A stretch of DNA of 64,000 nucleotides from Buchnera aphidicola (Pemphigus immunis) (GTDB taxonomy: Bacteria; Pseudomonadota; Gammaproteobacteria; Enterobacterales; Enterobacteriaceae), in NCBI RefSeq assembly GCF_964059115.1, contig NZ_OZ060408.1, positions 310,001 through 374,000 of the forward strand, read 5' to 3'. Below the pieces are notes generated by a model. That model was not told the DNA's origin. It saw only the letters and a list, made by a program, of their open reading frames with translations, and made no database searches. Shown piece by piece: positions 1 through 64,000 of the stretch (positions are counted from its first letter, which is position 1; the number at the start of each line of letters is the position of its first letter). The position numbers were made by a program, and so were the translations under genes.

Positions 1-150
1 CGTTCAATTCCAAATTCAGATATTTTTACTCCCCATTTATGGTCTCAAAGAACAGGAAATAAAATTAATTATCCTATTCCAATAGTTAATCATGAAAAAA
101 CTAAAAAAAACGTTATTTCTGTTTTTAAACTAGCCAAATCTTTACTTTAA
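1..150 (+). CDS. phrB: Deoxyribodipyrimidine photolyase, C-terminal end (partial)
   Basis: Only the last 49 codons are in the window; the gene enters from the left edge and stops with TAA at 148-150. The visible tail contains the element NYPIPIVNHEKTKK, which matches the YPxPIVxHKEAR tail of enterobacterial PhrB just before the C-terminus. PhrB repairs UV-induced pyrimidine dimers using light and reduced FAD. No catalytic residue can be inspected here, so the call rests on this tail and on the ybgI neighbour 15 bases downstream, an arrangement like that of E. coli. Confidence 0.8.
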   Translation, partial: RSIPNSDIFTPHLWSQRTGNKINYPIPIVNHEKTKKNVISVFKLAKSLL

Positions 151-165
151 AAAAGTGATTTATAA

Positions 166-909
166 ATGAATAATTTTAATTTAGAAAAAATAATTAATAA
201 AAAATTAAACGCACATATGTTTCAAGATTACGCTCCAAATGGATTACAAATAGAAGGATTAAAAAATATAAAAAAAATAGTTACTGGTGTTAGTGCATGT
301 CAAGATTTATTAGATCAAGCAGTAAAATTAAATGCTACTGCGATTATTGTGCATCATGGTTATTTTTGGAATAACACAGAAAAAATTATTAAAAATATGC
401 AAAGAAAAAGATTAAAAACTATTATCAGTAATAACATTAATTTGTATAGTTGGCATCTACCATTAGATGCACATACAGAATTAGGAAATAATGCACATAT
501 AGCAAAAAAATTAAATATTAAAATTCAAGGATATCTTTTGCCATTAGTTCCATGGGGAACATTTGATAATGGTATATCAGGAGAAGAATTATCTAGTATT
601 ATCAAGAAAAAATATAATCGTACCCCTTTCTATGAAAAGCCAAAATATAATTCTAAAATTTTTAAAATAGCTTGGTGTAGTGGAAAAGGACAAAATTTTA
701 TAAATAAAATTGATCTTTATAATTTAGATGCATTTTTAACCGGAGAAGTATCTGAAGAAACAATTTATGTTGCTAGAGAAAATTCTTTGCACTTTTTCTC
801 AATAGGTCATCATGCTAGTGAAAGAGATGGAATTATAGCACTTGGCAATTGGTTAAAAGATAATTATGATCTTGATATAACATTTATTGATACCAATAAT
901 CCTATTTAA
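166..909 (+). CDS. ybgI: YbgI/NIF3-family dinuclear metal protein
   Basis: A 247-residue protein, the same length as E. coli YbgI, of the NIF3/DUF34 family. The metal-binding residues are visible: the pair HH at 63-64 (IVHHGYFW), Asp101 and His103 (DAHTELGNN), and the C-terminal HHASERDG near residue 217 with the partner His and Glu. The biochemical role of the family is unsettled; members have been linked to metal or nucleotide metabolism, and the GTP cyclohydrolase label often attached to it is weakly supported. It follows phrB by 15 bases and probably shares its transcript. Confidence 0.93.
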   Translation: MNNFNLEKIINKKLNAHMFQDYAPNGLQIEGLKNIKKIVTGVSACQDLLDQAVKLNATAIIVHHGYFWNNTEKIIKNMQRKRLKTIISNNINLYSWHLPLDAHTELGNNAHIAKKLNIKIQGYLLPLVPWGTFDNGISGEELSSIIKKKYNRTPFYEKPKYNSKIFKIAWCSGKGQNFINKIDLYNLDAFLTGEVSEETIYVARENSLHFFSIGHHASERDGIIALGNWLKDNYDLDITFIDTNNPI

Positions 910-1020
910 TTTTTAACTGTTATATAATTAAAAACATATTACTTAATATAAAAAATAATTTTATTATATTTTTATAATGTAAATAAAAATTTTATAAAAA
1001 CGAAATTTTAAGAGAATATT

Positions 1021-3792
1021 ATGAAAGATACGAAGATAACATCTTGGCTAAACTCTTCTTATTTATCTGGAGATAATCAAACTTATATTCAAAGTTTATA
1101 TGATACATTTTTAGTAAACCCTAATTCTGTTGAAAAAGAATGGAGAATATTTTTTTCTAAAATATATAACGAAGAACTAAAAAAAGAACAACTGTCTAAA
1201 AAAAAATATCATATTAACACCACAGATCCATATGCCACTATTTTAAAAAAATATAAAATATCACAATTAGTTGATGCTTTTCGTAAAGATGGCCATAAAA
1301 ATGCTCGTTTAGATCCTTTAAATCTATATCAAAAACAAACTATACCTAATTTAAATTTAAATTATTATAATTTATCAGAAACAGATTTATGTATTGATAA
1401 CAATGTAAATTTTTTTGAAAAAAATAATCAATTAAGTTCTACTACTGATTTATATCAAAATCTAAAAAAAATTTATTGTAATTCGATAGGTTTTGAATAT
1501 ATGCATATAGAAGATAATAAAGAAAAAATATGGATTCAAAATTACATAGAACGTTTTGTAAAAGAACACTTTTTAAATAAAGAAGAAAAAAGAAAAATAT
1601 TAAAAAAATTGATATATGCAGAAGAATTAGAAATATTTCTTTCTAAAAAGTTTCCAGGTGCCAAAAGATTTTCTTTAGAAGGTTCTGAAACATTAATTCC
1701 TATGCTACATGAAATTATCAATTATTCAGGATCTCTACAAGTATCTGATATACTATTTGGGATGGCTCATAGAGGAAGATTAAATGTATTAATTAATGTT
1801 TTTGGAAAAAAAGAAAGAAATTTATTTAATGAATTTTCTAATTCTTATCAAGACCACTTTAAAAGCGGAGATGTAAAATACCATTTAGGGTATCACTCAA
1901 AAATAAAATATAATGATAAATTTATAAATTTGATTTTAAAATGTAATCCTTCTCATTTAGAAATAATTAATCCAGTTGTAATGGGTTGTTCCCGAGCTTA
2001 TTTAGATATGTTAAATAAGTATGATACTAATAAAATATTATCTGTTGTCATTCATGGAGATGCTTCAATTGCAGGACAAGGAATAGTTCAAGAAACACTA
2101 AATATGTCACAAACACAAGGTTATAACGTTGGAGGATCTATTCACTTAGTCATTAATAATCAAATTGGTTTTACTACTTCAGATAAAAAAAATCTTAGAT
2201 CTAGTGATTATTGTACTGATATCGCGAAAATAATCAATTGTCCGATATTTCATGTTAATGCTGATGATCCAGAAGCTGCAATATTTGTAACACGTATGGC
2301 ATTAGATTTTCGTTTTAATTTTAAACGAGATGTTTTTATAGATTTAGTTTGTTATAGAAGAAGAGGACATAATGAAGCCGATGATCCTAATGTCACTCAG
2401 CCTATAATGTATCAAAAAATTAATAAACATCCTACAGTACAAAAAATATATCGAAATCATTTAATATTAAAAAATATCATCAATAAAAATTATTACAATA
2501 AGATTAAATATGAAAATAAATGTAAATTAGAAGAAGAATATTCTTTTTTTATACGACATAAAATAAATAATATCAATAAAAACAAAAAATATAAAATAAA
2601 ACAAAACATTGAAATAAAAAAATTAAGTTTTAAAGAATTAAAAAATATTGGTATTTCTATAAATACCATACCTTATGAAATAGACATGCATCCTAAAGTG
2701 AGAAAAATATACCAAGATAGACTTGAAATGATTCATGGAAGAAAAAAAATAGATTGGGGAACAGCTGAAAATTTAGCATATGCATCTTTAGTGAGTCAAG
2801 GTATTTCTTGTCGTTTATCTGGTGAAGATATCAGTCGTGGTACATTTTTTCATCGTCATTCCGTTATACATGATCAAAGTAATGGTTCAATTTATATACC
2901 TATTAAAAATATTAAAAATAAAAAAGGAAAATTTTATATTTGGGATTCTGTTTTATCAGAAGAATCTGTTTTAGCTTTTGAGTACGGTTATTCTAGTACA
3001 AATAATGATATTTTAACTGTTTGGGAAGCACAATTTGGTGATTTTGCTAATGTAGCACAAGTCGTAATAGATCAATTTATTTGTTCTGGTGAACAAAAAT
3101 GGGGATATAAATGTGGATTAGTAATGTTATTACCTCATGGTTATGAAGGACAAGGTCCTGAACATTCTTCTGCTAGATTAGAACGTTATTTACAACTTGC
3201 TGCTGAAGACAATATAATAATATGTATACCAAGTACTTCTGCCCAAATTTACCATATATTGCGTTGTCAAGTTTTAAAATCCTTAACAAAACCGCTTATT
3301 ATTATGTCTCCAAAATCACTTTTACGACATCCTTTATCTTTTTCTGATTTTACAGAATTACAACATAAAAACTTTTTAGCAATTATAGATGAAATAGATT
3401 CTATACCAGTAGAGTTTTTAAAGCAGGTTATTTTTTGTTCAGGAAAAATATATTATGATTTATTACAACAACGTCGTATCAATAAACAAAATGACACAGC
3501 TATCATTCGTATTGAAAAATTGTATCCTTTTCCTAAAATGTTATTTTCCCAAATTATGCTGTCTTATACTAATGTTTTAAATTTTATATGGTGTCAAGAA
3601 GAACCTTGTAATCAGGGAGCATGGAATTATATTCAACCTAATTTACAGAAATTATTACCAATTAATTCATCTTTAAAATATATAGGACGTCCAGCATCCT
3701 CTTCTCCAGCTGTAGGAAACTTTTACATTCATCAAAAACAGCAAAAAGAGATTGTCAACAATGCATTAAATACATATTTGATAAAAGGATAA
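1021..3792 (+). CDS. sucA: 2-oxoglutarate dehydrogenase E1 component
   Basis: Thiamine-diphosphate-dependent decarboxylase of the 2-oxoglutarate dehydrogenase complex, which with SucB and a shared E3 makes succinyl-CoA and NADH. At 923 residues it is close to E. coli SucA (933). The N-terminal helix that contacts E2 (SSYLSGDNQTYIQSLY), the active-site AHRGRLNVL near 250, the ThDP and Mg segment GDASIAGQG near 345, and the pyrimidine-domain segments GEDISRGTFFHRH and WEAQFGDFANVAQ are all present. The start ATG is preceded by AAGAGA. sucB begins 6 bases after its stop, so the pair is one operon. In a genome that lacks most of the TCA cycle, the likely use of succinyl-CoA is lysine (diaminopimelate) synthesis; that is inference. 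Confidence 0.97.
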   Translation: MKDTKITSWLNSSYLSGDNQTYIQSLYDTFLVNPNSVEKEWRIFFSKIYNEELKKEQLSKKKYHINTTDPYATILKKYKISQLVDAFRKDGHKNARLDPLNLYQKQTIPNLNLNYYNLSETDLCIDNNVNFFEKNNQLSSTTDLYQNLKKIYCNSIGFEYMHIEDNKEKIWIQNYIERFVKEHFLNKEEKRKILKKLIYAEELEIFLSKKFPGAKRFSLEGSETLIPMLHEIINYSGSLQVSDILFGMAHRGRLNVLINVFGKKERNLFNEFSNSYQDHFKSGDVKYHLGYHSKIKYNDKFINLILKCNPSHLEIINPVVMGCSRAYLDMLNKYDTNKILSVVIHGDASIAGQGIVQETLNMSQTQGYNVGGSIHLVINNQIGFTTSDKKNLRSSDYCTDIAKIINCPIFHVNADDPEAAIFVTRMALDFRFNFKRDVFIDLVCYRRRGHNEADDPNVTQPIMYQKINKHPTVQKIYRNHLILKNIINKNYYNKIKYENKCKLEEEYSFFIRHKINNINKNKKYKIKQNIEIKKLSFKELKNIGISINTIPYEIDMHPKVRKIYQDRLEMIHGRKKIDWGTAENLAYASLVSQGISCRLSGEDISRGTFFHRHSVIHDQSNGSIYIPIKNIKNKKGKFYIWDSVLSEESVLAFEYGYSSTNNDILTVWEAQFGDFANVAQVVIDQFICSGEQKWGYKCGLVMLLPHGYEGQGPEHSSARLERYLQLAAEDNIIICIPSTSAQIYHILRCQVLKSLTKPLIIMSPKSLLRHPLSFSDFTELQHKNFLAIIDEIDSIPVEFLKQVIFCSGKIYYDLLQQRRINKQNDTAIIRIEKLYPFPKMLFSQIMLSYTNVLNFIWCQEEPCNQGAWNYIQPNLQKLLPINSSLKYIGRPASSSPAVGNFYIHQKQQKEIVNNALNTYLIKG

Positions 3793-3798
3793 TGATAT

Positions 3799-5025
3799 AT
3801 GAACAGTTCTGACATTCTCGTACCTCATTTACCCGAATCAGTTAATACGGCTCAAGTTGCAAAATGGCATAAAAATGTAGGAGATATTGTAACAATAGAT
3901 GAAATATTAGTAGAAATAGAAACTGATAAAATTATTTTAGAAGTACCTGCTATCTCTTCTGGTATCTTGCATACTATCTTTGAAGTACAAGGATCCACAG
4001 TAAGATCTCAACAAATATTAGGTAAAATAAAAAACGTTAAAAATGTGACAAAAAAATCTTTGGATAAAATAGAAAAAAAAATATCTGAAAAAAAAGAATT
4101 GAACGATAACCAAACATTAAATAAAAAAATAAATGATACTTTAAGTCCGACAGTAAGGCGTTTAATATCTTGCTATAACATTAAAGATTTTAAATTTCAA
4201 GGAACAGGTGTAAATAATAGAATTACTCCTCAAGATATTGAAATATATATGAATAATAAAAAGAAAAATAATGAAAATAATCAAATAAAATACAACGTAG
4301 AAAAAAAAATAAATCATACATATGAAAGAAGTACAACTAAAATTAAAATGAGTAATTTACGCAAATGTATAGCAGAAAGATTACTGAATGTAAAAAAAAA
4401 TACAGCTATATTAACTACTTTTAACGAAGTAAATATGAAACCAATCATTAAATTAAGGCAAAAATACGGAGAAAAATTTAAAGAAAAATATGGAGTAAAA
4501 TTAGGTTTTATGTCTTTTTACGTTAAAGCAGTAATAGAAGGATTAAAACGTTTTCCAGAAATTAATGCAATGCTTGATAAAGACGAAATCATTCAATATC
4601 ATTACTATGATATCAGTATCGCTGTTTCTACTTCAAAAGGTTTAGTTACACCTATATTAAGAAATGCAAATTTAATGAGTATGTCTGAAATTGAAAAAAA
4701 AATAAAAAAATTTGCAATACAAGCGAATGAATCTAAATTAAAAATTGAAGATTTAACAGGAGGTAATTTTACTATTACAAATGGAGGTATATTCGGTTCT
4801 TTATTTTCTACACCAATTATTAATCCTCCTCAATCTGCTATTTTAGCGTTACATAATATTAAAGACCGTCCGGTAGTTATAGATAATAAAATTTGCATAC
4901 GTCCTATGATGTACATAGCTCTTTCTTATGATCACAGAATTATAGATGGAAAAGAAGCTGTGGGATTTCTTTTAAGTATAAAAAAAATATTAGAAGATTT
5001 TAATAGAATTATACTACATATATAA
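3799..5025 (+). CDS. sucB: Dihydrolipoyl succinyltransferase (E2)
   Basis: E2 core of the 2-oxoglutarate dehydrogenase complex, moving succinyl groups from SucA to CoA. The order of domains is clear: one lipoyl domain with lipoyl-lysine 44 in the EIETDKI motif, a Lys/Asn-rich linker, a peripheral subunit-binding domain at about 112-150 ([13 protein letters not shown] to NNRITPQDI), a second linker, and the catalytic domain ending in SYDHRIIDG with the active-site His. Length is 408 residues against 405 in E. coli. The linkers, Ala/Pro-rich in free-living relatives, have become Lys/Asn-rich. It is co-transcribed with sucA. Confidence 0.97.
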
Positions 5026-5060
5026 TTCATTATATCTAATGAATTTAAAAATAAAATATA

Positions 5061-5093
5061 AAAATTTATGGTGCTATGATTAATCTTAGCACC
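5061..5093 (-). terminator. Rho-independent terminator of the dead pal gene
   Basis: Perfect 7-bp stem GGTGCTA/TAGCACC at 5070-5076 and 5087-5093, unusually GC-rich for this window. On the minus strand it is followed by an A/T stretch with a T5 run. It overlaps the last codons of the pal remnant. It also lies just downstream of sucB (+), where the tail is less T-rich, so it may serve both directions. Confidence 0.65.
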
Positions 5094-5635
5094 AATTGAT
5101 ATAATTTTAATAAATCTGTTGAATAAAAATTTATTACTACTCGTCTGTTATTCATGTAACATAATTCTGTATTACAATCAATGACTTGTTTATCTTCACC
5201 GTAAATAAAAGAAGAAATTTTTTTATCTAAAACACCTTTTCTAATAAGATATAATTTTATTTCTTTAACTCTTTTTTCTGATAATAAAAAATTATATTTA
5301 AAAGAACCATTTTTATCTGCATGTCCTTCTATACATATATTATTTTTTTATTATTACATAAACAGTTAGCAATAATATCAAGATATTTTAAAAAAAATTG
5401 GATTAATACTAAATTAATTAGAATTAAAATAAATGATATTATTTTTATATAAATTTTGTAAAATTTATTGTGTATTAGAAATTCTTGTCAATTTTTTTTT
5501 TATTTTTTTTAAATTTGTATTTATGATTCTTTTATTTTTAATATTTTTATATTTATCATTTAAATGATTGCATGAAAAAATAGTCGTGATAAAAAATATA
5601 AGTATTAATATATTAATTATTCTTTTTAATTTCAT
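5066..5635 (-). pseudogene. pal: Decayed peptidoglycan-associated lipoprotein gene
   Basis: Reading from ATG at 5633-5635, the first 56 codons give a lipoprotein-like signal (hydrophobic run ending in Cys22) and then hit TAA at 5465-5467. Beyond it, pieces of the Pal OmpA-like domain remain recognisable in shifting frames: KNNIIYFNSN, interrupted by another in-frame TAA, then KYLDIIANCL, then after a further shift at an A7 run the segments EGHADKNGSFKYN, LSEKRVKEIKLYL and MNNRRVVINF, matching the EGHADERGT and NRRAVLVY parts of E. coli Pal. I count two in-frame stops and two frame shifts, so no full-length product is possible. Pal normally links the outer membrane to peptidoglycan and works with TolA and TolB. 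The C-terminal end reads about 20 residues past the usual Pal end. Confidence 0.9.
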
Positions 5636-6011
5636 TTTGAAATCCTATCAAATCAATTTCACATCAATAGATTATTTCAATTTTTTCCCAAGAAAAAATC
5701 AATAATTAAGATATATTTTTTAACATTATCGAAAACTTTTATGTCCATATTAATAATATATATTATTTATTTTCAGCAAATTATTAACAGAATAATATAT
5801 AAATATCTCAAATTTAGTTCATATATTAAATATATATATTCTTTGTAGTTTTTGTTCTATAAAATATTAATTCTTATGTATATAATTAATTAAATATTAA
5901 TGAGTAGTATTGAAATAAAAAATATTTACTATTTTAACAATAGGAAATATTTAATTATTATGCAATAATATTTATTTATTTTTTAACATAATATAATGTA
6001 AAAGGCAAATC
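5636..6011. other. Gene-free spacer between pal remnant and gpmA
   Basis: This 376-base divergent spacer holds no open reading frame with protein-like composition. It must contain the promoter of gpmA and formerly that of pal, but base composition is too extreme to place a -35 or -10 box with any confidence. Confidence 0.6.
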
Positions 6012-6716
6012 ATGGTATTCACTAAATTAATTTTAATCAGACATGGTGAAAGTAAATGGAATAAACTTAATAAATTTACCGGTTGGGAAGATATAGATTT
6101 ATCATCTAAAGGTATAAGAGAAGCTAAAAACGCCGCACAATTATTAAAATTAAAAGAATTTACTTTTGATACAGCATATACTTCAATGTTAAAAAGAGCT
6201 ATTCATACTCTATGGTTAATTCTCAAAGATCTTAATCAATCTTGGATTCCAATTAATAAATCTTGGCATTTAAATGAAAGACATTATGGAGCTTTACAGG
6301 GTTTAAATAAATTAGAAACTGCTGAAAAATACGGAGTAGAACAAGTAAAAAAATGGAGAAGAAGTTTTAATACTGTTCCTCCTAAACTAGATATTTTAGA
6401 TAAACGATTTCCTGGTAACGATATTCGTTATTCTCACTTAAAACCCGAAGAACTACCAGTTTCTGAAAGTTTAGAAATAACAACAAACAGAGTTATCCCT
6501 TATTGGAATAAAATAATTTTTCCATCTTTAAAAAAAAACAAAAAAATAATAATAGTAGCTCATGGTAATTCATTACGTGCATTAATAAAATATTTAAATA
6601 ATATAGAAAATGATAAAATATTAGAATTAGAAATACCTACAGGTATGCCTATCGTTTATGAATTCAATAAAAAATTAGAACCTATTAAATATTTTTATTT
6701 AAAAAATAATTCATAA
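6012..6716 (+). CDS. gpmA: 2,3-bisphosphoglycerate-dependent phosphoglycerate mutase
   Basis: Interconverts 3- and 2-phosphoglycerate in glycolysis. The histidine phosphatase signature is intact: IRHGESKWN with the phospho-acceptor His11, the [10 protein letters not shown] loop, KRAIHTLW, the [14 protein letters not shown] block and the second catalytic His in [10 protein letters not shown]. The C-terminal tail is shorter than in E. coli (234 against 250 residues), which leaves the catalytic core complete but trims the flexible lid. It sits 58 bases before pfkA, so the two glycolytic genes are probably co-transcribed. Confidence 0.97.
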
Positions 6717-6774
6717 TGTTCATATTTAAATAAAATTATTTTTAATTTATAATAATATTTATTATGAGGAAAAT

Positions 6775-7737
6775 ATGATTAAAAAAATAGGAATACTTAC
6801 CAGTGGAGGTGATGCTCCTGGTATGAATGCAGCTATCAGAGGTATTGTAAGGACAGGACTCAGTAAAAAACTAGAAGTGTTTGGTATTTATGATGGTTAT
6901 TTAGGATTATATAATAATAGGATTGTTAAATTAGATAGATATAGCGTTTCTGATATGATTAATAGAGGGGGTACTTTTCTAGGTTCTGCACGTTTTCCAA
7001 AATTTAAAGAGGTTGAAGTAAGAGAAATAGCCATTAGAAATTTAAAAAAAAAAGAAATAGATTTTCTTATAATAATCGGAGGAGATGGATCTTATATTGG
7101 AGCTAAATTATTAACGGAAATGGGTCTTCCTTGTATTTGTTTACCAGGTACAATAGATAATGACGTAGTCGGAACAGATTATACTATAGGATATTTTACG
7201 GCATTAGAAACTATTGTAGATGCTATTGATCGATTACGAGACACATCGTCTTCTCATCAACGTATTTCTATTGTAGAAATTATGGGTAGACATTGTGGAG
7301 ATTTAACTCTTGCTGCTGCCATTGCAGGAGGATGTGAGTTTATTGTGTTACCAGAAATTAATTCTACAAGAGAAGAATTACTAAAGGAAATAAAAAAAGG
7401 TATCAAAAAAGGTAAAAAACACGCCATAGTAGTAATAACAGAATATATTTATGATGTTGAAGAATTAGCAAAATATATTGAAAAAAAAACTCAAAGAGAA
7501 ACTAGAGCCACTATTTTAGGACATATTCAAAGAGGAGGGTCTCCTGTTGCTTATGATCGAATTTTAGCCTCTAGAATGGGTGCTTATTCTGTAGAATTAT
7601 TATTGAAAGGATATAAAGGACATTGCATAGGAATAAAAAATGACATTATGATACATAATGATATTACTTATGCTCTTAAAAATATGAAACGTACTTTCAA
7701 AAAAGATTGGTTAAAAATTGCAAAAAAATTATATTAA
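6775..7737 (+). CDS. pfkA: 6-phosphofructokinase I
   Basis: ATP-dependent phosphorylation of fructose 6-phosphate, the committed step of glycolysis. Exactly 320 residues as in E. coli PfkA. Visible motifs are the ATP-binding [11 protein letters not shown] at 9-19, [10 protein letters not shown] near 101-110, the catalytic PGTIDNDV, and [11 protein letters not shown] for fructose 6-phosphate. A good ribosome site (GAGGAAA) precedes the ATG by a few bases. It follows gpmA and faces tpiA tail to tail across a long inverted repeat. Confidence 0.97.
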
Positions 7738-7795
7738 AATGTTATAATCAATTATCTATACATAAAATATAATTTATATATTATATAAATTATAT

Positions 7796-7858
7796 AAATT
7801 AATTATTTTTATCAAAAATATACTGATAAAATTAAATATAGATAAAAATAATTAATTT
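7796..7858. terminator. Inverted repeat between convergent pfkA and tpiA
   Basis: A perfect 18-bp inverted repeat (7796-7813 with 7841-7858; arm core AATTAATTATTTTTATC) with a 27-base loop lies midway between the two convergent stop codons. The loop offers a shorter alternative pairing (TTTTATC/GATAAAA, 7807-7813 with 7824-7830). Position and length suggest a two-way terminator, though the stem is almost entirely A-T. An AT-only stem this long is unlikely but not impossible by chance at this composition. Confidence 0.6.
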
Positions 7859-7870
7859 TATATTCAAAAA

Positions 7871-8635
7871 CTATAATGAATTTACAATATCAATTATTTT
7901 TTTAAATTTGTTATAATTTAAAGAAGCTCCTCCTACCAAAACACCGTCAATATCAGCTTCGTATAACAATTGAGTTACATTATTTTCATCTACCGATCCA
8001 CCATATTGGACTGTTATTTTTTCAGAATTCGCAATATCGTATTCTTTTATATATTCTTTAATAAATTTATGTATTTTCTGTACAGAACATGGAGTAGCTG
8101 TTTCCCCTGAACCAATTGCCCAAATTGGTTCATAAGCAATAATGGTATCATTAAATATTTGCGGACCCCACATAGAAATAACAGAGTTTAATTGTCTTGC
8201 ACATACTTCTTGAGTTTTTCCTAATTTTTTTTCTTCTTTATTTTCACCAACACATAATATTGGAATTAAATTAGCTTCTTTAACTATTTTAAATTTTTTT
8301 GCAATAAGTGCATCATTTTCTTTATGGTATTTTCGACGTTCAGAATGACCAAGAATAACATAATTGATACCTATATCTTTTAACATATTTACAGAAATTT
8401 CTCCTGTAAATGGACCACAAAGATTTAAATCTACATTTTGTGCTCCTAAAAAAATATTTTTTTTATAAATTATTGTCTTAGCTAAATATAAATATATTAC
8501 TGGAAAAGACATTACTATTTTACATTTTTCTTTTTTTTCTTTATAATCATACTTATTCAATTGATTTAAAAAATTAAGAATACTCAATTTATTACCATTT
8601 AACTTCCAATTAGCTATAATTAACTTTTTTTTCAT
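7871..8635 (-). CDS. tpiA: Triosephosphate isomerase
   Basis: Interconverts dihydroxyacetone phosphate and glyceraldehyde 3-phosphate. At 254 residues (E. coli 255) it has all catalytic elements of the TIM barrel: Asn9 and Lys11 in IANWKLNG, the electrophilic His in GHSERR near 97, the general base Glu in AYEPIWAIGSG near 168 followed by loop 6, and the phosphate-binding YGGSV and GVLVGGASL near the C-terminus. It ends the minus-strand series that begins at serS and is separated from ihfB by a hairpin. Confidence 0.97.
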   Translation of the reverse strand: MKKKLIIANWKLNGNKLSILNFLNQLNKYDYKEKKEKCKIVMSFPVIYLYLAKTIIYKKNIFLGAQNVDLNLCGPFTGEISVNMLKDIGINYVILGHSERRKYHKENDALIAKKFKIVKEANLIPILCVGENKEEKKLGKTQEVCARQLNSVISMWGPQIFNDTIIAYEPIWAIGSGETATPCSVQKIHKFIKEYIKEYDIANSEKITVQYGGSVDENNVTQLLYEADIDGVLVGGASLNYNKFKKIIDIVNSL

Positions 8636-8675
8636 GTTAAAAGTTCACCTTTTAAATTAAAACATTATATAACTA

Positions 8676-8726
8676 TTAATACAACTAAGTTAAAATACCA
8701 TAATGATAGTTACTTAGTTGTATTAA
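8676..8726 (-). terminator. Hairpin downstream of ihfB
   Basis: A perfect 15-bp inverted repeat (arm TTAATACAACTAAGT, 8676-8690 with 8712-8726) separated by 21 bases, lying just after the ihfB stop and before the tpiA start on the minus strand. The stem contains three G-C pairs, which makes chance less likely. The tail is T-rich without a clean T run. It is best read as the end of the cmk-rpsA-ihfB transcript. Confidence 0.6.
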
Positions 8727-8761
8727 ATTATAATATAGTTAACATTTATAAGAAAAACAAA

Positions 8762-9040
8762 TCATAAATTTACTCTATCTCTTAATTTTTTACCAGCTTT
8801 AAAATAAGGAACATGTTTATCTACAAGATAAATTATATCACCTGTTTTAGGGTTTCTACTTTTCCTAGAATGTCTATAATGTAAAGAAAAACTGCCAAAT
8901 CCTCTAATTTCTACACGATTACCTGGTTTTAATGAATAAATTATGTGTTCTAAAATCTTTTTTACTGCTGAATCTATTGTTTTTTTTGGAATATAATTAA
9001 CAGACTTAAAAATTTTTTTAAACAATTCTGATTTAGTCAT
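8762..9040 (-). CDS. ihfB: Integration host factor beta subunit
   Basis: DNA-bending histone-like protein. 92 residues with the E. coli IhfB N-terminus MTKSEL, the central EIRGFGSFSLHYR, and the DNA-minor-groove arm SRNPKTGDI near 62 including the intercalating Pro. It follows rpsA by 76 bases in the cmk-rpsA-ihfB order of E. coli. IhfB usually pairs with IhfA; no ihfA gene is in this window, so it may act as a homodimer or with a partner encoded elsewhere. Confidence 0.96.
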   Translation of the reverse strand: MTKSELFKKIFKSVNYIPKKTIDSAVKKILEHIIYSLKPGNRVEIRGFGSFSLHYRHSRKSRNPKTGDIIYLVDKHVPYFKAGKKLRDRVNL

Positions 9041-9116
9041 AAATCCTCTAGTAAATATTATTATTTATATAAGAATCAATTAATATTCTAAAACATTTTT
9101 ATTTACTAAAAAAAAA

Positions 9117-10787
9117 TTATTCTATATTTTTAGCCGCTTTAAATGCCTCTGTCATAGCATTAGAAAATTTTTTATCTTCTGTTTTATTATCAGAATTTAA
9201 GACTGGTTCTATTTCTTTTAATTGAACAATAAGATGAATAAATCTATTTTTACGGTCAATGTTATTTAATTTAGCTTCTACGAAATCTCCGATATTAAAT
9301 TTTACTTCTTTTCCTAAATTATGATTAACAGGAAATAATATATCAGAATGTTTAAAAATACCTTCTACCCCGTCTGATAATTCAACGGTGAAAGATTTTG
9401 TATCACTTTTAATTATTTTACCAGTAACTACAGATCCTTTTTTGTTATTCATGATGTAAGTATGAAAAGGATCATCTTCTAATTGTTTAATACCTAAGGA
9501 TATACGTTCTCGATCAGCATCTACCTGTAATACAACAGCAGATATTTCATCTCCTTTCTTATATTCTTGAACAGCTTCCTCTCCAGATTTACTCCAAGAA
9601 ATATCAGATAAATGGACTAATCCATCAATACCACCGGATAATCCAATAAAAATTCCAAAATCTGTAATAGATTTAATCTTCCCTTCTACTTTATTACCTT
9701 TTTTATGTATTTCTGAAAATTCTTTCCAAGGATTTACCTTACATTGTTTTAAACCTAGAGAAATTCGGCGACGATCTTCATCTATATCTAATACCATCAC
9801 TTGTACTATATCATTGACTTTCACTACTTTAGAAGGATGAATGTTTTTGTTTGTCCAATCCATTTCTGATACATGTACAAGACCTTCTACACCTTCTTCT
9901 ATTTCAACAAAACATCCATAATCTGTTAAATTGGTTACTCTACCTGTAACTTTTTTTTCTTCAGGATAACGTTTAGAAAGGGCTATCCATGGATCTTCTC
10001 CTAATTGTTTCAAACCTAATGATACTCTTGTTTTCTCACGATCAAATTTTAAAATTTTAACATTAATTTCATCGCCTACATTAACTATTTCACTAGGATG
10101 TTTTACTCTTTTCCAAGCCATATCAGTAATGTGCAGTAAACCATCTACACCACCTAAATCTACAAAAGCACCATAATCAGTAAGATTTTTTACTATTCCT
10201 TTAACTTCTATTCCTTCTTGTAAATTTTTTAAAAGATAATCTCGTTCTGCACTATTTTCTGATTCTATCACCGCTCGACGAGACACTACAACGTTATTTC
10301 TTTTTTTATCCAATTTAATTACTTTAAATTCTAATTCTTTTCCTTCTAAATGTATAGTTTCACGAACCGGTCTGACATCAACTAAAGATCCTGGTAAAAA
10401 TGCTCGAATATCATTTAATTCAACTGTAAATCCACCTTTAACTTTTCCATTAATTATCCCTAACACTGAATCAGATTTTTCGTGTGCTTTTTCTAAAATT
10501 ATCCAAGATTCATGCCGCTTTGCTTTTTCGCGTGATAAAATAGTTTCACCAAATCCATCTTCTATAGCATCTAAAGCTACATCAACTATATCTCCTAATT
10601 TTATTTCAAACTTACCTTGAGAATTTTTAAATTGTTCAGCAGGAATAGCTGATTCCGATTTAAGACCTGCATCGACTAATACGATATCCTTATTTATAGA
10701 AACAACTATACCCTGAATAATAGATCCTGGTTGAGTTGTAATTTCCTGTAAAGATTCAGTAAATAATTTGGAAAAAGATTCTGTCAT
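9117..10787 (-). CDS. rpsA: 30S ribosomal protein S1
   Basis: mRNA-binding ribosomal protein with six OB-fold S1 domains. At 556 residues it matches E. coli S1 (557). The two N-terminal domains (about 20-90 and 105-170) bind the ribosome; four canonical S1 repeats follow, seen as the recurring pattern V-x(2)-L/I-T-D-Y/F-G-x-F-V and GL-V/L-H-x-S/T-D/E at about 190, 275, 362 and 450. The C-terminal tail is Lys/Asn-rich. Its leader carries a stable two-tier hairpin (10802-10847), discussed separately. It lies between cmk and ihfB, as in E. coli. Confidence 0.97.
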
Positions 10788-10801
10788 ATTAATAATGTTA
10801 A

Positions 10802-10847
10802 AACACTTTTTATAAACGTAGATTTAGCATCTTGCTAAATTAGTGTT
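10802..10847 (-). promoter_or_regulatory. Structured leader upstream of rpsA
   Basis: Directly upstream of the rpsA ATG on the minus strand lies an 8-bp perfect hairpin (ATTTAGCA with TGCTAAAT, 10822-10840, three-base loop) enclosed by a second 6-bp pairing (AACACT 10802-10807 with AGTGTT 10842-10847). In E. coli the rpsA translation start region is folded and supports S1 autoregulation without a classical Shine-Dalgarno; no strong Shine-Dalgarno is visible here either. That this leader has the same role is inference. Confidence 0.5.
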
Positions 10848-10907
10848 ATTTGTATGATTTACGATATTCCTTATCATAAAATTATAATATCAAATTTTAA
10901 TAAAAAA

Positions 10908-11582
10908 TTAATTTAGTTTTTTATATATGGCGCTTATAGCGATATTAAATACCTCTTCAATAGTAATATCAGTGGAATTTATCATCAAAGCATCTTTTGG
11001 CACTGATAAAGGGCAACATAATCTATTTTGGTCCCGTTGATCCCGTTTTTGCATGTCGGATAAAATAGTATTAAAATTAGTATTAATACCGTTATTTCGT
11101 AATTCTGAAATACGTCTTTTGGCTCTAATTTTAATATCAGCGTATAAAAATATTTTAACTATAGCATCTGGAAAAACTACGGTTCCCATATCACGACCAT
11201 TAGTTACCAGACCTGGAGATTTTCTAAATAATCTTTGTTTATGTAATAGAAACTTTCTAATGTGAGGTAAAGTAGCAATTTCCGATGCAAAATTTACAAT
11301 ATTTTGTAACATCAATTTTTTTTTTAAAACATTCATGAAATAATAATTTCTTAAAAAATTGTTTTGCAAATCCAAATAAGAATCTAATTTTTTTTCAATA
11401 ATATCAATGTTCCTTGTATCAACAGAAAGTTTATTTTTTAATATAACAAATGACACTAATCTGTATATAAATCCTGATTCAAGTAAATTCCATTTCAATG
11501 CTTTAGAAATATTCTGACTAAGCACACTCTTCCCAGCTCCACTGGATCCATCAATTGCAACCACAGGAACTAGTTTTTTCAT
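10908..11582 (-). CDS. cmk: Cytidylate kinase
   Basis: Phosphorylates CMP and dCMP to their diphosphates with ATP. The P-loop GSSGAGKS is at 12-19, the substrate-binding NGRDMGT near 147-153, and the lid arginines in RAKRRISELR near 172-182 and DQRDQNR follow. 224 residues against 227 in E. coli. It begins the conserved cmk-rpsA-ihfB group, 120 bases before rpsA, and lies downstream of aroA, all on the minus strand. Confidence 0.96.
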   Translation of the reverse strand: MKKLVPVVAIDGSSGAGKSVLSQNISKALKWNLLESGFIYRLVSFVILKNKLSVDTRNIDIIEKKLDSYLDLQNNFLRNYYFMNVLKKKLMLQNIVNFASEIATLPHIRKFLLHKQRLFRKSPGLVTNGRDMGTVVFPDAIVKIFLYADIKIRAKRRISELRNNGINTNFNTILSDMQKRDQRDQNRLCCPLSVPKDALMINSTDITIEEVFNIAISAIYKKLN

Positions 11583-11731
11583 TCATTTTCCTAATATATA
11601 TGATTTTATATAATTTAGTATTATAAAATTATTTAATGATACTTAAGAATAAAAATAAAATTTAATCTTAAAATGTCTTTGTTAATATATCAATAAAATA
11701 TTGTTCTCTAATAATATACATATAAAATATA

Positions 11732-13021
11732 TTAATTAAAACTAATGCTTGATAATACAGGAAAATAATTAGGAAATGTTTTCGAAGTACATTTTGGATT
11801 TATAATTGAAACAATAGCATTCGATAATGCTATTAAAGAAAAACACATAGCTATACGATGATCATTGTAAGTTTCGATATTGGCATTTAAAAATTTTTTT
11901 GGAGGAGTAATAGATATGTAATCTTTTCCTTCTGTGATTTCTGCACCTATTTTCCTTAATTCTGTAGACATTGCAGCTAATCTATCAGTTTCTTTAACTC
12001 TCCAGTTATAAATATTGCGAATAGTAGTTGTACCTTTAGCAAAAAGTGCAACAATAGCTATTGTCATTGCTGAATCAGGAATATGATTCATATCTAAGTT
12101 AACAGCGTATAACGTATTTCTAGTACATGAAATAAATTTATCTCCCCAATTGATAATTGCTCCCATATTTTTTAATACATTAGCAAAATTAATATCTCCT
12201 TGTATACTTTTTGATCCGATGCCAGTTACACATACTGTACCACCTTTAATTGCTGCTGCTGCTAAAAAATAAGAAGCTGAAGATGCATCACCTTCTATCC
12301 AATATTTTCCAGGAGATTGATATTTTTGATTCCCTTTTATATAAAAAAAACGATAAGCATTATTATGAATGATAACTCCAAACAATTTTATTAAATTTAA
12401 AGTGATATCTATATAAGGTTTAGAAACAAGTTCTCCTTTTACCGTAATTTCTGTATCTAACGCAGCAAGAGGAGCTGACATCAATAATGCACTTAAAAAC
12501 TGACTAGAAATACTACCATTTATCTTTAATTTTCCTCCTAAAAATCCTCCTTTAACATGAATAGGAGGATAATATTTATTATCATAATATTCAATTGTAG
12601 CTCCTCCTTGTCTTAAAACATCTACTAAATGATGAATAGGTCTTTCTTTCATTCTATTATCACCAGTGAGTAAAATATTATTTTTTCTTAAAGAAAACAT
12701 AGAAACTAATGGTCTCATTACAGTTCCTGCGTTTCCTAAAAACAAAGACAATTTTTCTTTAATTTCAAATGGTTTACCTTGACCATATATTTTACATTCT
12801 GTTTTTTTATTATAAAGAGTATATTTAATACCAATTTTTTTTAAAGCATGTAACATATGATATATATCATCACTAACTAATAAATTTTTTAAATATGTTT
12901 TTCCGTGTGCTACAGCGCTTAGTAATAGCACTCTATTGGAAATACTTTTAGAACCAGGCAATTTTATATTTCCATTAATATAACTAATAGGATTTAAGGT
13001 TAAAAAGTCCTTAGTATGCAA
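11732..13021 (-). CDS. aroA: 5-enolpyruvylshikimate-3-phosphate synthase
   Basis: Sixth step of the shikimate pathway to chorismate, needed for the aromatic amino acids a symbiont supplies to its host. 429 residues (E. coli 427). Substrate-binding elements are present: [10 protein letters not shown] near 21-30, [10 protein letters not shown] near 95-104 and the KETDRLAAM lysine-arginine block in the C-terminal domain. It follows serC with a 43-base gap, matching the enterobacterial serC-aroA operon. The class I sequence with Gly in GNAGT is the ordinary glyphosate-sensitive type. Confidence 0.97.
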
Positions 13022-13063
13022 AATAATCTCCTTCTAATTAGATTAATATTTAAATTAAAATTT

Positions 13064-14152
13064 TTATCCGTATCTACTTTCAAAATACACCATAAATTTA
13101 ATTAATTCTTTAATTCCTTCTATGGGCATAGCATTATAAATAGAAGCTCTAAATCCTCCTACTATACGATGTCCTCTTAAAGCATGTAAACCATTATTGT
13201 ACGATTCTTTTTCAAACAAATTAGTTAAATTTTCTTTTAATAATCGAAATGTGACATTCATATTAGATCGATTTAAATGATTAATATCATTAAAATACAA
13301 ATTACTACTATCTATTGTTTTATATAACAAATCCGATTTTAATTTATTAATCAATTCTATTTTTTTAATACCACCCATATCTTTTAACCATTTCAAAATT
13401 AATCCAGATACATACCAGGAAAAAGTAGAAGGAGTGTTAAACATCGAATTATGGTAAGATAATATTTTGTAATCAAGTATAGAAGGTACAACATTGTTTG
13501 ATTTTTTTAATAAATCATCTCGAATAATAACTAAAGTTATTCCAGATATACCAATATTTTTTTGAGTACTGGCATAAATAATACCATATTTTTTTATATT
13601 AATAAAACTTGATAAAATAGTAGAAGAAAAATCACCTACAATAATTTTGTTATCAAAAATAGGTTCTTCATAAATAGCAATGCCATCTATAGTTTCATTT
13701 GGACAATAATGAATATATGCAGGTTTTTTTGATATTTTCCAATTATATGGAGATAAAATAGTTTTTTTTCCATTATGTTCTTTTTTTATATTAATGATAT
13801 TAGGAACACAATATTTTTCAGCTTCTATACGTGCTGCTTGTGACCAATAACCACTTTCTATATAATCCGGATTATTACTAAATTTATCTAACAAATTTAT
13901 AGGAACAGCAGAAAATTGTCCTCTTGCACCTCCTTGACAAAATAAAATTTTATAATTGGATGGAATTTTTAACAAATTTCTTAAATCTTGTTCAATTTCC
14001 TGAACTAATTGAAGAAAATGTTCATTACGATGACTTATTTCCATTACTGATATACCTAATCCTTTCCAATTATATAAATCTTTTTTTATTTGATTCAAGA
14101 CTGAGAAAGGTAACATAGATGGTCCAGCACTGAAATTATAAATTTTTTTCAT
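13064..14152 (-). CDS. serC: Phosphoserine aminotransferase
   Basis: PLP enzyme making 3-phosphoserine (serine route) and 4-phosphohydroxythreonine (pyridoxal phosphate route). Starting at the ATG at 14152 gives 362 residues, exactly the E. coli length, and the sequence KKIYNFSAGPSMLP aligns with the E. coli N-terminus; the in-frame GTG three codons earlier lies within the ribosome site AGGGTG and is rejected as start. The PLP lysine is in ASTQKNIG near 198, with the SSTILS and HALRGHRIVGG phosphate-binding segments also visible. It heads the serC-aroA operon. Confidence 0.96.
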   Translation of the reverse strand: MKKIYNFSAGPSMLPFSVLNQIKKDLYNWKGLGISVMEISHRNEHFLQLVQEIEQDLRNLLKIPSNYKILFCQGGARGQFSAVPINLLDKFSNNPDYIESGYWSQAARIEAEKYCVPNIINIKKEHNGKKTILSPYNWKISKKPAYIHYCPNETIDGIAIYEEPIFDNKIIVGDFSSTILSSFINIKKYGIIYASTQKNIGISGITLVIIRDDLLKKSNNVVPSILDYKILSYHNSMFNTPSTFSWYVSGLILKWLKDMGGIKKIELINKLKSDLLYKTIDSSNLYFNDINHLNRSNMNVTFRLLKENLTNLFEKESYNNGLHALRGHRIVGGFRASIYNAMPIEGIKELIKFMVYFESRYG

Positions 14153-14372
14153 GATTTTCACCCTATCTTTTAATTTATCGATCTTGTTCTTAATAGAGAT
14201 TTAAAACATATATTTATTTTAATGAATAAAATTACGAATTATTAATAATCTATTTGAATAATTAAGATTAGCAATTATGAATGAACTTCAATTCAACGAA
14301 AATAAATACATAATAAAATTATTAATAATAGAATTAAAAAATATTTCTAAAAGAATTTTTTAATTATTTCGA

Positions 14373-14398
14373 TAATGTAACCAGTAAAATTTACATTA
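14373..14398 (-). terminator. Small hairpin at the end of serS
   Basis: An 8-bp stem (TAATGTAA 14373-14380 with TTACATTA 14391-14398) with a 10-base loop overlaps the serS stop codon, and on the minus strand is followed by an A/T-rich tail with a run of T. It separates serS from serC. Mostly A-T pairs, so moderate support only. Confidence 0.45.
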
Positions 14399-15691
14399 AG
14401 ATATAAATTTTAAATTATTCATATAAGGTTTTCTTAATACTTCTGGTACTTTAATAATACCATTTTTACACTGATAATTTTCTAAAATTGCTGCTAATGT
14501 TCTTCCTATTGCTAATCCAGAACCATTAATAGTATGAACAAAATATTTTTTTTTATCTGATTCATTAAAAAAACGAGCCTGTATTCGACGAGCTTGAAAA
14601 TCCGACATATTAGAACACGAAGAAATTTCTCGGTAAATATTTTGACTAGGAAACCATGCTTCTAAATCGTAAGTTTTAGTTGCAGAAAAACCAATTTCAC
14701 CTGAACATAATAATACTTTTCTATAAGGTAATTTTAATAATTGCAATATTTTTTCAGCATGATTTGTTAATTTTTCCAATGCTTCCATAGATTTATCAGG
14801 ATGCACGATTTGAACTATTTCTACTTTGTCAAATTGATGCATACGTATTAAACCTCTGGTGTCTTTACCATAAGAAGAAGATTCTGACCGAAAACAAGGA
14901 GTAAGAGCTGTTAGCTTAATGGGCAATTCGTTTTCCTTTAAAATTTTATTTTGAATAATATTCGTAAGTGGGACTTCCGCTGTAGGTATTAATACATAAT
15001 TATTTTTGTTATTGTTTTTAGATAAATCATTAATGTGAAATAAATCATCACTAAATTTAGGTAATTGACCAGTTCCATATAAACTTTTTTGATTAACTAA
15101 ATACGGTACATTAGTTTCTAAATATCCATTTTCTTGTGTATGTATATCTAACATAAATTGACCTAAAGCACGATGTAACAAAGCAATTTTCCCTTTCATA
15201 ATGACAAATCTGGATCCAGACATTTTGGCTGCTGTATTCCAGTCAAATCCATGTACATTTTCTCCCAAATAAACATGATCTTGTACTAGAAAATTATATT
15301 TTTTTATTTTTCCCCAACGCATTATCTCTTTATTATTTATAGATTCTATCCCATCTGGTATGTTGTTATCAGGTATATTAGGTAAATTGATTAAAAAATT
15401 ATATAGTTTTTCCTTCAATTCGTTAAATTCTAATTGAATAATACTTAAATCTTGATTAATTTTACTTACTTTCTTAATTAATAATGTAACATCTATATTG
15501 GTATTTTTTTTTTGTCCAATTAATTTTGATAATTGATTACGACTAAATTGTAGTTGTTCGGTTTTTATTTGTAATTTTTTCCTTTTTCGCTCCATAGATG
15601 AGAATTTTTTTATATTTAATGAAAAACCACGTCGTGCTAATTTTTTAGAAATTAATTCAAGTTCATTGCGTAAAAGATTAAAATCAAGCAT
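14396..15691 (-). CDS. serS: Seryl-tRNA synthetase
   Basis: Class II synthetase charging serine tRNAs. 431 residues (E. coli 430). An N-terminal coiled-coil arm of about 100 residues, which grips the long variable arm of tRNA-Ser, precedes the catalytic domain with motif 2 (CFRSESSSYGKDTRGLIR) and motif 3 (GSGLAIGRTLAAILEN). A T10 run at 15514-15523, read as A10 in the mRNA, lies in frame within the coiled-coil region (GQKKNTN); the gene is intact but its transcripts could slip there. A cognate tRNA-Ser gene lies at 32763. Confidence 0.96.
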   Translation of the reverse strand: MLDFNLLRNELELISKKLARRGFSLNIKKFSSMERKRKKLQIKTEQLQFSRNQLSKLIGQKKNTNIDVTLLIKKVSKINQDLSIIQLEFNELKEKLYNFLINLPNIPDNNIPDGIESINNKEIMRWGKIKKYNFLVQDHVYLGENVHGFDWNTAAKMSGSRFVIMKGKIALLHRALGQFMLDIHTQENGYLETNVPYLVNQKSLYGTGQLPKFSDDLFHINDLSKNNNKNNYVLIPTAEVPLTNIIQNKILKENELPIKLTALTPCFRSESSSYGKDTRGLIRMHQFDKVEIVQIVHPDKSMEALEKLTNHAEKILQLLKLPYRKVLLCSGEIGFSATKTYDLEAWFPSQNIYREISSCSNMSDFQARRIQARFFNESDKKKYFVHTINGSGLAIGRTLAAILENYQCKNGIIKVPEVLRKPYMNNLKFIS

Positions 15692-17112
<1,421 letters not shown>

Positions 17113-17383
17113 TTAATTTTTAAATAATATATGTATCTTAAAATTATATTCTAAATATAAAAATTAACTTTATATATATATTTTAATTTTATAATGAGAA
17201 ATGTTATATATAAATATATTTACTTAAATAATTTAAAATTTTTAAAATATAAAATATTTTTTTTAATTTATATTTATAAAAAAAATGATTGAAAACTAAT
17301 TTTATAGTAATATTTTAAATATTTTATATTAATTAATGTTATTATAAATAACGTAAACTTAATAATTAAAGATAGAGAATGCA

Positions 17384-17602
17384 ATGACAAAAGAAGAAAA
17401 TATAGAGATGCAAGGTATCGTAATAGATACATTACCGAATACTACATTTCGAGTAGAATTAGAGAATAAACATATTATTACCGCTCATATATCAGGGAAA
17501 ATGAGAAAAAATTATATTCGTATATTAACTGGAGATAAAGTAACCGTAGAACTAACTCCTTATGATCTAAGTAAAGGTAGAATTATATTTAGAAGTCGAT
17601 AA
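17384..17602 (+). CDS. infA: Translation initiation factor IF-1
   Basis: 72 residues, identical in length and nearly in sequence to E. coli IF-1: a single OB fold carrying [18 protein letters not shown] and the C-terminal YDLSKGRI block. IF-1 occupies the ribosomal A site during initiation. It is among the most conserved proteins here, with little drift toward Lys/Asn. A GAGA-type ribosome site precedes the ATG. It stands alone with about 270-295 bases of spacer on each side. Confidence 0.97.
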
Positions 17603-17749
17603 CAATGAATAACTTTACTTTTAAAAAATTATTTTTAACCAATTCTTAATACTTTAAATATTACTTTTTATCTTAAATAATAATCAATATTTTTTATAAT
17701 AATAATTGTTATTTTTTCAAAAAAACATAAATAATACTACTATATTTTT

Positions 17750-17770
17750 TGATAAAACATTATTTTATCA
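17750..17770 (+). terminator. Possible infA terminator
   Basis: An 8-bp stem TGATAAAA/TTTTATCA with a five-base loop lies 148 bases after infA. Only two of the pairs are G-C and the T tail is poor, so this could be chance. Confidence 0.3.
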
Positions 17771-17896
17771 TATAAATAATGTTTATATGTCAATTTCAAA
17801 AATTAAACTATATTAAATATGTTTACAATATTAAAATATCTAAAAATTACTTCTTGCATATTATTAAAATAAAAATTTATATTAAAAAGGATACTA

Positions 17897-19654
17897 ATGA
17901 GAACTAAATATTGCGGACAATTAGGATTATCAGATGTCGATGAAACGGTTATTTTATGTGGTTGGGTTAATAAAATTCGTATTTTTGGGAATATTGTTTT
18001 TATTGATATGCGTGATCAAGAAGGTATTGTTCAAATCTTTTTTGATGGTGAAAAAATGTTTTTAAAAGATGTTTTAAAATTAAAAAATGAATTTTGTATT
18101 CAAGTAACTGGAGTTGTTAGAAAAAGAGAAAAAAAAAATATTAATCCTAATTTATGTACTGGAAATATAGAAGTATTAGCAATAAATTTGAATATAATTA
18201 ATACTTCTGACATTTTACCTTTAGATTATAAAAAAAATAACTCTGAAGCATTACGTTTAAAATACAGGTATTTAGATCTTCGTCGTTCTGACATGATAGA
18301 AAAAATAAAAATACGTAATAAAATTTGTAATACTATAAGATCTTTTATGAAAAAAAATAAATTTTTAGAAATTGAAACACCAATGCTTACAAAATCAACA
18401 CCTGAAGGCGCCAGAGATTACTTAATACCCAGTCGAATACATTTAGGAAAATTTTATGCATTACCTCAATCACCTCAATTATTTAAACAATTACTAATGA
18501 TTTCAGGTATTGATAGATATTACCAAATTACAAAATGTTTTCGAGATGAAGATCTACGTTCAGACAGACAACCTGAATTTACACAAATTGACATAGAAAT
18601 GTCTTTTATAAAAACTATAAAATTTCGAAATTTAATGGAAAATATGATACGAAATTTATGGATGAAAATAAAAAAGATAGATTTAAAAATATTTCCTGTA
18701 ATAACATATAAAGAAGCTTTACGTCGTTTTGGTACTGATAAACCAGATTTAAGGAATCCTATAGAATTAGTAGATATTGACGATATATTACAAGACAATA
18801 ATCACCCTATATTTTTAAAATGTATTAAAAATGAAGATTACCGAATTGCAGTTTTATGTATTCCAGGAGGTAATATTCTTTCTCATAAAAAAATAAATTC
18901 ATATAAAAATTTAGTAAAACAATATGGAGCAAAAAAATTATTTGATATAAAAGTTGATGATATTAAACTAGAAAAAAAAGATACGAAAAATTCAATATAT
19001 CAATTTTTAAATAAAAAAACGCTAAAAAAAATAATCCTAAAAACATCAGCAAAAAGTACAGACTTAATATTATTAATTGCGGATAAAAATGACACAGTTA
19101 CTCGAGCTTTAGGTATTTTACGATTAAAAATAGGAAAAGATATTAATATTATTAAAAAATCAAGTTGGAAACCATTATGGATAATTGATTTTCCTATGTT
19201 TAAAAAAAATAAGATAAGTGGCTTTTCTCCTATACATCATCCTTTCACAGCTCCTAAAAATATAACAATTGAACAAATACAAAAAAACCCAGAAAAAGCT
19301 ATTGCTAATTCTTATGACATGGTTATCAATGGATATGAAATAGGAGGTGGTTCAGTAAGAAATCATAACAAAAAAATGCAAAAAACTATTTTTGACATTC
19401 TGGGAATTTCAATTGATACTCAAAAAGAAAAATTTGGTTTCCTTATAGAGGCATTGAGTTATGGAACACCTCCTCATACAGGTATCGCTTTCGGATTAGA
19501 TCGATTAGCAATGTTATTGACTAACAGTAGTAATATTAGAGATGTAATTGCTTTTCCGAAAACTACTGCAGCATCTTGTCTTATGACTGATGCACCGAGT
19601 AACATGGATTCTAGTATATTAGAAGAATTATCTATTTATATTCATAAAAAATAA
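17897..19654 (+). CDS. aspS: Aspartyl-tRNA synthetase
   Basis: Class IIb synthetase charging tRNA-Asp. 585 residues (E. coli 590). N-terminal OB-fold anticodon-binding domain (CGWVNKIRIFGNIVFIDMRD), then catalytic motifs: PQSPQLFKQLLM, motif 2 FRDEDLRSDRQPEFTQID, the bacterial insertion domain in the middle, and motif 3 FGLDRLAMLLT. A good AAAGGA ribosome site precedes the ATG. yebC follows 185 bases downstream on the same strand. Confidence 0.97.
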   Translation: MRTKYCGQLGLSDVDETVILCGWVNKIRIFGNIVFIDMRDQEGIVQIFFDGEKMFLKDVLKLKNEFCIQVTGVVRKREKKNINPNLCTGNIEVLAINLNIINTSDILPLDYKKNNSEALRLKYRYLDLRRSDMIEKIKIRNKICNTIRSFMKKNKFLEIETPMLTKSTPEGARDYLIPSRIHLGKFYALPQSPQLFKQLLMISGIDRYYQITKCFRDEDLRSDRQPEFTQIDIEMSFIKTIKFRNLMENMIRNLWMKIKKIDLKIFPVITYKEALRRFGTDKPDLRNPIELVDIDDILQDNNHPIFLKCIKNEDYRIAVLCIPGGNILSHKKINSYKNLVKQYGAKKLFDIKVDDIKLEKKDTKNSIYQFLNKKTLKKIILKTSAKSTDLILLIADKNDTVTRALGILRLKIGKDINIIKKSSWKPLWIIDFPMFKKNKISGFSPIHHPFTAPKNITIEQIQKNPEKAIANSYDMVINGYEIGGGSVRNHNKKMQKTIFDILGISIDTQKEKFGFLIEALSYGTPPHTGIAFGLDRLAMLLTNSSNIRDVIAFPKTTAASCLMTDAPSNMDSSILEELSIYIHKK

Positions 19655-19839
19655 TGTTATTTATTATGGATATCGTAATTAATAAAATTGTTATAAAAAT
19701 TAATTTTTAGTTATTATAGATGTAATATGTGTTGCTAATTTTTTAGTACATAATATACTATAAAAACTATTTTGATGTAATAAAAAATTTTAAAAAATGT
19801 ATATCATAAAAATATGTAAAAATATTTAGAGAAAATAAG

Positions 19840-20556
19840 ATGGCAGGACACAGTAAATGGGCAAATACAAAGCATCGCAAAGCTTCTCAAGACTTTAAAA
19901 AAAGTAAAATCTTTACAAAAATTATTAAAGAACTAATTATTGCTTCCAAATTTGGAGGAAAAAATCCCGATACAAATCCTAATTTACGTGCTATTATAGA
20001 AAAAGCTTTGAATCATAATATGTCTCTTAATACAATTAATAGAACTATCAATAAAAAAAATAGTATTAATAAAAATTCTTCTCTTAAAAGAATTCAATAT
20101 GGAGGATATGGTAAAAAAGGAATTGCTGTTATATTAGATTGTTTAAGTAATAATAAAAATAGAACTGTTGCTGAAATACGTTATATTTTTTCAAAATTTA
20201 ATTTTACTTTAACACCTGTTACATCCGTAGAATATCTATTTAAAAAAAAGATAGTAATGTTTTACTCAAAAAAAAATGATTTTTTAAAAATTAAAAATAT
20301 ATCCATACAATACGGAGCTGAATATATTTCTAATCATAACAATAAATGTGTCCAATTGATTTCTAATACCAATTCATTAGAAATTATTAAATCAACACTG
20401 AATTCTTTCGATATTAAACCAATTTATACTGAATTTTTATTCACTCCTTATGTTTTTATTAAAATAAATCCAGAAGAAAATATAATCTTTTATAAATTGA
20501 TTAAAAAACTGAAAAAAAACACAGATATACAAAATATTTACCATAATATAAAATAA
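19840..20556 (+). CDS. yebC: YebC/TACO1-family protein
   Basis: 238 residues with the family N-terminus MAGHSKWANTKHRKASQD, the central GGYGKKGIAVILDCLSNNKNRT and the C-terminal YHNIK (E. coli YHN). Members have been described as transcription regulators and, more recently, as factors that help ribosomes through proline-rich stretches. It is somewhat more diverged in its C-terminal domain than neighbouring genes. It meets znuB tail to tail, with 86 A/T-rich bases between. Confidence 0.93.
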   Translation: MAGHSKWANTKHRKASQDFKKSKIFTKIIKELIIASKFGGKNPDTNPNLRAIIEKALNHNMSLNTINRTINKKNSINKNSSLKRIQYGGYGKKGIAVILDCLSNNKNRTVAEIRYIFSKFNFTLTPVTSVEYLFKKKIVMFYSKKNDFLKIKNISIQYGAEYISNHNNKCVQLISNTNSLEIIKSTLNSFDIKPIYTEFLFTPYVFIKINPEENIIFYKLIKKLKKNTDIQNIYHNIK

Positions 20557-20642
20557 TTAGTTTATATATTTAAAATATATATTTTTTTTACAATAAATAT
20601 ATATATGAAATTTATTTTTATAAATATATAGTATACTTATAT

Positions 20643-21422
20643 TCAATTATTTTTTTTAAAATGACTTAAAAAAAAGAACAATGATAAAAATAACACCACA
20701 GATGGACTGGTTGGAAAATCAAAAAATGCAGCTATTATCATTCCAAATGTAATACCTAACATACCTATAAATGTAGAAAATATAGCCATATTTTCTGGAG
20801 AAGTAGAAAATTTTTGAGCAGTAGCAGCAGGAATAATTAATAATGCAGTAATAATTAAAGAACCAATAAATCTTATAGAAATAGCTATCACTAAAGTAGT
20901 TATGAATATAAAAATTACACGCATTTTAGAAACATTAATTCCATCTACTATTGCCAATTCTCTGTTAATAGTTAAATATAATATTTCTCTCCAATAACAA
21001 ATTAAAATAAACAAAACAAAAAAAATTACCAATAAAATAACTATTAAATCTGATATATTTACTTTTAATAAGTTACCAAAGAAGTAATTAGAAATACTAA
21101 TTCTTTTTATTTCTGACATCATACTTAATATAATCATACCTAAAGATAAAGCACTATGAGATATTATTCCTAATATTGCATCTAAAGAAAGAAAAGAAAC
21201 ATGTTCTAAAAACACGATAAGAATAGAAATAACTAATAATAAAAATAAAATCATATAGAAATAATTAATATTTAATAAAACTCCTCCTGCTAATCCTAAT
21301 AAAGAAGCATGAGATAACGTATCTCCAAAAGCAGACATACGACGCCATATGATAAAAGAACCTAAAGGACCAGTAACAAAAGTAAATAAAATGCCTGCTA
21401 ACCATCCTTGAAAAAGTAACAA
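20643..21422 (-). CDS. znuB: Zinc ABC transporter permease
   Basis: Inner-membrane permease of the ABC-3 metal family; 259 residues (E. coli 261) with seven to eight hydrophobic segments and the family core GPLGSFIIWRRMSAFGDTLSHASLLG near the N-terminus. It works with the ATPase ZnuC, 39 bases upstream on the same strand. The periplasmic zinc-binding protein gene znuA, adjacent in E. coli, is not in this window. Confidence 0.94.
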   Translation of the reverse strand: MLLFQGWLAGILFTFVTGPLGSFIIWRRMSAFGDTLSHASLLGLAGGVLLNINYFYMILFLLLVISILIVFLEHVSFLSLDAILGIISHSALSLGMIILSMMSEIKRISISNYFFGNLLKVNISDLIVILLVIFFVLFILICYWREILYLTINRELAIVDGINVSKMRVIFIFITTLVIAISIRFIGSLIITALLIIPAATAQKFSTSPENMAIFSTFIGMLGITFGMIIAAFFDFPTSPSVVLFLSLFFFLSHFKKNN

Positions 21423-21461
21423 AGTTATATTTAAAATAAATTTTACCTCATTTATTAAGTA

Positions 21462-22178
21462 TTAAAAATCATGACGATGATTATGTTCATGACGATATAA
21501 TGCAAAATTTTTTATTCCTATTTCACCAAAAAGAGAAATAAATTCTGAATTTTTACAAACTATCTCTGGTGTTCCTGAACAACATATATGTTGGTTTAAA
21601 CATAGCACTTTATCTGTTGTTGCCATGACTAAATTTAAATCATGTGATACTATTAGAACAGAACATTTTAATTCATTGCGAATTTTGTTAATTAATTTAT
21701 ATAAAGCAACTTGCCCCAAAATATCTATACCTTGAGTACACTCATCTAATATCAATAATTCTGGTTCTTTTAATAGAGCACGAGCTAATAACATTCTTTG
21801 CATTTCACCACCGGATAATTTTTTTAATTGATAATTTTTTATATGAATTATATTCAAACGATGTAATGCTTTTTTTACTGATAATTTTGTTGTACCGTGA
21901 GATAATCTCATAAAACGATCTACTGTAATAGGCAAACCCGCATTTAAATGTAATTTTTGAGGTACATAACCAATTTTAATATTAATTTTTTTAATAATTT
22001 TCCCAGAATTAGGTTTCAATAAACCTAGAATTACCCTTACTAATGTAGATTTTCCTGCACCATTTGGTCCTATTAAAGTTAAAATTTGATTAGGTATTAA
22101 ATTTAATGAAATATTTGACAAAATACATCGATGATTAAATTTGATAAAAACGTTTTTTAATTTAATTAATGAGTACAT
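21462..22178 (-). CDS. znuC: Zinc ABC transporter ATPase
   Basis: ATP-binding subunit for zinc import. Walker [11 protein letters not shown]-loop GYVPQKL, signature LSGGEMQR, Walker [11 protein letters not shown] and the switch His in VSHDLNLV are all present. The C-terminal metal-rich tail HEHNHRHDF is kept, as in E. coli ZnuC. I start at the ATG at 22178 (YSLIKL aligned with the E. coli N-terminus) rather than the in-frame GTG three codons earlier. Upstream lies a nested inverted repeat (22208-22257) that could be an operator. Confidence 0.95.
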
Positions 22179-22207
22179 ATAAAACACATAATGTATATAA
22201 AATTAAT

Positions 22208-22257
22208 TAGTAATATACTACTACATTAGTAGTAAAAATTTTTAAAATATATTACTA
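22208..22257. promoter_or_regulatory. Nested inverted repeat upstream of znuC
   Basis: Outer arms TAGTAATATA (22208-22217) and TATATTACTA (22248-22257) enclose an inner hairpin CTACT/AGTAG (22218-22222 with 22228-22232). It lies 30 bases upstream of the znuC start codon. Position suits an operator or leader structure; zinc uptake in E. coli is controlled by Zur, but no Zur gene is in the window and the match to a Zur box is not convincing. Confidence 0.35.
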
Positions 22258-22441
22258 CTTAAATTTTTTAATCATGAAAAATAATATTAATTTGATATAA
22301 AAAATATATAATAAGATATTCATATATGTAAACTTTAAAATAAATAGCAATGTATTGCTAACAATTAAAATAATACTTTTTTATAAAAAATTTCGTTTCA
22401 TAATTCATTAAAAAATACCAAATAATATGTAATGCTAACTT

Positions 22442-22481
22442 AGCAAAATATATTTATATTTTTATATAAATATATTTTGCT
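22442..22481 (-). terminator. Terminator of pykA
   Basis: A perfect 18-bp stem (arm AGCAAAATATATTTATAT) with a TTTT loop starts 16 bases after the pykA stop on the minus strand. Two G-C pairs close the base. Length and position make this a strong terminator candidate. Confidence 0.7.
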
Positions 22482-22496
22482 TAATGCATTTTAATG

Positions 22497-23942
22497 TTAT
22501 TTTAAAACTCTTAAAATTCTAGTAGTATTAGTTTTACCACTTTGTTTTATAGTATCACCTTGCGTAACAATTACTAAATCTCCTAATGATAGCAATCCTT
22601 TTTTATATAACAAATGAATAGCTTCTTTTGCAAGAAATATTCCTGATTTTTCACTATCGAAATATATTGGTACAACACCCCTATATAAAGTAATTAAATT
22701 TAATGTTTTTTTGTGACGAGATAAAGCAAAAATAGGAAGACCTGACGTAATTCGAGAAGGGATTAATGCAGTACGTCCTGATTCTGTCATGGCAATGATA
22801 GCACGTACTCCTTCTAAATGATTAGCTGCATACATAGCAGACATAGAAACAGCTTCTGATATATCACTAAATTTTAAGTTTAATCGATGTCTTGAAATAT
22901 TAATACTAGGAACTTTTTCTGCTCCTTGACATATTTTAGATACTACTAAAACTGTTTCTACAGGATATTTTCCTGTTGCTGTTTCAGCTGATAACATAAC
23001 TGCATCACTTCCATCTAATACAGCATTAGCAACATCCATAACTTCTGCTCTAGTAGGTATAGGATTTTTAACCATAGATTCCATCATTTGAGTTGCAGTT
23101 ATTACCACCCTATTTAATTGACGAGCTCTTCTGATCAAAGTTTTTTGAATTCCTACTAGTTCAGGATCACCAATTTCCACACCTAAATCTCCTCTTGCTA
23201 CCATAATAGCATCAGAAGAACATATAATTTCATCTATCACTTTATCATTAGCTACTACTTCAGCTCTTTCTATTTTAGCAATAATTTTTGCATAACTACC
23301 CGCTTCTTGTGCTAATTTTCTAGCTAATTTCACATCTTGGGCGCACCGTGGAAAAGATACCGCCAAGTAATCTACTTCAATGTTAGATGCTAAAATAATA
23401 TCATTCCTGTCTTTTTTTGTTAAAGATTCTGAAGATAATCCTCCTCCTAATTTATTAATACCTTTATTATTTGATAAACATCCTCCTATTAATACTGTTG
23501 TAAATATTTTTTCATGAGTAGATTTAATTACCTTTAATTGAATTCTTCCATCATCTAATAATAAAATATCATTAGGTCTGACATCTTTAGGTAATTGTTT
23601 ATAATCAATTCCTACTTGATTTTGATTACCTTCATTGTCACTTAATGTTGAATCTAGTAAAAATAAATCGCCAATATTTAAATTAATTTTATTTTTTTTG
23701 AATCTAGCAATACGAATTTTAGGACCTTGTAGATCACCAAGTAAAGCTAAATTACAATTTAACCTTTTAATTATTTTTTTCGCAGTTATTGCTCTGTATG
23801 TATGTTCTTCTTTAGTACCATGAGAAAAATTTAATCTTAGTACATTTGCTCCCGATTGAATAATTTTTTCAAGACAATCTTCTTTATCTGTAGATGGTCC
23901 TAATGTAACAACTATTTTTGTTCTTCTAAGACGTTCTAACAT
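22497..23942 (-). CDS. pykA: Pyruvate kinase II
   Basis: Final ATP-yielding step of glycolysis. At 481 residues it matches the E. coli PykA length (480) and has PykA-type features ([10 protein letters not shown] start, GVDYL-type SFPRC block) rather than PykF. Catalytic elements include the Arg and Asn in [16 protein letters not shown], the Lys in KIERAE, the Mg ligands in [12 protein letters not shown] and the TQMMESM loop. It is the only gene between its terminator and the divergent zwf. Confidence 0.97.
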
Positions 23943-24446
23943 AAAAATTTCTCGATTAAAAGAAGTAAAAATATTATTCTAAATAATATCTTTCACAACT
24001 TATTTTTTCTTTAATTGATAAAAAATACAAGTATAATATAGTTATGTCAAATAATAAAAACGCTTCATATATAATTAATACCAAAATATTACCTCATTAA
24101 TAAAATATAGTAACAATAATGATATTATTGAAAATATAGTAAATAATATCATTTTTTATTAAAAATAAAATGTATAATTAATTCAGTATATACATGTTAA
24201 AAATATAATTTGATATATATATAATGTGCGTAAACGAAAAATAAACGACATTTATATAAACATAAAAATAAGTATTACATATATTTATTTATATTCTGTA
24301 TATTTTTTTTATAAAAATGCTAATGCGATTAAAAATAAATTAAATTTAACAATTTTTAAGTTTCATAAAAAATTTTTAAAGAATATTAATTCTAATTATT
24401 TTAAAAAATTGTTAAATAAAAAAATAAATAATAAGTAGGAGATAAA
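23943..24446. other. Divergent spacer pykA/zwf
   Basis: About 500 bases. A 12-bp A-T hairpin followed by T6 lies at 24118-24158, terminator-like for the plus strand, which would place it in the zwf leader; chance cannot be excluded. A GTG-initiated 70-codon open frame at 24226-24438 ends just before the zwf ribosome site, but its composition (Lys, Asn, Ile, Tyr) is what random sequence of this kind gives, so I do not call it a gene. Confidence 0.5.
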
Positions 24447-25916
24447 ATGATTTCAAAAATAAATCAAGCGTGTGATTTAGTTATTTTTGGAGCTAAAGGT
24501 GATTTAACTCGTAGAAAATTATTACCTGCTCTTTATCAGTTAGAAAAATTTAATAAATTACATAAAAATACAAGGATTATCGGAGTTGGACGTGCTGATT
24601 GGAATAAAAATTTTTTTCATTCTTTTGTAAAAGAATCGTTAGAAATATTTATGAAAGAGAAATTAAATGATTATTTTTTAAAAAAATTATTTCTTCGGTT
24701 AGATTTTTGTAATCTTGATGTAAAAAATACCAATGATTTTATAAAATTACAAATCATATTAAGTCAAAAAAATAACACAATTATTAATTATTTCGCTGTT
24801 CCTCCAAATTTATTTAGTTCTATATGTCAAGGTTTGAGTAAAAATCAATTAAATCTTTCTCCAACTCGCATAGTAATGGAAAAACCGTTAGGTACATCTC
24901 TAAAAACATCACAAAAAATTAATAATCAGGTCAGTAAATATTTTAAAGAACATCAAATATTTAGAATAGATCATTATTTAGGAAAAGAGACCATATTAAA
25001 TTTACTTTCATTACGTTTTTCAAATATTTTATTTTTTAATAATTGGAACAATAAAATTATAGATCATGTTCAAATCACTGTTGCTGAACAAGTTGGAATA
25101 GAAGGTAGATGGGGATATTTTGATCAATCAGGACAAATTAGAGATATGCTTCAAAATCATTTATTACAAATTTTAACTATTGTTACCATGTCTCCGCCTG
25201 AAAACTTAAATGCCAATAATATTAGAAAAGAAAAAATAAAAATATTACAGTCTTTACGTCATATTAATGATGCTAATTTTGATAAAAATGTTGTTCTTGG
25301 TCAATATTCAGCTGGTACGCTAAATGGTATAGAAGTACCCTCTTATATTGATGAAAATGGTGCTAATAAAAAAAGTAAAACTGAAACTTTTGTAGCTATT
25401 AAAGTAAACATAGATAATAAGAAATGGGCTGGCATACCATTTTATTTGCGTACAGGTAAAAGGTTACCAGTAAAATGTTCTAAAATAGTTATTTTTTTTA
25501 AAAAACCTATTAAAAATTTATTTGATAATCATAATAAAATATTACCATCTAACAAACTTGTAATCAAATTACAACCAAATGAAGGATTTACTCTTCAAGT
25601 TTTAAATAAAATACCCAGTTTAAATTCTGAATATATTCTGGATAATATTGATTTAAATTTCAAATATTCCGATACAATTTATAAAAATAATTTATCAGAC
25701 TCTTATGAAAGATTATTATTAGAAAGTATGAAAGGAATACAAACATTGTTTGTAAGTAAAAAAGAAATAGAAGAATCATGGAAATGGATAGATTTAATTA
25801 TTGATGCTTGGAACAAAAAAAATGAATTTCCAGCACTTTATAAATCTGGTACGTGGGGTCCAGATGAATCTGAAAAAATTATCCAACAGGACGCTAGAAT
25901 TTGGCATAATGATTAA
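24447..25916 (+). CDS. zwf: Glucose-6-phosphate 1-dehydrogenase
   Basis: First step of the oxidative pentose phosphate route, making NADPH. 489 residues (E. coli 491). The NADP-binding FGAKGDLTRRKLLPAL near 15-30, the substrate motif RIDHYLGKE with the catalytic His region near 175, and FYLRTGKRLP near 335 are present. An AGGAG ribosome site lies 6-7 bases before ATG. The long pykA/zwf divergent spacer precedes it. Confidence 0.97.
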   Translation: MISKINQACDLVIFGAKGDLTRRKLLPALYQLEKFNKLHKNTRIIGVGRADWNKNFFHSFVKESLEIFMKEKLNDYFLKKLFLRLDFCNLDVKNTNDFIKLQIILSQKNNTIINYFAVPPNLFSSICQGLSKNQLNLSPTRIVMEKPLGTSLKTSQKINNQVSKYFKEHQIFRIDHYLGKETILNLLSLRFSNILFFNNWNNKIIDHVQITVAEQVGIEGRWGYFDQSGQIRDMLQNHLLQILTIVTMSPPENLNANNIRKEKIKILQSLRHINDANFDKNVVLGQYSAGTLNGIEVPSYIDENGANKKSKTETFVAIKVNIDNKKWAGIPFYLRTGKRLPVKCSKIVIFFKKPIKNLFDNHNKILPSNKLVIKLQPNEGFTLQVLNKIPSLNSEYILDNIDLNFKYSDTIYKNNLSDSYERLLLESMKGIQTLFVSKKEIEESWKWIDLIIDAWNKKNEFPALYKSGTWGPDESEKIIQQDARIWHND

Positions 25917-26425
25917 TAATGAAATTATTATACATTTATTTTATAATATTATTAATTTCATTTATTAAAAATTAATTTTATCGAATAATAAAAAGTATAC
26001 ATTTTATTATTTTAAATTTTATATAAAAATAGATTTTATTTATTAATATTAAATGAATTTAATATTCAGTATTAAAATAAATAATTATATTTTTTTAATT
26101 AAAAACTTTTTAAAAAACTAAATAATAATTTATATTTCAATATTTTAAAAAATATTTATTTTTATAAATAAATTTGTAATATAAAATTTATATTTTAATA
26201 TTTTTTTAAATATACTAAAATATAAAAAAATAAAAATGTTATAATAAAAAACTTTTAGTAGATGTTAAAATATTTTTTAAATATAAAATTTAAATAAAAT
26301 TTATTTCAATTAATAGAAATTAAATTATTTTTTATTAAATTAAATTTATTAATAAAAAATAATTTTTTATAAATATATAAATAATTTTTAATAATACTTA
26401 TTTTACGAATTAAAGGAAAAATATT
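25917..26425. other. Gene-free spacer zwf/htpX
   Basis: A 509-base stretch of almost pure A and T. Apart from the hairpin right after zwf, nothing was recognised; no open frame with protein-like composition. Confidence 0.6.
25918..25962 (+). terminator. Possible zwf terminator
   Basis: A 10-bp stem AATGAAATTA/TAATTTCATT directly after the zwf stop codon, with a 25-base loop and a T/A-rich tail. Plausible by position, weak in GC content. Confidence 0.4.
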
Positions 26426-27304
26426 ATGATGCGTATTATTCTTTTTATGTTAACTAATTTATCCGTTATGTTCATATTTGGAATAATCCTTAGTCTTACA
26501 GGAATTCAATCTCATAGTATATATGGTTTAATAATTGTATCTGGATTATTCGGATTTGGAGGTTCTATATTTTCATTACTTTTATCAAAATGGATAGCTT
26601 TACGATCTGTTAATGGAAAAATCATTCATTATCCATCAAATGAAAGTGAAATATGGTTAACTAAAACAGTGCATCAACAAGCTAAAAAAATGGGGCTTGT
26701 ACCACCAGAAATAGCTATTTATGATGCTTTAGATATGAATGCTTTTGCTACAGGACCTCGTCGTAATTCTTCTTTAATTGCCGTTTCTACTGGATTATTA
26801 AAAAATATGACTCAGGAAGAAGCTGAAGCAGTAATTGCACATGAAATTAGCCATATTGCTAATGGTGATATGGTTACCATGACTTTAGTACAAGGAGTAG
26901 TAAATACGTTTGTGATTTTTATATCACGTATTATTGCTCAATCAGTTACTTCCATTATATCTGGAAGCAAAGAAGAAAATGATTTCAAAAATGGTCATTC
27001 TTTGATATATTTTATAACTTATATAGTATTAGAATTAATATTTGGAATGTTTGCCAGTATTATTACTATGTGGTTTTCACGTTACCGAGAATTTCATGCT
27101 GATGCAGGATCAGCTAAATTAGTTGGTCGCAATAAGATGATTGCTGCTCTAGAAAGATTAAAAATGAGTTATGAACCTAACGAATCAAGTAGTATCCTTG
27201 CTTTTTGTATCAACGGAAAAAATAAATCAATAATAAATTTATTTATGTCTCATCCTCCATTAAATAAAAGAATTGAAGCATTATATAATAATTTGTATTT
27301 ATAA
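26426..27304 (+). CDS. htpX: Membrane zinc metalloprotease HtpX
   Basis: M48-family protease of membrane quality control. 292 residues (E. coli 293) beginning MMRI as in E. coli. Two N-terminal membrane segments, the zinc motif HEISH near 140 ([14 protein letters not shown]), two further membrane segments, and the third zinc ligand region [18 protein letters not shown] precedes the ATG. In E. coli HtpX is heat- and CpxR-induced; no such promoter can be recognised here. Confidence 0.96.
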
Positions 27305-27412
27305 AAATATTATAGAAAATATATTGGTATCAAATATAATAATATATTATATATAATGTTAAAATTAATAGTTTTTAAAAAATACATTTATTACTTATAG
27401 TAATAACACTAC

Positions 27413-27450
27413 GTATAATGAAATTAAGTTGTTTATTAATTTCATTATAC
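27413..27450 (+). terminator. Terminator of htpX
   Basis: A perfect 15-bp stem (arm GTATAATGAAATTAA) with an 8-base loop and a T-rich tail, 109 bases after the htpX stop. It is one of the best hairpins in the window by length and includes two G-C pairs. Confidence 0.65.
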
Positions 27451-27988
27451 TTCCTTAATTTTATTCTATTGTATTTCAAATTAAAATATTTTATACTAAA
27501 TTTTTAAAAATTTTTTATTTTAAATGTTATTTAAAATTAAGAAAAATAAAATTTAAAATAGTATATTTAAAATAAAATACAGAAATTTTACTTAAACAAG
27601 ATTAGAACATTATTTCTAATCAAATTAGAATGTATTTTTTACTGTAATTGTTTTAAAGAAAATTATTATGTTAAAAATATGAAATACAATACATTATTTT
27701 ATAAATAAAATTTTATTTTTTAACAATATTTTAAAATGTACACAATAAACGTTTTATTTCAGATAAATTATTAATTTTATATAATTTTCATAAAAAATTC
27801 AATTATTTTTATATATATAAATAAAATATATATTATACATGAAAATAAAAATATCTTTATATTTTTCTAAAGTTATCATTAATAAAAAATATTCTTTTAT
27901 TGACAAAAAATATTTTTACATCTTATATTCCTTTACTTAATTTTTTCTTATTAATTATACTAAATAGTATACTGTTTTATTTTTCCAT

Positions 27989-27992
27989 GGAG
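27989..27992 (+). promoter_or_regulatory. Ribosome binding site that fixes the yoaE start
   Basis: GGAG six bases before the ATG at 27999. It supports the ATG that aligns with the E. coli YoaE start over the earlier in-frame TTG at 27900 and ATG at 27987. Confidence 0.6.
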
Positions 27993-27998
27993 TTTTTA

Positions 27999-29573
27999 AT
28001 GGAATTTCTTTTAGATCCAGCTACCTGGGTTGGATTATTTACACTTATTGTATTAGAAGTAGTACTGGGCATTGATAATTTGATATTTATAGCTATTTTA
28101 GTAGAAAAATTACCCGTATATCAACGAGATAAAGCGCGTTTATTAGGAATCAGTTTTACTTTATTTATACGTTTGATATTGTTATCACTAATATCTTGGA
28201 TGGTATCATTAAGATCTATATTAATTTCTAATCAATACTTAATACTTTCAGGACGAGATCTAATTTTATTATTTGGAGGTTTTTTTTTACTGTTTAAAGC
28301 AACTATAGAATTACATGAAAGATTAGAAAATCATCCCGAAGAAAATATACATAATAAAAATTGTGCTAATTTTTGGATTGTAGTTATTCAAATAGTATTA
28401 TTAGATGCTATTTTTTCATTAGACGCTGTAATAACTGCGGTTGGTATGGTTAATAACTTGATAATTATGATGACAGCAGTAATGATAGCTACAGGTTTAA
28501 TGTTGCTAATGTCAAAATCTCTCACCAGATTCGTTAATCTACACCAAACTGTTGTGGTATTATGTTTGAGTTTCCTTCTCATGATAGGATTAAGTTTAGT
28601 TTCAGAAGCATTAGGATTTAAAATACCTAAAGGATATTTATACGCAGCAATAGGATTTTCAATTTTAATTGAATTATTTAATCAAATTGCACGTCGTAAT
28701 TTTTTACGTCATCAATCTTGTCGTCCCATGAGACAAAGAGCAGCTGAAGCTATTTTTCGTTTAATTGTTAGAGAACAAAAAAATAATGCAATTAAAATAT
28801 TAAATAAACAAAAAGATAAAAAAATATCTTATAAATCAATATCTGAAACAGAATCTTTTAAAGACGAAGAAAGATACATGATAAACGGTGTACTAACACT
28901 TGCTGCACGTTCTATTAGAAGTATTATGACTCCAAGAAGAGAAATATCATGGGTTAATGTAGATCAAGATATGAATAATATTAGATTACAATTACTCGAT
29001 ACTCCTCATAGTTTATTCCCAGTATGTAAAAACGAATTAGATGAAATTATTGGTATAGTAAGAGCAAAAGAATTATTAGTAGCTATAGACCGAGAAATAG
29101 ACGTAACTACATTTGCATCTAAAACACCTCCTATCATTATTCCCGAAACTTTAGATCCTATTAATTTGTTGGGAGTTTTAAGACGAGCTAAAGGTAGTTT
29201 AGTAATAGTTACCAATGAATTTGGAGTTATTCAAGGATTAATTACTCCAGTAGACATGTTAGAAGCCATTGCTGGAGAATTTCCAGACGAAGATGAAACA
29301 CCAGAAGTAATAGTAGAAGAAAATAGTTGGTTAGTCAAAGGAAGCACTGATTTACATTCTTTACAACAATTGTTAAATACCGAAAAATTAATACAAAATA
29401 AAAATTCTTATGCATCTTTAGCTGGTTTGTTAATTGCACAAAAAGGTCAATTACCCTTGACAGGAGAAACTATTTACATTGCTCCTTTACATTTTTATAT
29501 CGTAGAAGCCTCACAATATCGTATTAACCTCGTTCGTGTAACAAAAGATAAAGAAATCAATGAATGTAATTAA
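27999..29573 (+). CDS. yoaE: TerC-family membrane protein with CBS and CorC domains
   Basis: 524 residues from the chosen ATG (E. coli YoaE 518). The N-terminal half is a TerC-type membrane domain of seven or so segments with the acidic motifs GIDNLIFIAIL and DAIFSLDAVITAVGMV, thought to handle divalent metal ions. The soluble half has a CBS pair (ARSIRSIMTPRREISWV and following) and a CorC/transporter-associated C-terminal domain. The frame is open 33 codons upstream from a TTG, but the GGAG site and alignment with E. coli MEFLMDP favour 27999. Its exact substrate is unknown. Confidence 0.93.
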   Translation: MEFLLDPATWVGLFTLIVLEVVLGIDNLIFIAILVEKLPVYQRDKARLLGISFTLFIRLILLSLISWMVSLRSILISNQYLILSGRDLILLFGGFFLLFKATIELHERLENHPEENIHNKNCANFWIVVIQIVLLDAIFSLDAVITAVGMVNNLIIMMTAVMIATGLMLLMSKSLTRFVNLHQTVVVLCLSFLLMIGLSLVSEALGFKIPKGYLYAAIGFSILIELFNQIARRNFLRHQSCRPMRQRAAEAIFRLIVREQKNNAIKILNKQKDKKISYKSISETESFKDEERYMINGVLTLAARSIRSIMTPRREISWVNVDQDMNNIRLQLLDTPHSLFPVCKNELDEIIGIVRAKELLVAIDREIDVTTFASKTPPIIIPETLDPINLLGVLRRAKGSLVIVTNEFGVIQGLITPVDMLEAIAGEFPDEDETPEVIVEENSWLVKGSTDLHSLQQLLNTEKLIQNKNSYASLAGLLIAQKGQLPLTGETIYIAPLHFYIVEASQYRINLVRVTKDKEINECN

Positions 29574-29584
29574 ATAGAATATTT

Positions 29585-29615
29585 ACTGATACAATCATAT
29601 AAAAATATGATCAGT
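29585..29615 (+). terminator. Hairpin between yoaE and tsaB
   Basis: Stem ATCATAT/ATATGAT (29594-29600 with 29605-29611) with an AAAA loop, extended by ACTG/CAGT across a five-base bulge. It follows the yoaE stop closely and may end or attenuate the yoaE transcript before tsaB. Confidence 0.4.
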
Positions 29616-29651
29616 TAAAATTATAACTTTTCAAAAATTTTCGAGAAAAAT

Positions 29652-30308
29652 ATGTTTAAAAAAATATTAGCAATTGATACGTCCATGGACGGATGTTCCG
29701 TATCCTTATTGAAAAATAACTTTATCACAAATAAATTTAAATTATGTAAAAAAAAACATACAGAAATAATTTTACCTATGATTGAAAAAATTTTAAATAC
29801 TTGTTGCATAAAAATTAATGAACTTAATGCGATAGCTTGTTCTAAAGGACCTGGTAACTTCACAGGAATTCGGCTTGCTATTTGTATTGCACAAGCAATG
29901 GCTTTGCAAAAAAAAATACCTTTGATAGGTGTGTCGACTTTTGCTAGTATGGCAGAACAAGCTTGGAGAAAATACGCTACAAAAAAAGTGCTTATTGCTT
30001 TCGATGCAAAAAAAAAGGGGATTTATTGGGCTGAATATGTTAGAAACAATAATGGAATATGGGAAGGAGAAAATACAGAAATATGTTTAAAAACGGAACA
30101 TGTAAATACTAAAATTAATAAATTATCTGGATCATGGACAACTGTCGGTAACGGATGGAAAAAAATTAATTTTAAAAATACAAAAAAAATAAATTTAATT
30201 TCTACAGAGATTGTTTTACCTCATGCTAAAGATATTATCACTTTTACCAATTTGTTATTAAAAAAGAATAATAGTTTAATATTCGAAAACATAGTACCCA
30301 TATATTAA
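29652..30308 (+). CDS. tsaB: tRNA threonylcarbamoyladenosine biosynthesis protein TsaB
   Basis: ASKHA-fold partner of TsaD in making t6A37 in ANN-decoding tRNAs, also known as YeaZ. Visible are AIDTSMDGCSVSL at the N-terminus, KKKHTEIILPMIEK, the GPGNFTGIRLAI block and the C-terminal NIVPIY matching E. coli AEPVYLR. At 218 residues it is about 13 shorter than E. coli (231) because it stops just after that motif, losing the final tail. Confidence 0.94.
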   Translation: MFKKILAIDTSMDGCSVSLLKNNFITNKFKLCKKKHTEIILPMIEKILNTCCIKINELNAIACSKGPGNFTGIRLAICIAQAMALQKKIPLIGVSTFASMAEQAWRKYATKKVLIAFDAKKKGIYWAEYVRNNNGIWEGENTEICLKTEHVNTKINKLSGSWTTVGNGWKKINFKNTKKINLISTEIVLPHAKDIITFTNLLLKKNNSLIFENIVPIY

Positions 30309-31329
30309 AATAATATCGTGAAGTATATCTGAAAATTGAAATTAATATCATGAAAATACAATATCTGTAATTCCGAATTAGATATATTTTTAGATTAATA
30401 TATCAAACATCAATTTTTAGATGATTATTTTAAAATAATGTTAATTTTTTTATGTTTATTTTATAAACAAAAAATATTTTATTTTTTATTCTTTTAATTA
30501 TATTATCACAATATATAATATTTTTTAAGAAATGTTATAAATTACATAATATAATACTTTTTTATTTAATTTTATAACTATCTTTAAACTATTTTTTATA
30601 AAAAATATAACTTTATTTTAATTTTTTTAGATGTAAAAACATAAAGATTTTTCTGATAAAACTATTAATAATGTAAAATTATTCATATTTATATTCTACA
30701 TAAATATTATTTCTTTAAAAAATAAAATATTCATAAATTAAAAAATAAATTTTTATGTAAAAATTAAATTTTATATTCATCAATTTCATTTGTTTTAATT
30801 AAATGAATATCATTGAATAAAAAAATATTAAATATTACCAATATAAATATTAATAAAAAATCATTTTTAATTCTTAATACAATAAATTAACTTCAATAAA
30901 TAACGTCATTATTTAATAATTTTAAAATAAAAACATACAAATCTAATAATGTAAAAATAAAAAATTATTTTTTTTATCTAAAAACATAAATTTAAAATTT
31001 TAATATATTACCCATTAATTTTTATATTAATAGCAATACATATAATCTATACAGATTTTTATAAAATGTTTTTAAATTTAAATTATTTTTTTTTAAAAAT
31101 ATGATCTAAGCAAGTTACATATTTATTCCTTTTATTTATAAAATTTATTTATTATTAAAATATTTTATAATTTTATTATTTTCATTATATTTCTATATAA
31201 AAATTATATTTTTATGCACATTCAACCTAATAATGAGAATATTAAATTTTTAAAAAATAAATTTTTATTTAAAAAATAAAAAATAACAGTTCAATATGAA
31301 CTATAAATTTTTTTAATTTATTTATATAT
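30309..31329. other. One-kilobase gene-free stretch
   Basis: More than 1000 bases with stop codons in every frame and no recognisable gene. I recall minCDE near yoaE in other Buchnera genomes, but no MinD Walker motif or other trace is visible here. Near the right end a 6-bp hairpin AGTTCA/TGAACT (31288-31302) is followed by a T7 run, terminator-like, about 28 bases upstream of rsmC. Confidence 0.5.
31288..31314 (+). terminator. Terminator-like hairpin upstream of rsmC
   Basis: AGTTCA/TGAACT stem with a three-base loop, two G-C pairs, followed by ATAAATTTTTTT. It would end any transcript running through the upstream spacer, or act on the rsmC leader. Confidence 0.4.
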
Positions 31330-32360
31330 ATGAATTATAAGGAGCTTATTATTTTTAATCTTACTCAATCAAGTAAATTAATTTCAAAAAATCATTTTCT
31401 TTTTACTAATAAAAAAATAATTTTCTCAGGAAATATACAAGATCAAATTCCTTTTTATATCGAAACGATCTCAACCATAGTTTTTACAAATATGTATGAT
31501 ACTTATAAAAAATTAAGTTTTCTAAAAAGAAAAAAAATATTTTACTCAATTTTTCTTAATAAAAAAATTATTTTACAATTTGATACCTTAATATATTTTT
31601 GGCCTAAAAATAAATCAGAAGCAAAATTTCAGTTAGAATATTTATTTTCAATTTTAAAAAAAAAACTAATGTTTTTATAGTAGGAGAAAATTGTAGTGGA
31701 GTTAAAAGTTCAATATTAATGTTAAAAAATTGGATTATGTTAAAAAAAATTGATACAGCTAAACATGCTATACTTCTTTATGGAAGTTTAAATGAAAATT
31801 CATACTTTCAATTAAAAAATTACTTTAATAATCATACATTACAAAATTATAAAATAAAAACTTTACCAAGTGTATTTGGACATAAAAAAATAGATGCAGG
31901 TAGTAAATTACTTATTTCTACTTTTACTGATAAGATGAGAGGAAATATATTAGATTTAGGAACAGGTTCAGGAATTCTATCTATATTATTAGACAATATA
32001 TCAAAAAAAATTCATTTGACTTTAACAGATATTAATCTTATTGCTTTATTATCATGTAAAATAAACTTATACCATCATAACATTAACGGTAATATATTAT
32101 CCAGTAATTTATACAATGATATAAACAAGAGATTTGATATAATAATTAGTAATCCTCCAATACACAGAGATTTAAAAATATCTTTTAAGACAATAATAAA
32201 TATGATTAAAAATTCCGTAAATTATTTAACAAAAAAAGGAGAATTAAGATTTGTTACAAATACATTTTTATCATTTGATAGGATATTAAATGATACCTTT
32301 AATGAATATACTATATTAAAAAAAAATAAATATTTTAAAGTTTACCAAGCTATTGTTTAA
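31330..32360 (+). CDS. rsmC: 16S rRNA m2G1207 methyltransferase, frameshifted at an A10 run
   Basis: Two adjacent frames together give one RsmC of about 343 residues, the E. coli length. The first (31330-31680) covers the degenerate N-terminal half, with DTLIYFWPKNKSEAKFQLEY as in E. coli. At an A10 run (31656-31665) the frame runs into a TAG at 31678. With one more A it continues as TNVFIVGENCSGVKS into the catalytic half, which has the SAM motif LDLGTGSGILS, the NPP motif IISNPPIH, and ends YFKVYQAIV. Both halves are well conserved, so I read this as one gene with a single-base lesion at a slippery tract, possibly repaired by polymerase or ribosome slippage. The start is uncertain (ATG 31330 or ATT 31351). 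Confidence 0.88.
31339..31344 (+). promoter_or_regulatory. Strong Shine-Dalgarno inside the rsmC reading frame
   Basis: AAGGAG lies 9 bases after the ATG at 31330 and six bases before an ATT codon at 31351. The residues after that ATT align with the E. coli RsmC start, so initiation at AUU is possible; otherwise the ATG at 31330 adds seven residues. Confidence 0.35.
31656..31665 (+). repeat. A10 tract at the rsmC frameshift
   Basis: Ten consecutive A. Eleven (or eight) would join the two rsmC frames. Confidence 0.9.
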
Positions 32361-32381
32361 TTTTTATATCAAACATATTTA

Positions 32382-32465
32382 TACCCGGAGCGGGACTTGA
32401 ACCCGCAAAGCTGTTACGCCGAGGGATTTTAAATCCCTTGTGTTTACCAATTTCACCATCCGGGC
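32382..32465 (-). tRNA. leuZ: tRNA-Leu (anticodon UAA)
   Basis: Read on the minus strand it begins GCCCGGATGG and ends TCCGGGTA, with anticodon TAA in GGGATTTAAAATCCC, a long class II variable arm and T loop GGGTTCAAGTCCC. It is close to E. coli leuZ, including the G1-U72 pair. The 3' CCA is not encoded (TAA follows), so CCA must be added afterwards. It lies beside tRNA-Cys as in the E. coli cysT-leuZ pair. Confidence 0.97.
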
Positions 32466-32493
32466 ATATATATTTCTATTTTTTATTATTTTT

Positions 32494-32564
32494 AGGCGTA
32501 TCCCGGAATTGAACCGAGTTTTACGGATTTGCAATCCGCTGCATCACCAATCTGCCAATACGCC
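32494..32564 (-). tRNA. cysT: tRNA-Cys (anticodon GCA)
   Basis: 71 bases, minus strand, acceptor GGCGTAT/ATACGCC, anticodon GCA in CGGATTGCAAATCCG, discriminator U as in E. coli tRNA-Cys. CCA is not encoded. The T stem has a weak T-G pair. It lies 28 bases upstream of tRNA-Leu on the same strand and probably shares its transcript. Confidence 0.96.
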
Positions 32565-32636
32565 TAAATATTAGTAATGTTTTGAAAATATATATAAAAT
32601 TTCAAATTTATTATATCTAAATGATATAGTATTTAC

Positions 32637-32721
32637 AATACTATTTAAATAGTATTTATAAAAATATTTTATTGATTTTTTATTTTACTTTAGTAAAATG
32701 TTATTACTATTTTTAATAGTA
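32637..32721. repeat. Repeated AATAGTAT palindromes between divergent tRNA genes
   Basis: A perfect 20-base palindrome (32637-32656, centre ATTTAAAT) and a hairpin TACTATT/AATAGTA (32705-32721) share the same half-site, with a further ATAGTATTT at 32626-32634. They lie in the divergent promoter spacer between tRNA-Cys and tRNA-Ser. Could be a protein-binding cluster or simple-sequence drift. Confidence 0.35.
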
Positions 32722-32762
32722 TGATATACTTTTGAATAAGAAATATTTAAATTAATTGTTTT

Positions 32763-32847
32763 GGAGGAGTGGCCGAGTGGTTTAAGGCAGCGGTCTTGAA
32801 AACCGCCGATGAGAAATTATCCGAGAGTTCGAATCTCTCCTCCTCCT
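32763..32847 (+). tRNA. serT: tRNA-Ser (anticodon UGA)
   Basis: Class II tRNA with acceptor GGAGGAG/CTCCTCC, D arm GCCGAGTGG, anticodon TGA in GGTCTTGAAAACC, a short long-arm GATGAGAAATTATC and T arm GAGAGTTCGAATCTCTC. A CCA is encoded right after (32848-32850), unlike the two neighbouring tRNA genes. The discriminator base is U, where E. coli tRNA-Ser has G. Confidence 0.96.
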
Positions 32848-32850
32848 CCA

Positions 32851-33969
32851 AAGTAATATTGTAAAATAACAAATGAATTATTAAAAAATTAAATTAAATA
32901 ATGTTTAATACTATTAAAAAATAAAAATATATTTTAATAAAATTATGTTAATTAACTTTATTTACTTAATAAATAAAATTTATTCAATTTAACACAATAT
33001 ATTAAATAATTTTAAAAAATAAATATTATATCAATAAATTTTTTAAAATGATGAAATTAGAAAAAATATAAAATAATTGACACTTGACTAATTTTAAAAT
33101 TATATCAAATATAAAAATTATATGATATTGACAAATATGCACTAATTTAAATTTTATTTTATGTAAACAAAAAAATTACTGAGAAACGAAAGTAATTTAA
33201 TTAACAATAAGTCAGTAATTTTTAATTAATAAAAATGTTTCATATAATACTAAAATGTTTTACATAGAATTATTTTCTATCTGAAATTTAATATATTTTA
33301 TTTCATAAAGCATATTATAAAAATACCAAGATAAATACTCTTATTTTTTAATATATTGAATTAAAAAATTAAATAAAAAATTACTTTTTAAAATACTATA
33401 ATTTTAAATTTATATATTTAACATATTCTTTATATATAAAAATTTTTATAAATATTATCATGACACATGATAAATATTTTTATCATGTAAATAAATAAGC
33501 AATTTTTTATAACAATTATAACATTTAAAAATAATATGTAGTATTATATATAATACTTGATATCTAAATCATAAAAAAATAAGATGTATTGTATTAATAA
33601 TTTTTTTAAATAAGCAAATTTATTATTTTAGAACATATCTATTTTTTTATATTTATTGATTTTTAATAAAAAATATATAAAAATAAAAAAGTTGGAATAA
33701 TAACGTATTATTTAAATTTATAAAAATTATTTTTAAAAATTAAAATACAATTTTATTTGTAAGGATAATATTCATATATAAAAATATTGATAAAATATCT
33801 ATTTTTTAAAATATAAGGAAAATAGATATATATTGGTGTTTAACAAAAATTTTTGTTTTTTTATAAAAATAGATATTTTATTTTTCTATATTATTTAATT
33901 TTACATAACAATTTTCAATTTTAATTTTTAATTAGTATAATATTGCGATAAAAAAATCGGGAATATAAT
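32851..33969. other. Gene-free stretch upstream of the flagellar operon
   Basis: Over 1100 bases with no open frame of protein-like composition. In E. coli and, as I recall, some Buchnera genomes flgN and flgA occupy this place on the opposite strand; I see no motif of either. The right end carries the inverted repeats at 33790-33881 that precede flgB. Confidence 0.5.
33790..33881 (+). promoter_or_regulatory. Alternative hairpins in the flgB leader
   Basis: A 17-base arm (33790-33806, ATAAAATATCTATTTTT) is perfectly complementary to 33865-33881, and 11 bases of it (ATATCTATTTT) also to 33819-33829. The two pairings exclude each other, and a 16-base palindrome (AACAAAAATTTTTGTT, 33842-33857) sits between them. 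It ends 88 bases before the flgB ATG. The layout resembles an attenuator, but all stems are A-T rich. Confidence 0.35.
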
Positions 33970-34383
33970 ATGTTTGATAAAATCAATAATTTATTTGAAA
34001 ACAGTAAAAATTTTTTAAATTTAGCAGCTTATCAACAAAAAATAATATCGTCTAATATAGCAAATTCTGATACTCCTAATTATCATCCTTTAAATATAGA
34101 TTTAAAAAAAGAAATTAATACTATTCTAGATAATAAAATAAGAAAACAACAACAAATATCTTTGTTAAAAACATCTACAAAACATTTTTCTTCAAACAGA
34201 AAAAATAAAGTTGCATTTAATATCTTCTCTAAACATTATGAAAAATTAAACTTTAAAAAAAATAATTTAGATATTAATCAAGAACGTATAAAATTTATAA
34301 AAAATGCTTTACAGTATCAATCTCAAATAAATTTTTTAACGTTTGAAATAAAAAATATTACCAATACCATACTCGGACAATGA
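33970..34383 (+). CDS. flgB: Flagellar proximal rod protein FlgB
   Basis: 137 residues (E. coli 138). The N-terminal rod signature NLAAYQQKIISSNIANSDTPNY and the C-terminal helix LQYQSQINFLTFEIKN are present; the middle is Lys/Asn-rich and diverged. FlgB joins the rod to the MS ring. It begins the flgBCDEFGHIJ operon and overlaps or abuts flgC. Confidence 0.94.
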   Translation: MFDKINNLFENSKNFLNLAAYQQKIISSNIANSDTPNYHPLNIDLKKEINTILDNKIRKQQQISLLKTSTKHFSSNRKNKVAFNIFSKHYEKLNFKKNNLDINQERIKFIKNALQYQSQINFLTFEIKNITNTILGQ

Positions 34384-34385
34384 AA

Positions 34386-34796
34386 ATGTCATTATTAAAT
34401 ATCTTTAATATTGCAGGTTCTGCAATGACTGCACAAGCAATAAAAATGAATGTTCATGCTAACAATCTAGCTAACATAGATAGTATTATTAATAAAAACG
34501 GTAAATTTTATCCATATATTGCGAAACAAGTAATTCTAAAACAAAAAAATAATTTTGAAGACAATATAGGAGAAATTGAAATCGATAAAATTATAGAAGA
34601 TCCTAGTCCTTGTAAATTAATATACAGTCCTAATAATCCTATGGCTGACGAAAAAGGCTATATACGTACATCTAATGTAAATGTTATTACAGAAATGGTA
34701 AATAGTATATCTACTGCACGTAGTTATCAAGCTAATGTAGAAATTGTAAATACAGTAAAATTTATGATTATGAAAACACTTAATATTGGTCAATAA
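34386..34796 (+). CDS. flgC: Flagellar proximal rod protein FlgC
   Basis: 136 residues from the ATG at 34386, whose SLLNIFNIAGSAM aligns with the E. coli ALLNIFDIAGSAL start; an ATG at 34380 overlaps the flgB stop and is the alternative. The rod motif NVHANNLANIDS and C-terminal MVNSISTARSYQANVEIVNTVK are well kept. Translationally coupled to flgB. Confidence 0.94.
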   Translation: MSLLNIFNIAGSAMTAQAIKMNVHANNLANIDSIINKNGKFYPYIAKQVILKQKNNFEDNIGEIEIDKIIEDPSPCKLIYSPNNPMADEKGYIRTSNVNVITEMVNSISTARSYQANVEIVNTVKFMIMKTLNIGQ

Positions 34797-34811
34797 AATA
34801 GGAAAAATAAA

Positions 34812-35495
34812 ATGAACTCTTCAATAAAATTTTACACAAAACCTCAAATACCTACTGTTAATATAGATACCGATAAAAATTTATCAAGAAAAAACAATCG
34901 TATTAACTTAAAAAATGATTTTTTAAATATATTCTTAGCACAAATAAAAAATCAAGATCCAACTAATCCTTTAAAAAATAATGATTTAACATCTCAATTA
35001 GCACAAATAAACATAAATAACGGTATTGAAAAAATTAATTATAAACTATCTAGTATTACTAAAGATATTAATAATCAAATATCATTTAAAGCTTCTAAAT
35101 TAATCGGACATGGTATTTTATTCCCTAATTCTACAATTAAATATAGCAATAAACAAGATACCATTTTTGGTGTATATTTACCTAAAGATATCTCATCTGC
35201 TGAAATAGTAATCAGTGACAGAGACGGAAGAATGTTATTCTTTAAAAATTTAAGAAATTTAAAATCTGGTGTATATGATTTTACTTGGAATGACATTAGC
35301 AATAATAGCAAAAAAATAAATAACGAAACATATCATCTTGCTATATATGCTAGAAATAAAAATGAAAATATATCCTGCGAACCATTGGGATACGGAGTAG
35401 TACACGGTATCATTAATCTTAAAAATAAAAAACAAATGATTGATTTAGGAGAATCAGGAATAATAGAATTAGAAAACATTCGTAAAATTTTTTAA
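34812..35495 (+). CDS. flgD: Flagellar hook assembly scaffold FlgD
   Basis: 227 residues (E. coli 231). Visible are FLNIFLAQIKNQDPTNPLKNNDLTSQLAQ with the family core QIKNQDPTNPL, and a C-terminal beta domain with GVYDFTWNDISNN. FlgD caps the growing hook and is removed from the finished structure. TAGGAAAA precedes the start. Confidence 0.94.
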   Translation: MNSSIKFYTKPQIPTVNIDTDKNLSRKNNRINLKNDFLNIFLAQIKNQDPTNPLKNNDLTSQLAQININNGIEKINYKLSSITKDINNQISFKASKLIGHGILFPNSTIKYSNKQDTIFGVYLPKDISSAEIVISDRDGRMLFFKNLRNLKSGVYDFTWNDISNNSKKINNETYHLAIYARNKNENISCEPLGYGVVHGIINLKNKKQMIDLGESGIIELENIRKIF

Positions 35496-35528
35496 TCAAT
35501 TATAAAACACCGTAATTAAGGAAATAAA

Positions 35529-36746
35529 ATGGGACTATTACAAGCTATTAGCGGATTAAATGCTGCTAATACTGCAATGGATATCATCAGTGACAATATT
35601 TCTAATGCTTCTACTATTGGATTTAAATCTAAAAGTATTGTGTTTGCTGATTTAACTAGTAGAAGAAATCAAACAAACAAAACAGAAGGCATGGGTGTTG
35701 ATATTTTAAAAAAAAAATCTAATGTCGACACTGGAGAAATTTTTTTTACTAACAGAAATTTAGATTTAAATATAAACAAAAATGGTTTTTTTCGTTTATT
35801 AGCAGAAAACGGTTCTGTTTATTATACTAGGAATGGTCATTTTTATATAGATAAAAAACACCATATTGTTAATTCAGCTGGTATGAGTCTTACAGGATAT
35901 TCTATAGATAATTATTACCTAAAATTTGGTAATAATTATTCTAATTTACGTCCTATTGATTTATCTAATCATACTAAAATAACTGGTCAACCCACTACTA
36001 TCTTAAAACTTTTTGTTACGTTAAATCCTCATGATAAAATAAAGATAAAAAAAGAATTCAATACACAAATATCCACTACCTATAACCATAAATTAAAAAC
36101 AAGAATTATAGATTCTTTCGGAAAAAAAAGATTTATAAACTTTTATTTTGTAAAAACTGCGAATAAAATATGGGATATTTATCCATTAGAACAAAATAAA
36201 AATAAAAAAATAACACCATTTAAGATAGAATTTGATAACAATGGAAATATTATTTCCGATAAAATACTAAAAATGGACATAAAACTAAATAACAATGGAA
36301 AAGAAGAAAAAATTTTACTAAATTTAGAAACAACATTACAAAAAAAAGTAACAGACAAAAAAAATTACTTTTCTCATAATGGATATACAAAAGGAATTAT
36401 TCAAAATTATAAAATCGAAAATAACGGAATGATTTACGGTATTTACTCTAATCAAAAAAAAATTCCATTAAGTAACATTGTATTATCTAATTTTACTAAT
36501 GCTGAAAATTTAAAATCGGAAGGTAACGGAATTTTTTCTAAAAATGAAATGTCTGGTATAGAAACAACAGGTACACCCAGTAGTCTTGGATTTGGACAAA
36601 TAACATGCGGTGGATTAGAAAAATCTAATGTAGATTTAAATAAAGAATTTATAAATATGATTATAGCTCAAAGAAATTATCAATCAAACGTTCAAGTAAT
36701 TAAAGTAGAAGAGAAAATGTTTAATATCTTAATGAATTTATTATAA
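35529..36746 (+). CDS. flgE: Flagellar hook protein FlgE
   Basis: 405 residues (E. coli 402). N-terminal ISGLNAANTAMDIISDNISNAS and C-terminal SNVDLNKEFINMIIAQRNYQSN show the paired D0 coiled-coil ends of the rod/hook family; GLEKSNVDL is typical. The outer domains between are strongly diverged. AAGGAAA ribosome site before ATG. Confidence 0.94.
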   Translation: MGLLQAISGLNAANTAMDIISDNISNASTIGFKSKSIVFADLTSRRNQTNKTEGMGVDILKKKSNVDTGEIFFTNRNLDLNINKNGFFRLLAENGSVYYTRNGHFYIDKKHHIVNSAGMSLTGYSIDNYYLKFGNNYSNLRPIDLSNHTKITGQPTTILKLFVTLNPHDKIKIKKEFNTQISTTYNHKLKTRIIDSFGKKRFINFYFVKTANKIWDIYPLEQNKNKKITPFKIEFDNNGNIISDKILKMDIKLNNNGKEEKILLNLETTLQKKVTDKKNYFSHNGYTKGIIQNYKIENNGMIYGIYSNQKKIPLSNIVLSNFTNAENLKSEGNGIFSKNEMSGIETTGTPSSLGFGQITCGGLEKSNVDLNKEFINMIIAQRNYQSNVQVIKVEEKMFNILMNLL

Positions 36747-36766
36747 ATAAATAACAGGATAACGAT

Positions 36767-37537
36767 ATGGATAAAACAATATATACCAGTATGTTAACTG
36801 CTAATAAAATTTTAGATAAACAAGCAATAATAGCTAACAATTTAGCTAATGCATCTACTCTTGGTTTCAAAGAACAATTAATTTTCCAAACGTCATCATT
36901 AGTAAACAATTCACAATCATTGATTAATAAACAAATTTTATCAGAAAATAATTATCCTTATTCTAATTTTTCTTCAGGACCTATAAATTATACAAAAAGA
37001 GATTTAGATTTATGCATTAAAGGAAACGGATGGTTTGTAATACAAGATCACAATGCTAAAAATAAAGAAGGATATACTAGAAACGGACATTTTAAAATTA
37101 ATACCGATGGACAATTAATGATTAATAATCATCTAGTTGTAGGTAAATTAGGAATTATTTCATTAAAAAAAAATAAAAAAGTTTCCATATCCTCATCGGG
37201 TATAATTAATTATATCGATTTTGAAAAAGAAAAAATGAAACAAAATATTATTGGAAAATTAAAATTAGTCAATCCTAATCCTAAATATTTAGAAAGAGGG
37301 AATGGTGGTATATTTTATCTAAATAAAAAAGGATTAAAAAAATGGGAAAATCACATACCTGACGATAAAAATATCAAATTAAATAAAGGAATGTTAGAAG
37401 ATAGCAATGTTAATCTAAATGAAAATTTAATTAATATGATTTCAAATGAAAGACATTTTTCTATAGAAATGAAAATAATCTCCACTTCTGATGAAAATAT
37501 ACAACGTGCAAATCAATTACTAAATATTAATAATTAA
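36767..37537 (+). CDS. flgF: Flagellar rod protein FlgF
   Basis: 256 residues (E. coli 251). The N-terminus has YTSMLTANKILDKQAIIANNLANAST and the C-terminus EDSNVNLNENLINMISNERHF, the usual rod-protein ends; the middle has GYTRNGHFKINTDGQL. More diverged than FlgG. It follows flgE after a short gap with an AGGA site. Confidence 0.93.
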   Translation: MDKTIYTSMLTANKILDKQAIIANNLANASTLGFKEQLIFQTSSLVNNSQSLINKQILSENNYPYSNFSSGPINYTKRDLDLCIKGNGWFVIQDHNAKNKEGYTRNGHFKINTDGQLMINNHLVVGKLGIISLKKNKKVSISSSGIINYIDFEKEKMKQNIIGKLKLVNPNPKYLERGNGGIFYLNKKGLKKWENHIPDDKNIKLNKGMLEDSNVNLNENLINMISNERHFSIEMKIISTSDENIQRANQLLNINN

Positions 37538-37560
37538 CTAAAATAAGGATGTAATAAATT

Positions 37561-38343
37561 ATGATTCCTTCTTTATGGATAGCAAAAACTGGATTAGATT
37601 CTCAACAAACTAACATGAACGTTATTTCTAATAATTTAGCTAATGTTAGCACTAACGGATTTAAAAAATCAAGAGCTATATTTGAAGATCTGATTTATCA
37701 AAACTTACGACAACCTGGTTCTGATTCATCAGGAGATACAATTTTACCTTCAGGTTTACAATTAGGAACAGGAGTAAGACCGGTATCTACAGAACGTATT
37801 CATAGTCAAGGTAACCTTTCTAAAACTGATTCATCAAAAGATATTGCAATTAATGGTCAAGGTTTTTTTCAAGTTCAACTACCAGATGGTAATTTAGCTT
37901 ATACCAGAGATGGTTCCTTTCAAATTAATCAAAGTGGTCAATTAGTAACTAATAGTGGATTTCCTATCTTACCTAGTATAAATTTACCGACAAATACTAT
38001 TGATTTAACTGTTAGTCGAGATGGTATTGTGGCTGCTAAAGTACAAAATCAAGCTCAACCTGCACAAATAGGACAATTAAATCTAGTTAATTTTATAAAT
38101 AGTTCTGGACTAGAAAGTATTGGAGAAAATTTATATCAAGAAACTCCGTCTTCAGGTGCTCCTATTGATACTGTGCCAGGTTTTAATGGTACGGGGTTAT
38201 TATATCAAGGTTATGTAGAAACATCTAATGTTAACGTAGCAGAAGAACTAGTAAACATGATTCAAACACAAAGAGCTTATGAAATTAACAGTAAAGCAAT
38301 CAATGCTTCTGATCAAATGTTGCAGAAATTATCTCAACTATAA
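37561..38343 (+). CDS. flgG: Flagellar distal rod protein FlgG
   Basis: 260 residues, identical in length to E. coli and the best conserved protein of the operon. It has [35 protein letters not shown] text, [18 protein letters not shown] and [11 protein letters not shown]. The strong conservation argues that the rod is still built and used. Confidence 0.97.
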
Positions 38344-38409
38344 TATGTATAAATTTTTAATAAAAAATTATTTTATAAACTAATTTAAAATCATTATAAG
38401 GTACTTTTA

Positions 38410-39117
38410 GTGTTAAATTTATTATTAAAATTTAAATTTTTTCTAGTAATTTTATTATTATTAACATTAAATGGTTGTAGTTCATCATATTTTGCTAATA
38501 AAGAAGAAAAGAATATGAAGAATGATCAATTATCTAGTCAAAAATCAATTACAGAAAACAATTCATTACTGAAAGAAATTGCACCTACAAATAATACTTA
38601 TCATCCTTTATTTGAAGATTATAAACCTAGAAATATAGGAGATACAATTACTGTTATATTACAGGAAAACTTAATTACCAGTAATAAAATGTCTTCTAAC
38701 ATCAGTCGCAACGGAAGCAGTAGTATTGCCATAGGTATACCAAGTCTTGCAGATAGTTTTACGTCTAATCGTGGCAATAAATCAGGATTAGATACATTAG
38801 CAAAAAATAATTTTTCTGGAAAAGGAAGTTCATCTGCTCAAAATTCTTTTTTAGGAATTATTACAGTCACTATTAATGAAATACTACCTAACGGTAACTT
38901 TAATATTTTTGGAGAAAAGAAAATATCAATTAATCAAGGGAAAGAATGTATTCGTTTTTCTGGAATTGTCAATCCTCGTATAATTTCAAAAAATAACACA
39001 ATTGTATCTGCTCAAGTTGCTAATGCACATATAGAATATTTTAGTAATAATTATTCAGGAACATCAAATAAAATAGGTTGGTTACAACGTTTTTTATTTA
39101 AAATTTCACCAATGTAA
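38410..39117 (+). CDS. flgH: Flagellar L-ring lipoprotein FlgH
   Basis: 235 residues (E. coli 232). A hydrophobic signal ending in a lipobox (LNGCSS, Cys23) marks an outer-membrane lipoprotein. The core EDYKPRNIGDTITVILQENLITSNKMSSN, and the C-terminal GIVNPRIISKNNTIVSAQVANAHIEY are typical. It starts with GTG, supported by AAGG eight bases upstream. An imperfect hairpin separates it from flgI. Confidence 0.94.
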   Translation: MLNLLLKFKFFLVILLLLTLNGCSSSYFANKEEKNMKNDQLSSQKSITENNSLLKEIAPTNNTYHPLFEDYKPRNIGDTITVILQENLITSNKMSSNISRNGSSSIAIGIPSLADSFTSNRGNKSGLDTLAKNNFSGKGSSSAQNSFLGIITVTINEILPNGNFNIFGEKKISINQGKECIRFSGIVNPRIISKNNTIVSAQVANAHIEYFSNNYSGTSNKIGWLQRFLFKISPM

Positions 39118-39172
39118 ATACTAATTAATATCTTGATTAAAACAATCATATCAGATTAACATATACTCAATA

Positions 39173-39229
39173 TTTTTAGAGCTTACTTAAAAAAATGTTA
39201 AACATAATTTTTTAGTAAGTCTCTAAAAA
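39173..39229 (+). terminator. Large hairpin between flgH and flgI
   Basis: Stem of three segments: TTTTTAGAG/CTCTAAAAA, CTTACT/AGTAAG and AAAAAA/TTTTTT, broken only by single-base bulges, 21 pairs in all, four of them G-C. A T-rich tail follows. It lies in the only long gap (184 bases) inside the flagellar operon, so it may be a partial terminator or an RNA processing site. Confidence 0.55.
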
Positions 39230-39301
39230 TTATTGATTTTAAAATTTTTTCTTTATAATCATTACCTTTTATAATCATATTATATATATAAGAGTATATT
39301 T

Positions 39302-40414
39302 ATGTTATATTCACTACTTTTAAGATTTATTCTTTTACTTTTTTTAGGAATAAGCTCCACAATATATGCCGATAGAATTAGAGATCTTACAAGTATTCAA
39401 GGAACACACGAAAACCTATTAATTGGTTATGGTTTAGTAGTAGGATTAGATGGAACAGGAGATCAAATTATACATGTCCCTTTAACACTACAAACTTTAA
39501 ATAACATGTTATCTCAATTTGGAATTGACATTCAATCAAACACACGGGTCCAAATTAAAAATATAGCAGCAGTAGTAGTTACAGCAGAGTTACCTAATTT
39601 TAGCCATCAAGGACAAAAAATAGATGTTGTCGTGTCGTCTATAGGTGATGCCAAAAGTTTAAAAGGCGGTACATTATTGATGACTCCATTAAAAGGAATA
39701 GATAATAAAATTTATGCTATTGCCCAAGGAAATATTTTAATAGGTAGTCATACTAAACAAGATTTTATATATCATCGTCAAAATTACATTAATCAATTAA
39801 ATGGTGGAAGAATTAGCAATGGGGCAATTATTGAAAAAGAAATAAAAACACAATTTGGTCAAAATAAAAAATTTAATTTACAATTAAATCAGGAAGATTT
39901 TACTACCGCTCAATATATCAGCGATGCAATTAATATACACTATCCGAATTCATCTATAGTATTAGACGCTAGAACTATACAACTTAATACATCAGATGAT
40001 AATAGTATGAAAATACGTATGATCTCCGATATTCAAAATATCAATATTGACCTACCAGAACAAGATGCAAAAGTAATTTTCAATGCTCGTACCGGATCTA
40101 TTATTATGAACAAAGAAGTAAAATTAGATATATGTGCTATAGCTAATGGAAATGTATCGGTAATTATTAATAAAAAAAATAAAAAAAATAAATCTCATAT
40201 ATTTGTCTTAAACACACAAATAAGATCTACATCCAAAAAAAACAACAAAATAAAATCTATTACTACCAATATAAAATCTGATATTAATAGTGTTAATCTT
40301 CATAACATCGTTCACGCGTTAAATCTTTTAGGAACTACACCTGTGGAATTAATGTCAATATTACAAGCTATGAAAAACGCAGGATGTCTTCATGCTAAAT
40401 TAGAAATTATATAA
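39302..40414 (+). CDS. flgI: Flagellar P-ring protein FlgI
   Basis: 370 residues (E. coli 365). A signal peptide ends at TIYADRIRDLTS, matching the E. coli AERIRDLTS cleavage point. IGYGLVVGLDGTGDQ, LNNMLSQFGI, IDVVVSSIGDAKSLKGGTL and the C-terminus AGCLHAKLEII are highly conserved. It forms the periplasmic ring in the peptidoglycan layer. Confidence 0.96.
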   Translation: MLYSLLLRFILLLFLGISSTIYADRIRDLTSIQGTHENLLIGYGLVVGLDGTGDQIIHVPLTLQTLNNMLSQFGIDIQSNTRVQIKNIAAVVVTAELPNFSHQGQKIDVVVSSIGDAKSLKGGTLLMTPLKGIDNKIYAIAQGNILIGSHTKQDFIYHRQNYINQLNGGRISNGAIIEKEIKTQFGQNKKFNLQLNQEDFTTAQYISDAINIHYPNSSIVLDARTIQLNTSDDNSMKIRMISDIQNINIDLPEQDAKVIFNARTGSIIMNKEVKLDICAIANGNVSVIINKKNKKNKSHIFVLNTQIRSTSKKNNKIKSITTNIKSDINSVNLHNIVHALNLLGTTPVELMSILQAMKNAGCLHAKLEII

Positions 40415-40430
40415 AAATGGAACAAGTCAA

Positions 40431-40757
40431 ATGGAAAATAAATTTAATTTTTTCATTAACCCTATACGAAATACAGAAAACATAAATATACCTATTATAA
40501 AATCAAAAGAAAATATTGAAAAAAATACGTTGAATGCTGCTCAACAAGTTGAAGGATTATTTTTAAATATTATTTTAAAAAGTATCAGAAATAGCGAAAT
40601 AAAAAATGATTTATTAAATAATGAAACTGAAAGTCTGTATGCAGATATATATGATCAAACCATATCTCAACAAATAAGTAAAAAAGGTTTTGGTTTAGCA
40701 AAAATGTTACTAGAACAAATTTTAAAAAAAAATAACTACAATATTGATTATATTTAA
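40431..40757 (+). CDS. flgJ: Flagellar rod-cap protein FlgJ, N-terminal domain only
   Basis: 108 residues against 313 in E. coli. What remains is the rod-scaffold domain: AAQQVEGLFLNIILKSIR and YADIYDQTISQQISKKGFGLAKMLLEQ. The C-terminal peptidoglycan hydrolase (muramidase) domain is absent, and no remnant follows. The rod may therefore cross a thin or locally opened wall without this enzyme. It ends the operon; a convergent terminator follows. Confidence 0.94.
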   Translation: MENKFNFFINPIRNTENINIPIIKSKENIEKNTLNAAQQVEGLFLNIILKSIRNSEIKNDLLNNETESLYADIYDQTISQQISKKGFGLAKMLLEQILKKNNYNIDYI

Positions 40758-40837
40758 TAAATTTTTATTAACATATTAAAAATTTATTAAAAAATTATTT
40801 TTTCTATTTTTTTATAAAATCTATTTGTATGTATAAA

Positions 40838-40882
40838 GCATCCCATAATATTTTAAAAAATTAATAAAGAATGATGGGATGC
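40838..40882. terminator. Terminator between convergent flgJ and rne
   Basis: A 9-bp stem GCATCCCAT/ATGGGATGC (40838-40846 with 40874-40882) with five G-C pairs, rare here, and a 27-base loop. It lies between the two stop codons and can serve both strands. Confidence 0.7.
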
Positions 40883-40921
40883 AACGAAAAATATATTAAT
40901 AATAATTTAATAAATCATAAA

Positions 40922-43900
40922 TTAAACTCGTGTAACAGGAGCGCTTGCGACACTACTTGCAGCATGTCCACCTGCAGCATGTATTGTGTCAGACTGATTT
41001 TTATATGATATTACATTATTAACTAATTTTTTTTTTCTATTTTGAATAGATACTGGAATTTTTGTAATTGGAGCACTAGATATACATTTTTTATTTTTAT
41101 TTTTTTTTAATTTATTAAAATTTTTAGAGATTAAATTGGAAAAACACTCACTTTTTTTATTATCTTTAAATTTTAATTCAATTTTATCTTTTACTTTTTC
41201 ATAAGATGACGTATTTAATAATGGTTTTTTGGAACAAAATGTAATATTTATATTTTCTTTATCGAATTTTTTTTTTATAATTTTGTTATCTTTTCTGCTA
41301 TAATTTTTATAAAAAATTGATTTTATTTTATTCTGATAAATAGATATTACATGATTTCTTGATATATCATTATTTTTATTTGCAGGAAATATGTTAAATA
41401 AAGATTTTTTATATGTTTTATTCTTATCATTTATTTTTTTACCAGGTATATCTTTTTTATAACTAATCCATACTTTTCCTAAAGTTATTTCTAATGAAGA
41501 TACACCTGATATAATAAACATAGGATTTTTAAAATAATTCGATTTATTTTTAAAAACACTACAATCATTAGAAAACATTCTTAATTTTAAATATTTAGAT
41601 TTTTCGAAAATAACATTATTTTTTCTATCTATTCTTTTATGAGATATTTTATATGGTATAGTACTAAAAGTATTTAACTTTACATATTCTTTTTTAAAAG
41701 AAATTTTATTTCTTATTTTAGAAAAATAAAATTTAATAATCTTTTTATATAAAACATTATTAATATAATACGTTGTTTGTAAATTGTGCATATTCAAATA
41801 AAAATTATTCAAAATTATTTTTTTGAAATATTTTTTCAACGTATTTTTTGGTAAAAAAATTTCTTTTTCAGAACCATCTGATATTATTTTTAATAATTTT
41901 TTATTATATTTTACTTTTATATCATAACATTTTGGTTTCAATATTTCATTTAACTTATCTAAGTTACATTGATTTCTAAACATTTTTTTTTCAAAATATT
42001 CGTAATATTTTGTTTTTTCTATGTTATAGAAATAATTATTTTTTAAAAAATAATTATTTTTATAAGGAAAACTAGTATTCAATTGTCTCAGTTGAATACT
42101 TTCAATTTTATTATCTTCTTCTATATTACATATATGACATTCATCTTTCATTTGATTAATATTTTTCAAATCTTGATCTTTTTTGCTTATTAAATTAATT
42201 TTTTTACTTCTTTTTTTTAACAAATTTAAATTAAAATTAAAAAAAGGTGATTTTAACCAAAAAATTATTTTTTCTAATAAATTTGATTTAGATAAAGATG
42301 GAGAAATGGGTTTATTTTTTACAGATGTATGAGTTTCTATTTTTTTTTTATTGTTTATTGTTTTTTTTAATAAAAAAGTATTACAAATAGATAATGTAGA
42401 AAAAATAGAACTTTTATTCTTTTTTCTATCTACGACTTCTTCAACAGTCCGAATAACACCATTTTTATGAAATTTAGGAAGTCGATAACTAGTAGTTTCT
42501 ATTTCTTCACCTTTTCTAATACGTAAAACAGAATAATGAGGTGTTTTTATTTGATCATGCGGAATAATAATTGTTTTTCCACCGCTTTGACGTTTTTCAA
42601 TTGCATTAACAGCTTCTCTTTTTTCATTTAATAAATAACATGCCACTTCTACAGGTACAATAGCATGCACTTCATGGGTATTTTCTTTCAAAGCTTCTTC
42701 TTCTATTACCCTTAAAATAGATAAAGATAAAGATTCGTTATCTCTTATCGTACCTGTTCCACTGCATCTAGGGCAAATATGGTAATTTGATTCACCTAAA
42801 GAAGGACTAATTCGTTGCCGAGACATTTCTAATAAACCAAATTTAGAAATGTTTCCTATTTGTATTTTAGCACGATCTTGTCTCACAGATTCGCGTAATT
42901 GATGTTCAATTTTACGTTGATTACAAACAGGTATCATATCTATAAAATCAATAACTATTAAACCTCCTACATCACGTAATCTTAATTGACGAGAAATTTC
43001 ATCAACAGCTTCAATATTAGTATTTAATGCCGTTTCTTCAATATCAAGACCTTTAGTAGAACGTGCTGAATTTACATCAATAGCTGTTAAAGCTTCTGTT
43101 GAATCTATCATAATAGAACCTCCAGAAGGTAATCTAACTTCTCTTTGAAATGCTGAATTAATTTGCGATTCTATTTGATAATGGCTAAATAACGGAATTT
43201 CTCCTGTATATAATTTAATTTTATTACTAAAATCAGGACGACCTAATGAAGTAATATGTTGGTGTGCTAATTCTAATATTTTAGGATTATCTATAAGAAT
43301 TTCTCCAATGTCCGGTCTTAGATAATCTCGAAAAGCACGTACAATTACATTACTTTCTTGATGAATTAAAAAAGGAGCTGAATTTTTCTTTGCAGATTCT
43401 TGAATTGTTTTCCAATGTTGTAATCTGAAATTCAAATCCCACTTAAGTGCTGATAAAGATTTACCTAAACCAGCTGTTCTAATAATCAAACCCATGTTAT
43501 CAGGTAACTTTAGTAAAGATAATGCCAACTTTAATTCAGATCGCTCATTACCTACTATTCTTCTAGAAATACCACCAGCTCGAGGATTGTTAGGTAATAA
43601 AACCAAATAACTACCAGCTAAACTAATAAATGTAGTTAATGCAGCACCTTTACTACCTCTTTCTTCTTTATCAATTTGTACAATAATCTCTTGTCCTTCT
43701 TTCACAATATCTTTTATATTAGGTTTAGTGAAACATGTATCGTACTTTAAAAAATAGTCTTTAGAAATTTCTTTTAAAGGAAGAAATCCATGTTTTTCAG
43801 AACCGTAATCAACAAAAGCAGCTTCTAAACTAGGTTCAATACGAGATATTTTCCCTTTGTAAATATTGGATTTTTTTTGTTCATATCCAGATGTTTCTAT

Positions 43901-43984
43901 ATCTAAATCATACAAACGTTGCCCATCTACAAGCGCCACTCTTAACTCTTCTTGTTGGGTTGCATTAATTAACATTCTTTTCAT
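40922..43984 (-). CDS. rne: Ribonuclease E
   Basis: Endonuclease that starts mRNA decay and processes rRNA and tRNA, with a scaffold tail. 1020 residues (E. coli 1061), starting [13 protein letters not shown]. Catalytic half: S1 domain, Mg ligands in TAIDVNSAR and VIDFIDM, and the zinc-link CPRCSGTG. A membrane-targeting amphipathic helix like E. coli segment A ([14 protein letters not shown]) follows near 575. The tail is Lys/Asn-rich and drifted, yet retains LGKVWISY, like the E. coli SGKVWIRY segment, and ends [18 protein letters not shown], like the PNPase-binding C-terminus of E. coli. Two A10 (mRNA sense) runs, at 42350-42359 and 41027-41036, lie in frame. It is divergent from rluC as in E. 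coli. Confidence 0.97.
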
Positions 43985-44597
43985 TAGAACATCTCTCGTA
44001 CTTTCGATAAGTGTTAAAATGGTAGGAAATATAGAAATTAAATAAAAAATAAATTTATATGTCTTCTTTCTAAATTTATTTTTAACATCATAAATAATTA
44101 TATATAAATAACATTTTTTAAAATTGATTAATTTTTATTCTTTATTACTTTTAATAAATACATATTTTAATTTATATAATACTTTTATTATATAAAATAT
44201 TCATTTTCATATTTTGATCATCGATCATATTTATAAAGTACAAAAAATAATAATGTTATATTTTCCTTCAATATATAAATACTCATTTTTATATAAAAAA
44301 TAAATAAATATATTTAATTGACATAAAATATATCAATTAATTATATATTTACTTACATTTTATCACATATGTTTTAAATATTTTTAAAATATAAAAATTA
44401 TTATTTAATTATTTATCAATGTATTAATTCTTATGGAAAATAAAAAATTAAATATTTTATACATAAAATAAACACTAAAAAATGTTTTTATTAATTTAAT
44501 ATAATTATTCTATAAAAGTACTATAGATCAGAAATTATATGTTATACATATATAATAAAATATTTTTTAAAAATAATTAATAAAAAAAAATAGATAT
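43985..44597. other. Divergent spacer rne/rluC
   Basis: About 610 A/T-rich bases. In E. coli the long rne leader folds into hairpins that mediate RNase E autoregulation; no matching GC-bearing hairpin is visible here. No gene or remnant was recognised. Confidence 0.5.
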
Positions 44598-45560
44598 ATG
44601 AAAAAAAAAATATTAAACATACAAACTATACTTGTTACAGAAGCAATAGAAAAACAACGTATTGATAATTTTTTAACAAAAAAGTTAAAAAATATACCTA
44701 AAAGTATGATTTATAGAATTATCAGAACAGGAAAGATTCAAATAAATAAAAAAAAAATAAAACCAAAATATAAATTAGAAATAGGAGATCAAATCACAAT
44801 ACCTTCAATTAACATAACCGAAAAAGAAATAAAAAAAAATACAGTTAAGAATATTATTTTACACACAAAAAAAATAAAAAATATATTTAAAAATATTTTA
44901 TATGAAGATGAATATTTGCTAATTATTAACAAACCATCTGGAATAGCAGTACATGGTGGAAGTGGAATAAACTTTGGAATAATAGAAATTATTCGCAAAT
45001 TAAAACCAGAAAATTATTTTCTTGAATTAGTTCATCGTTTAGATCGTGATACATCTGGAATTTTAATATTAGCTAAAAAACGTTCAACATTACGAAATTT
45101 ACATCAACAATTGAGAGAAAAAAAAATAAAAAAAAAATATATTACTTTAGTACACGGACAATGGCCTAAAAATAAAAATAAAATTACCGTCCCTTTATTA
45201 AAAACAAAATTATTTAATCAAAAAAACATCGTTCAAATTAGCGAAAAAGGAAAACAATCAGAAACTCAATTTTTTATTAAACACCAATACATCAATCATA
45301 CTCTTTTATTAGCTACTCCAATTACAGGAAGAACTCACCAAATACGAGTACACACAGCTTATACTGGACATCCTATAGTTTTCGATTCGCGTTATGGAGA
45401 AAAAACTTTGGATCTTAAATTAAAAAATAAAAATTTAAAAAATAGATTATTGCTCCATTCTTATAAAGTTAGTTTTATACATCCATATTATAAACATAAC
45501 ATGACTATATTAGCACCATTAGAAAAAAAATTTAAAAAATATTTAGATTTACTTTTATAA
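44598..45560 (+). CDS. rluC: 23S rRNA pseudouridine synthase RluC
   Basis: Makes pseudouridines 955, 2504 and 2580 of 23S rRNA in E. coli. 320 residues (E. coli 319). An N-terminal S4-like domain (RIDNFLTKKL, PKSMIYRIIRTGKIQINKK) precedes the catalytic domain with NKPSGIAVHGGSG, the catalytic Asp in HRLDRDTSG and GRTHQIRVHT. Two A10 runs lie in frame, at codons 2-5 (44601-44610) and at 44748-44757 (INKKKIKP). Confidence 0.96.
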   Translation: MKKKILNIQTILVTEAIEKQRIDNFLTKKLKNIPKSMIYRIIRTGKIQINKKKIKPKYKLEIGDQITIPSINITEKEIKKNTVKNIILHTKKIKNIFKNILYEDEYLLIINKPSGIAVHGGSGINFGIIEIIRKLKPENYFLELVHRLDRDTSGILILAKKRSTLRNLHQQLREKKIKKKYITLVHGQWPKNKNKITVPLLKTKLFNQKNIVQISEKGKQSETQFFIKHQYINHTLLLATPITGRTHQIRVHTAYTGHPIVFDSRYGEKTLDLKLKNKNLKNRLLLHSYKVSFIHPYYKHNMTILAPLEKKFKKYLDLLL

Positions 45561-45778
45561 AAAATAAAATGAAAAATATTTAACATTATGTAAAAATAAC
45601 ATTAATTAATTAATTCGTAATATTCATTGAATATATAAATTCAATATAATAGATAAATACTTACATTATTTTTGATATAAAATATTACTTTTTATCAAAA
45701 TTTAGTTTATGATAAAAAATCGAATTTTTATTTTTTTAAATGTCGTTTTATGTTTACATAAAAAAAGGAATAATATTT

Positions 45779-45943
45779 ATGGCAGTACAAAAAAATAAAC
45801 CTACTCGTGCAAAAAGAGGTAAGCGTAGATCTCATGATAAATTAAAAACACCAAATTTATCGATAGATCGTTTATCTGGAGAAATTCATATTAGACATCA
45901 CATTACAAAAAAAGGATATTATAAAGGCAATAAAATTTTTTAA
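45779..45943 (+). CDS. rpmF: 50S ribosomal protein L32
   Basis: 54 residues (E. coli 57), start at the ATG at 45779 where [20 protein letters not shown] aligns with E. coli; AAGGA lies about ten bases upstream, and the 13 codons before it, open from an earlier ATG at 45740, are rejected. [12 protein letters not shown] is the typical C-terminal part. The neighbours yceD and plsX, present in E. coli, are absent. Confidence 0.96.
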
Positions 45944-45972
45944 AAATAAAAAATTATTAATTATTAAAATTC

Positions 45973-46018
45973 TAAATATAGTTCTCTTTTAATAACATTA
46001 AAGAGTTAACTATATTTA
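45973..46018 (+). terminator. Long hairpin between rpmF and fabD
   Basis: Outer stem of 11 bp (TAAATATAGTT 45973-45983 with AACTATATTTA 46008-46018) and inner stem CTCTTTTAAT/ATTAAAGAG with a single bulge and a three-base loop. Four G-C pairs. It occupies most of the rpmF-fabD gap and likely ends or processes the rpmF transcript. Confidence 0.6.
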
Positions 46019-46042
46019 AAAATCAAATTTAAGGTAGTGGAA

Positions 46043-46975
46043 ATGCGCATATTTTCCATAATTTTTCCAGGACAAAGTATAAAGATAAAAGGAATATTAG
46101 CTTCATCATTATATCAACATCCTATTATCAAAAAAACATTTGAAGAATCATCCTATGCTCTCGGTTATGATTTATTTAAATTAATAAAAAATGATCCAAA
46201 AAAAAAATTAAATCAAAGTGAATTTTCACAACCAACAATTTTAAGTATATCTGTTGCTATTTATCGTTTATGGCGACATAAAAAAGGACCTAAACCATTC
46301 ATTATGGCAGGTAATAGTTTAGGAGAATATTCAGCTTTAGTATGCGCTAAAGTAATTACATTACATGATGCAATAAAATTAGTTAAATTTCGTGGTAAAT
46401 TAATGCAACAATTAGTACATAACATACCAGTTGCTATGTCAGCGATTATTGGTTTAAATAAAGAAAAAATAATTGATATTTGTAAAATTTATAATACAAA
46501 TAAAGTAGTAGAACCATCAAATTTTAATTCATTAAATCATATAGTTATATCAGGCCACAAAGAAGCAGTAGAAAAAACTAGTGTTGCTTGTAAAAAATAC
46601 GGCGCTAAACATATATTTCCATTATCTGTTAATATTGCTGCTCATTGTAAATTAATGCAACCGGCTAAAGAAAAAATGATGTATATTTTAAATAATATTA
46701 AATTTAATGAACCAACATGTCCTATTATTAATAATATTGATGTAAAATGTGAATCTTCTAAAAAAAAAATTTGTGAAGCCTTATTAAAACAACTAACAAA
46801 ACCAGTAAGATGGCATGAAAGTATAGAGTACATGATTAAAAAAGGCGTGTCATTAATTTTAGAAGCAGGTCCTAATTCTACTTTAACAAATATAAATAAA
46901 AGAAATTTTTTTTTAGAAGCAATATCATTACATAACAGAAAAAATTTTTTAAAAGCTCTAAAATTAACAAAATAA
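46043..46975 (+). CDS. fabD: Malonyl-CoA:ACP transacylase
   Basis: Loads malonyl groups onto acyl carrier protein. 310 residues from the ATG at 46043 (E. coli 309), supported by AAGG eight bases upstream; the in-frame GTG at 46037 is rejected. It keeps FPGQ, the substrate Arg in KFRGKLMQQ and the catalytic His in NIAAHCKLM. The nucleophile elbow reads GNSLGEYSA, where the family has GHSLG, so the Ser is present but the residue before it is Asn. Downstream fabG overlaps closely. Confidence 0.95.
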   Translation: MRIFSIIFPGQSIKIKGILASSLYQHPIIKKTFEESSYALGYDLFKLIKNDPKKKLNQSEFSQPTILSISVAIYRLWRHKKGPKPFIMAGNSLGEYSALVCAKVITLHDAIKLVKFRGKLMQQLVHNIPVAMSAIIGLNKEKIIDICKIYNTNKVVEPSNFNSLNHIVISGHKEAVEKTSVACKKYGAKHIFPLSVNIAAHCKLMQPAKEKMMYILNNIKFNEPTCPIINNIDVKCESSKKKICEALLKQLTKPVRWHESIEYMIKKGVSLILEAGPNSTLTNINKRNFFLEAISLHNRKNFLKALKLTK

Positions 46976-46979
46976 AAAT

Positions 46980-47716
46980 ATGATAATAAAAAAAAAACTG
47001 CAATAGTGACAGGAGCATCTCGTGGTATTGGCTTAGATATTGCAAAAAAATTAGCAAAAAAAGGAATTTTTGTAATTGGTACTGCCACAACCTTATTAGG
47101 TGTACAAAAAATTAATAATTATTTAAAAAACTATGAAGGACAAGGTATCGTATTAAATTTACATAATTCTATCAGTATTAAAGAAACAATAAATAAAATT
47201 TATAAAAATTTTAATAATATTGATATATTAGTCAATAATGCTGGTATTAAATGTGATAAATTATTAATTAATATGACTACAAAGAATTGGATTGATGTAT
47301 TAAATGTTAATCTAACAGGAATATTCCATCTATCAAAAGCAATTATATCTTCAATGATAAAAAATCGGCAAGGCCGTATTATTACAATTGGCTCTATCGT
47401 TGGAAACATTGGAAATTATGGACAAACAAATTATGCAGCAACTAAATCTGGACTAATTGGATTTCATAAATCTCTAGCATTAGAGGTAGCATCTTATGGA
47501 ATAACAGTAAATATCATTGCTCCAGGATTGATTAAAACAGATATGACAGATACTCTTAACTATAAAAAATATAAAAAATATATCGAAAGAATACCTATGA
47601 AACGCTTTGGAGAAGTTAATGATATCTCTGAAGCAGTAATTTTTCTAGCATCTAATAAAGCATCTTATATAACAGGTCAAACATTGCATATCAATGGCGG
47701 TATGTATATGTGTTAA
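46980..47716 (+). CDS. fabG: 3-oxoacyl-ACP reductase, frameshifted at an A10 run after the start
   Basis: NADPH-dependent reduction in fatty acid elongation, normally essential. From ATG at 46980 the frame reads MIIKKK through an A10 run (46988-46997) and then stops at TAG 47004. One more A gives MIIKKKTAIVTGASRGIG, about 245 residues in all (E. coli 244) with first-strand Ile-Val, cofactor motif TGASRGIG, NNAG, the catalytic Ser in ITIGSIVG, and YAATK. The only in-frame start as written is the GTG at 47006, which would remove the first beta strand of the Rossmann fold. A functional product therefore probably depends on slippage. The start lies 5 bases after the fabD stop. Confidence 0.9.
46988..46997 (+). 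repeat. A10 tract at the fabG frameshift
   Basis: Ten consecutive A right after the start ATG-ATA-AT. Eleven would join start codon and body of fabG. Confidence 0.9.
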
Positions 47717-47767
47717 TCATTTATATATATAAATTTTTTTATATTAAAATAATGGAACTAAAATATT

Positions 47768-48007
47768 ATGAACACCATAGATAACCGTATTAAAAAAATT
47801 ATTTCTGAACAATTAAGTATAAAAGAAAAAGATATACTTAATTATCACTCATTTTCAAAAGATCTCGGTGCTGATTCACTTGATTTCATAGAATTAATTA
47901 TGAAATTAGAAGAAGAATTTAATATTGAAATATCAGATAAAGATACTGAAAAATTTAGTACAGTAAAGAATACTATTGATTATATTAAAAACATTTTAAA
48001 AAAGTAA
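47768..48007 (+). CDS. acpP: Acyl carrier protein
   Basis: 79 residues (E. coli 78). The phosphopantetheine Ser is in [10 protein letters not shown] near 38, the acidic helix II is intact, and the C-terminal helix follows. It carries growing acyl chains. The gap from fabG is 51 bases. In E. coli fabF, pabC and mltG come next; here a 279-base spacer leads straight to tmk. Confidence 0.97.
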
Positions 48008-48028
48008 AAAAATTTTAAATTAAATATC

Positions 48029-48048
48029 AATATTTTTACAAAAATATT
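48029..48048 (+). terminator. Possible acpP terminator
   Basis: A 9-bp A-T stem AATATTTTT/AAAAATATT with a two-base centre, 21 bases after acpP. Weak on composition; the nearby TCA/TGA could extend it. Confidence 0.25.
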
Positions 48049-48286
48049 ACTGATGTTTAATTAAAATTAAATACTTATTCAAACTTATTGATTTTTATAT
48101 ATTAATATATATAAAACTCTTACATTATTAGTAAAATCAAATCAAATTAATTTCTTTCATTTAAATCAATTTTTAAAATAAAAAATTAAAAAATACTGCA
48201 TATTTTAACATTAATCAATACAGAAATAATAATTTTAGTTTTATTGAATTCAATTTAAGTAAAATGCATATAAGTGATTTAATCAA

Positions 48287-48952
48287 ATGAATAATGGTAA
48301 ATTTATTGTAGTTGAAGGTATAGAAGGATCTGGAAAAACTAATTCTTGTTTACTTATATCAAAAATATTAAAAAAAAACAATATAAAAAACATCATTTAT
48401 GTACGTCAACCCGGTAGTACTCCTATTTCTGAAAAAATACGTTCTTTAATAAAAAAAAATCATAAAGAAAAATTAATTAATACTAGCGAATTATTATTAA
48501 TGTATGCAGCTAGAATTCAATTAGTTGAAAATATAATAAAACCTGCACTAAAAAAAGGAACTTGGGTTATTAGTGATCGTCATGATTTGTCTTCTTTTGC
48601 TTACCAAGGCGGAGGTGGTAACATAGATATAAAAAAAATTTTTAAATTACATAAAATATTATTAGGAAAATTTCAACCACATTTAACTTTTTATTTAGAT
48701 GTTGATCCTAAAATAGGTCTACAACGTGTTTATGCCAGAGGTGTCCCTGATCGCATAGAAAATAATAAATTAATTTTTTTTATACGTACTAGAGAAAAAT
48801 ATTTAGAACTAGTAAAATCTAATCCCAATATTATTACTATTAATACTAATCAAAATATAGAAATTGTCAAAGAAATATTACAAAAAAAATTAAAAAATTG
48901 GTTAAAAAAAAATGCTTATAAATTGGTATCCTTGGTTAATAAAACCTTATAA
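48287..48952 (+). CDS. tmk: Thymidylate kinase
   Basis: Phosphorylates dTMP to dTDP. 221 residues (E. coli 213). P-loop EGIEGSGKT near 9-17, DRHDLSSFAYQGGG near 98, and YLDVDPKIGLQR are visible. The C-terminal end reads into holB, overlapping it by 41 bases; the last residues (YKLVSLVNKTL) are specified by that overlap. Good candidate for translational coupling. Confidence 0.96.
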   Translation: MNNGKFIVVEGIEGSGKTNSCLLISKILKKNNIKNIIYVRQPGSTPISEKIRSLIKKNHKEKLINTSELLLMYAARIQLVENIIKPALKKGTWVISDRHDLSSFAYQGGGGNIDIKKIFKLHKILLGKFQPHLTFYLDVDPKIGLQRVYARGVPDRIENNKLIFFIRTREKYLELVKSNPNIITINTNQNIEIVKEILQKKLKNWLKKNAYKLVSLVNKTL

Positions 48953-49919
48953 AGAGATTATACAACAACATCAAATAGGAAAGGCCCATCATGCTATCTT
49001 AATTAACACATGTAGAGGCATAGGTGTGCTAAATCTTTTTTGGGCTATTACTCGTTGGTTGTTATGTAAAAATCGAAAAGACATAAAAAGTTGTGGTAAA
49101 TGTCATAGTTGTTATTTAATGATGTCTAATAATCATCCTGATTGGTACCAACTAAAAATAAAAAGTAAAACTAATATATTAAGTGTTGATATAATCAGAA
49201 AAATTATTGATAAAGTATCTCAGACATCTCAACAAAATGGAGAAAAAATAATATGGATACCAGATATTTCATATATTTCTAATTCAGGAATTTGTGCTTT
49301 GCTAAAAATTTTAGAAGAACCTCCTAAAAATACCTGGTTTTTTATTGTAAATTATAATGCACTCAATATATCTTCAACTTTACGTAGTCGCTGTTTTTCA
49401 TATACTTTATTTCCACCTTCAGAAAAAAAAAGTTTAATTTGGTTAAAAAAAAATAATTATTGTAAAAATGAATTACTATCTTTGACAGCTTTACGCATTA
49501 CAGAAGGTGCTCCTCTTTTAGCAAAAAAAATAATTCAAGGAAATTTATGGTCAGAAAGAAAATTATTTTTTTTTAATTTAGAAAATGCTATTTACAAAAA
49601 AAAATTGTTTAATTTATTATTTTTTTTTACTAAAAAAAACATATATGTATCTATTTATATAGATTGGCTTTGTTACTTACTATTTGATGTCATTAAATGG
49701 AAATATAATTTATTTCCATACATACAAAATTTAGATAAAAAAAATTTTATTATATATTTATCTTTAAATTGTACTATTACGTTTTTAGATCATAGTATTC
49801 AGTCTTGGATAATGTGTCGACACAGACTAACACATATTATGGGAATTAACTATGAATTATTATTAGCAGAACAATTATTAAATTGGGAAAAAAAAATATT
49901 TTATAATGAAAAACTTTAA
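48912..49919 (+). CDS. holB: DNA polymerase III delta-prime subunit
   Basis: Clamp-loader subunit of DNA polymerase III. 335 residues (E. coli 334). INWYPWLIKPYKE aligns with the E. coli start RWYPWLRP. The zinc module CGKCHSCYLM near 68, the conserved LLKILEEPPKNTWFFI and the SRC arginine finger-like motif STLRSRCFSY are present. It overlaps tmk at its start and tatD by 14 bases at its end. Confidence 0.95.
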   Translation: MLINWYPWLIKPYKEIIQQHQIGKAHHAILINTCRGIGVLNLFWAITRWLLCKNRKDIKSCGKCHSCYLMMSNNHPDWYQLKIKSKTNILSVDIIRKIIDKVSQTSQQNGEKIIWIPDISYISNSGICALLKILEEPPKNTWFFIVNYNALNISSTLRSRCFSYTLFPPSEKKSLIWLKKNNYCKNELLSLTALRITEGAPLLAKKIIQGNLWSERKLFFFNLENAIYKKKLFNLLFFFTKKNIYVSIYIDWLCYLLFDVIKWKYNLFPYIQNLDKKNFIIYLSLNCTITFLDHSIQSWIMCRHRLTHIMGINYELLLAEQLLNWEKKIFYNEKL

Positions 49920-50732
49920 TAAATTAATCTCATCAAAAAAAAATATATTTTTAATAGATTCACATTGTCATATAGATCTCCTAAAAAAAGCAAAAACACA
50001 TTACGGAATAGAAAATATATTAAAAAAATCCATTGAAAATAATATAGGTCTAATTTTAACAATATCCACTTCTATAAAAAATTTTCTACACATAAAAAAA
50101 AAATAGGAAATCACAAAAATATTTTATTCTCATGTGGAATTCATCCCTTATACTTAGATAAGAATAATAAAATAAATTTAAAGTTTTTGAAAAAACTGGC
50201 ACAAGAAAATGATGTTATTGCATTAGGAGAAACTGGTCTAGATTATTATTACCAAAAAAAAAATAAAAAGGAACAAAAATACGTATTTCGTAAACATATT
50301 CAAACTAGTATTAAATTAAATAAACCACTTATAGTGCATACTAGAGAATCTATCGATGATACCTTATCTATTTTAAAAGAAACAGAATCAAAAACATGCA
50401 AAGGAATTATACATTCTTTTACTGGAAATATATCTTCTGCTAAAAAAATATTAGATATGGGATTCTATATCTCTTTTTCAGGAATCATTACTTTTAAAAA
50501 TGCAGATGAAATACGTAAAACAGCAAAATACATACCTTTAGACCGTTTACTAATAGAAACCGATTCTCCCTATCTAACCCCTGTACCAAAACGTGGAAAA
50601 GAAAATCAACCATCTTATTTAAAATATATAGCTGATTACATTGTGAAACTAAGAAAAATTAACATGGAATATTTTACAGAAATTACACAAAAAAATTTTT
50701 ATAAACTCTTCCAGTTAAAAGATAAAAAATAA
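49906..50732 (+). CDS. ycfH: TatD-family metal-dependent hydrolase YcfH, frameshifted at an A10 run
   Basis: Two frames join into one TatD-like protein of about 275 residues (E. coli YcfH 265). The first, 49906-50106, has the metal motif DSHCHIDLL and stops at TAG right after an A10 run (50094-50103). With one more A it continues as IGNHKNILFSCGIHPLYLD, then ALGETGLDYYYQ, PLIVHTRES, HSFTGN, and ETDSPYLTPVP, all family signatures. Members are nucleases or deacylases; this one is related to a D-aminoacyl-tRNA or DNA repair type. Apart from the tract both halves are intact, so a functional product via slippage is plausible. It overlaps holB by 14 bases. Confidence 0.88.
50094..50103 (+). repeat. 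A10 tract at the tatD/ycfH frameshift
   Basis: Ten consecutive A directly before TAG. Eleven (or eight) would keep the frame open. Confidence 0.9.
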
Positions 50733-50953
50733 AAATTCAATTTTATTAAATAGTAAAAATATAAATAAACTATCTATTGTAATATTACGATATATATTTC
50801 ATGTTAAAATCTTGAGCATATTGCAAATATAAGAATAGAAATATTAAAAAAAATTATTTTTACCAACTAAAATCAATACTAATTTTATTTACAATAAAAT
50901 ACACACGTATAAGTACACATCAATTATTTCTCAATATTCAGGAGTTTCTATAA

Positions 50954-52387
50954 ATGTTTAAAAATACATTTTCTAACCTACAAAAAATAGGTAAATCACT
51001 GATGTTACCAGTATCAGTTTTACCAATCGCTGGTATTTTACTTGGAATAGGATCAGCTAAATTTAGCATAATTCCAGATATTTTTTCTAGAATTATGGCA
51101 GAATCAGGAGGTTCTGTATTTTCTAACATGCCGTTAATATTCGCTGTAGGAGTTGCTCTTGGATTTACAAATAATGATGGAGTATCGGCATTAGCTTCAG
51201 TAATCGCTTACGGCATTATGGTTAAAACTTTATCTGTTGTAACACCTATATTCTTAAATATACCGATAACAGAAATAAATAACAAAAATCTTATAGATAC
51301 TGGAATTTTAGGAGGTATCATAGCCGGATCAATTTCAGCATACATGTTTAATCGATTTTATCGAATCCAATTACCAGAATATTTAGGTTTTTTTTCTGGA
51401 AAACGTTTTGTTCCAATCATATCAGGTATTACTGCCATAATAATAGGTGTAATTTTAGCTTTAATATGGCCTCCAATTGGAAAATGTATTCAAATATTTT
51501 CCCAATGGGCTGCTTATCAAAATCCTATTTTTGCTTTTACTATTTATGGAATAGTAGAAAGAGCTTTAGTCCCTTTTGGATTGCATCATATATGGAACGT
51601 TCCATTTCAAATGCAAATAGGAGAATATACCAATAATATGGGACAAATATTCCACGGCGATATTGCTAGATATATGGCAGGGGATAATACTGCAGGAAAA
51701 TTATCAGGTGGTTTTATTTTTAAGATGTATGGTCTTCCTGCTGCAGCTATTGCTATATGGCACACTGCTAATTTAAAAAATAGAGCTAAAATTGGAGGAA
51801 TCATGTTATCTGCAGCATTAACAGCTTTTTTAACTGGAATAACAGAACCTATAGAATTTTCTTTTATCTTAGCATCTCCAATGTTATACGTTATACATTC
51901 TATATTAGCAGGTTTGGCTTTTCCAGTTTGTATTTTACTGGATATGCGAGCAGGAACAAGTTTTTCTCATGGAATCATAGATTTCATTATTCTCAGTGGA
52001 AATAGTAACAGAATATGGCTTTTTCCAATAATAGGTTTAATGTATGGTACTGTATATTATTGTATTTTTTATTTTTTAATAAAAAAATTAAATTTAAAAA
52101 CACCGGGACGAGAAAAAACAAACAACGTTTTCTTTAATAAAAATGCAGATGAAATGGCACCATATCTTATCAAAGCATTTGGTGGAAAAAATAATATAAA
52201 ACATTTAGACGCTTGCATTACACGTTTACGTGTTACTGTAATTAACGTATCTAAAGTAAATAAAAAAGAACTATATCAACTCGGAGCTGCTGGTATAGTT
52301 ATATCTGGATCAGGAGTTCAAGTTGTCTTCGGAACAAAATCTGACAATCTAAAAACAGCTATGGATCATTATATACTTCAGTTATGA
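50954..52387 (+). CDS. ptsG: PTS glucose-specific EIICB component
   Basis: Takes up and phosphorylates glucose through the inner membrane. 477 residues, the E. coli length. The EIIC domain has about ten membrane segments with [15 protein letters not shown] and the His region [28 protein letters not shown]; the cytosolic EIIB domain carries the phosphorylated Cys in [10 protein letters not shown] near 420. CAGGAG lies 9 bases before the ATG. Likely the main sugar entry feeding the glycolytic genes at 6-24 kb. Confidence 0.97.
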
Positions 52388-52397
52388 AAATACATCA

Positions 52398-52432
52398 AAG
52401 GGTAAGAATTCAATACTTGCCCTTATTTTTTA
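52398..52432 (+). terminator. Rho-independent terminator of ptsG
   Basis: A 9-bp stem AAGGGTAAG/CTTGCCCTT (one G-U pair) with a nine-base loop and an ATTTTTTA tail, 10 bases after the ptsG stop. The most classical terminator in the window. Confidence 0.85.
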
Positions 52433-52534
52433 TCAACATAAAATATATATTAAAATATATGATTAATTAACAAGAACAATATATAATTATAATGTAATAT
52501 AGATATATTATTAATTAAAAAAGAAAATTAAATT

Positions 52535-52879
52535 TTGAATCAAAAAAATATTTTTTTAAAAATTTTAAAAAAAGAAATTAAAGCTGATATTATATATCAA
52601 GATAAAATAGTAACAGCGTTTAAAGATATCAAACCAAAAGCGCCTGTACATATTTTGATTATATCAAATACATTAATTACTTCAGCAAATGATATAAATG
52701 AAAAGAATGAAAATATACTAACCCATATATTTACCACAGCTATTAAAATAGCAAAAAAAATAGGCATAGATCAAACAGGATACCGTTTAATATTAAATTG
52801 TAACAAAAATGGAGGTCAAGAAATCCCTCATTTACATTTACATTTACTTGGAGGTGAATATCTAGGAGATATATTATAA
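52535..52879 (+). CDS. hinT: HIT-family purine nucleoside phosphoramidase HinT
   Basis: 114 residues (E. coli 119). It starts with TTG, supported by LNQKNIFLKILKKEIKAD aligning with the E. coli start; no ATG precedes. The histidine triad is HLHLHLLGG, preceded by GGQEIPHL, and DIKPKAPVHILII is typical. It hydrolyses AMP-lysine type phosphoramidates; the cellular role is poorly known. It follows ptsG, as in E. coli after loss of fhuE. Confidence 0.93.
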   Translation: MNQKNIFLKILKKEIKADIIYQDKIVTAFKDIKPKAPVHILIISNTLITSANDINEKNENILTHIFTTAIKIAKKIGIDQTGYRLILNCNKNGGQEIPHLHLHLLGGEYLGDIL

Positions 52880-53306
52880 AATATATATTTAAAAATTCAA
52901 AAAAATTGTTAGATATAATTGATTAAATATATTTTATTAACTCAATTAAATTAGTTTTTATATATTAAAAAAAAAATATAAAAAAATATTTTAGAAATTA
53001 AAGGAAATATTTCTTACAAAAATACTAAAAATTTTAACAATCCTATTAAAAATGTTAAAGATACAATACCATATCTAGAAATTATGTTTCTAATATAAAA
53101 TTTTTAATCATTAATAATTAACTTAATAAAATAATTGTTTATAAATAAATTTTTCTCTGCTGAATATTTTATTTTTTAATAATACTTAAGAAAAATAAAA
53201 TTACTACATTTATAGTGCAATAAAAAATCAGCAGAGATATGGAAGTATTCCTTTAATATATTATAAAAATAATTCAATTATATAATAATAAAACATAGGT
53301 ATTTTA
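52880..53306. other. Spacer hinT/ompF with a GC-bearing hairpin
   Basis: About 430 bases without a gene. A short open stretch around 52992-53099 (LEIKGNISYKN to IPYLEIMFLI) is not recognisable as part of ycfL, lpoB or any other gene. The inverted repeat at 53154-53237 stands out. Confidence 0.5.
53154..53237. other. Ten-base GC-bearing inverted repeat near ompF
   Basis: TCTCTGCTGA (53154-53163) pairs perfectly with TCAGCAGAGA (53228-53237), five G-C pairs, and after a small internal loop TTTTATT/AATAAAA extends it. The loop is about 45 bases. It lies 70 bases beyond the ompF stop. Neither strand has a clean T tail, so it is not a classical terminator; a structured 3' end or a small RNA is possible. 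Confidence 0.5.
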
Positions 53307-54416
53307 TTAAAATTTATAAACCATACCAGCCCTTAAAATATTATCATGAGATTCATCAGGAACATTAATATCTTGATTATATTTCAAAAAATCTAACTTA
53401 TAATCTATATAAGTATATATCTTTTTACTGAAATTATAATGACTGGAAATGTTCATTTGTCTACTAAAAATTCTTTTTTTACTAAATAACGTAGAATTAA
53501 TAGATTTCATATTATTACCATAAGATTCAGAATATGTTAAAGAAGAACTTAAACCATTATCAAAATCATATTCACCAAATAATTCTAAATTACCTGATTC
53601 ACCAGCAAATTTTGTGAACTTCGCATATGGTGTAATATTTCGTCCTTCTCCATAAAAAGCTGCCATATACACATGATTTTTTTCATATTTTACGCCTACT
53701 CCATATGCATCAGCACTATCTCCTTGACCATCAATAATTTGACGTGAAGTACGATTTTCAGAAAACCAAGAAGCTACTGCTGTTATCCCTTTTTTATTAT
53801 CATATTTTATTGAACTACCCCATCCACTTCCATTTTCCTGCATAGAATTACTATTTTTATGTTTCTCTTGATATTGTAAACTAGTAGTTAAATTATTGGA
53901 TAAACCAAAAAAATTATAGTTATGGTAAGTTATTAAATTACTTGCTCTATCCATTAAAAAAACATCGTTTTCTTTAAATACATGATCAACGTTAATAAAA
54001 GAATGGCGATTTGTTAACGATTTAGCATCATATATAACACCATGATTTCTACCATAATCTAAAGAACTCCATTTTCTAAATTTAAAACCTATTAGTCCTA
54101 AACTGATTTTATTATTAAGATTGTTATCTATGCTATTTTCTGAAACAAAACCTTTTCCTCTATATTCTAAACAACTATATCCTGACCATTCGTTATTTAT
54201 TTTTGTTTCTCCAAATAAACCAAGCATATATTCACTAGGATCTTTATCATATTTTTTAGTCGTAGAGCTAGAAAAATCAAGAAATTGATATTTTTGATTC
54301 ATTCCTCCATAAATTTTTAATTTATTACCATTTTTATTATATATTTCTACAGCATTAGCCGTGTTTATGATTAATAAAAATGGAATTATAATTAGCAAAA
54401 AAATATAATTTATCAT
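53307..54416 (-). CDS. ompF: OmpF/OmpC-like outer-membrane porin
   Basis: 369 residues (E. coli OmpF 362). A signal peptide ends at NTANA, followed by VEIYNKNGNKLKIYGG as in mature enterobacterial porins (AEIYNKDGNKVDLYGK). LGLIGFKFRKWSSLDYGRNHGVIYD matches the family (strand 3 to loop 3), and the protein ends in Phe (AGMVYKF), the usual outer-membrane insertion signal. Middle loops are diverged. Its place after asnS matches E. coli ompF, which is the reason for the symbol. Confidence 0.93.
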   Translation of the reverse strand: MINYIFLLIIIPFLLIINTANAVEIYNKNGNKLKIYGGMNQKYQFLDFSSSTTKKYDKDPSEYMLGLFGETKINNEWSGYSCLEYRGKGFVSENSIDNNLNNKISLGLIGFKFRKWSSLDYGRNHGVIYDAKSLTNRHSFINVDHVFKENDVFLMDRASNLITYHNYNFFGLSNNLTTSLQYQEKHKNSNSMQENGSGWGSSIKYDNKKGITAVASWFSENRTSRQIIDGQGDSADAYGVGVKYEKNHVYMAAFYGEGRNITPYAKFTKFAGESGNLELFGEYDFDNGLSSSLTYSESYGNNMKSINSTLFSKKRIFSRQMNISSHYNFSKKIYTYIDYKLDFLKYNQDINVPDESHDNILRAGMVYKF

Positions 54417-54509
54417 TATTGTTTATTACCTCATAATTTCAGTTAGTTTTAAAAAATTAAAATTATTAATTTATTTTACAAAAAATATTAAATGTGCATT
54501 TATGATTAA

Positions 54510-55895
54510 TTAAAAATTAGCATGACCAACAGTTCTTGGAAAAGGAATTACATCCTTTATATTTTTAATTCCTGTAATATAAACTATTAAACGTTCTATT
54601 CCTAAGCCAAAACCCGCATGAGGGACTGTCCCATAGCGTCTTAAATCACGATACCACCAATAATTTTTCTTTTCTAATCCTAACTCTATTAACCGATTAT
54701 CTAAAATTTCGAGTCTTTCCTCTCTTTCCGATCCACCTATAATTTCTCCAATACCAGGTAATAATATATCCATTGCTGCTACTGTTTTTTTATCTGTATT
54801 TAATCTCATATAAAATGCTTTTATATCTTTTGGATAATTACTAATTATTACAGGTTTTTTAAAATATTTTTCTACTATATACCGTTCATGATCTGTGGAT
54901 AAATTAACTCCCATAAAAACAGATCTTTGGAATTTAATCTTTGATGAAAGTAAAATTTCTATCGCATCTTTATAATTAATTTTAACAAAATCATTTTCTA
55001 AAAAATTTCTTAATCTATTTAAAATATTAAGTTCATAAGATGTTTTAAAAAATAAAATATCTGATTCACATTCCTTTAAAACAACCGATACTATATATTT
55101 TAACATTTCTTCAGATAATAAATGCATATCTTCTAATGTCGAAAAAGATTTTTCTACTTCTAACATCCAAAATTCTGCTAAATGTCGACTGGTATTTGAG
55201 TTTTCTGCACGGAAAACAGGTCCAAATGAATATACTTTAGATAAAGCACAAGCATAAGTTTCTAAAGTTAATTGTCCAGATACAGTTAAAAAAGATTCTT
55301 TTCCAAAAAAATCTTTACAAAAATTAATATTTTTAGAAATATTTTTCATATCTGTTGCAGATACTCTAAACATTTCACCTGCTCCTTCAGCATTTGTTTC
55401 TGTTATAATCGGTGTAGCAATTAAATAATATCCTTTTTTATCAAAAAAATCATGTAATGCTTTCACTAAAGTATGTCTAATACGAGTAATTGCTCCAATA
55501 AAATTAGTACGAGGCCTTAAATGAGCAATATCTCTTAAATATTCAACAGTATGTTTTTTTGCTGAAACAGGATAACTTTTAGGATCTTCAATCCAACCAA
55601 TAACCTCAACTACTGTGGCTTGAATTTCATAATTTTGTTTTTTACCAGGTGATAAAATTAAGCTACCAATAATAGAAACCGAACAACCCGTAGTTAAACG
55701 CAATATTTCCGCATAATTAACTAAATCATGACTAACTACTACTTGAATTGAATTAAAACATGATCCATCATAAACATTAAGAAATGATATGCCAGATTTT
55801 GAATCTCTTTTACTGCGTATCCATCCTTGAACTTTAATGATACTATTAACTGGAATACGATGGAGATAAAAATTTGCTATCGATACTGTTTTCAT
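54510..55895 (-). CDS. asnS: Asparaginyl-tRNA synthetase
   Basis: Class IIb synthetase charging tRNA-Asn. 461 residues from the ATG at 55895 (E. coli 466), preferred because [16 protein letters not shown] aligns with the E. coli start and GGA lies upstream; an ATG four codons earlier is the alternative. OB-fold with [15 protein letters not shown], then motif 2 [19 protein letters not shown] and motif 3 [13 protein letters not shown]. It precedes ompF on the same strand, as in E. coli. Confidence 0.96.
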
Positions 55896-57127
55896 AATTT
55901 TTTCCATAATGAAATTATATATAATTTAAAATTAAATTTTAAAAAAATATTTTATAAAAATAATAAATTTCAATAATGATAAAAAATTAAGACGTATTAT
56001 TTATAATTTTAATTATCATAACTATGATACTATAATTTTATAAAATTTAATATTTTCTATTTTAAAAAATTAAAATTAATAAGTATATATTTTATTTCTT
56101 ACAAATATTAATTTTATAACCCAATTATTAATACGGTACATTACAAAAATTTTTATATATACATAATTTTTTCTAAAATATTAAATCATTTAGATATCTA
56201 ACTATAATTTTAATCCATTAAATTATAAAAATAACAAAAAATTTAATTTCATAAATACTGTATATTAATTTATTAAAATACTTAAATAAAATTAATTTTT
56301 TCTAAAATAAAAATCAATAGATATTTTTTAAAAATTAAAATATTTTAAAAAATAATTTTGTAGTTAGTAAATTTTTTAAAAATTAATTTATAATTAACTT
56401 TAATTTTTATCTTATATTGATAATATCTCTAAATTTCCATGAATAATCCAGATAATAAATAATTAATATTTTTACAAGTTTTAAAAGAATAAATATTTAA
56501 TCATAAAAATTGAGTTTAAATATATTTAATTTATTAAAAAATAAAACAAATATATTTAGTATAAATAAAATTTTTTTTATATTAAATTAATTTTTTAGTA
56601 ATTTTTTAATTTTTAAAAATACTTTATTATGTTATTTCTAAAAATTTTTAAATAAAATTTAAAAAATATTTAAAAATAACATAATATATCATAAAATATT
56701 ATTTTTTATAAAAAATAACATGATATTATAAAACAATTTTTCAATTAAATTTAACGTATAAAAAATATAAAATTATTTTAATATTATAAAAATGACTTAT
56801 ATGCCATATAAAAAATATATATCATAATATTTAATAAAAATTAACATGATTAATATGATAATAAAACATTGTTAATATATATTGAAATAATATTGACTCT
56901 TATTAAAAATTTAATAATAAACAATGCTTAAGATAAAAATTATTTGAATATTAATAAAAATAAAAATTACTCTGATAATTAAAACATTTAATAATCATAA
57001 AAACATCTTTTATCTTTAATAATTTTTAAATTTTAATCTATTAAATAATATTAGTACTATTTGGATAATAATTTTAAAATATTGATATAAATAAAATTAT
57101 TAATTTTAAAATACAAATTTAATAAAT
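55896..57127. other. Gene-free stretch between asnS and trhO
   Basis: Over 1200 bases without an open frame of protein-like composition, the largest gap in the window. I recall pyrD next to asnS in some Buchnera genomes; none of its motifs can be read here. An 11-bp inverted repeat TTATGTTATTT/AAATAACATAA (56627-56637 with 56674-56684) and a partial third copy near 56717 are the only structures seen and could be remnants of a terminator. Confidence 0.5.
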
Positions 57128-58102
57128 TTAAATTACTTCTAAAGACCTTGAATTTTTATTTTGTGAGATTAAATTATACAAACATTTTTCAGAACAACAA
57201 CTTTGGAATTTAACACTACATCTATAACATTGAATAAAAAGAGAATGACATAAATTATATCTACAATTAACATGAGAATCACATTTCAGTCCACATTGAT
57301 GACAATAAGATATTACTTGATCAGATACTCTTTCTCCCAAACGTGCATCAAAAACAAAATTTTTCCCTTCAAAAAATATTGGTAATTTATTTTTTTTAGC
57401 ATCATGAAAATATCCGATAATACCACCATCAATATGATATATTTTTTTAAACCCATTGTACTTCATCCAAAAAGTAGCTTTTTCACAACGAATTCCACCT
57501 GTACAATACATAACAATTTTTTTATCTTTATAATCTTTAAATAAATCAATCATTATTCTTAACTGATCACGAAAAGTATTAGCAGGAATCGATATTGATT
57601 TTTTAAAATGACCTACTTCGTATTCATATGGATTACGTACATCAATAAAAATTACATTTTTATCATTTAACATATTATTTACTTCTTTTGCTTTTAAATA
57701 TATACCAACATTGTTAGGATTAAACTTTATATTTTCATCAATACCATCTGATACAATTTTTTTTCTTACTTTTATACGTAACACCCAAAAAGATTTCTTA
57801 TTATCTAAAGCTAGATTCATTCTTAAATTGCTGAAATCAAGATGTATTTTTTTTAAATGTAACTTCATTAAAGAATAAAATTTAACAGGAACACTGATTT
57901 GCGCATTAATACCTTCTTCAGATATAAATATTCTTCCCAAAATTTTTAATTTACTAAAATGTACGTACAAATTATCTCTAAATTTTTTAGGAAAATTAAT
58001 TATACAATATTTATAAAAAGATACGGTTACACGTTTTTCAGTATCGAGTAACATACGATTTTTTAAAATATGATTTGGAATACGATTGTGTAAAAATGAC
58101 AT
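57128..58102 (-). CDS. trhO: tRNA U34 hydroxylase TrhO (rhodanese family)
   Basis: Makes 5-hydroxyuridine at position 34 of some tRNAs with oxygen; formerly YceA. 324 residues (E. coli 350). N-terminal acylphosphatase-like domain, then a rhodanese domain with IDVRNPYEYEVGHF and the active-site Cys in YCTGGIRCEKAT near 200, then a Cys-rich C-terminal segment (CHQCGLKCDSHVNC). It is about 26 residues shorter than in E. coli, at the C-terminus. Confidence 0.94.
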   Translation of the reverse strand: MSFLHNRIPNHILKNRMLLDTEKRVTVSFYKYCIINFPKKFRDNLYVHFSKLKILGRIFISEEGINAQISVPVKFYSLMKLHLKKIHLDFSNLRMNLALDNKKSFWVLRIKVRKKIVSDGIDENIKFNPNNVGIYLKAKEVNNMLNDKNVIFIDVRNPYEYEVGHFKKSISIPANTFRDQLRIMIDLFKDYKDKKIVMYCTGGIRCEKATFWMKYNGFKKIYHIDGGIIGYFHDAKKNKLPIFFEGKNFVFDARLGERVSDQVISYCHQCGLKCDSHVNCRYNLCHSLFIQCYRCSVKFQSCCSEKCLYNLISQNKNSRSLEVI

Positions 58103-58264
58103 TTGATATTTTCCTAATAGATAATTATCAACTATTAATATCTAATACTTAAATGTTTTTATGTAAATAAAATTAATTTTATAATTACATGTATAAAAAT
58201 AAAAAATATTTTTTTTAAAATATATATAATGGTTAATGAAATATATTTTTTATAAATATAAATG

Positions 58265-61126
58265 TCATTTATCAATATCTGATATTAATTCAATTCTTTT
58301 TATCAATTTAATTTTCTTATCTTTCAATCTATCTGAAATTAATTTATTTTTTTCAATTATCTCTTGAGGTGCATACATAATAAATTTTTTATTAGATAAT
58401 GTAAATTCTAATCTTTGTAAACTTATATTGATTTTATCAATTGCTTTATATAAACGATTAATTTCTAATTTTTTATTTAATTCTCCTGTTATCGGAACTA
58501 ATATTTCTGCACCATCTATCACTTTTGTGATAGATAAAGGAGTTTTGCTTAAAGATGATAAAATGGTGATACTTTCTACATTAGCTAATATTTTTAAATA
58601 ATTACCATGTAAATGAATAATTCTTTTGACTTTAGAATTAACATTTTGGAATAGAACAGGAATTAATTTATTTGAAATAATTTTTATAGAAGCACGAATA
58701 TTTCTTATTGCTGTGATGGCACTTTGAATCCATGTCATGTCATTAATAACCGATTCATTTACTAATTTACTGTTATATTTAGGAAAATTTTGTAACATAA
58801 TACTTTTATCTTTAATATTAGTTAATACTTTAATACGTTGCCAAATTTCTTCAGTAATAAAAGGAATAATTGGATGAGCTAATCGCAATAAAGATTCTAA
58901 TATATGTACTAAAGTACATTTAGTACCTATTAAATTTACAGTATTAGTATGACTCATAACAATTTTAGAAAATTCTAAATACCAATCACAAAATTTATAC
59001 CATACAAAATCGTACAATACCTTGGCTGCATTATCAAATCGATAATTGTCTAAAGCATAACGAAATATTTTTACTGTAGAATTAAATTCTAATCTTATCC
59101 ATTGATCAGCCAATGATAATTTATAAGAATCTTTTTTTATTATTAATTCTTCACGTTGAACATTCATCAAAATAAATCGGCTTGCATTCCATAATTTATT
59201 ACAAAAATTTCGATATCCTTTTAACCGATTCATATCCCAAACAATATCTCGTGTTACCGAAGCAAGAGCAGAAAAAGTAAAACGTAATGCATCAGTACCT
59301 GTAGCAACAATACCTTGTGGAAATATTTTTTTTGTTCTTTCTTTTATTACTTTTGCTAAATTTGGTTTTAACATGTTTTTAGTACGTTTTTTAATTAACT
59401 CTTTTAAAGTGATACCATCAATCATATCTATTGGATCAATTACATTACCTTTTGATTTAGACATTTTTGTTCCTTGTTCATCCCGAATTAAACCTGTGAT
59501 ATACACAGTTTTAAATGGAACTTGAGGTTGACCACTCTTATCTTTTAAAAAGTACATTGTTAACATTATCATTCGAGCAATCCAAAAAAATATAATATCA
59601 AAACCACTTACCAATACATTAGTAGGATGAAAAAAATCTAATAAATCAGTTTTATCTGGCCAACCTAATGTAGAAAAAGTCCATAAACTAGAAGAAAACC
59701 ATGTATCTAATACATCTTCTTCTTGTATTAATTTTACATGATCAGAAACAGAGTACTGTTTACGAATTTCTGCTTCATTTTTCCCTATATAAACATTTTT
59801 GTTATCATCATACCAAATGGGAATACGATGACCCCACCACAACTGTCTAGAAATACACCAATCTTGAATTTTATCCATCCAAGAAAAATACAAATTATTA
59901 TATTGTTTGGGGATGAAACTAATAAAACCTTTTTTAACTGCTTTTATAGCCATTGGAGCTAATTGAGAAGTACGTAAATACCATTGATCAGTTAACATAG
60001 GTTCAATGATATCTCCACTACGATCTCCATATGGAATCATATTTTTGTATGGCATTATTTTTTCTAGTAATCCTAATAATTTTATTTCATAAATTATTTT
60101 TTCTCTTGCAACAAAACGATTTAAATGTTTAAATTTTTTAGGGATAAAATCATAACTAACATTATTTTTAATACTATTGGTATCATAAATTTCAGGAATA
60201 TCACGTATTTTTCCATCAAATGTCAAAATGTTAATCATTGGTAATTTATGTCTTAATCCTACTCTATAGTCATTAAAATCGTGACCCGGAGTGATTTTAA
60301 CACATCCAGTATTTTTGTTTAAATTAGCATGCTTATCAAAAATAATAGGTATAACACGATTAATTATAGGAATTACAACATGTTTTCCTAATAATTTAGA
60401 ATATCTGTTATCTTCAGGATTCACTGCTACAGCTACATCACCTAATAAAGTTTCAGGACGAGTTGTTGCTACAACTAAATATTTTTTATTATAAAAATTT
60501 GAACAATCCTCAAATAAAGGGTATTTTATATACCATATAAAACTTTCTGTAAGACGATTTTCCACCTCTAAATCAGAAATAACAGTTTGAATTTTAGGAT
60601 CCCAATTTACCAATCTTTTTTTTCTATAAATTAAATTATCTTTATATAAAGCAATAAAAGCTTCCGTTACCGCATTAGATATCACAGGATCTAAAGTAAA
60701 TCGTTCACGATCCCAATCAATTGAATTACCTAATCGACGCATTTGAGAAATTATTTTACTACCATATTTTTCTTTCCAATTCCATATTTTTTTTACAAAA
60801 TCAGATCTTGAATATTCAAGACGATTTTTCCCTTCTTTTAAAATAAGATTTCTCTCAACTATTGTTTGTGTAGCAATCCCAGCATGATCTGTACCTACTT
60901 GCCATAAAGTATTATCACCTTGCATACGGTGATAGCGGATTAAAATATCCATTATCGTTTGCTGAAAAGCATGACCCATATGTAAACTACCAGTAATATT
61001 AGGAGGCGGAATCATAATGCAAAAATTTTTTTTATTACACTTTTTATTGGTTTTAAAAAATCCGTTTGTTTCCCAAAAATTATACAATATTTTTTCAATT
61101 TCTTGAGGATTAAAATTTTTTTTCAT
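58265..61126 (-). CDS. valS: Valyl-tRNA synthetase
   Basis: Class I synthetase charging tRNA-Val. 953 residues (E. coli 951). HIGH-type motif GSLHMGHAF near 48, the editing domain with TTRPETLLGDVAVAVNPED, the KMSKS motif near 555 (GTKMSKSKGN), the anticodon-binding domain and a C-terminal coiled coil. It follows pepA on the minus strand; holC, usually between the two in E. coli, is absent. Confidence 0.97.
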   Translation of the reverse strand: MKKNFNPQEIEKILYNFWETNGFFKTNKKCNKKNFCIMIPPPNITGSLHMGHAFQQTIMDILIRYHRMQGDNTLWQVGTDHAGIATQTIVERNLILKEGKNRLEYSRSDFVKKIWNWKEKYGSKIISQMRRLGNSIDWDRERFTLDPVISNAVTEAFIALYKDNLIYRKKRLVNWDPKIQTVISDLEVENRLTESFIWYIKYPLFEDCSNFYNKKYLVVATTRPETLLGDVAVAVNPEDNRYSKLLGKHVVIPIINRVIPIIFDKHANLNKNTGCVKITPGHDFNDYRVGLRHKLPMINILTFDGKIRDIPEIYDTNSIKNNVSYDFIPKKFKHLNRFVAREKIIYEIKLLGLLEKIMPYKNMIPYGDRSGDIIEPMLTDQWYLRTSQLAPMAIKAVKKGFISFIPKQYNNLYFSWMDKIQDWCISRQLWWGHRIPIWYDDNKNVYIGKNEAEIRKQYSVSDHVKLIQEEDVLDTWFSSSLWTFSTLGWPDKTDLLDFFHPTNVLVSGFDIIFFWIARMIMLTMYFLKDKSGQPQVPFKTVYITGLIRDEQGTKMSKSKGNVIDPIDMIDGITLKELIKKRTKNMLKPNLAKVIKERTKKIFPQGIVATGTDALRFTFSALASVTRDIVWDMNRLKGYRNFCNKLWNASRFILMNVQREELIIKKDSYKLSLADQWIRLEFNSTVKIFRYALDNYRFDNAAKVLYDFVWYKFCDWYLEFSKIVMSHTNTVNLIGTKCTLVHILESLLRLAHPIIPFITEEIWQRIKVLTNIKDKSIMLQNFPKYNSKLVNESVINDMTWIQSAITAIRNIRASIKIISNKLIPVLFQNVNSKVKRIIHLHGNYLKILANVESITILSSLSKTPLSITKVIDGAEILVPITGELNKKLEINRLYKAIDKINISLQRLEFTLSNKKFIMYAPQEIIEKNKLISDRLKDKKIKLIKRIELISDIDK

Positions 61127-61316
61127 ATTTATTTTTATAAAAGAACTTTAATTTTATTATTAAGTATAAATTTAGATAAAGGACATATTACTGTGTAATA
61201 AAATTATTTATACAATATATAATAATTGTTAAAAAATTTTTATATACATAAAATATGTACTAAAGTGAATAATATTCAATATTATTAAAAACTATTATTA
61301 AAAAATTGATATAATT

Positions 61317-62828
61317 TTAATTATTTAAATTTAAACCAGATTTATTTAATAAAAATTGAGAAAGTAATAAAATAGGTCGACCTGTTGATCCCTTTTCCTT
61401 ACCAGATTTCCAACTTGTCCCAGCTATATCTATGTGAGCCCATATATATTTTTTCGTAAAATTAGATAAAAAACATGCAGCAGTTATTGCTCCTGCAGAT
61501 CTACAACCGATATTAGCAATATCTGCAAAATTAGAATCTAAATCACTATAATATTCACGAAATATAGGTAGCCGCCATACTTTATCATTAGTTAATTCAC
61601 CAGCTAATGATATATCATTAGCTAATAAATCATCATTAGAAAATAAACCACTTACATAATGACCTAAAGCAACTACACATGCACCCGTTAAAGTCGCTAT
61701 ATCAATCACGATACTTGGATTAAATCTTTCTACATAAGTTAATACATCACATAATATCAAACGACCTTCAGCATCAGTATCTAAAATTTCTACAGTTTTT
61801 TTTGACATTGTTGTAACTATGTCTCCAGGACGATAAGCATTTCCTCCTGGCATATTTTCACAACAAGCTAAAATTCCCACTACATTTAAAGGTAATTTTA
61901 ATTGAGAAACTATATGCATTAATCCATATACAACAGAAGCTCCTGACATATCATATTTCATTTCATCCATTGATCTAGAAGACTTTATAGAAATACCTCC
62001 AGAATCAAATGTTACACCTTTACCAATTAAAACAATTGGTTTACTAGCTTTATCATAACTACCATTATATTTAATTACTGACATACAAGGTTTATTTTTT
62101 GAACCTTTCCCCACATATAAATAAGCATTCATTCCTAAATTTTTAAGTGTTATTTCATCTATAATTTCTATTATTATTTTTTTGTTATTCTTTTTTACTA
62201 AATTTTGTGATTTGATCTCTAAATAACTTGGCGTACAAATATTCGGTGGTAAATTAGCAAGATCTTTTGCTATTTTTATTCCTTGATTAATAATGAATCC
62301 GTGTTTTATTGCTACTTCTCCAGAAATCATTTCCGATTTCTTATATATATTAAAAAACATATTGTGTAACACAATATTTTCTTTTTTTTGTTCATTTTTT
62401 AATATACTAAAATCGTATAAAGCACTATCAATTACTTCTACAGCAACTCTAATCTTCCAATACATGTTTCTATTTTTCACATATAAATCATTTAAAAAAC
62501 ATACCGCTTCTGTAGCAGATGTATTTTTTAAAATTTTAATACTGTTAAATATTACCTTTCTATAATTTCTTTCATCAAACTCTGATTCTTTTCCACACCC
62601 AATCAATAAAACACGCTCAGAAAAAACATACGGAACATGATACAATAACAGTGATTGATTTATTCTTCCATTTAATTCACCCGACATAATAAATTTATTA
62701 ATATATCCTTGACTAATTTCGTCTAATTGTTTAGTAGAAAATGGTAATTTTTTATCTTCAAAAACACCTACAATAAGACATTCATTTTTTAATTTTTCTA
62801 TACTTAAATAATTTATATGAAATTTCAT
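61317..62828 (-). CDS. pepA: Cytosol aminopeptidase A
   Basis: Leucyl aminopeptidase of family M17, also a DNA-binding accessory factor in E. coli. 503 residues from the ATG at 62828, the E. coli length; the GTG three codons earlier overlaps the ribosome site AGGTG. Metal-binding elements GKGVTFDSGGIS, YDMSGA and the signature DTDAEGRLIL are intact. It is divergent from argI. Confidence 0.96.
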   Translation of the reverse strand: MKFHINYLSIEKLKNECLIVGVFEDKKLPFSTKQLDEISQGYINKFIMSGELNGRINQSLLLYHVPYVFSERVLLIGCGKESEFDERNYRKVIFNSIKILKNTSATEAVCFLNDLYVKNRNMYWKIRVAVEVIDSALYDFSILKNEQKKENIVLHNMFFNIYKKSEMISGEVAIKHGFIINQGIKIAKDLANLPPNICTPSYLEIKSQNLVKKNNKKIIIEIIDEITLKNLGMNAYLYVGKGSKNKPCMSVIKYNGSYDKASKPIVLIGKGVTFDSGGISIKSSRSMDEMKYDMSGASVVYGLMHIVSQLKLPLNVVGILACCENMPGGNAYRPGDIVTTMSKKTVEILDTDAEGRLILCDVLTYVERFNPSIVIDIATLTGACVVALGHYVSGLFSNDDLLANDISLAGELTNDKVWRLPIFREYYSDLDSNFADIANIGCRSAGAITAACFLSNFTKKYIWAHIDIAGTSWKSGKEKGSTGRPILLLSQFLLNKSGLNLNN

Positions 62829-63336
62829 AATATACACCTAAATATATACTTATAAAATATTTTATATTATTACAGAATATCAATTAATTTACTAAAAAAA
62901 TATATTTCTAAAAAAGATTACTTTTTAATTAATGATATATGTTATTTTTTTAAATTAATTGATCAAATATATATATTAATATATATTTAATAATAATCAC
63001 TATATTTTAAAATGTTTCTTTAAATCAAATATTAAAAATATAAATTTAACATATAAAAATTAAAAATATAATTTTATTTTTTATAAAAATTATTTATCAA
63101 AAATTTGATAGACTGAATAATTTTAAATACATAATAGTAAATATATCAAATATAATCATATTTAAAAATATCGACTAAAATAGTAAAATTAGTTAATTAT
63201 TTTTAAAATGCTAACATTTTTAATAAAAATTGTATATATTTCACTTTTAAAGAATAATTTAATAAAATATGTATATATATAACATATATCAAATTATTAA
63301 CCACTGATACTAAAAATAAGTAGGTAGATATTTAAT
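62829..63336. other. Divergent spacer pepA/argI
   Basis: 508 A/T-rich bases without an open frame. The E. coli argI and pepA (carP) promoters and ARG boxes lie in the equivalent place; no ARG-box-like palindrome could be made out here. Confidence 0.5.
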
Positions 63337-64000
63337 ATGTCAACTTTATATAACCGCAGTTTTCTCAGATTATTAGATTTTAAAAATTCAGAAATACAAT
63401 ATTTAATTAATTTATCTTCTAAATTAAAAAAATTAAAAAAAAATGAAAAAGAAACCCAATATTTGAAAAAAAAAAATATTGTTTTAATCTTTGAAAAAGA
63501 ATCAACCAGAACCAGATGTGCATTTGAAGTAGCAGCTTTTGATCAAGGAGCTAATGTAACTTATTTAGGACCTGGTAATACCCATCTAGGATATAAAGAG
63601 TCCATTATAGATACAGCAAAAGTACTAAGTCGTATGTATCATGGAATAGAATATAGAGGACATAATCATAATATAATCAATATCTTAGCTAAATTTGCTA
63701 CAATTCCAGTATGGAACGGATTGACAGATCAATTTCATCCTACTCAAATATTAGCAGATTTGTTAACTATGCAAGAAATACTACCTAAAAAAAAATTAAG
63801 AGAAATTAGTTGTGCTTATGTAGGTGATGCTAATAATAATATAAGCAATACTATGTTAGAAGCAGCAGCTATTACTGGACTAAATTTAAGACTAGTAGCT
63901 CCTAAACAATGTTGGCCTAACAAGCAATTTTTTTCTCAATGCCGATTAATGTCAAAAGAAAACAAAGGTACCATACTATGCACTGAAAACGTTGAAGAGG
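63337..64000 (+). CDS. argI: Ornithine carbamoyltransferase (partial, runs off the right edge)
   Basis: The first 221 codons of about 334 are in the window. From the ATG at 63337 the protein begins [15 protein letters not shown], as in E. coli ArgI/ArgF. The carbamoyl phosphate site STRTR near 57, the HPTQ motif near 133 and YVGDANNN near 160 are present. It makes citrulline in arginine synthesis. The neighbour pepA on the opposite strand supports argI; the gene copy cannot be told from argF by sequence alone. Confidence 0.95.

What the first reader, a model, noticed from the sequence alone, without database searches (positions are those of the whole stretch)
46980..47008. Essential fabG is out of frame at an A10 tract right after its start codon
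Directly seen: ATG at 46980 runs through A10 (46988-46997) into TAG at 47004, while the rest of FabG is fully conserved in the other frame. The only start in that frame is the GTG at 47006, which would cut off the first Rossmann strand. FabG is normally essential, and no second copy is visible. A transcript with one extra A, or a -1 ribosomal slip on the A-rich codons, would give a 245-residue protein. Transcriptional slippage at poly(A) rescuing broken genes has been reported for insect endosymbionts; applying it to fabG here is inference.
Basis: partly seen in the sequence, partly recalled or inferred. Interest (0 to 1): 0.75.

Follow-up and report, generated by a model that had tools for sequence, protein, structure and literature searches.

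The report
Recurrent poly-A frameshift in Buchnera fabG
In this aphid symbiont a fatty-acid gene is out of frame by one base at a run of ten A's right after its start codon; two related symbionts keep the same break, others seem to have gained it separately, and the gene still evolves as if it makes a working protein, probably because copying slips at the A-run.

Summary
Confirmed: ATG 46980, A10 at 46988-46997, TAG at 47004, FabG body in the other frame, no second fabG found in the genome. The same ATG-A10-out-of-frame layout is in two relatives (94% and 78% FabG identity; one is Buchnera of Pemphigus obesinymphae), where GTG 47006 is GTA, so initiation there is not the shared solution. dN/dS between the out-of-frame copies is low (0.032/0.224; 0.13/0.60). 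In 112 classified fabG loci the start-proximal tract is out of frame in 15 of 31 with nine or more A and in 0 of 81 with fewer; a FabG tree needs at least 9 to 11 changes. Of 13 clear cases 12 need one extra A. In the window rsmC and a tatD-like gene are broken the same way at A10. Best explanation: a real, old frameshift, tolerated because RNA polymerase adds an A in some transcripts, as reported for other Buchnera and Blochmannia genes. Not shown: slipped mRNA or protein. A -1 ribosomal slip is not excluded for the +1 cases, and FabG essentiality in Buchnera is not established. A known kind of thing; new, as far as I could search, are fabG as a recurrent site and the one-sided phase.

The parts
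46980..47006 (+). Zero-frame mini-ORF: fabG start ATG to in-frame TAG (8 codons plus stop)
46988..46997 (+). A10 tract where the frame is lost; one extra A in the mRNA, or a -1 ribosomal slip, would join the frames (inferred)
   Evidence: same A10 in G002 and G003
47006..47716 (+). FabG body (3-oxoacyl-ACP reductase), out of frame with the ATG by one base; GTG 47006 is the only ATG/GTG/TTG in that frame from 7 codons before to 30 codons after this position
46037..46975 (+). fabD, upstream neighbour; stop TAA 46973-46975, four bases before the fabG ATG
47768..48007 (+). acpP, downstream neighbour
31656..31665 (+). A10 tract that breaks rsmC (pieces 31492-31665 and about 31665-32351), same phase; identical A10 in G002, in frame in G003
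50094..50103 (+). A10 tract that breaks a TatD-family gene (49906-50732), same phase; identical A10 in G002, A11 and in frame in G003

Best explanation
fabG of this Buchnera lost one A from its start-proximal tract, probably in the ancestor it shares with G002 and G003. The gene stays functional because RNA polymerase slips on the A10 tract and adds an A in a fraction of transcripts; those mRNAs encode the 245-residue FabG, the rest end after eight codons. Shown: the shared out-of-frame layout, selection on the downstream frame, recurrence at this site only with tracts of nine or more A, and the one-sided phase. Inferred: that mRNAs are heterogeneous, that transcription rather than translation is the slipping step, and that the fraction is enough for the cell.
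For: Same ATG, A10 and double stop in three genomes with FabG identities of 94% and 78% to the window. dN/dS between out-of-frame copies: G000-G002 0.032/0.224, G000-G003 0.13/0.598, against 0.203/1.022 for G000 and the in-frame G001. 112 classified fabG loci, in/out of frame: tract 0-8 A 81/0; 9 A 5/6; 10 A 7/5; 11 A 2/2; 12 A 1/2; 13 A 1/0 (Fisher 1.9e-10; 2.6e-9 without the two unclear loci). FabG tree: minimum 11 changes, 9 without the two unclear loci. Phase: 12 of 13 clear cases need +1, in line with the report that in Buchnera 151 of 157 transcription insertions but 16 of 57 deletions lay in homopolymers (PMC5574713, passages). In 24 genomes, the 23 junctions counted also sit on sense-A runs of ten or more, 17 needing +1 and 6 the opposite (or +2); a -1 ribosomal slip cannot mend the latter, though 5 of those 6 are two sites shared within genus g110. 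The review PMC5009743 (passage) cites 12-50% corrected transcripts for such endosymbiont genes (its reference 244, which I take to be Tamas 2008).
Against: No RNA or protein was seen. Traverse and Ochman detected no transcription error that restored a frame (PMC5574713, passage). In-frame ten-base coding runs keep their length in G003 in 7 of 14 cases, so conservation of A10 as such is not special. Long tracts also mutate faster in replication (recalled), which alone would link tract length and frame loss; the tree-paired test of that link is weak (7 pairs on starred branches, median p 0.0625). Without the window clade fabG is not significantly more often out of frame at ten A than internal tracts (2 of 9 against 14 of 179, p 0.17); its excess rests on nine-A tracts.
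Confidence: 0.6

Rival explanations
1. The frames are joined by -1 ribosomal slipping on the A-run during translation, with uniform A10 mRNA.
For: In the zero frame the run offers AAA AAA AAA codons; all three broken window genes and 12 of 13 clear fabG cases have the phase that a -1 slip mends.
Against: A slippery heptamer needs seven A (recalled), yet 0 of 38 fabG loci with 7 or 8 A are out of frame. Opposite-phase cases (fabG of G395; 6 of 23 internal junctions, at 3 distinct sites; a start-proximal A10 in G094 by my reading) cannot be mended this way. No stable downstream structure in the window (z 0.09) and no Shine-Dalgarno-like stretch just upstream (by eye).
Confidence: 0.15
2. Assembly or population effect: the true tract is A11 in all or part of the genome copies, and A10 is an under-call or a majority variant.
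For: All three out-of-frame tracts found in the window are A10 and need +1, as an under-call would give; eleven-base runs are rare in the window (one, against 20 of ten bases).
Against: Thirteen eleven-base runs are called in this genome, 5 of 13 inside long open frames; G003 calls A11 in frame in its tatD-like gene but A10 in fabG. The P. obesinymphae genome paper used Illumina NovaSeq reads (PMC9116674, passages; that L011 comes from this paper is my inference). An under-call would hit genes alike, but at nine A fabG is out of frame in 6 of 11 loci, other start-proximal tracts in 0 of 23, internal spanned ones in 0 of 479.
Confidence: 0.12
3. FabG starts at GTG 47006, coupled to termination at the overlapping TAG, and works without its first nine residues.
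For: TAGTG overlap at 47004-47008. In 4 of 15 out-of-frame loci (window, G279, G094, G408) a GTG or TTG lies at or one codon before that residue.
Against: The codon is GTA in G002 and G003; 8 of 15 out-of-frame loci have no ATG/GTG/TTG in frame from 7 codons before to 30 codons after it; E. coli FabG has nine residues before the matching Val.
Confidence: 0.05
4. fabG is a young pseudogene on the way out, as in Buchnera lineages that have dropped fatty-acid synthesis.
For: FabG is not proven essential in Buchnera; 2 of 11 genomes of genus g60 have no FabG match.
Against: Low dN/dS between out-of-frame copies with synonymous divergence up to 0.6, and an otherwise open frame in all three genomes; other enzymes of the cycle are kept.
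Confidence: 0.05

Closest known systems
Poly(A) frameshifts of insect endosymbiont genes rescued by transcriptional slippage (Tamas 2008; known here only through passages of PMC5009743 and PMC3017870)
   Same: Single indel in a long A-run, gene otherwise intact, same symbiont group (Buchnera), slippage as rescue
   Different: Gene is fabG, tract lies right behind the start codon, and the loss recurs in several Buchnera-like genus groups; no RNA data here
Conserved homopolymer frameshifts in Blochmannia (Wernegreen 2010, not seen; PMC3017870 passages report dnaX, dnaG, pth and others)
   Same: Frameshift kept between species without decay; genes of basic functions affected
   Different: Different symbiont and gene; here many more lineages compared, with no case below nine A and a one-sided phase
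Programmed -1 ribosomal frameshifting at A-rich heptamers (dnaX type, recalled)
   Same: A-run in the right phase for a -1 slip
   Different: No downstream structure in the window, no upstream stimulator seen, short-tract cases absent, opposite phase occurs elsewhere

Membership tests
Slippage-rescued poly(A) frameshift genes of endosymbionts | One indel in a long homopolymer, reading frame otherwise intact | tested here: met
Slippage-rescued poly(A) frameshift genes of endosymbionts | Frameshift kept across species without decay of the gene | tested here: met
   G000, G002, G003; dN/dS
Slippage-rescued poly(A) frameshift genes of endosymbionts | Mixed mRNA pool with a corrected fraction | not testable with these tools
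   no reads available
Slippage-rescued poly(A) frameshift genes of endosymbionts | Full-length protein is made | not testable with these tools
   no proteome available
Programmed -1 ribosomal frameshifting (dnaX type, features recalled) | Slippery A-rich heptamer in the zero frame | tested here: met
Programmed -1 ribosomal frameshifting (dnaX type, features recalled) | Downstream stem-loop that stimulates the slip | tested here: not met
   z 0.09 over 113 nt; window sequence only
Programmed -1 ribosomal frameshifting (dnaX type, features recalled) | Upstream Shine-Dalgarno-like stimulator | tested here: inconclusive
   none seen by eye; the tract is too near the start for one inside the ORF
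FabG (3-oxoacyl-ACP reductase) | Score over the curated cut-off of the equivalog model | tested here: met
   TIGR01830 300 bits, cut-off 297.75, from the downstream frame alone; it stays below the cut-offs of the PRK05653 FabG models

The most novel reading that the evidence does not exclude
The start-proximal A-tract of fabG is a maintained expression governor in Buchnera: lineages keep the gene one A short because directional RNA polymerase slippage sets FabG to a fixed fraction of the fabD-fabG-acpP transcripts at almost no cost (the aborted peptides are 5 to 13 residues long in the 13 clear cases). That would explain why fabG, unlike the other genes sampled, is out of frame already at nine A and almost always in the +1-needing phase.
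Probability: 0.12. Interest if true: 0.8.

Novelty: new member of a known kind. Interest (0 to 1): 0.55.

Why it matters
It gives a natural series: the same gene and site, in frame or out of frame at 9 to 13 A, in many related symbionts. That makes three open points testable with RNA reads: the tract length from which Buchnera transcription mends frames, whether insertions beat deletions in vivo, and whether a start-proximal frameshift is merely tolerated or used. It also warns that annotation which drops frameshifted genes (as one Buchnera comparison did, PMC9116674, passage) can wrongly remove genes such as fabG and rsmC from pathway counts.

Tried and rejected
Second fabG copy: only FabI found. 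GTG or other in-frame starts: not shared by the out-of-frame loci. Stimulatory RNA structure: none in the window. Universal under-calling of long runs: rejected for this assembly by eleven-base runs inside open frames, and for some others by runs up to 17; not excluded for single tracts. Unusual conservation of A10 length as proof of selection: not supported (in-frame ten-base runs same length in 7 of 14 against G003 and 5 of 10 against G002). Sense-T tracts as a control: too few at ten or more (7 in frame, 0 out; p 1.0). Tree-paired test of tract length against frame state: underpowered. Fisher tests treat genomes as independent, which they are not. fabG excess at ten A: not significant without the window clade (p 0.17).

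Limits of the counts. One search misses breaks near gene ends: the A9 break inside fabG of G224, seen by eye, lies in a tract that no hit spans, so it is in no count. In one search, 674 tracts of eight or more not spanned by a hit were left out, and I used 23 of the 30 junctions; dropped were three seen by one query only (G402, G218:9143, G003:63487) and four without a tract of nine or more in G001 (67780, 74316, 74722, 75014). Two of the 23 rest on two queries only (G021:10801, G218:13101). In one search the start of fabG was misplaced by truncated query ORFs, so fabG is effectively absent there. The names hinT, holB, and tmk or fabD in relatives are my reading of sequence and position, from no call.

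Full report
WHAT IS THERE. The window lies in a 606,952-base genome. The closest named hit for its FabG is Buchnera aphidicola of Pemphigus obesinymphae (L011, 94% identity; that search may leave out records very near the window). The gene order is fabD-fabG-acpP-tmk. The fabG ATG at 46980 runs through A10 (46988-46997) to TAG at 47004; the FabG body is in the other frame from 47006 to 47716. No ATG, GTG or TTG lies in that frame between the fabD stop at 46973 and GTG 47006. The genome has one FabG match; the second SDR hit is FabI. With one extra base the protein would have 9 + 236 = 245 residues; E. coli FabG (1i01) also has nine residues before the matching Val.

SAME BREAK IN RELATIVES. 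G002 (same locus sequence as L011 in the stretch compared) and G003 carry the ATG, the A10 and an immediate double stop in the ATG frame; the codon at GTG 47006 is GTA in both. G001, the fourth genome of the genus group, has a six-A run and is in frame. So the frame was probably lost before the three split. Nei-Gojobori counts downstream of the tract give dN/dS 0.032/0.224 (G000-G002), 0.13/0.598 (G000-G003), 0.13/0.407 (G002-G003) and 0.203/1.022 (G000-G001): the broken copies are under purifying selection about as strong as that seen against the intact one. In G003 fabD has lost its stop and reads through the fabG start and the A10 in the ATG frame, so slipped mRNAs there would also encode a FabD-FabG fusion (inferred).

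RECURRENCE. I read the fabG 5' end in 118 loci, chosen by similarity to the window's FabG or by small genome size. The other genomes, roughly 300 of 392, most but not all of them over 1 Mb, were not read. Six loci were set aside (L140 and L175, with an altered motif but in-frame ATG by eye; L097, L163, L235, L236, broken internally), leaving 112. In/out of frame: tract of 0-8 A 81/0; 9 A 5/6; 10 A 7/5; 11 A 2/2; 12 A 1/2; 13 A 1/0. The 15 out-of-frame loci fall in six genus groups (g1 3, g45 3, g74 3, g53 3, g92 2, g19 1). On a FabG tree the state needs at least 11 changes, or 9 without G329 and G184, where no simple ATG precedes the tract. 40 of 109 inner branches are open, so the number is unsure, and it does not tell gains from losses. 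Of the 13 clear cases 12 need +1 and one (G395) -1 or +2 (binomial p 0.003, or 0.012 with the window clade counted once).

OTHER BROKEN fabG. G224 has one internal A9 break (L097), needing +1. The three g110 genomes examined have two internal A-tract breaks in fabG: the first (A12, A11, A10) needs +1 in each; the second is A11 in G112 (+1) and A10 in G218 and G289 (-1 or +2). The stretches between and after the tracts are under purifying selection (dN/dS from 0.041/0.479 to 0.173/0.61). A gene just upstream, fabD by position, is broken at A10 in all three.

HOW SPECIAL IS fabG. In 24 genomes (40-80 kb each around fabG, window included) I looked for conserved proteins that continue in another frame. 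Of 30 junctions I counted 23; all 23 sit on sense-A runs of ten or more. Internal runs spanned by protein hits, in/out of frame: A8 1009/0, A9 479/0, A10 165/14, A11 47/6, A12 20/3, A13 and longer 20/0; T8 169/0, T9 92/0, T10 6/0, T11 1/0. Start-proximal runs of other genes, among 670 genes: A8 48/0, A9 23/0, A10 11/2 (a third flagged row, A12 in G218, is not truly start-proximal). At nine A fabG is out of frame in 6 of 11 (5 of 10 without G184), against 0 of 23 (p 3e-4; 1e-3 without G184). At ten A the excess (5 of 12 against 14 of 179, p 0.003) is not significant without the window clade (2 of 9, p 0.17). The comparison was opened by a finding about fabG, but apart from the window clade the loci were not chosen for their frame.

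IN THE WINDOW. rsmC (tract 31656-31665) and a TatD-family gene (50094-50103) are broken at A10 with the same phase. Both A10 are identical in G002; both genes are in frame in G003. G001 has an A11 break in the same gene as rsmC.

ARTEFACT. A systematic loss of one A at long runs would mimic this. Against it: 13 eleven-base runs are called in this genome, 5 of 13 inside long open frames; G003 calls A11 in frame in its tatD-like gene but A10 in fabG; the P. obesinymphae paper used NovaSeq reads (PMC9116674, passages); and an under-call should not prefer fabG. How the window's own genome was sequenced is unknown to me. Minority A11 copies in a polyploid cell (polyploidy recalled) cannot be excluded.

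MECHANISM. Transcriptional slippage fits best: at this site frame loss appears only from nine A upward; the phase is mostly the one mended by an insertion; and in Buchnera 151 of 157 transcription insertions but 16 of 57 deletions lay in homopolymers (PMC5574713, passages). That paper saw no restored frame. Corrected fractions of 12-50% are cited in PMC5009743 (passage) and about 30% in PMC3017870 (passages). A -1 ribosomal slip would serve the +1 cases, but not the opposite-phase ones (fabG of G395 and 6 of 23 internal junctions, 5 of these at two sites shared within g110), and finds no stimulator in the window.

ESSENTIALITY. One network model of Buchnera APS drops fabB, fabG and fabI as isolated enzymes (PMC2649895, passage); APS is said to lack fabH and fabZ (PMC3246468, passage); fabG is tabled as lost in Phyllaphidinae (PMC11188193, passage). 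This genome keeps FabD, AcpP, FabI, one ketoacyl-synthase and one FabA/FabZ-type match, so a working elongation cycle is plausible but not shown.

NOVELTY. Slippage-tolerated poly(A) frameshifts in Buchnera and Blochmannia are known. A search for Buchnera, fabG and frameshift gave one paper, on louse symbionts, seen as a listing; one for Buchnera, fabG and slippage listed 12 of 52 papers, none with all three terms. Tamas 2008 and Wernegreen 2010 are not held, so a mention there is not excluded. New, within these limits, are the recurrence at one start-proximal site, the absence of cases below nine A and the one-sided phase.

Noticed in passing
window 31492-32351: rsmC broken at A10 (31656-31665), same A10 and break in G002, in frame in G003, an A11 break in the same gene in G001.
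   Followed up: partly
window 49906-50732: TatD-family gene broken at A10 (50094-50103), same in G002, A11 and in frame in G003.
   Followed up: partly
L163, L235, L236 (G112, G218, G289, genus g110): fabG has two internal A-tract frameshifts, and the gene just upstream (fabD by position) one, in all three genomes examined, with the fabG stretches under purifying selection; making FabG would need two slips in one transcript.
   Followed up: partly
L212 / G003 (fabD-fabG junction): fabD has lost its stop codon and reads through the fabG start and A10 in the ATG frame, so slippage would also give a FabD-FabG fusion.
   Followed up: no
G094 (L256-L257) and G224 (L274-L275): Start-proximal A10 in a tmk-like gene of G094 and A12 in a gene two downstream of acpP in G224, both in the phase opposite to fabG (or needing +2); names by position, from no call.
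   Followed up: no
G432 and G435 (genus g60): No FabG match in 2 of 11 genomes of this genus group, suggesting loss of fatty-acid synthesis there.
   Followed up: no
window, whole: A/T runs about halve in number per added base up to ten (7:143, 8:76, 9:38, 10:20) and then drop to one at eleven, while some other genomes (G094, G055, G218) have runs of 16-17.
   Followed up: partly
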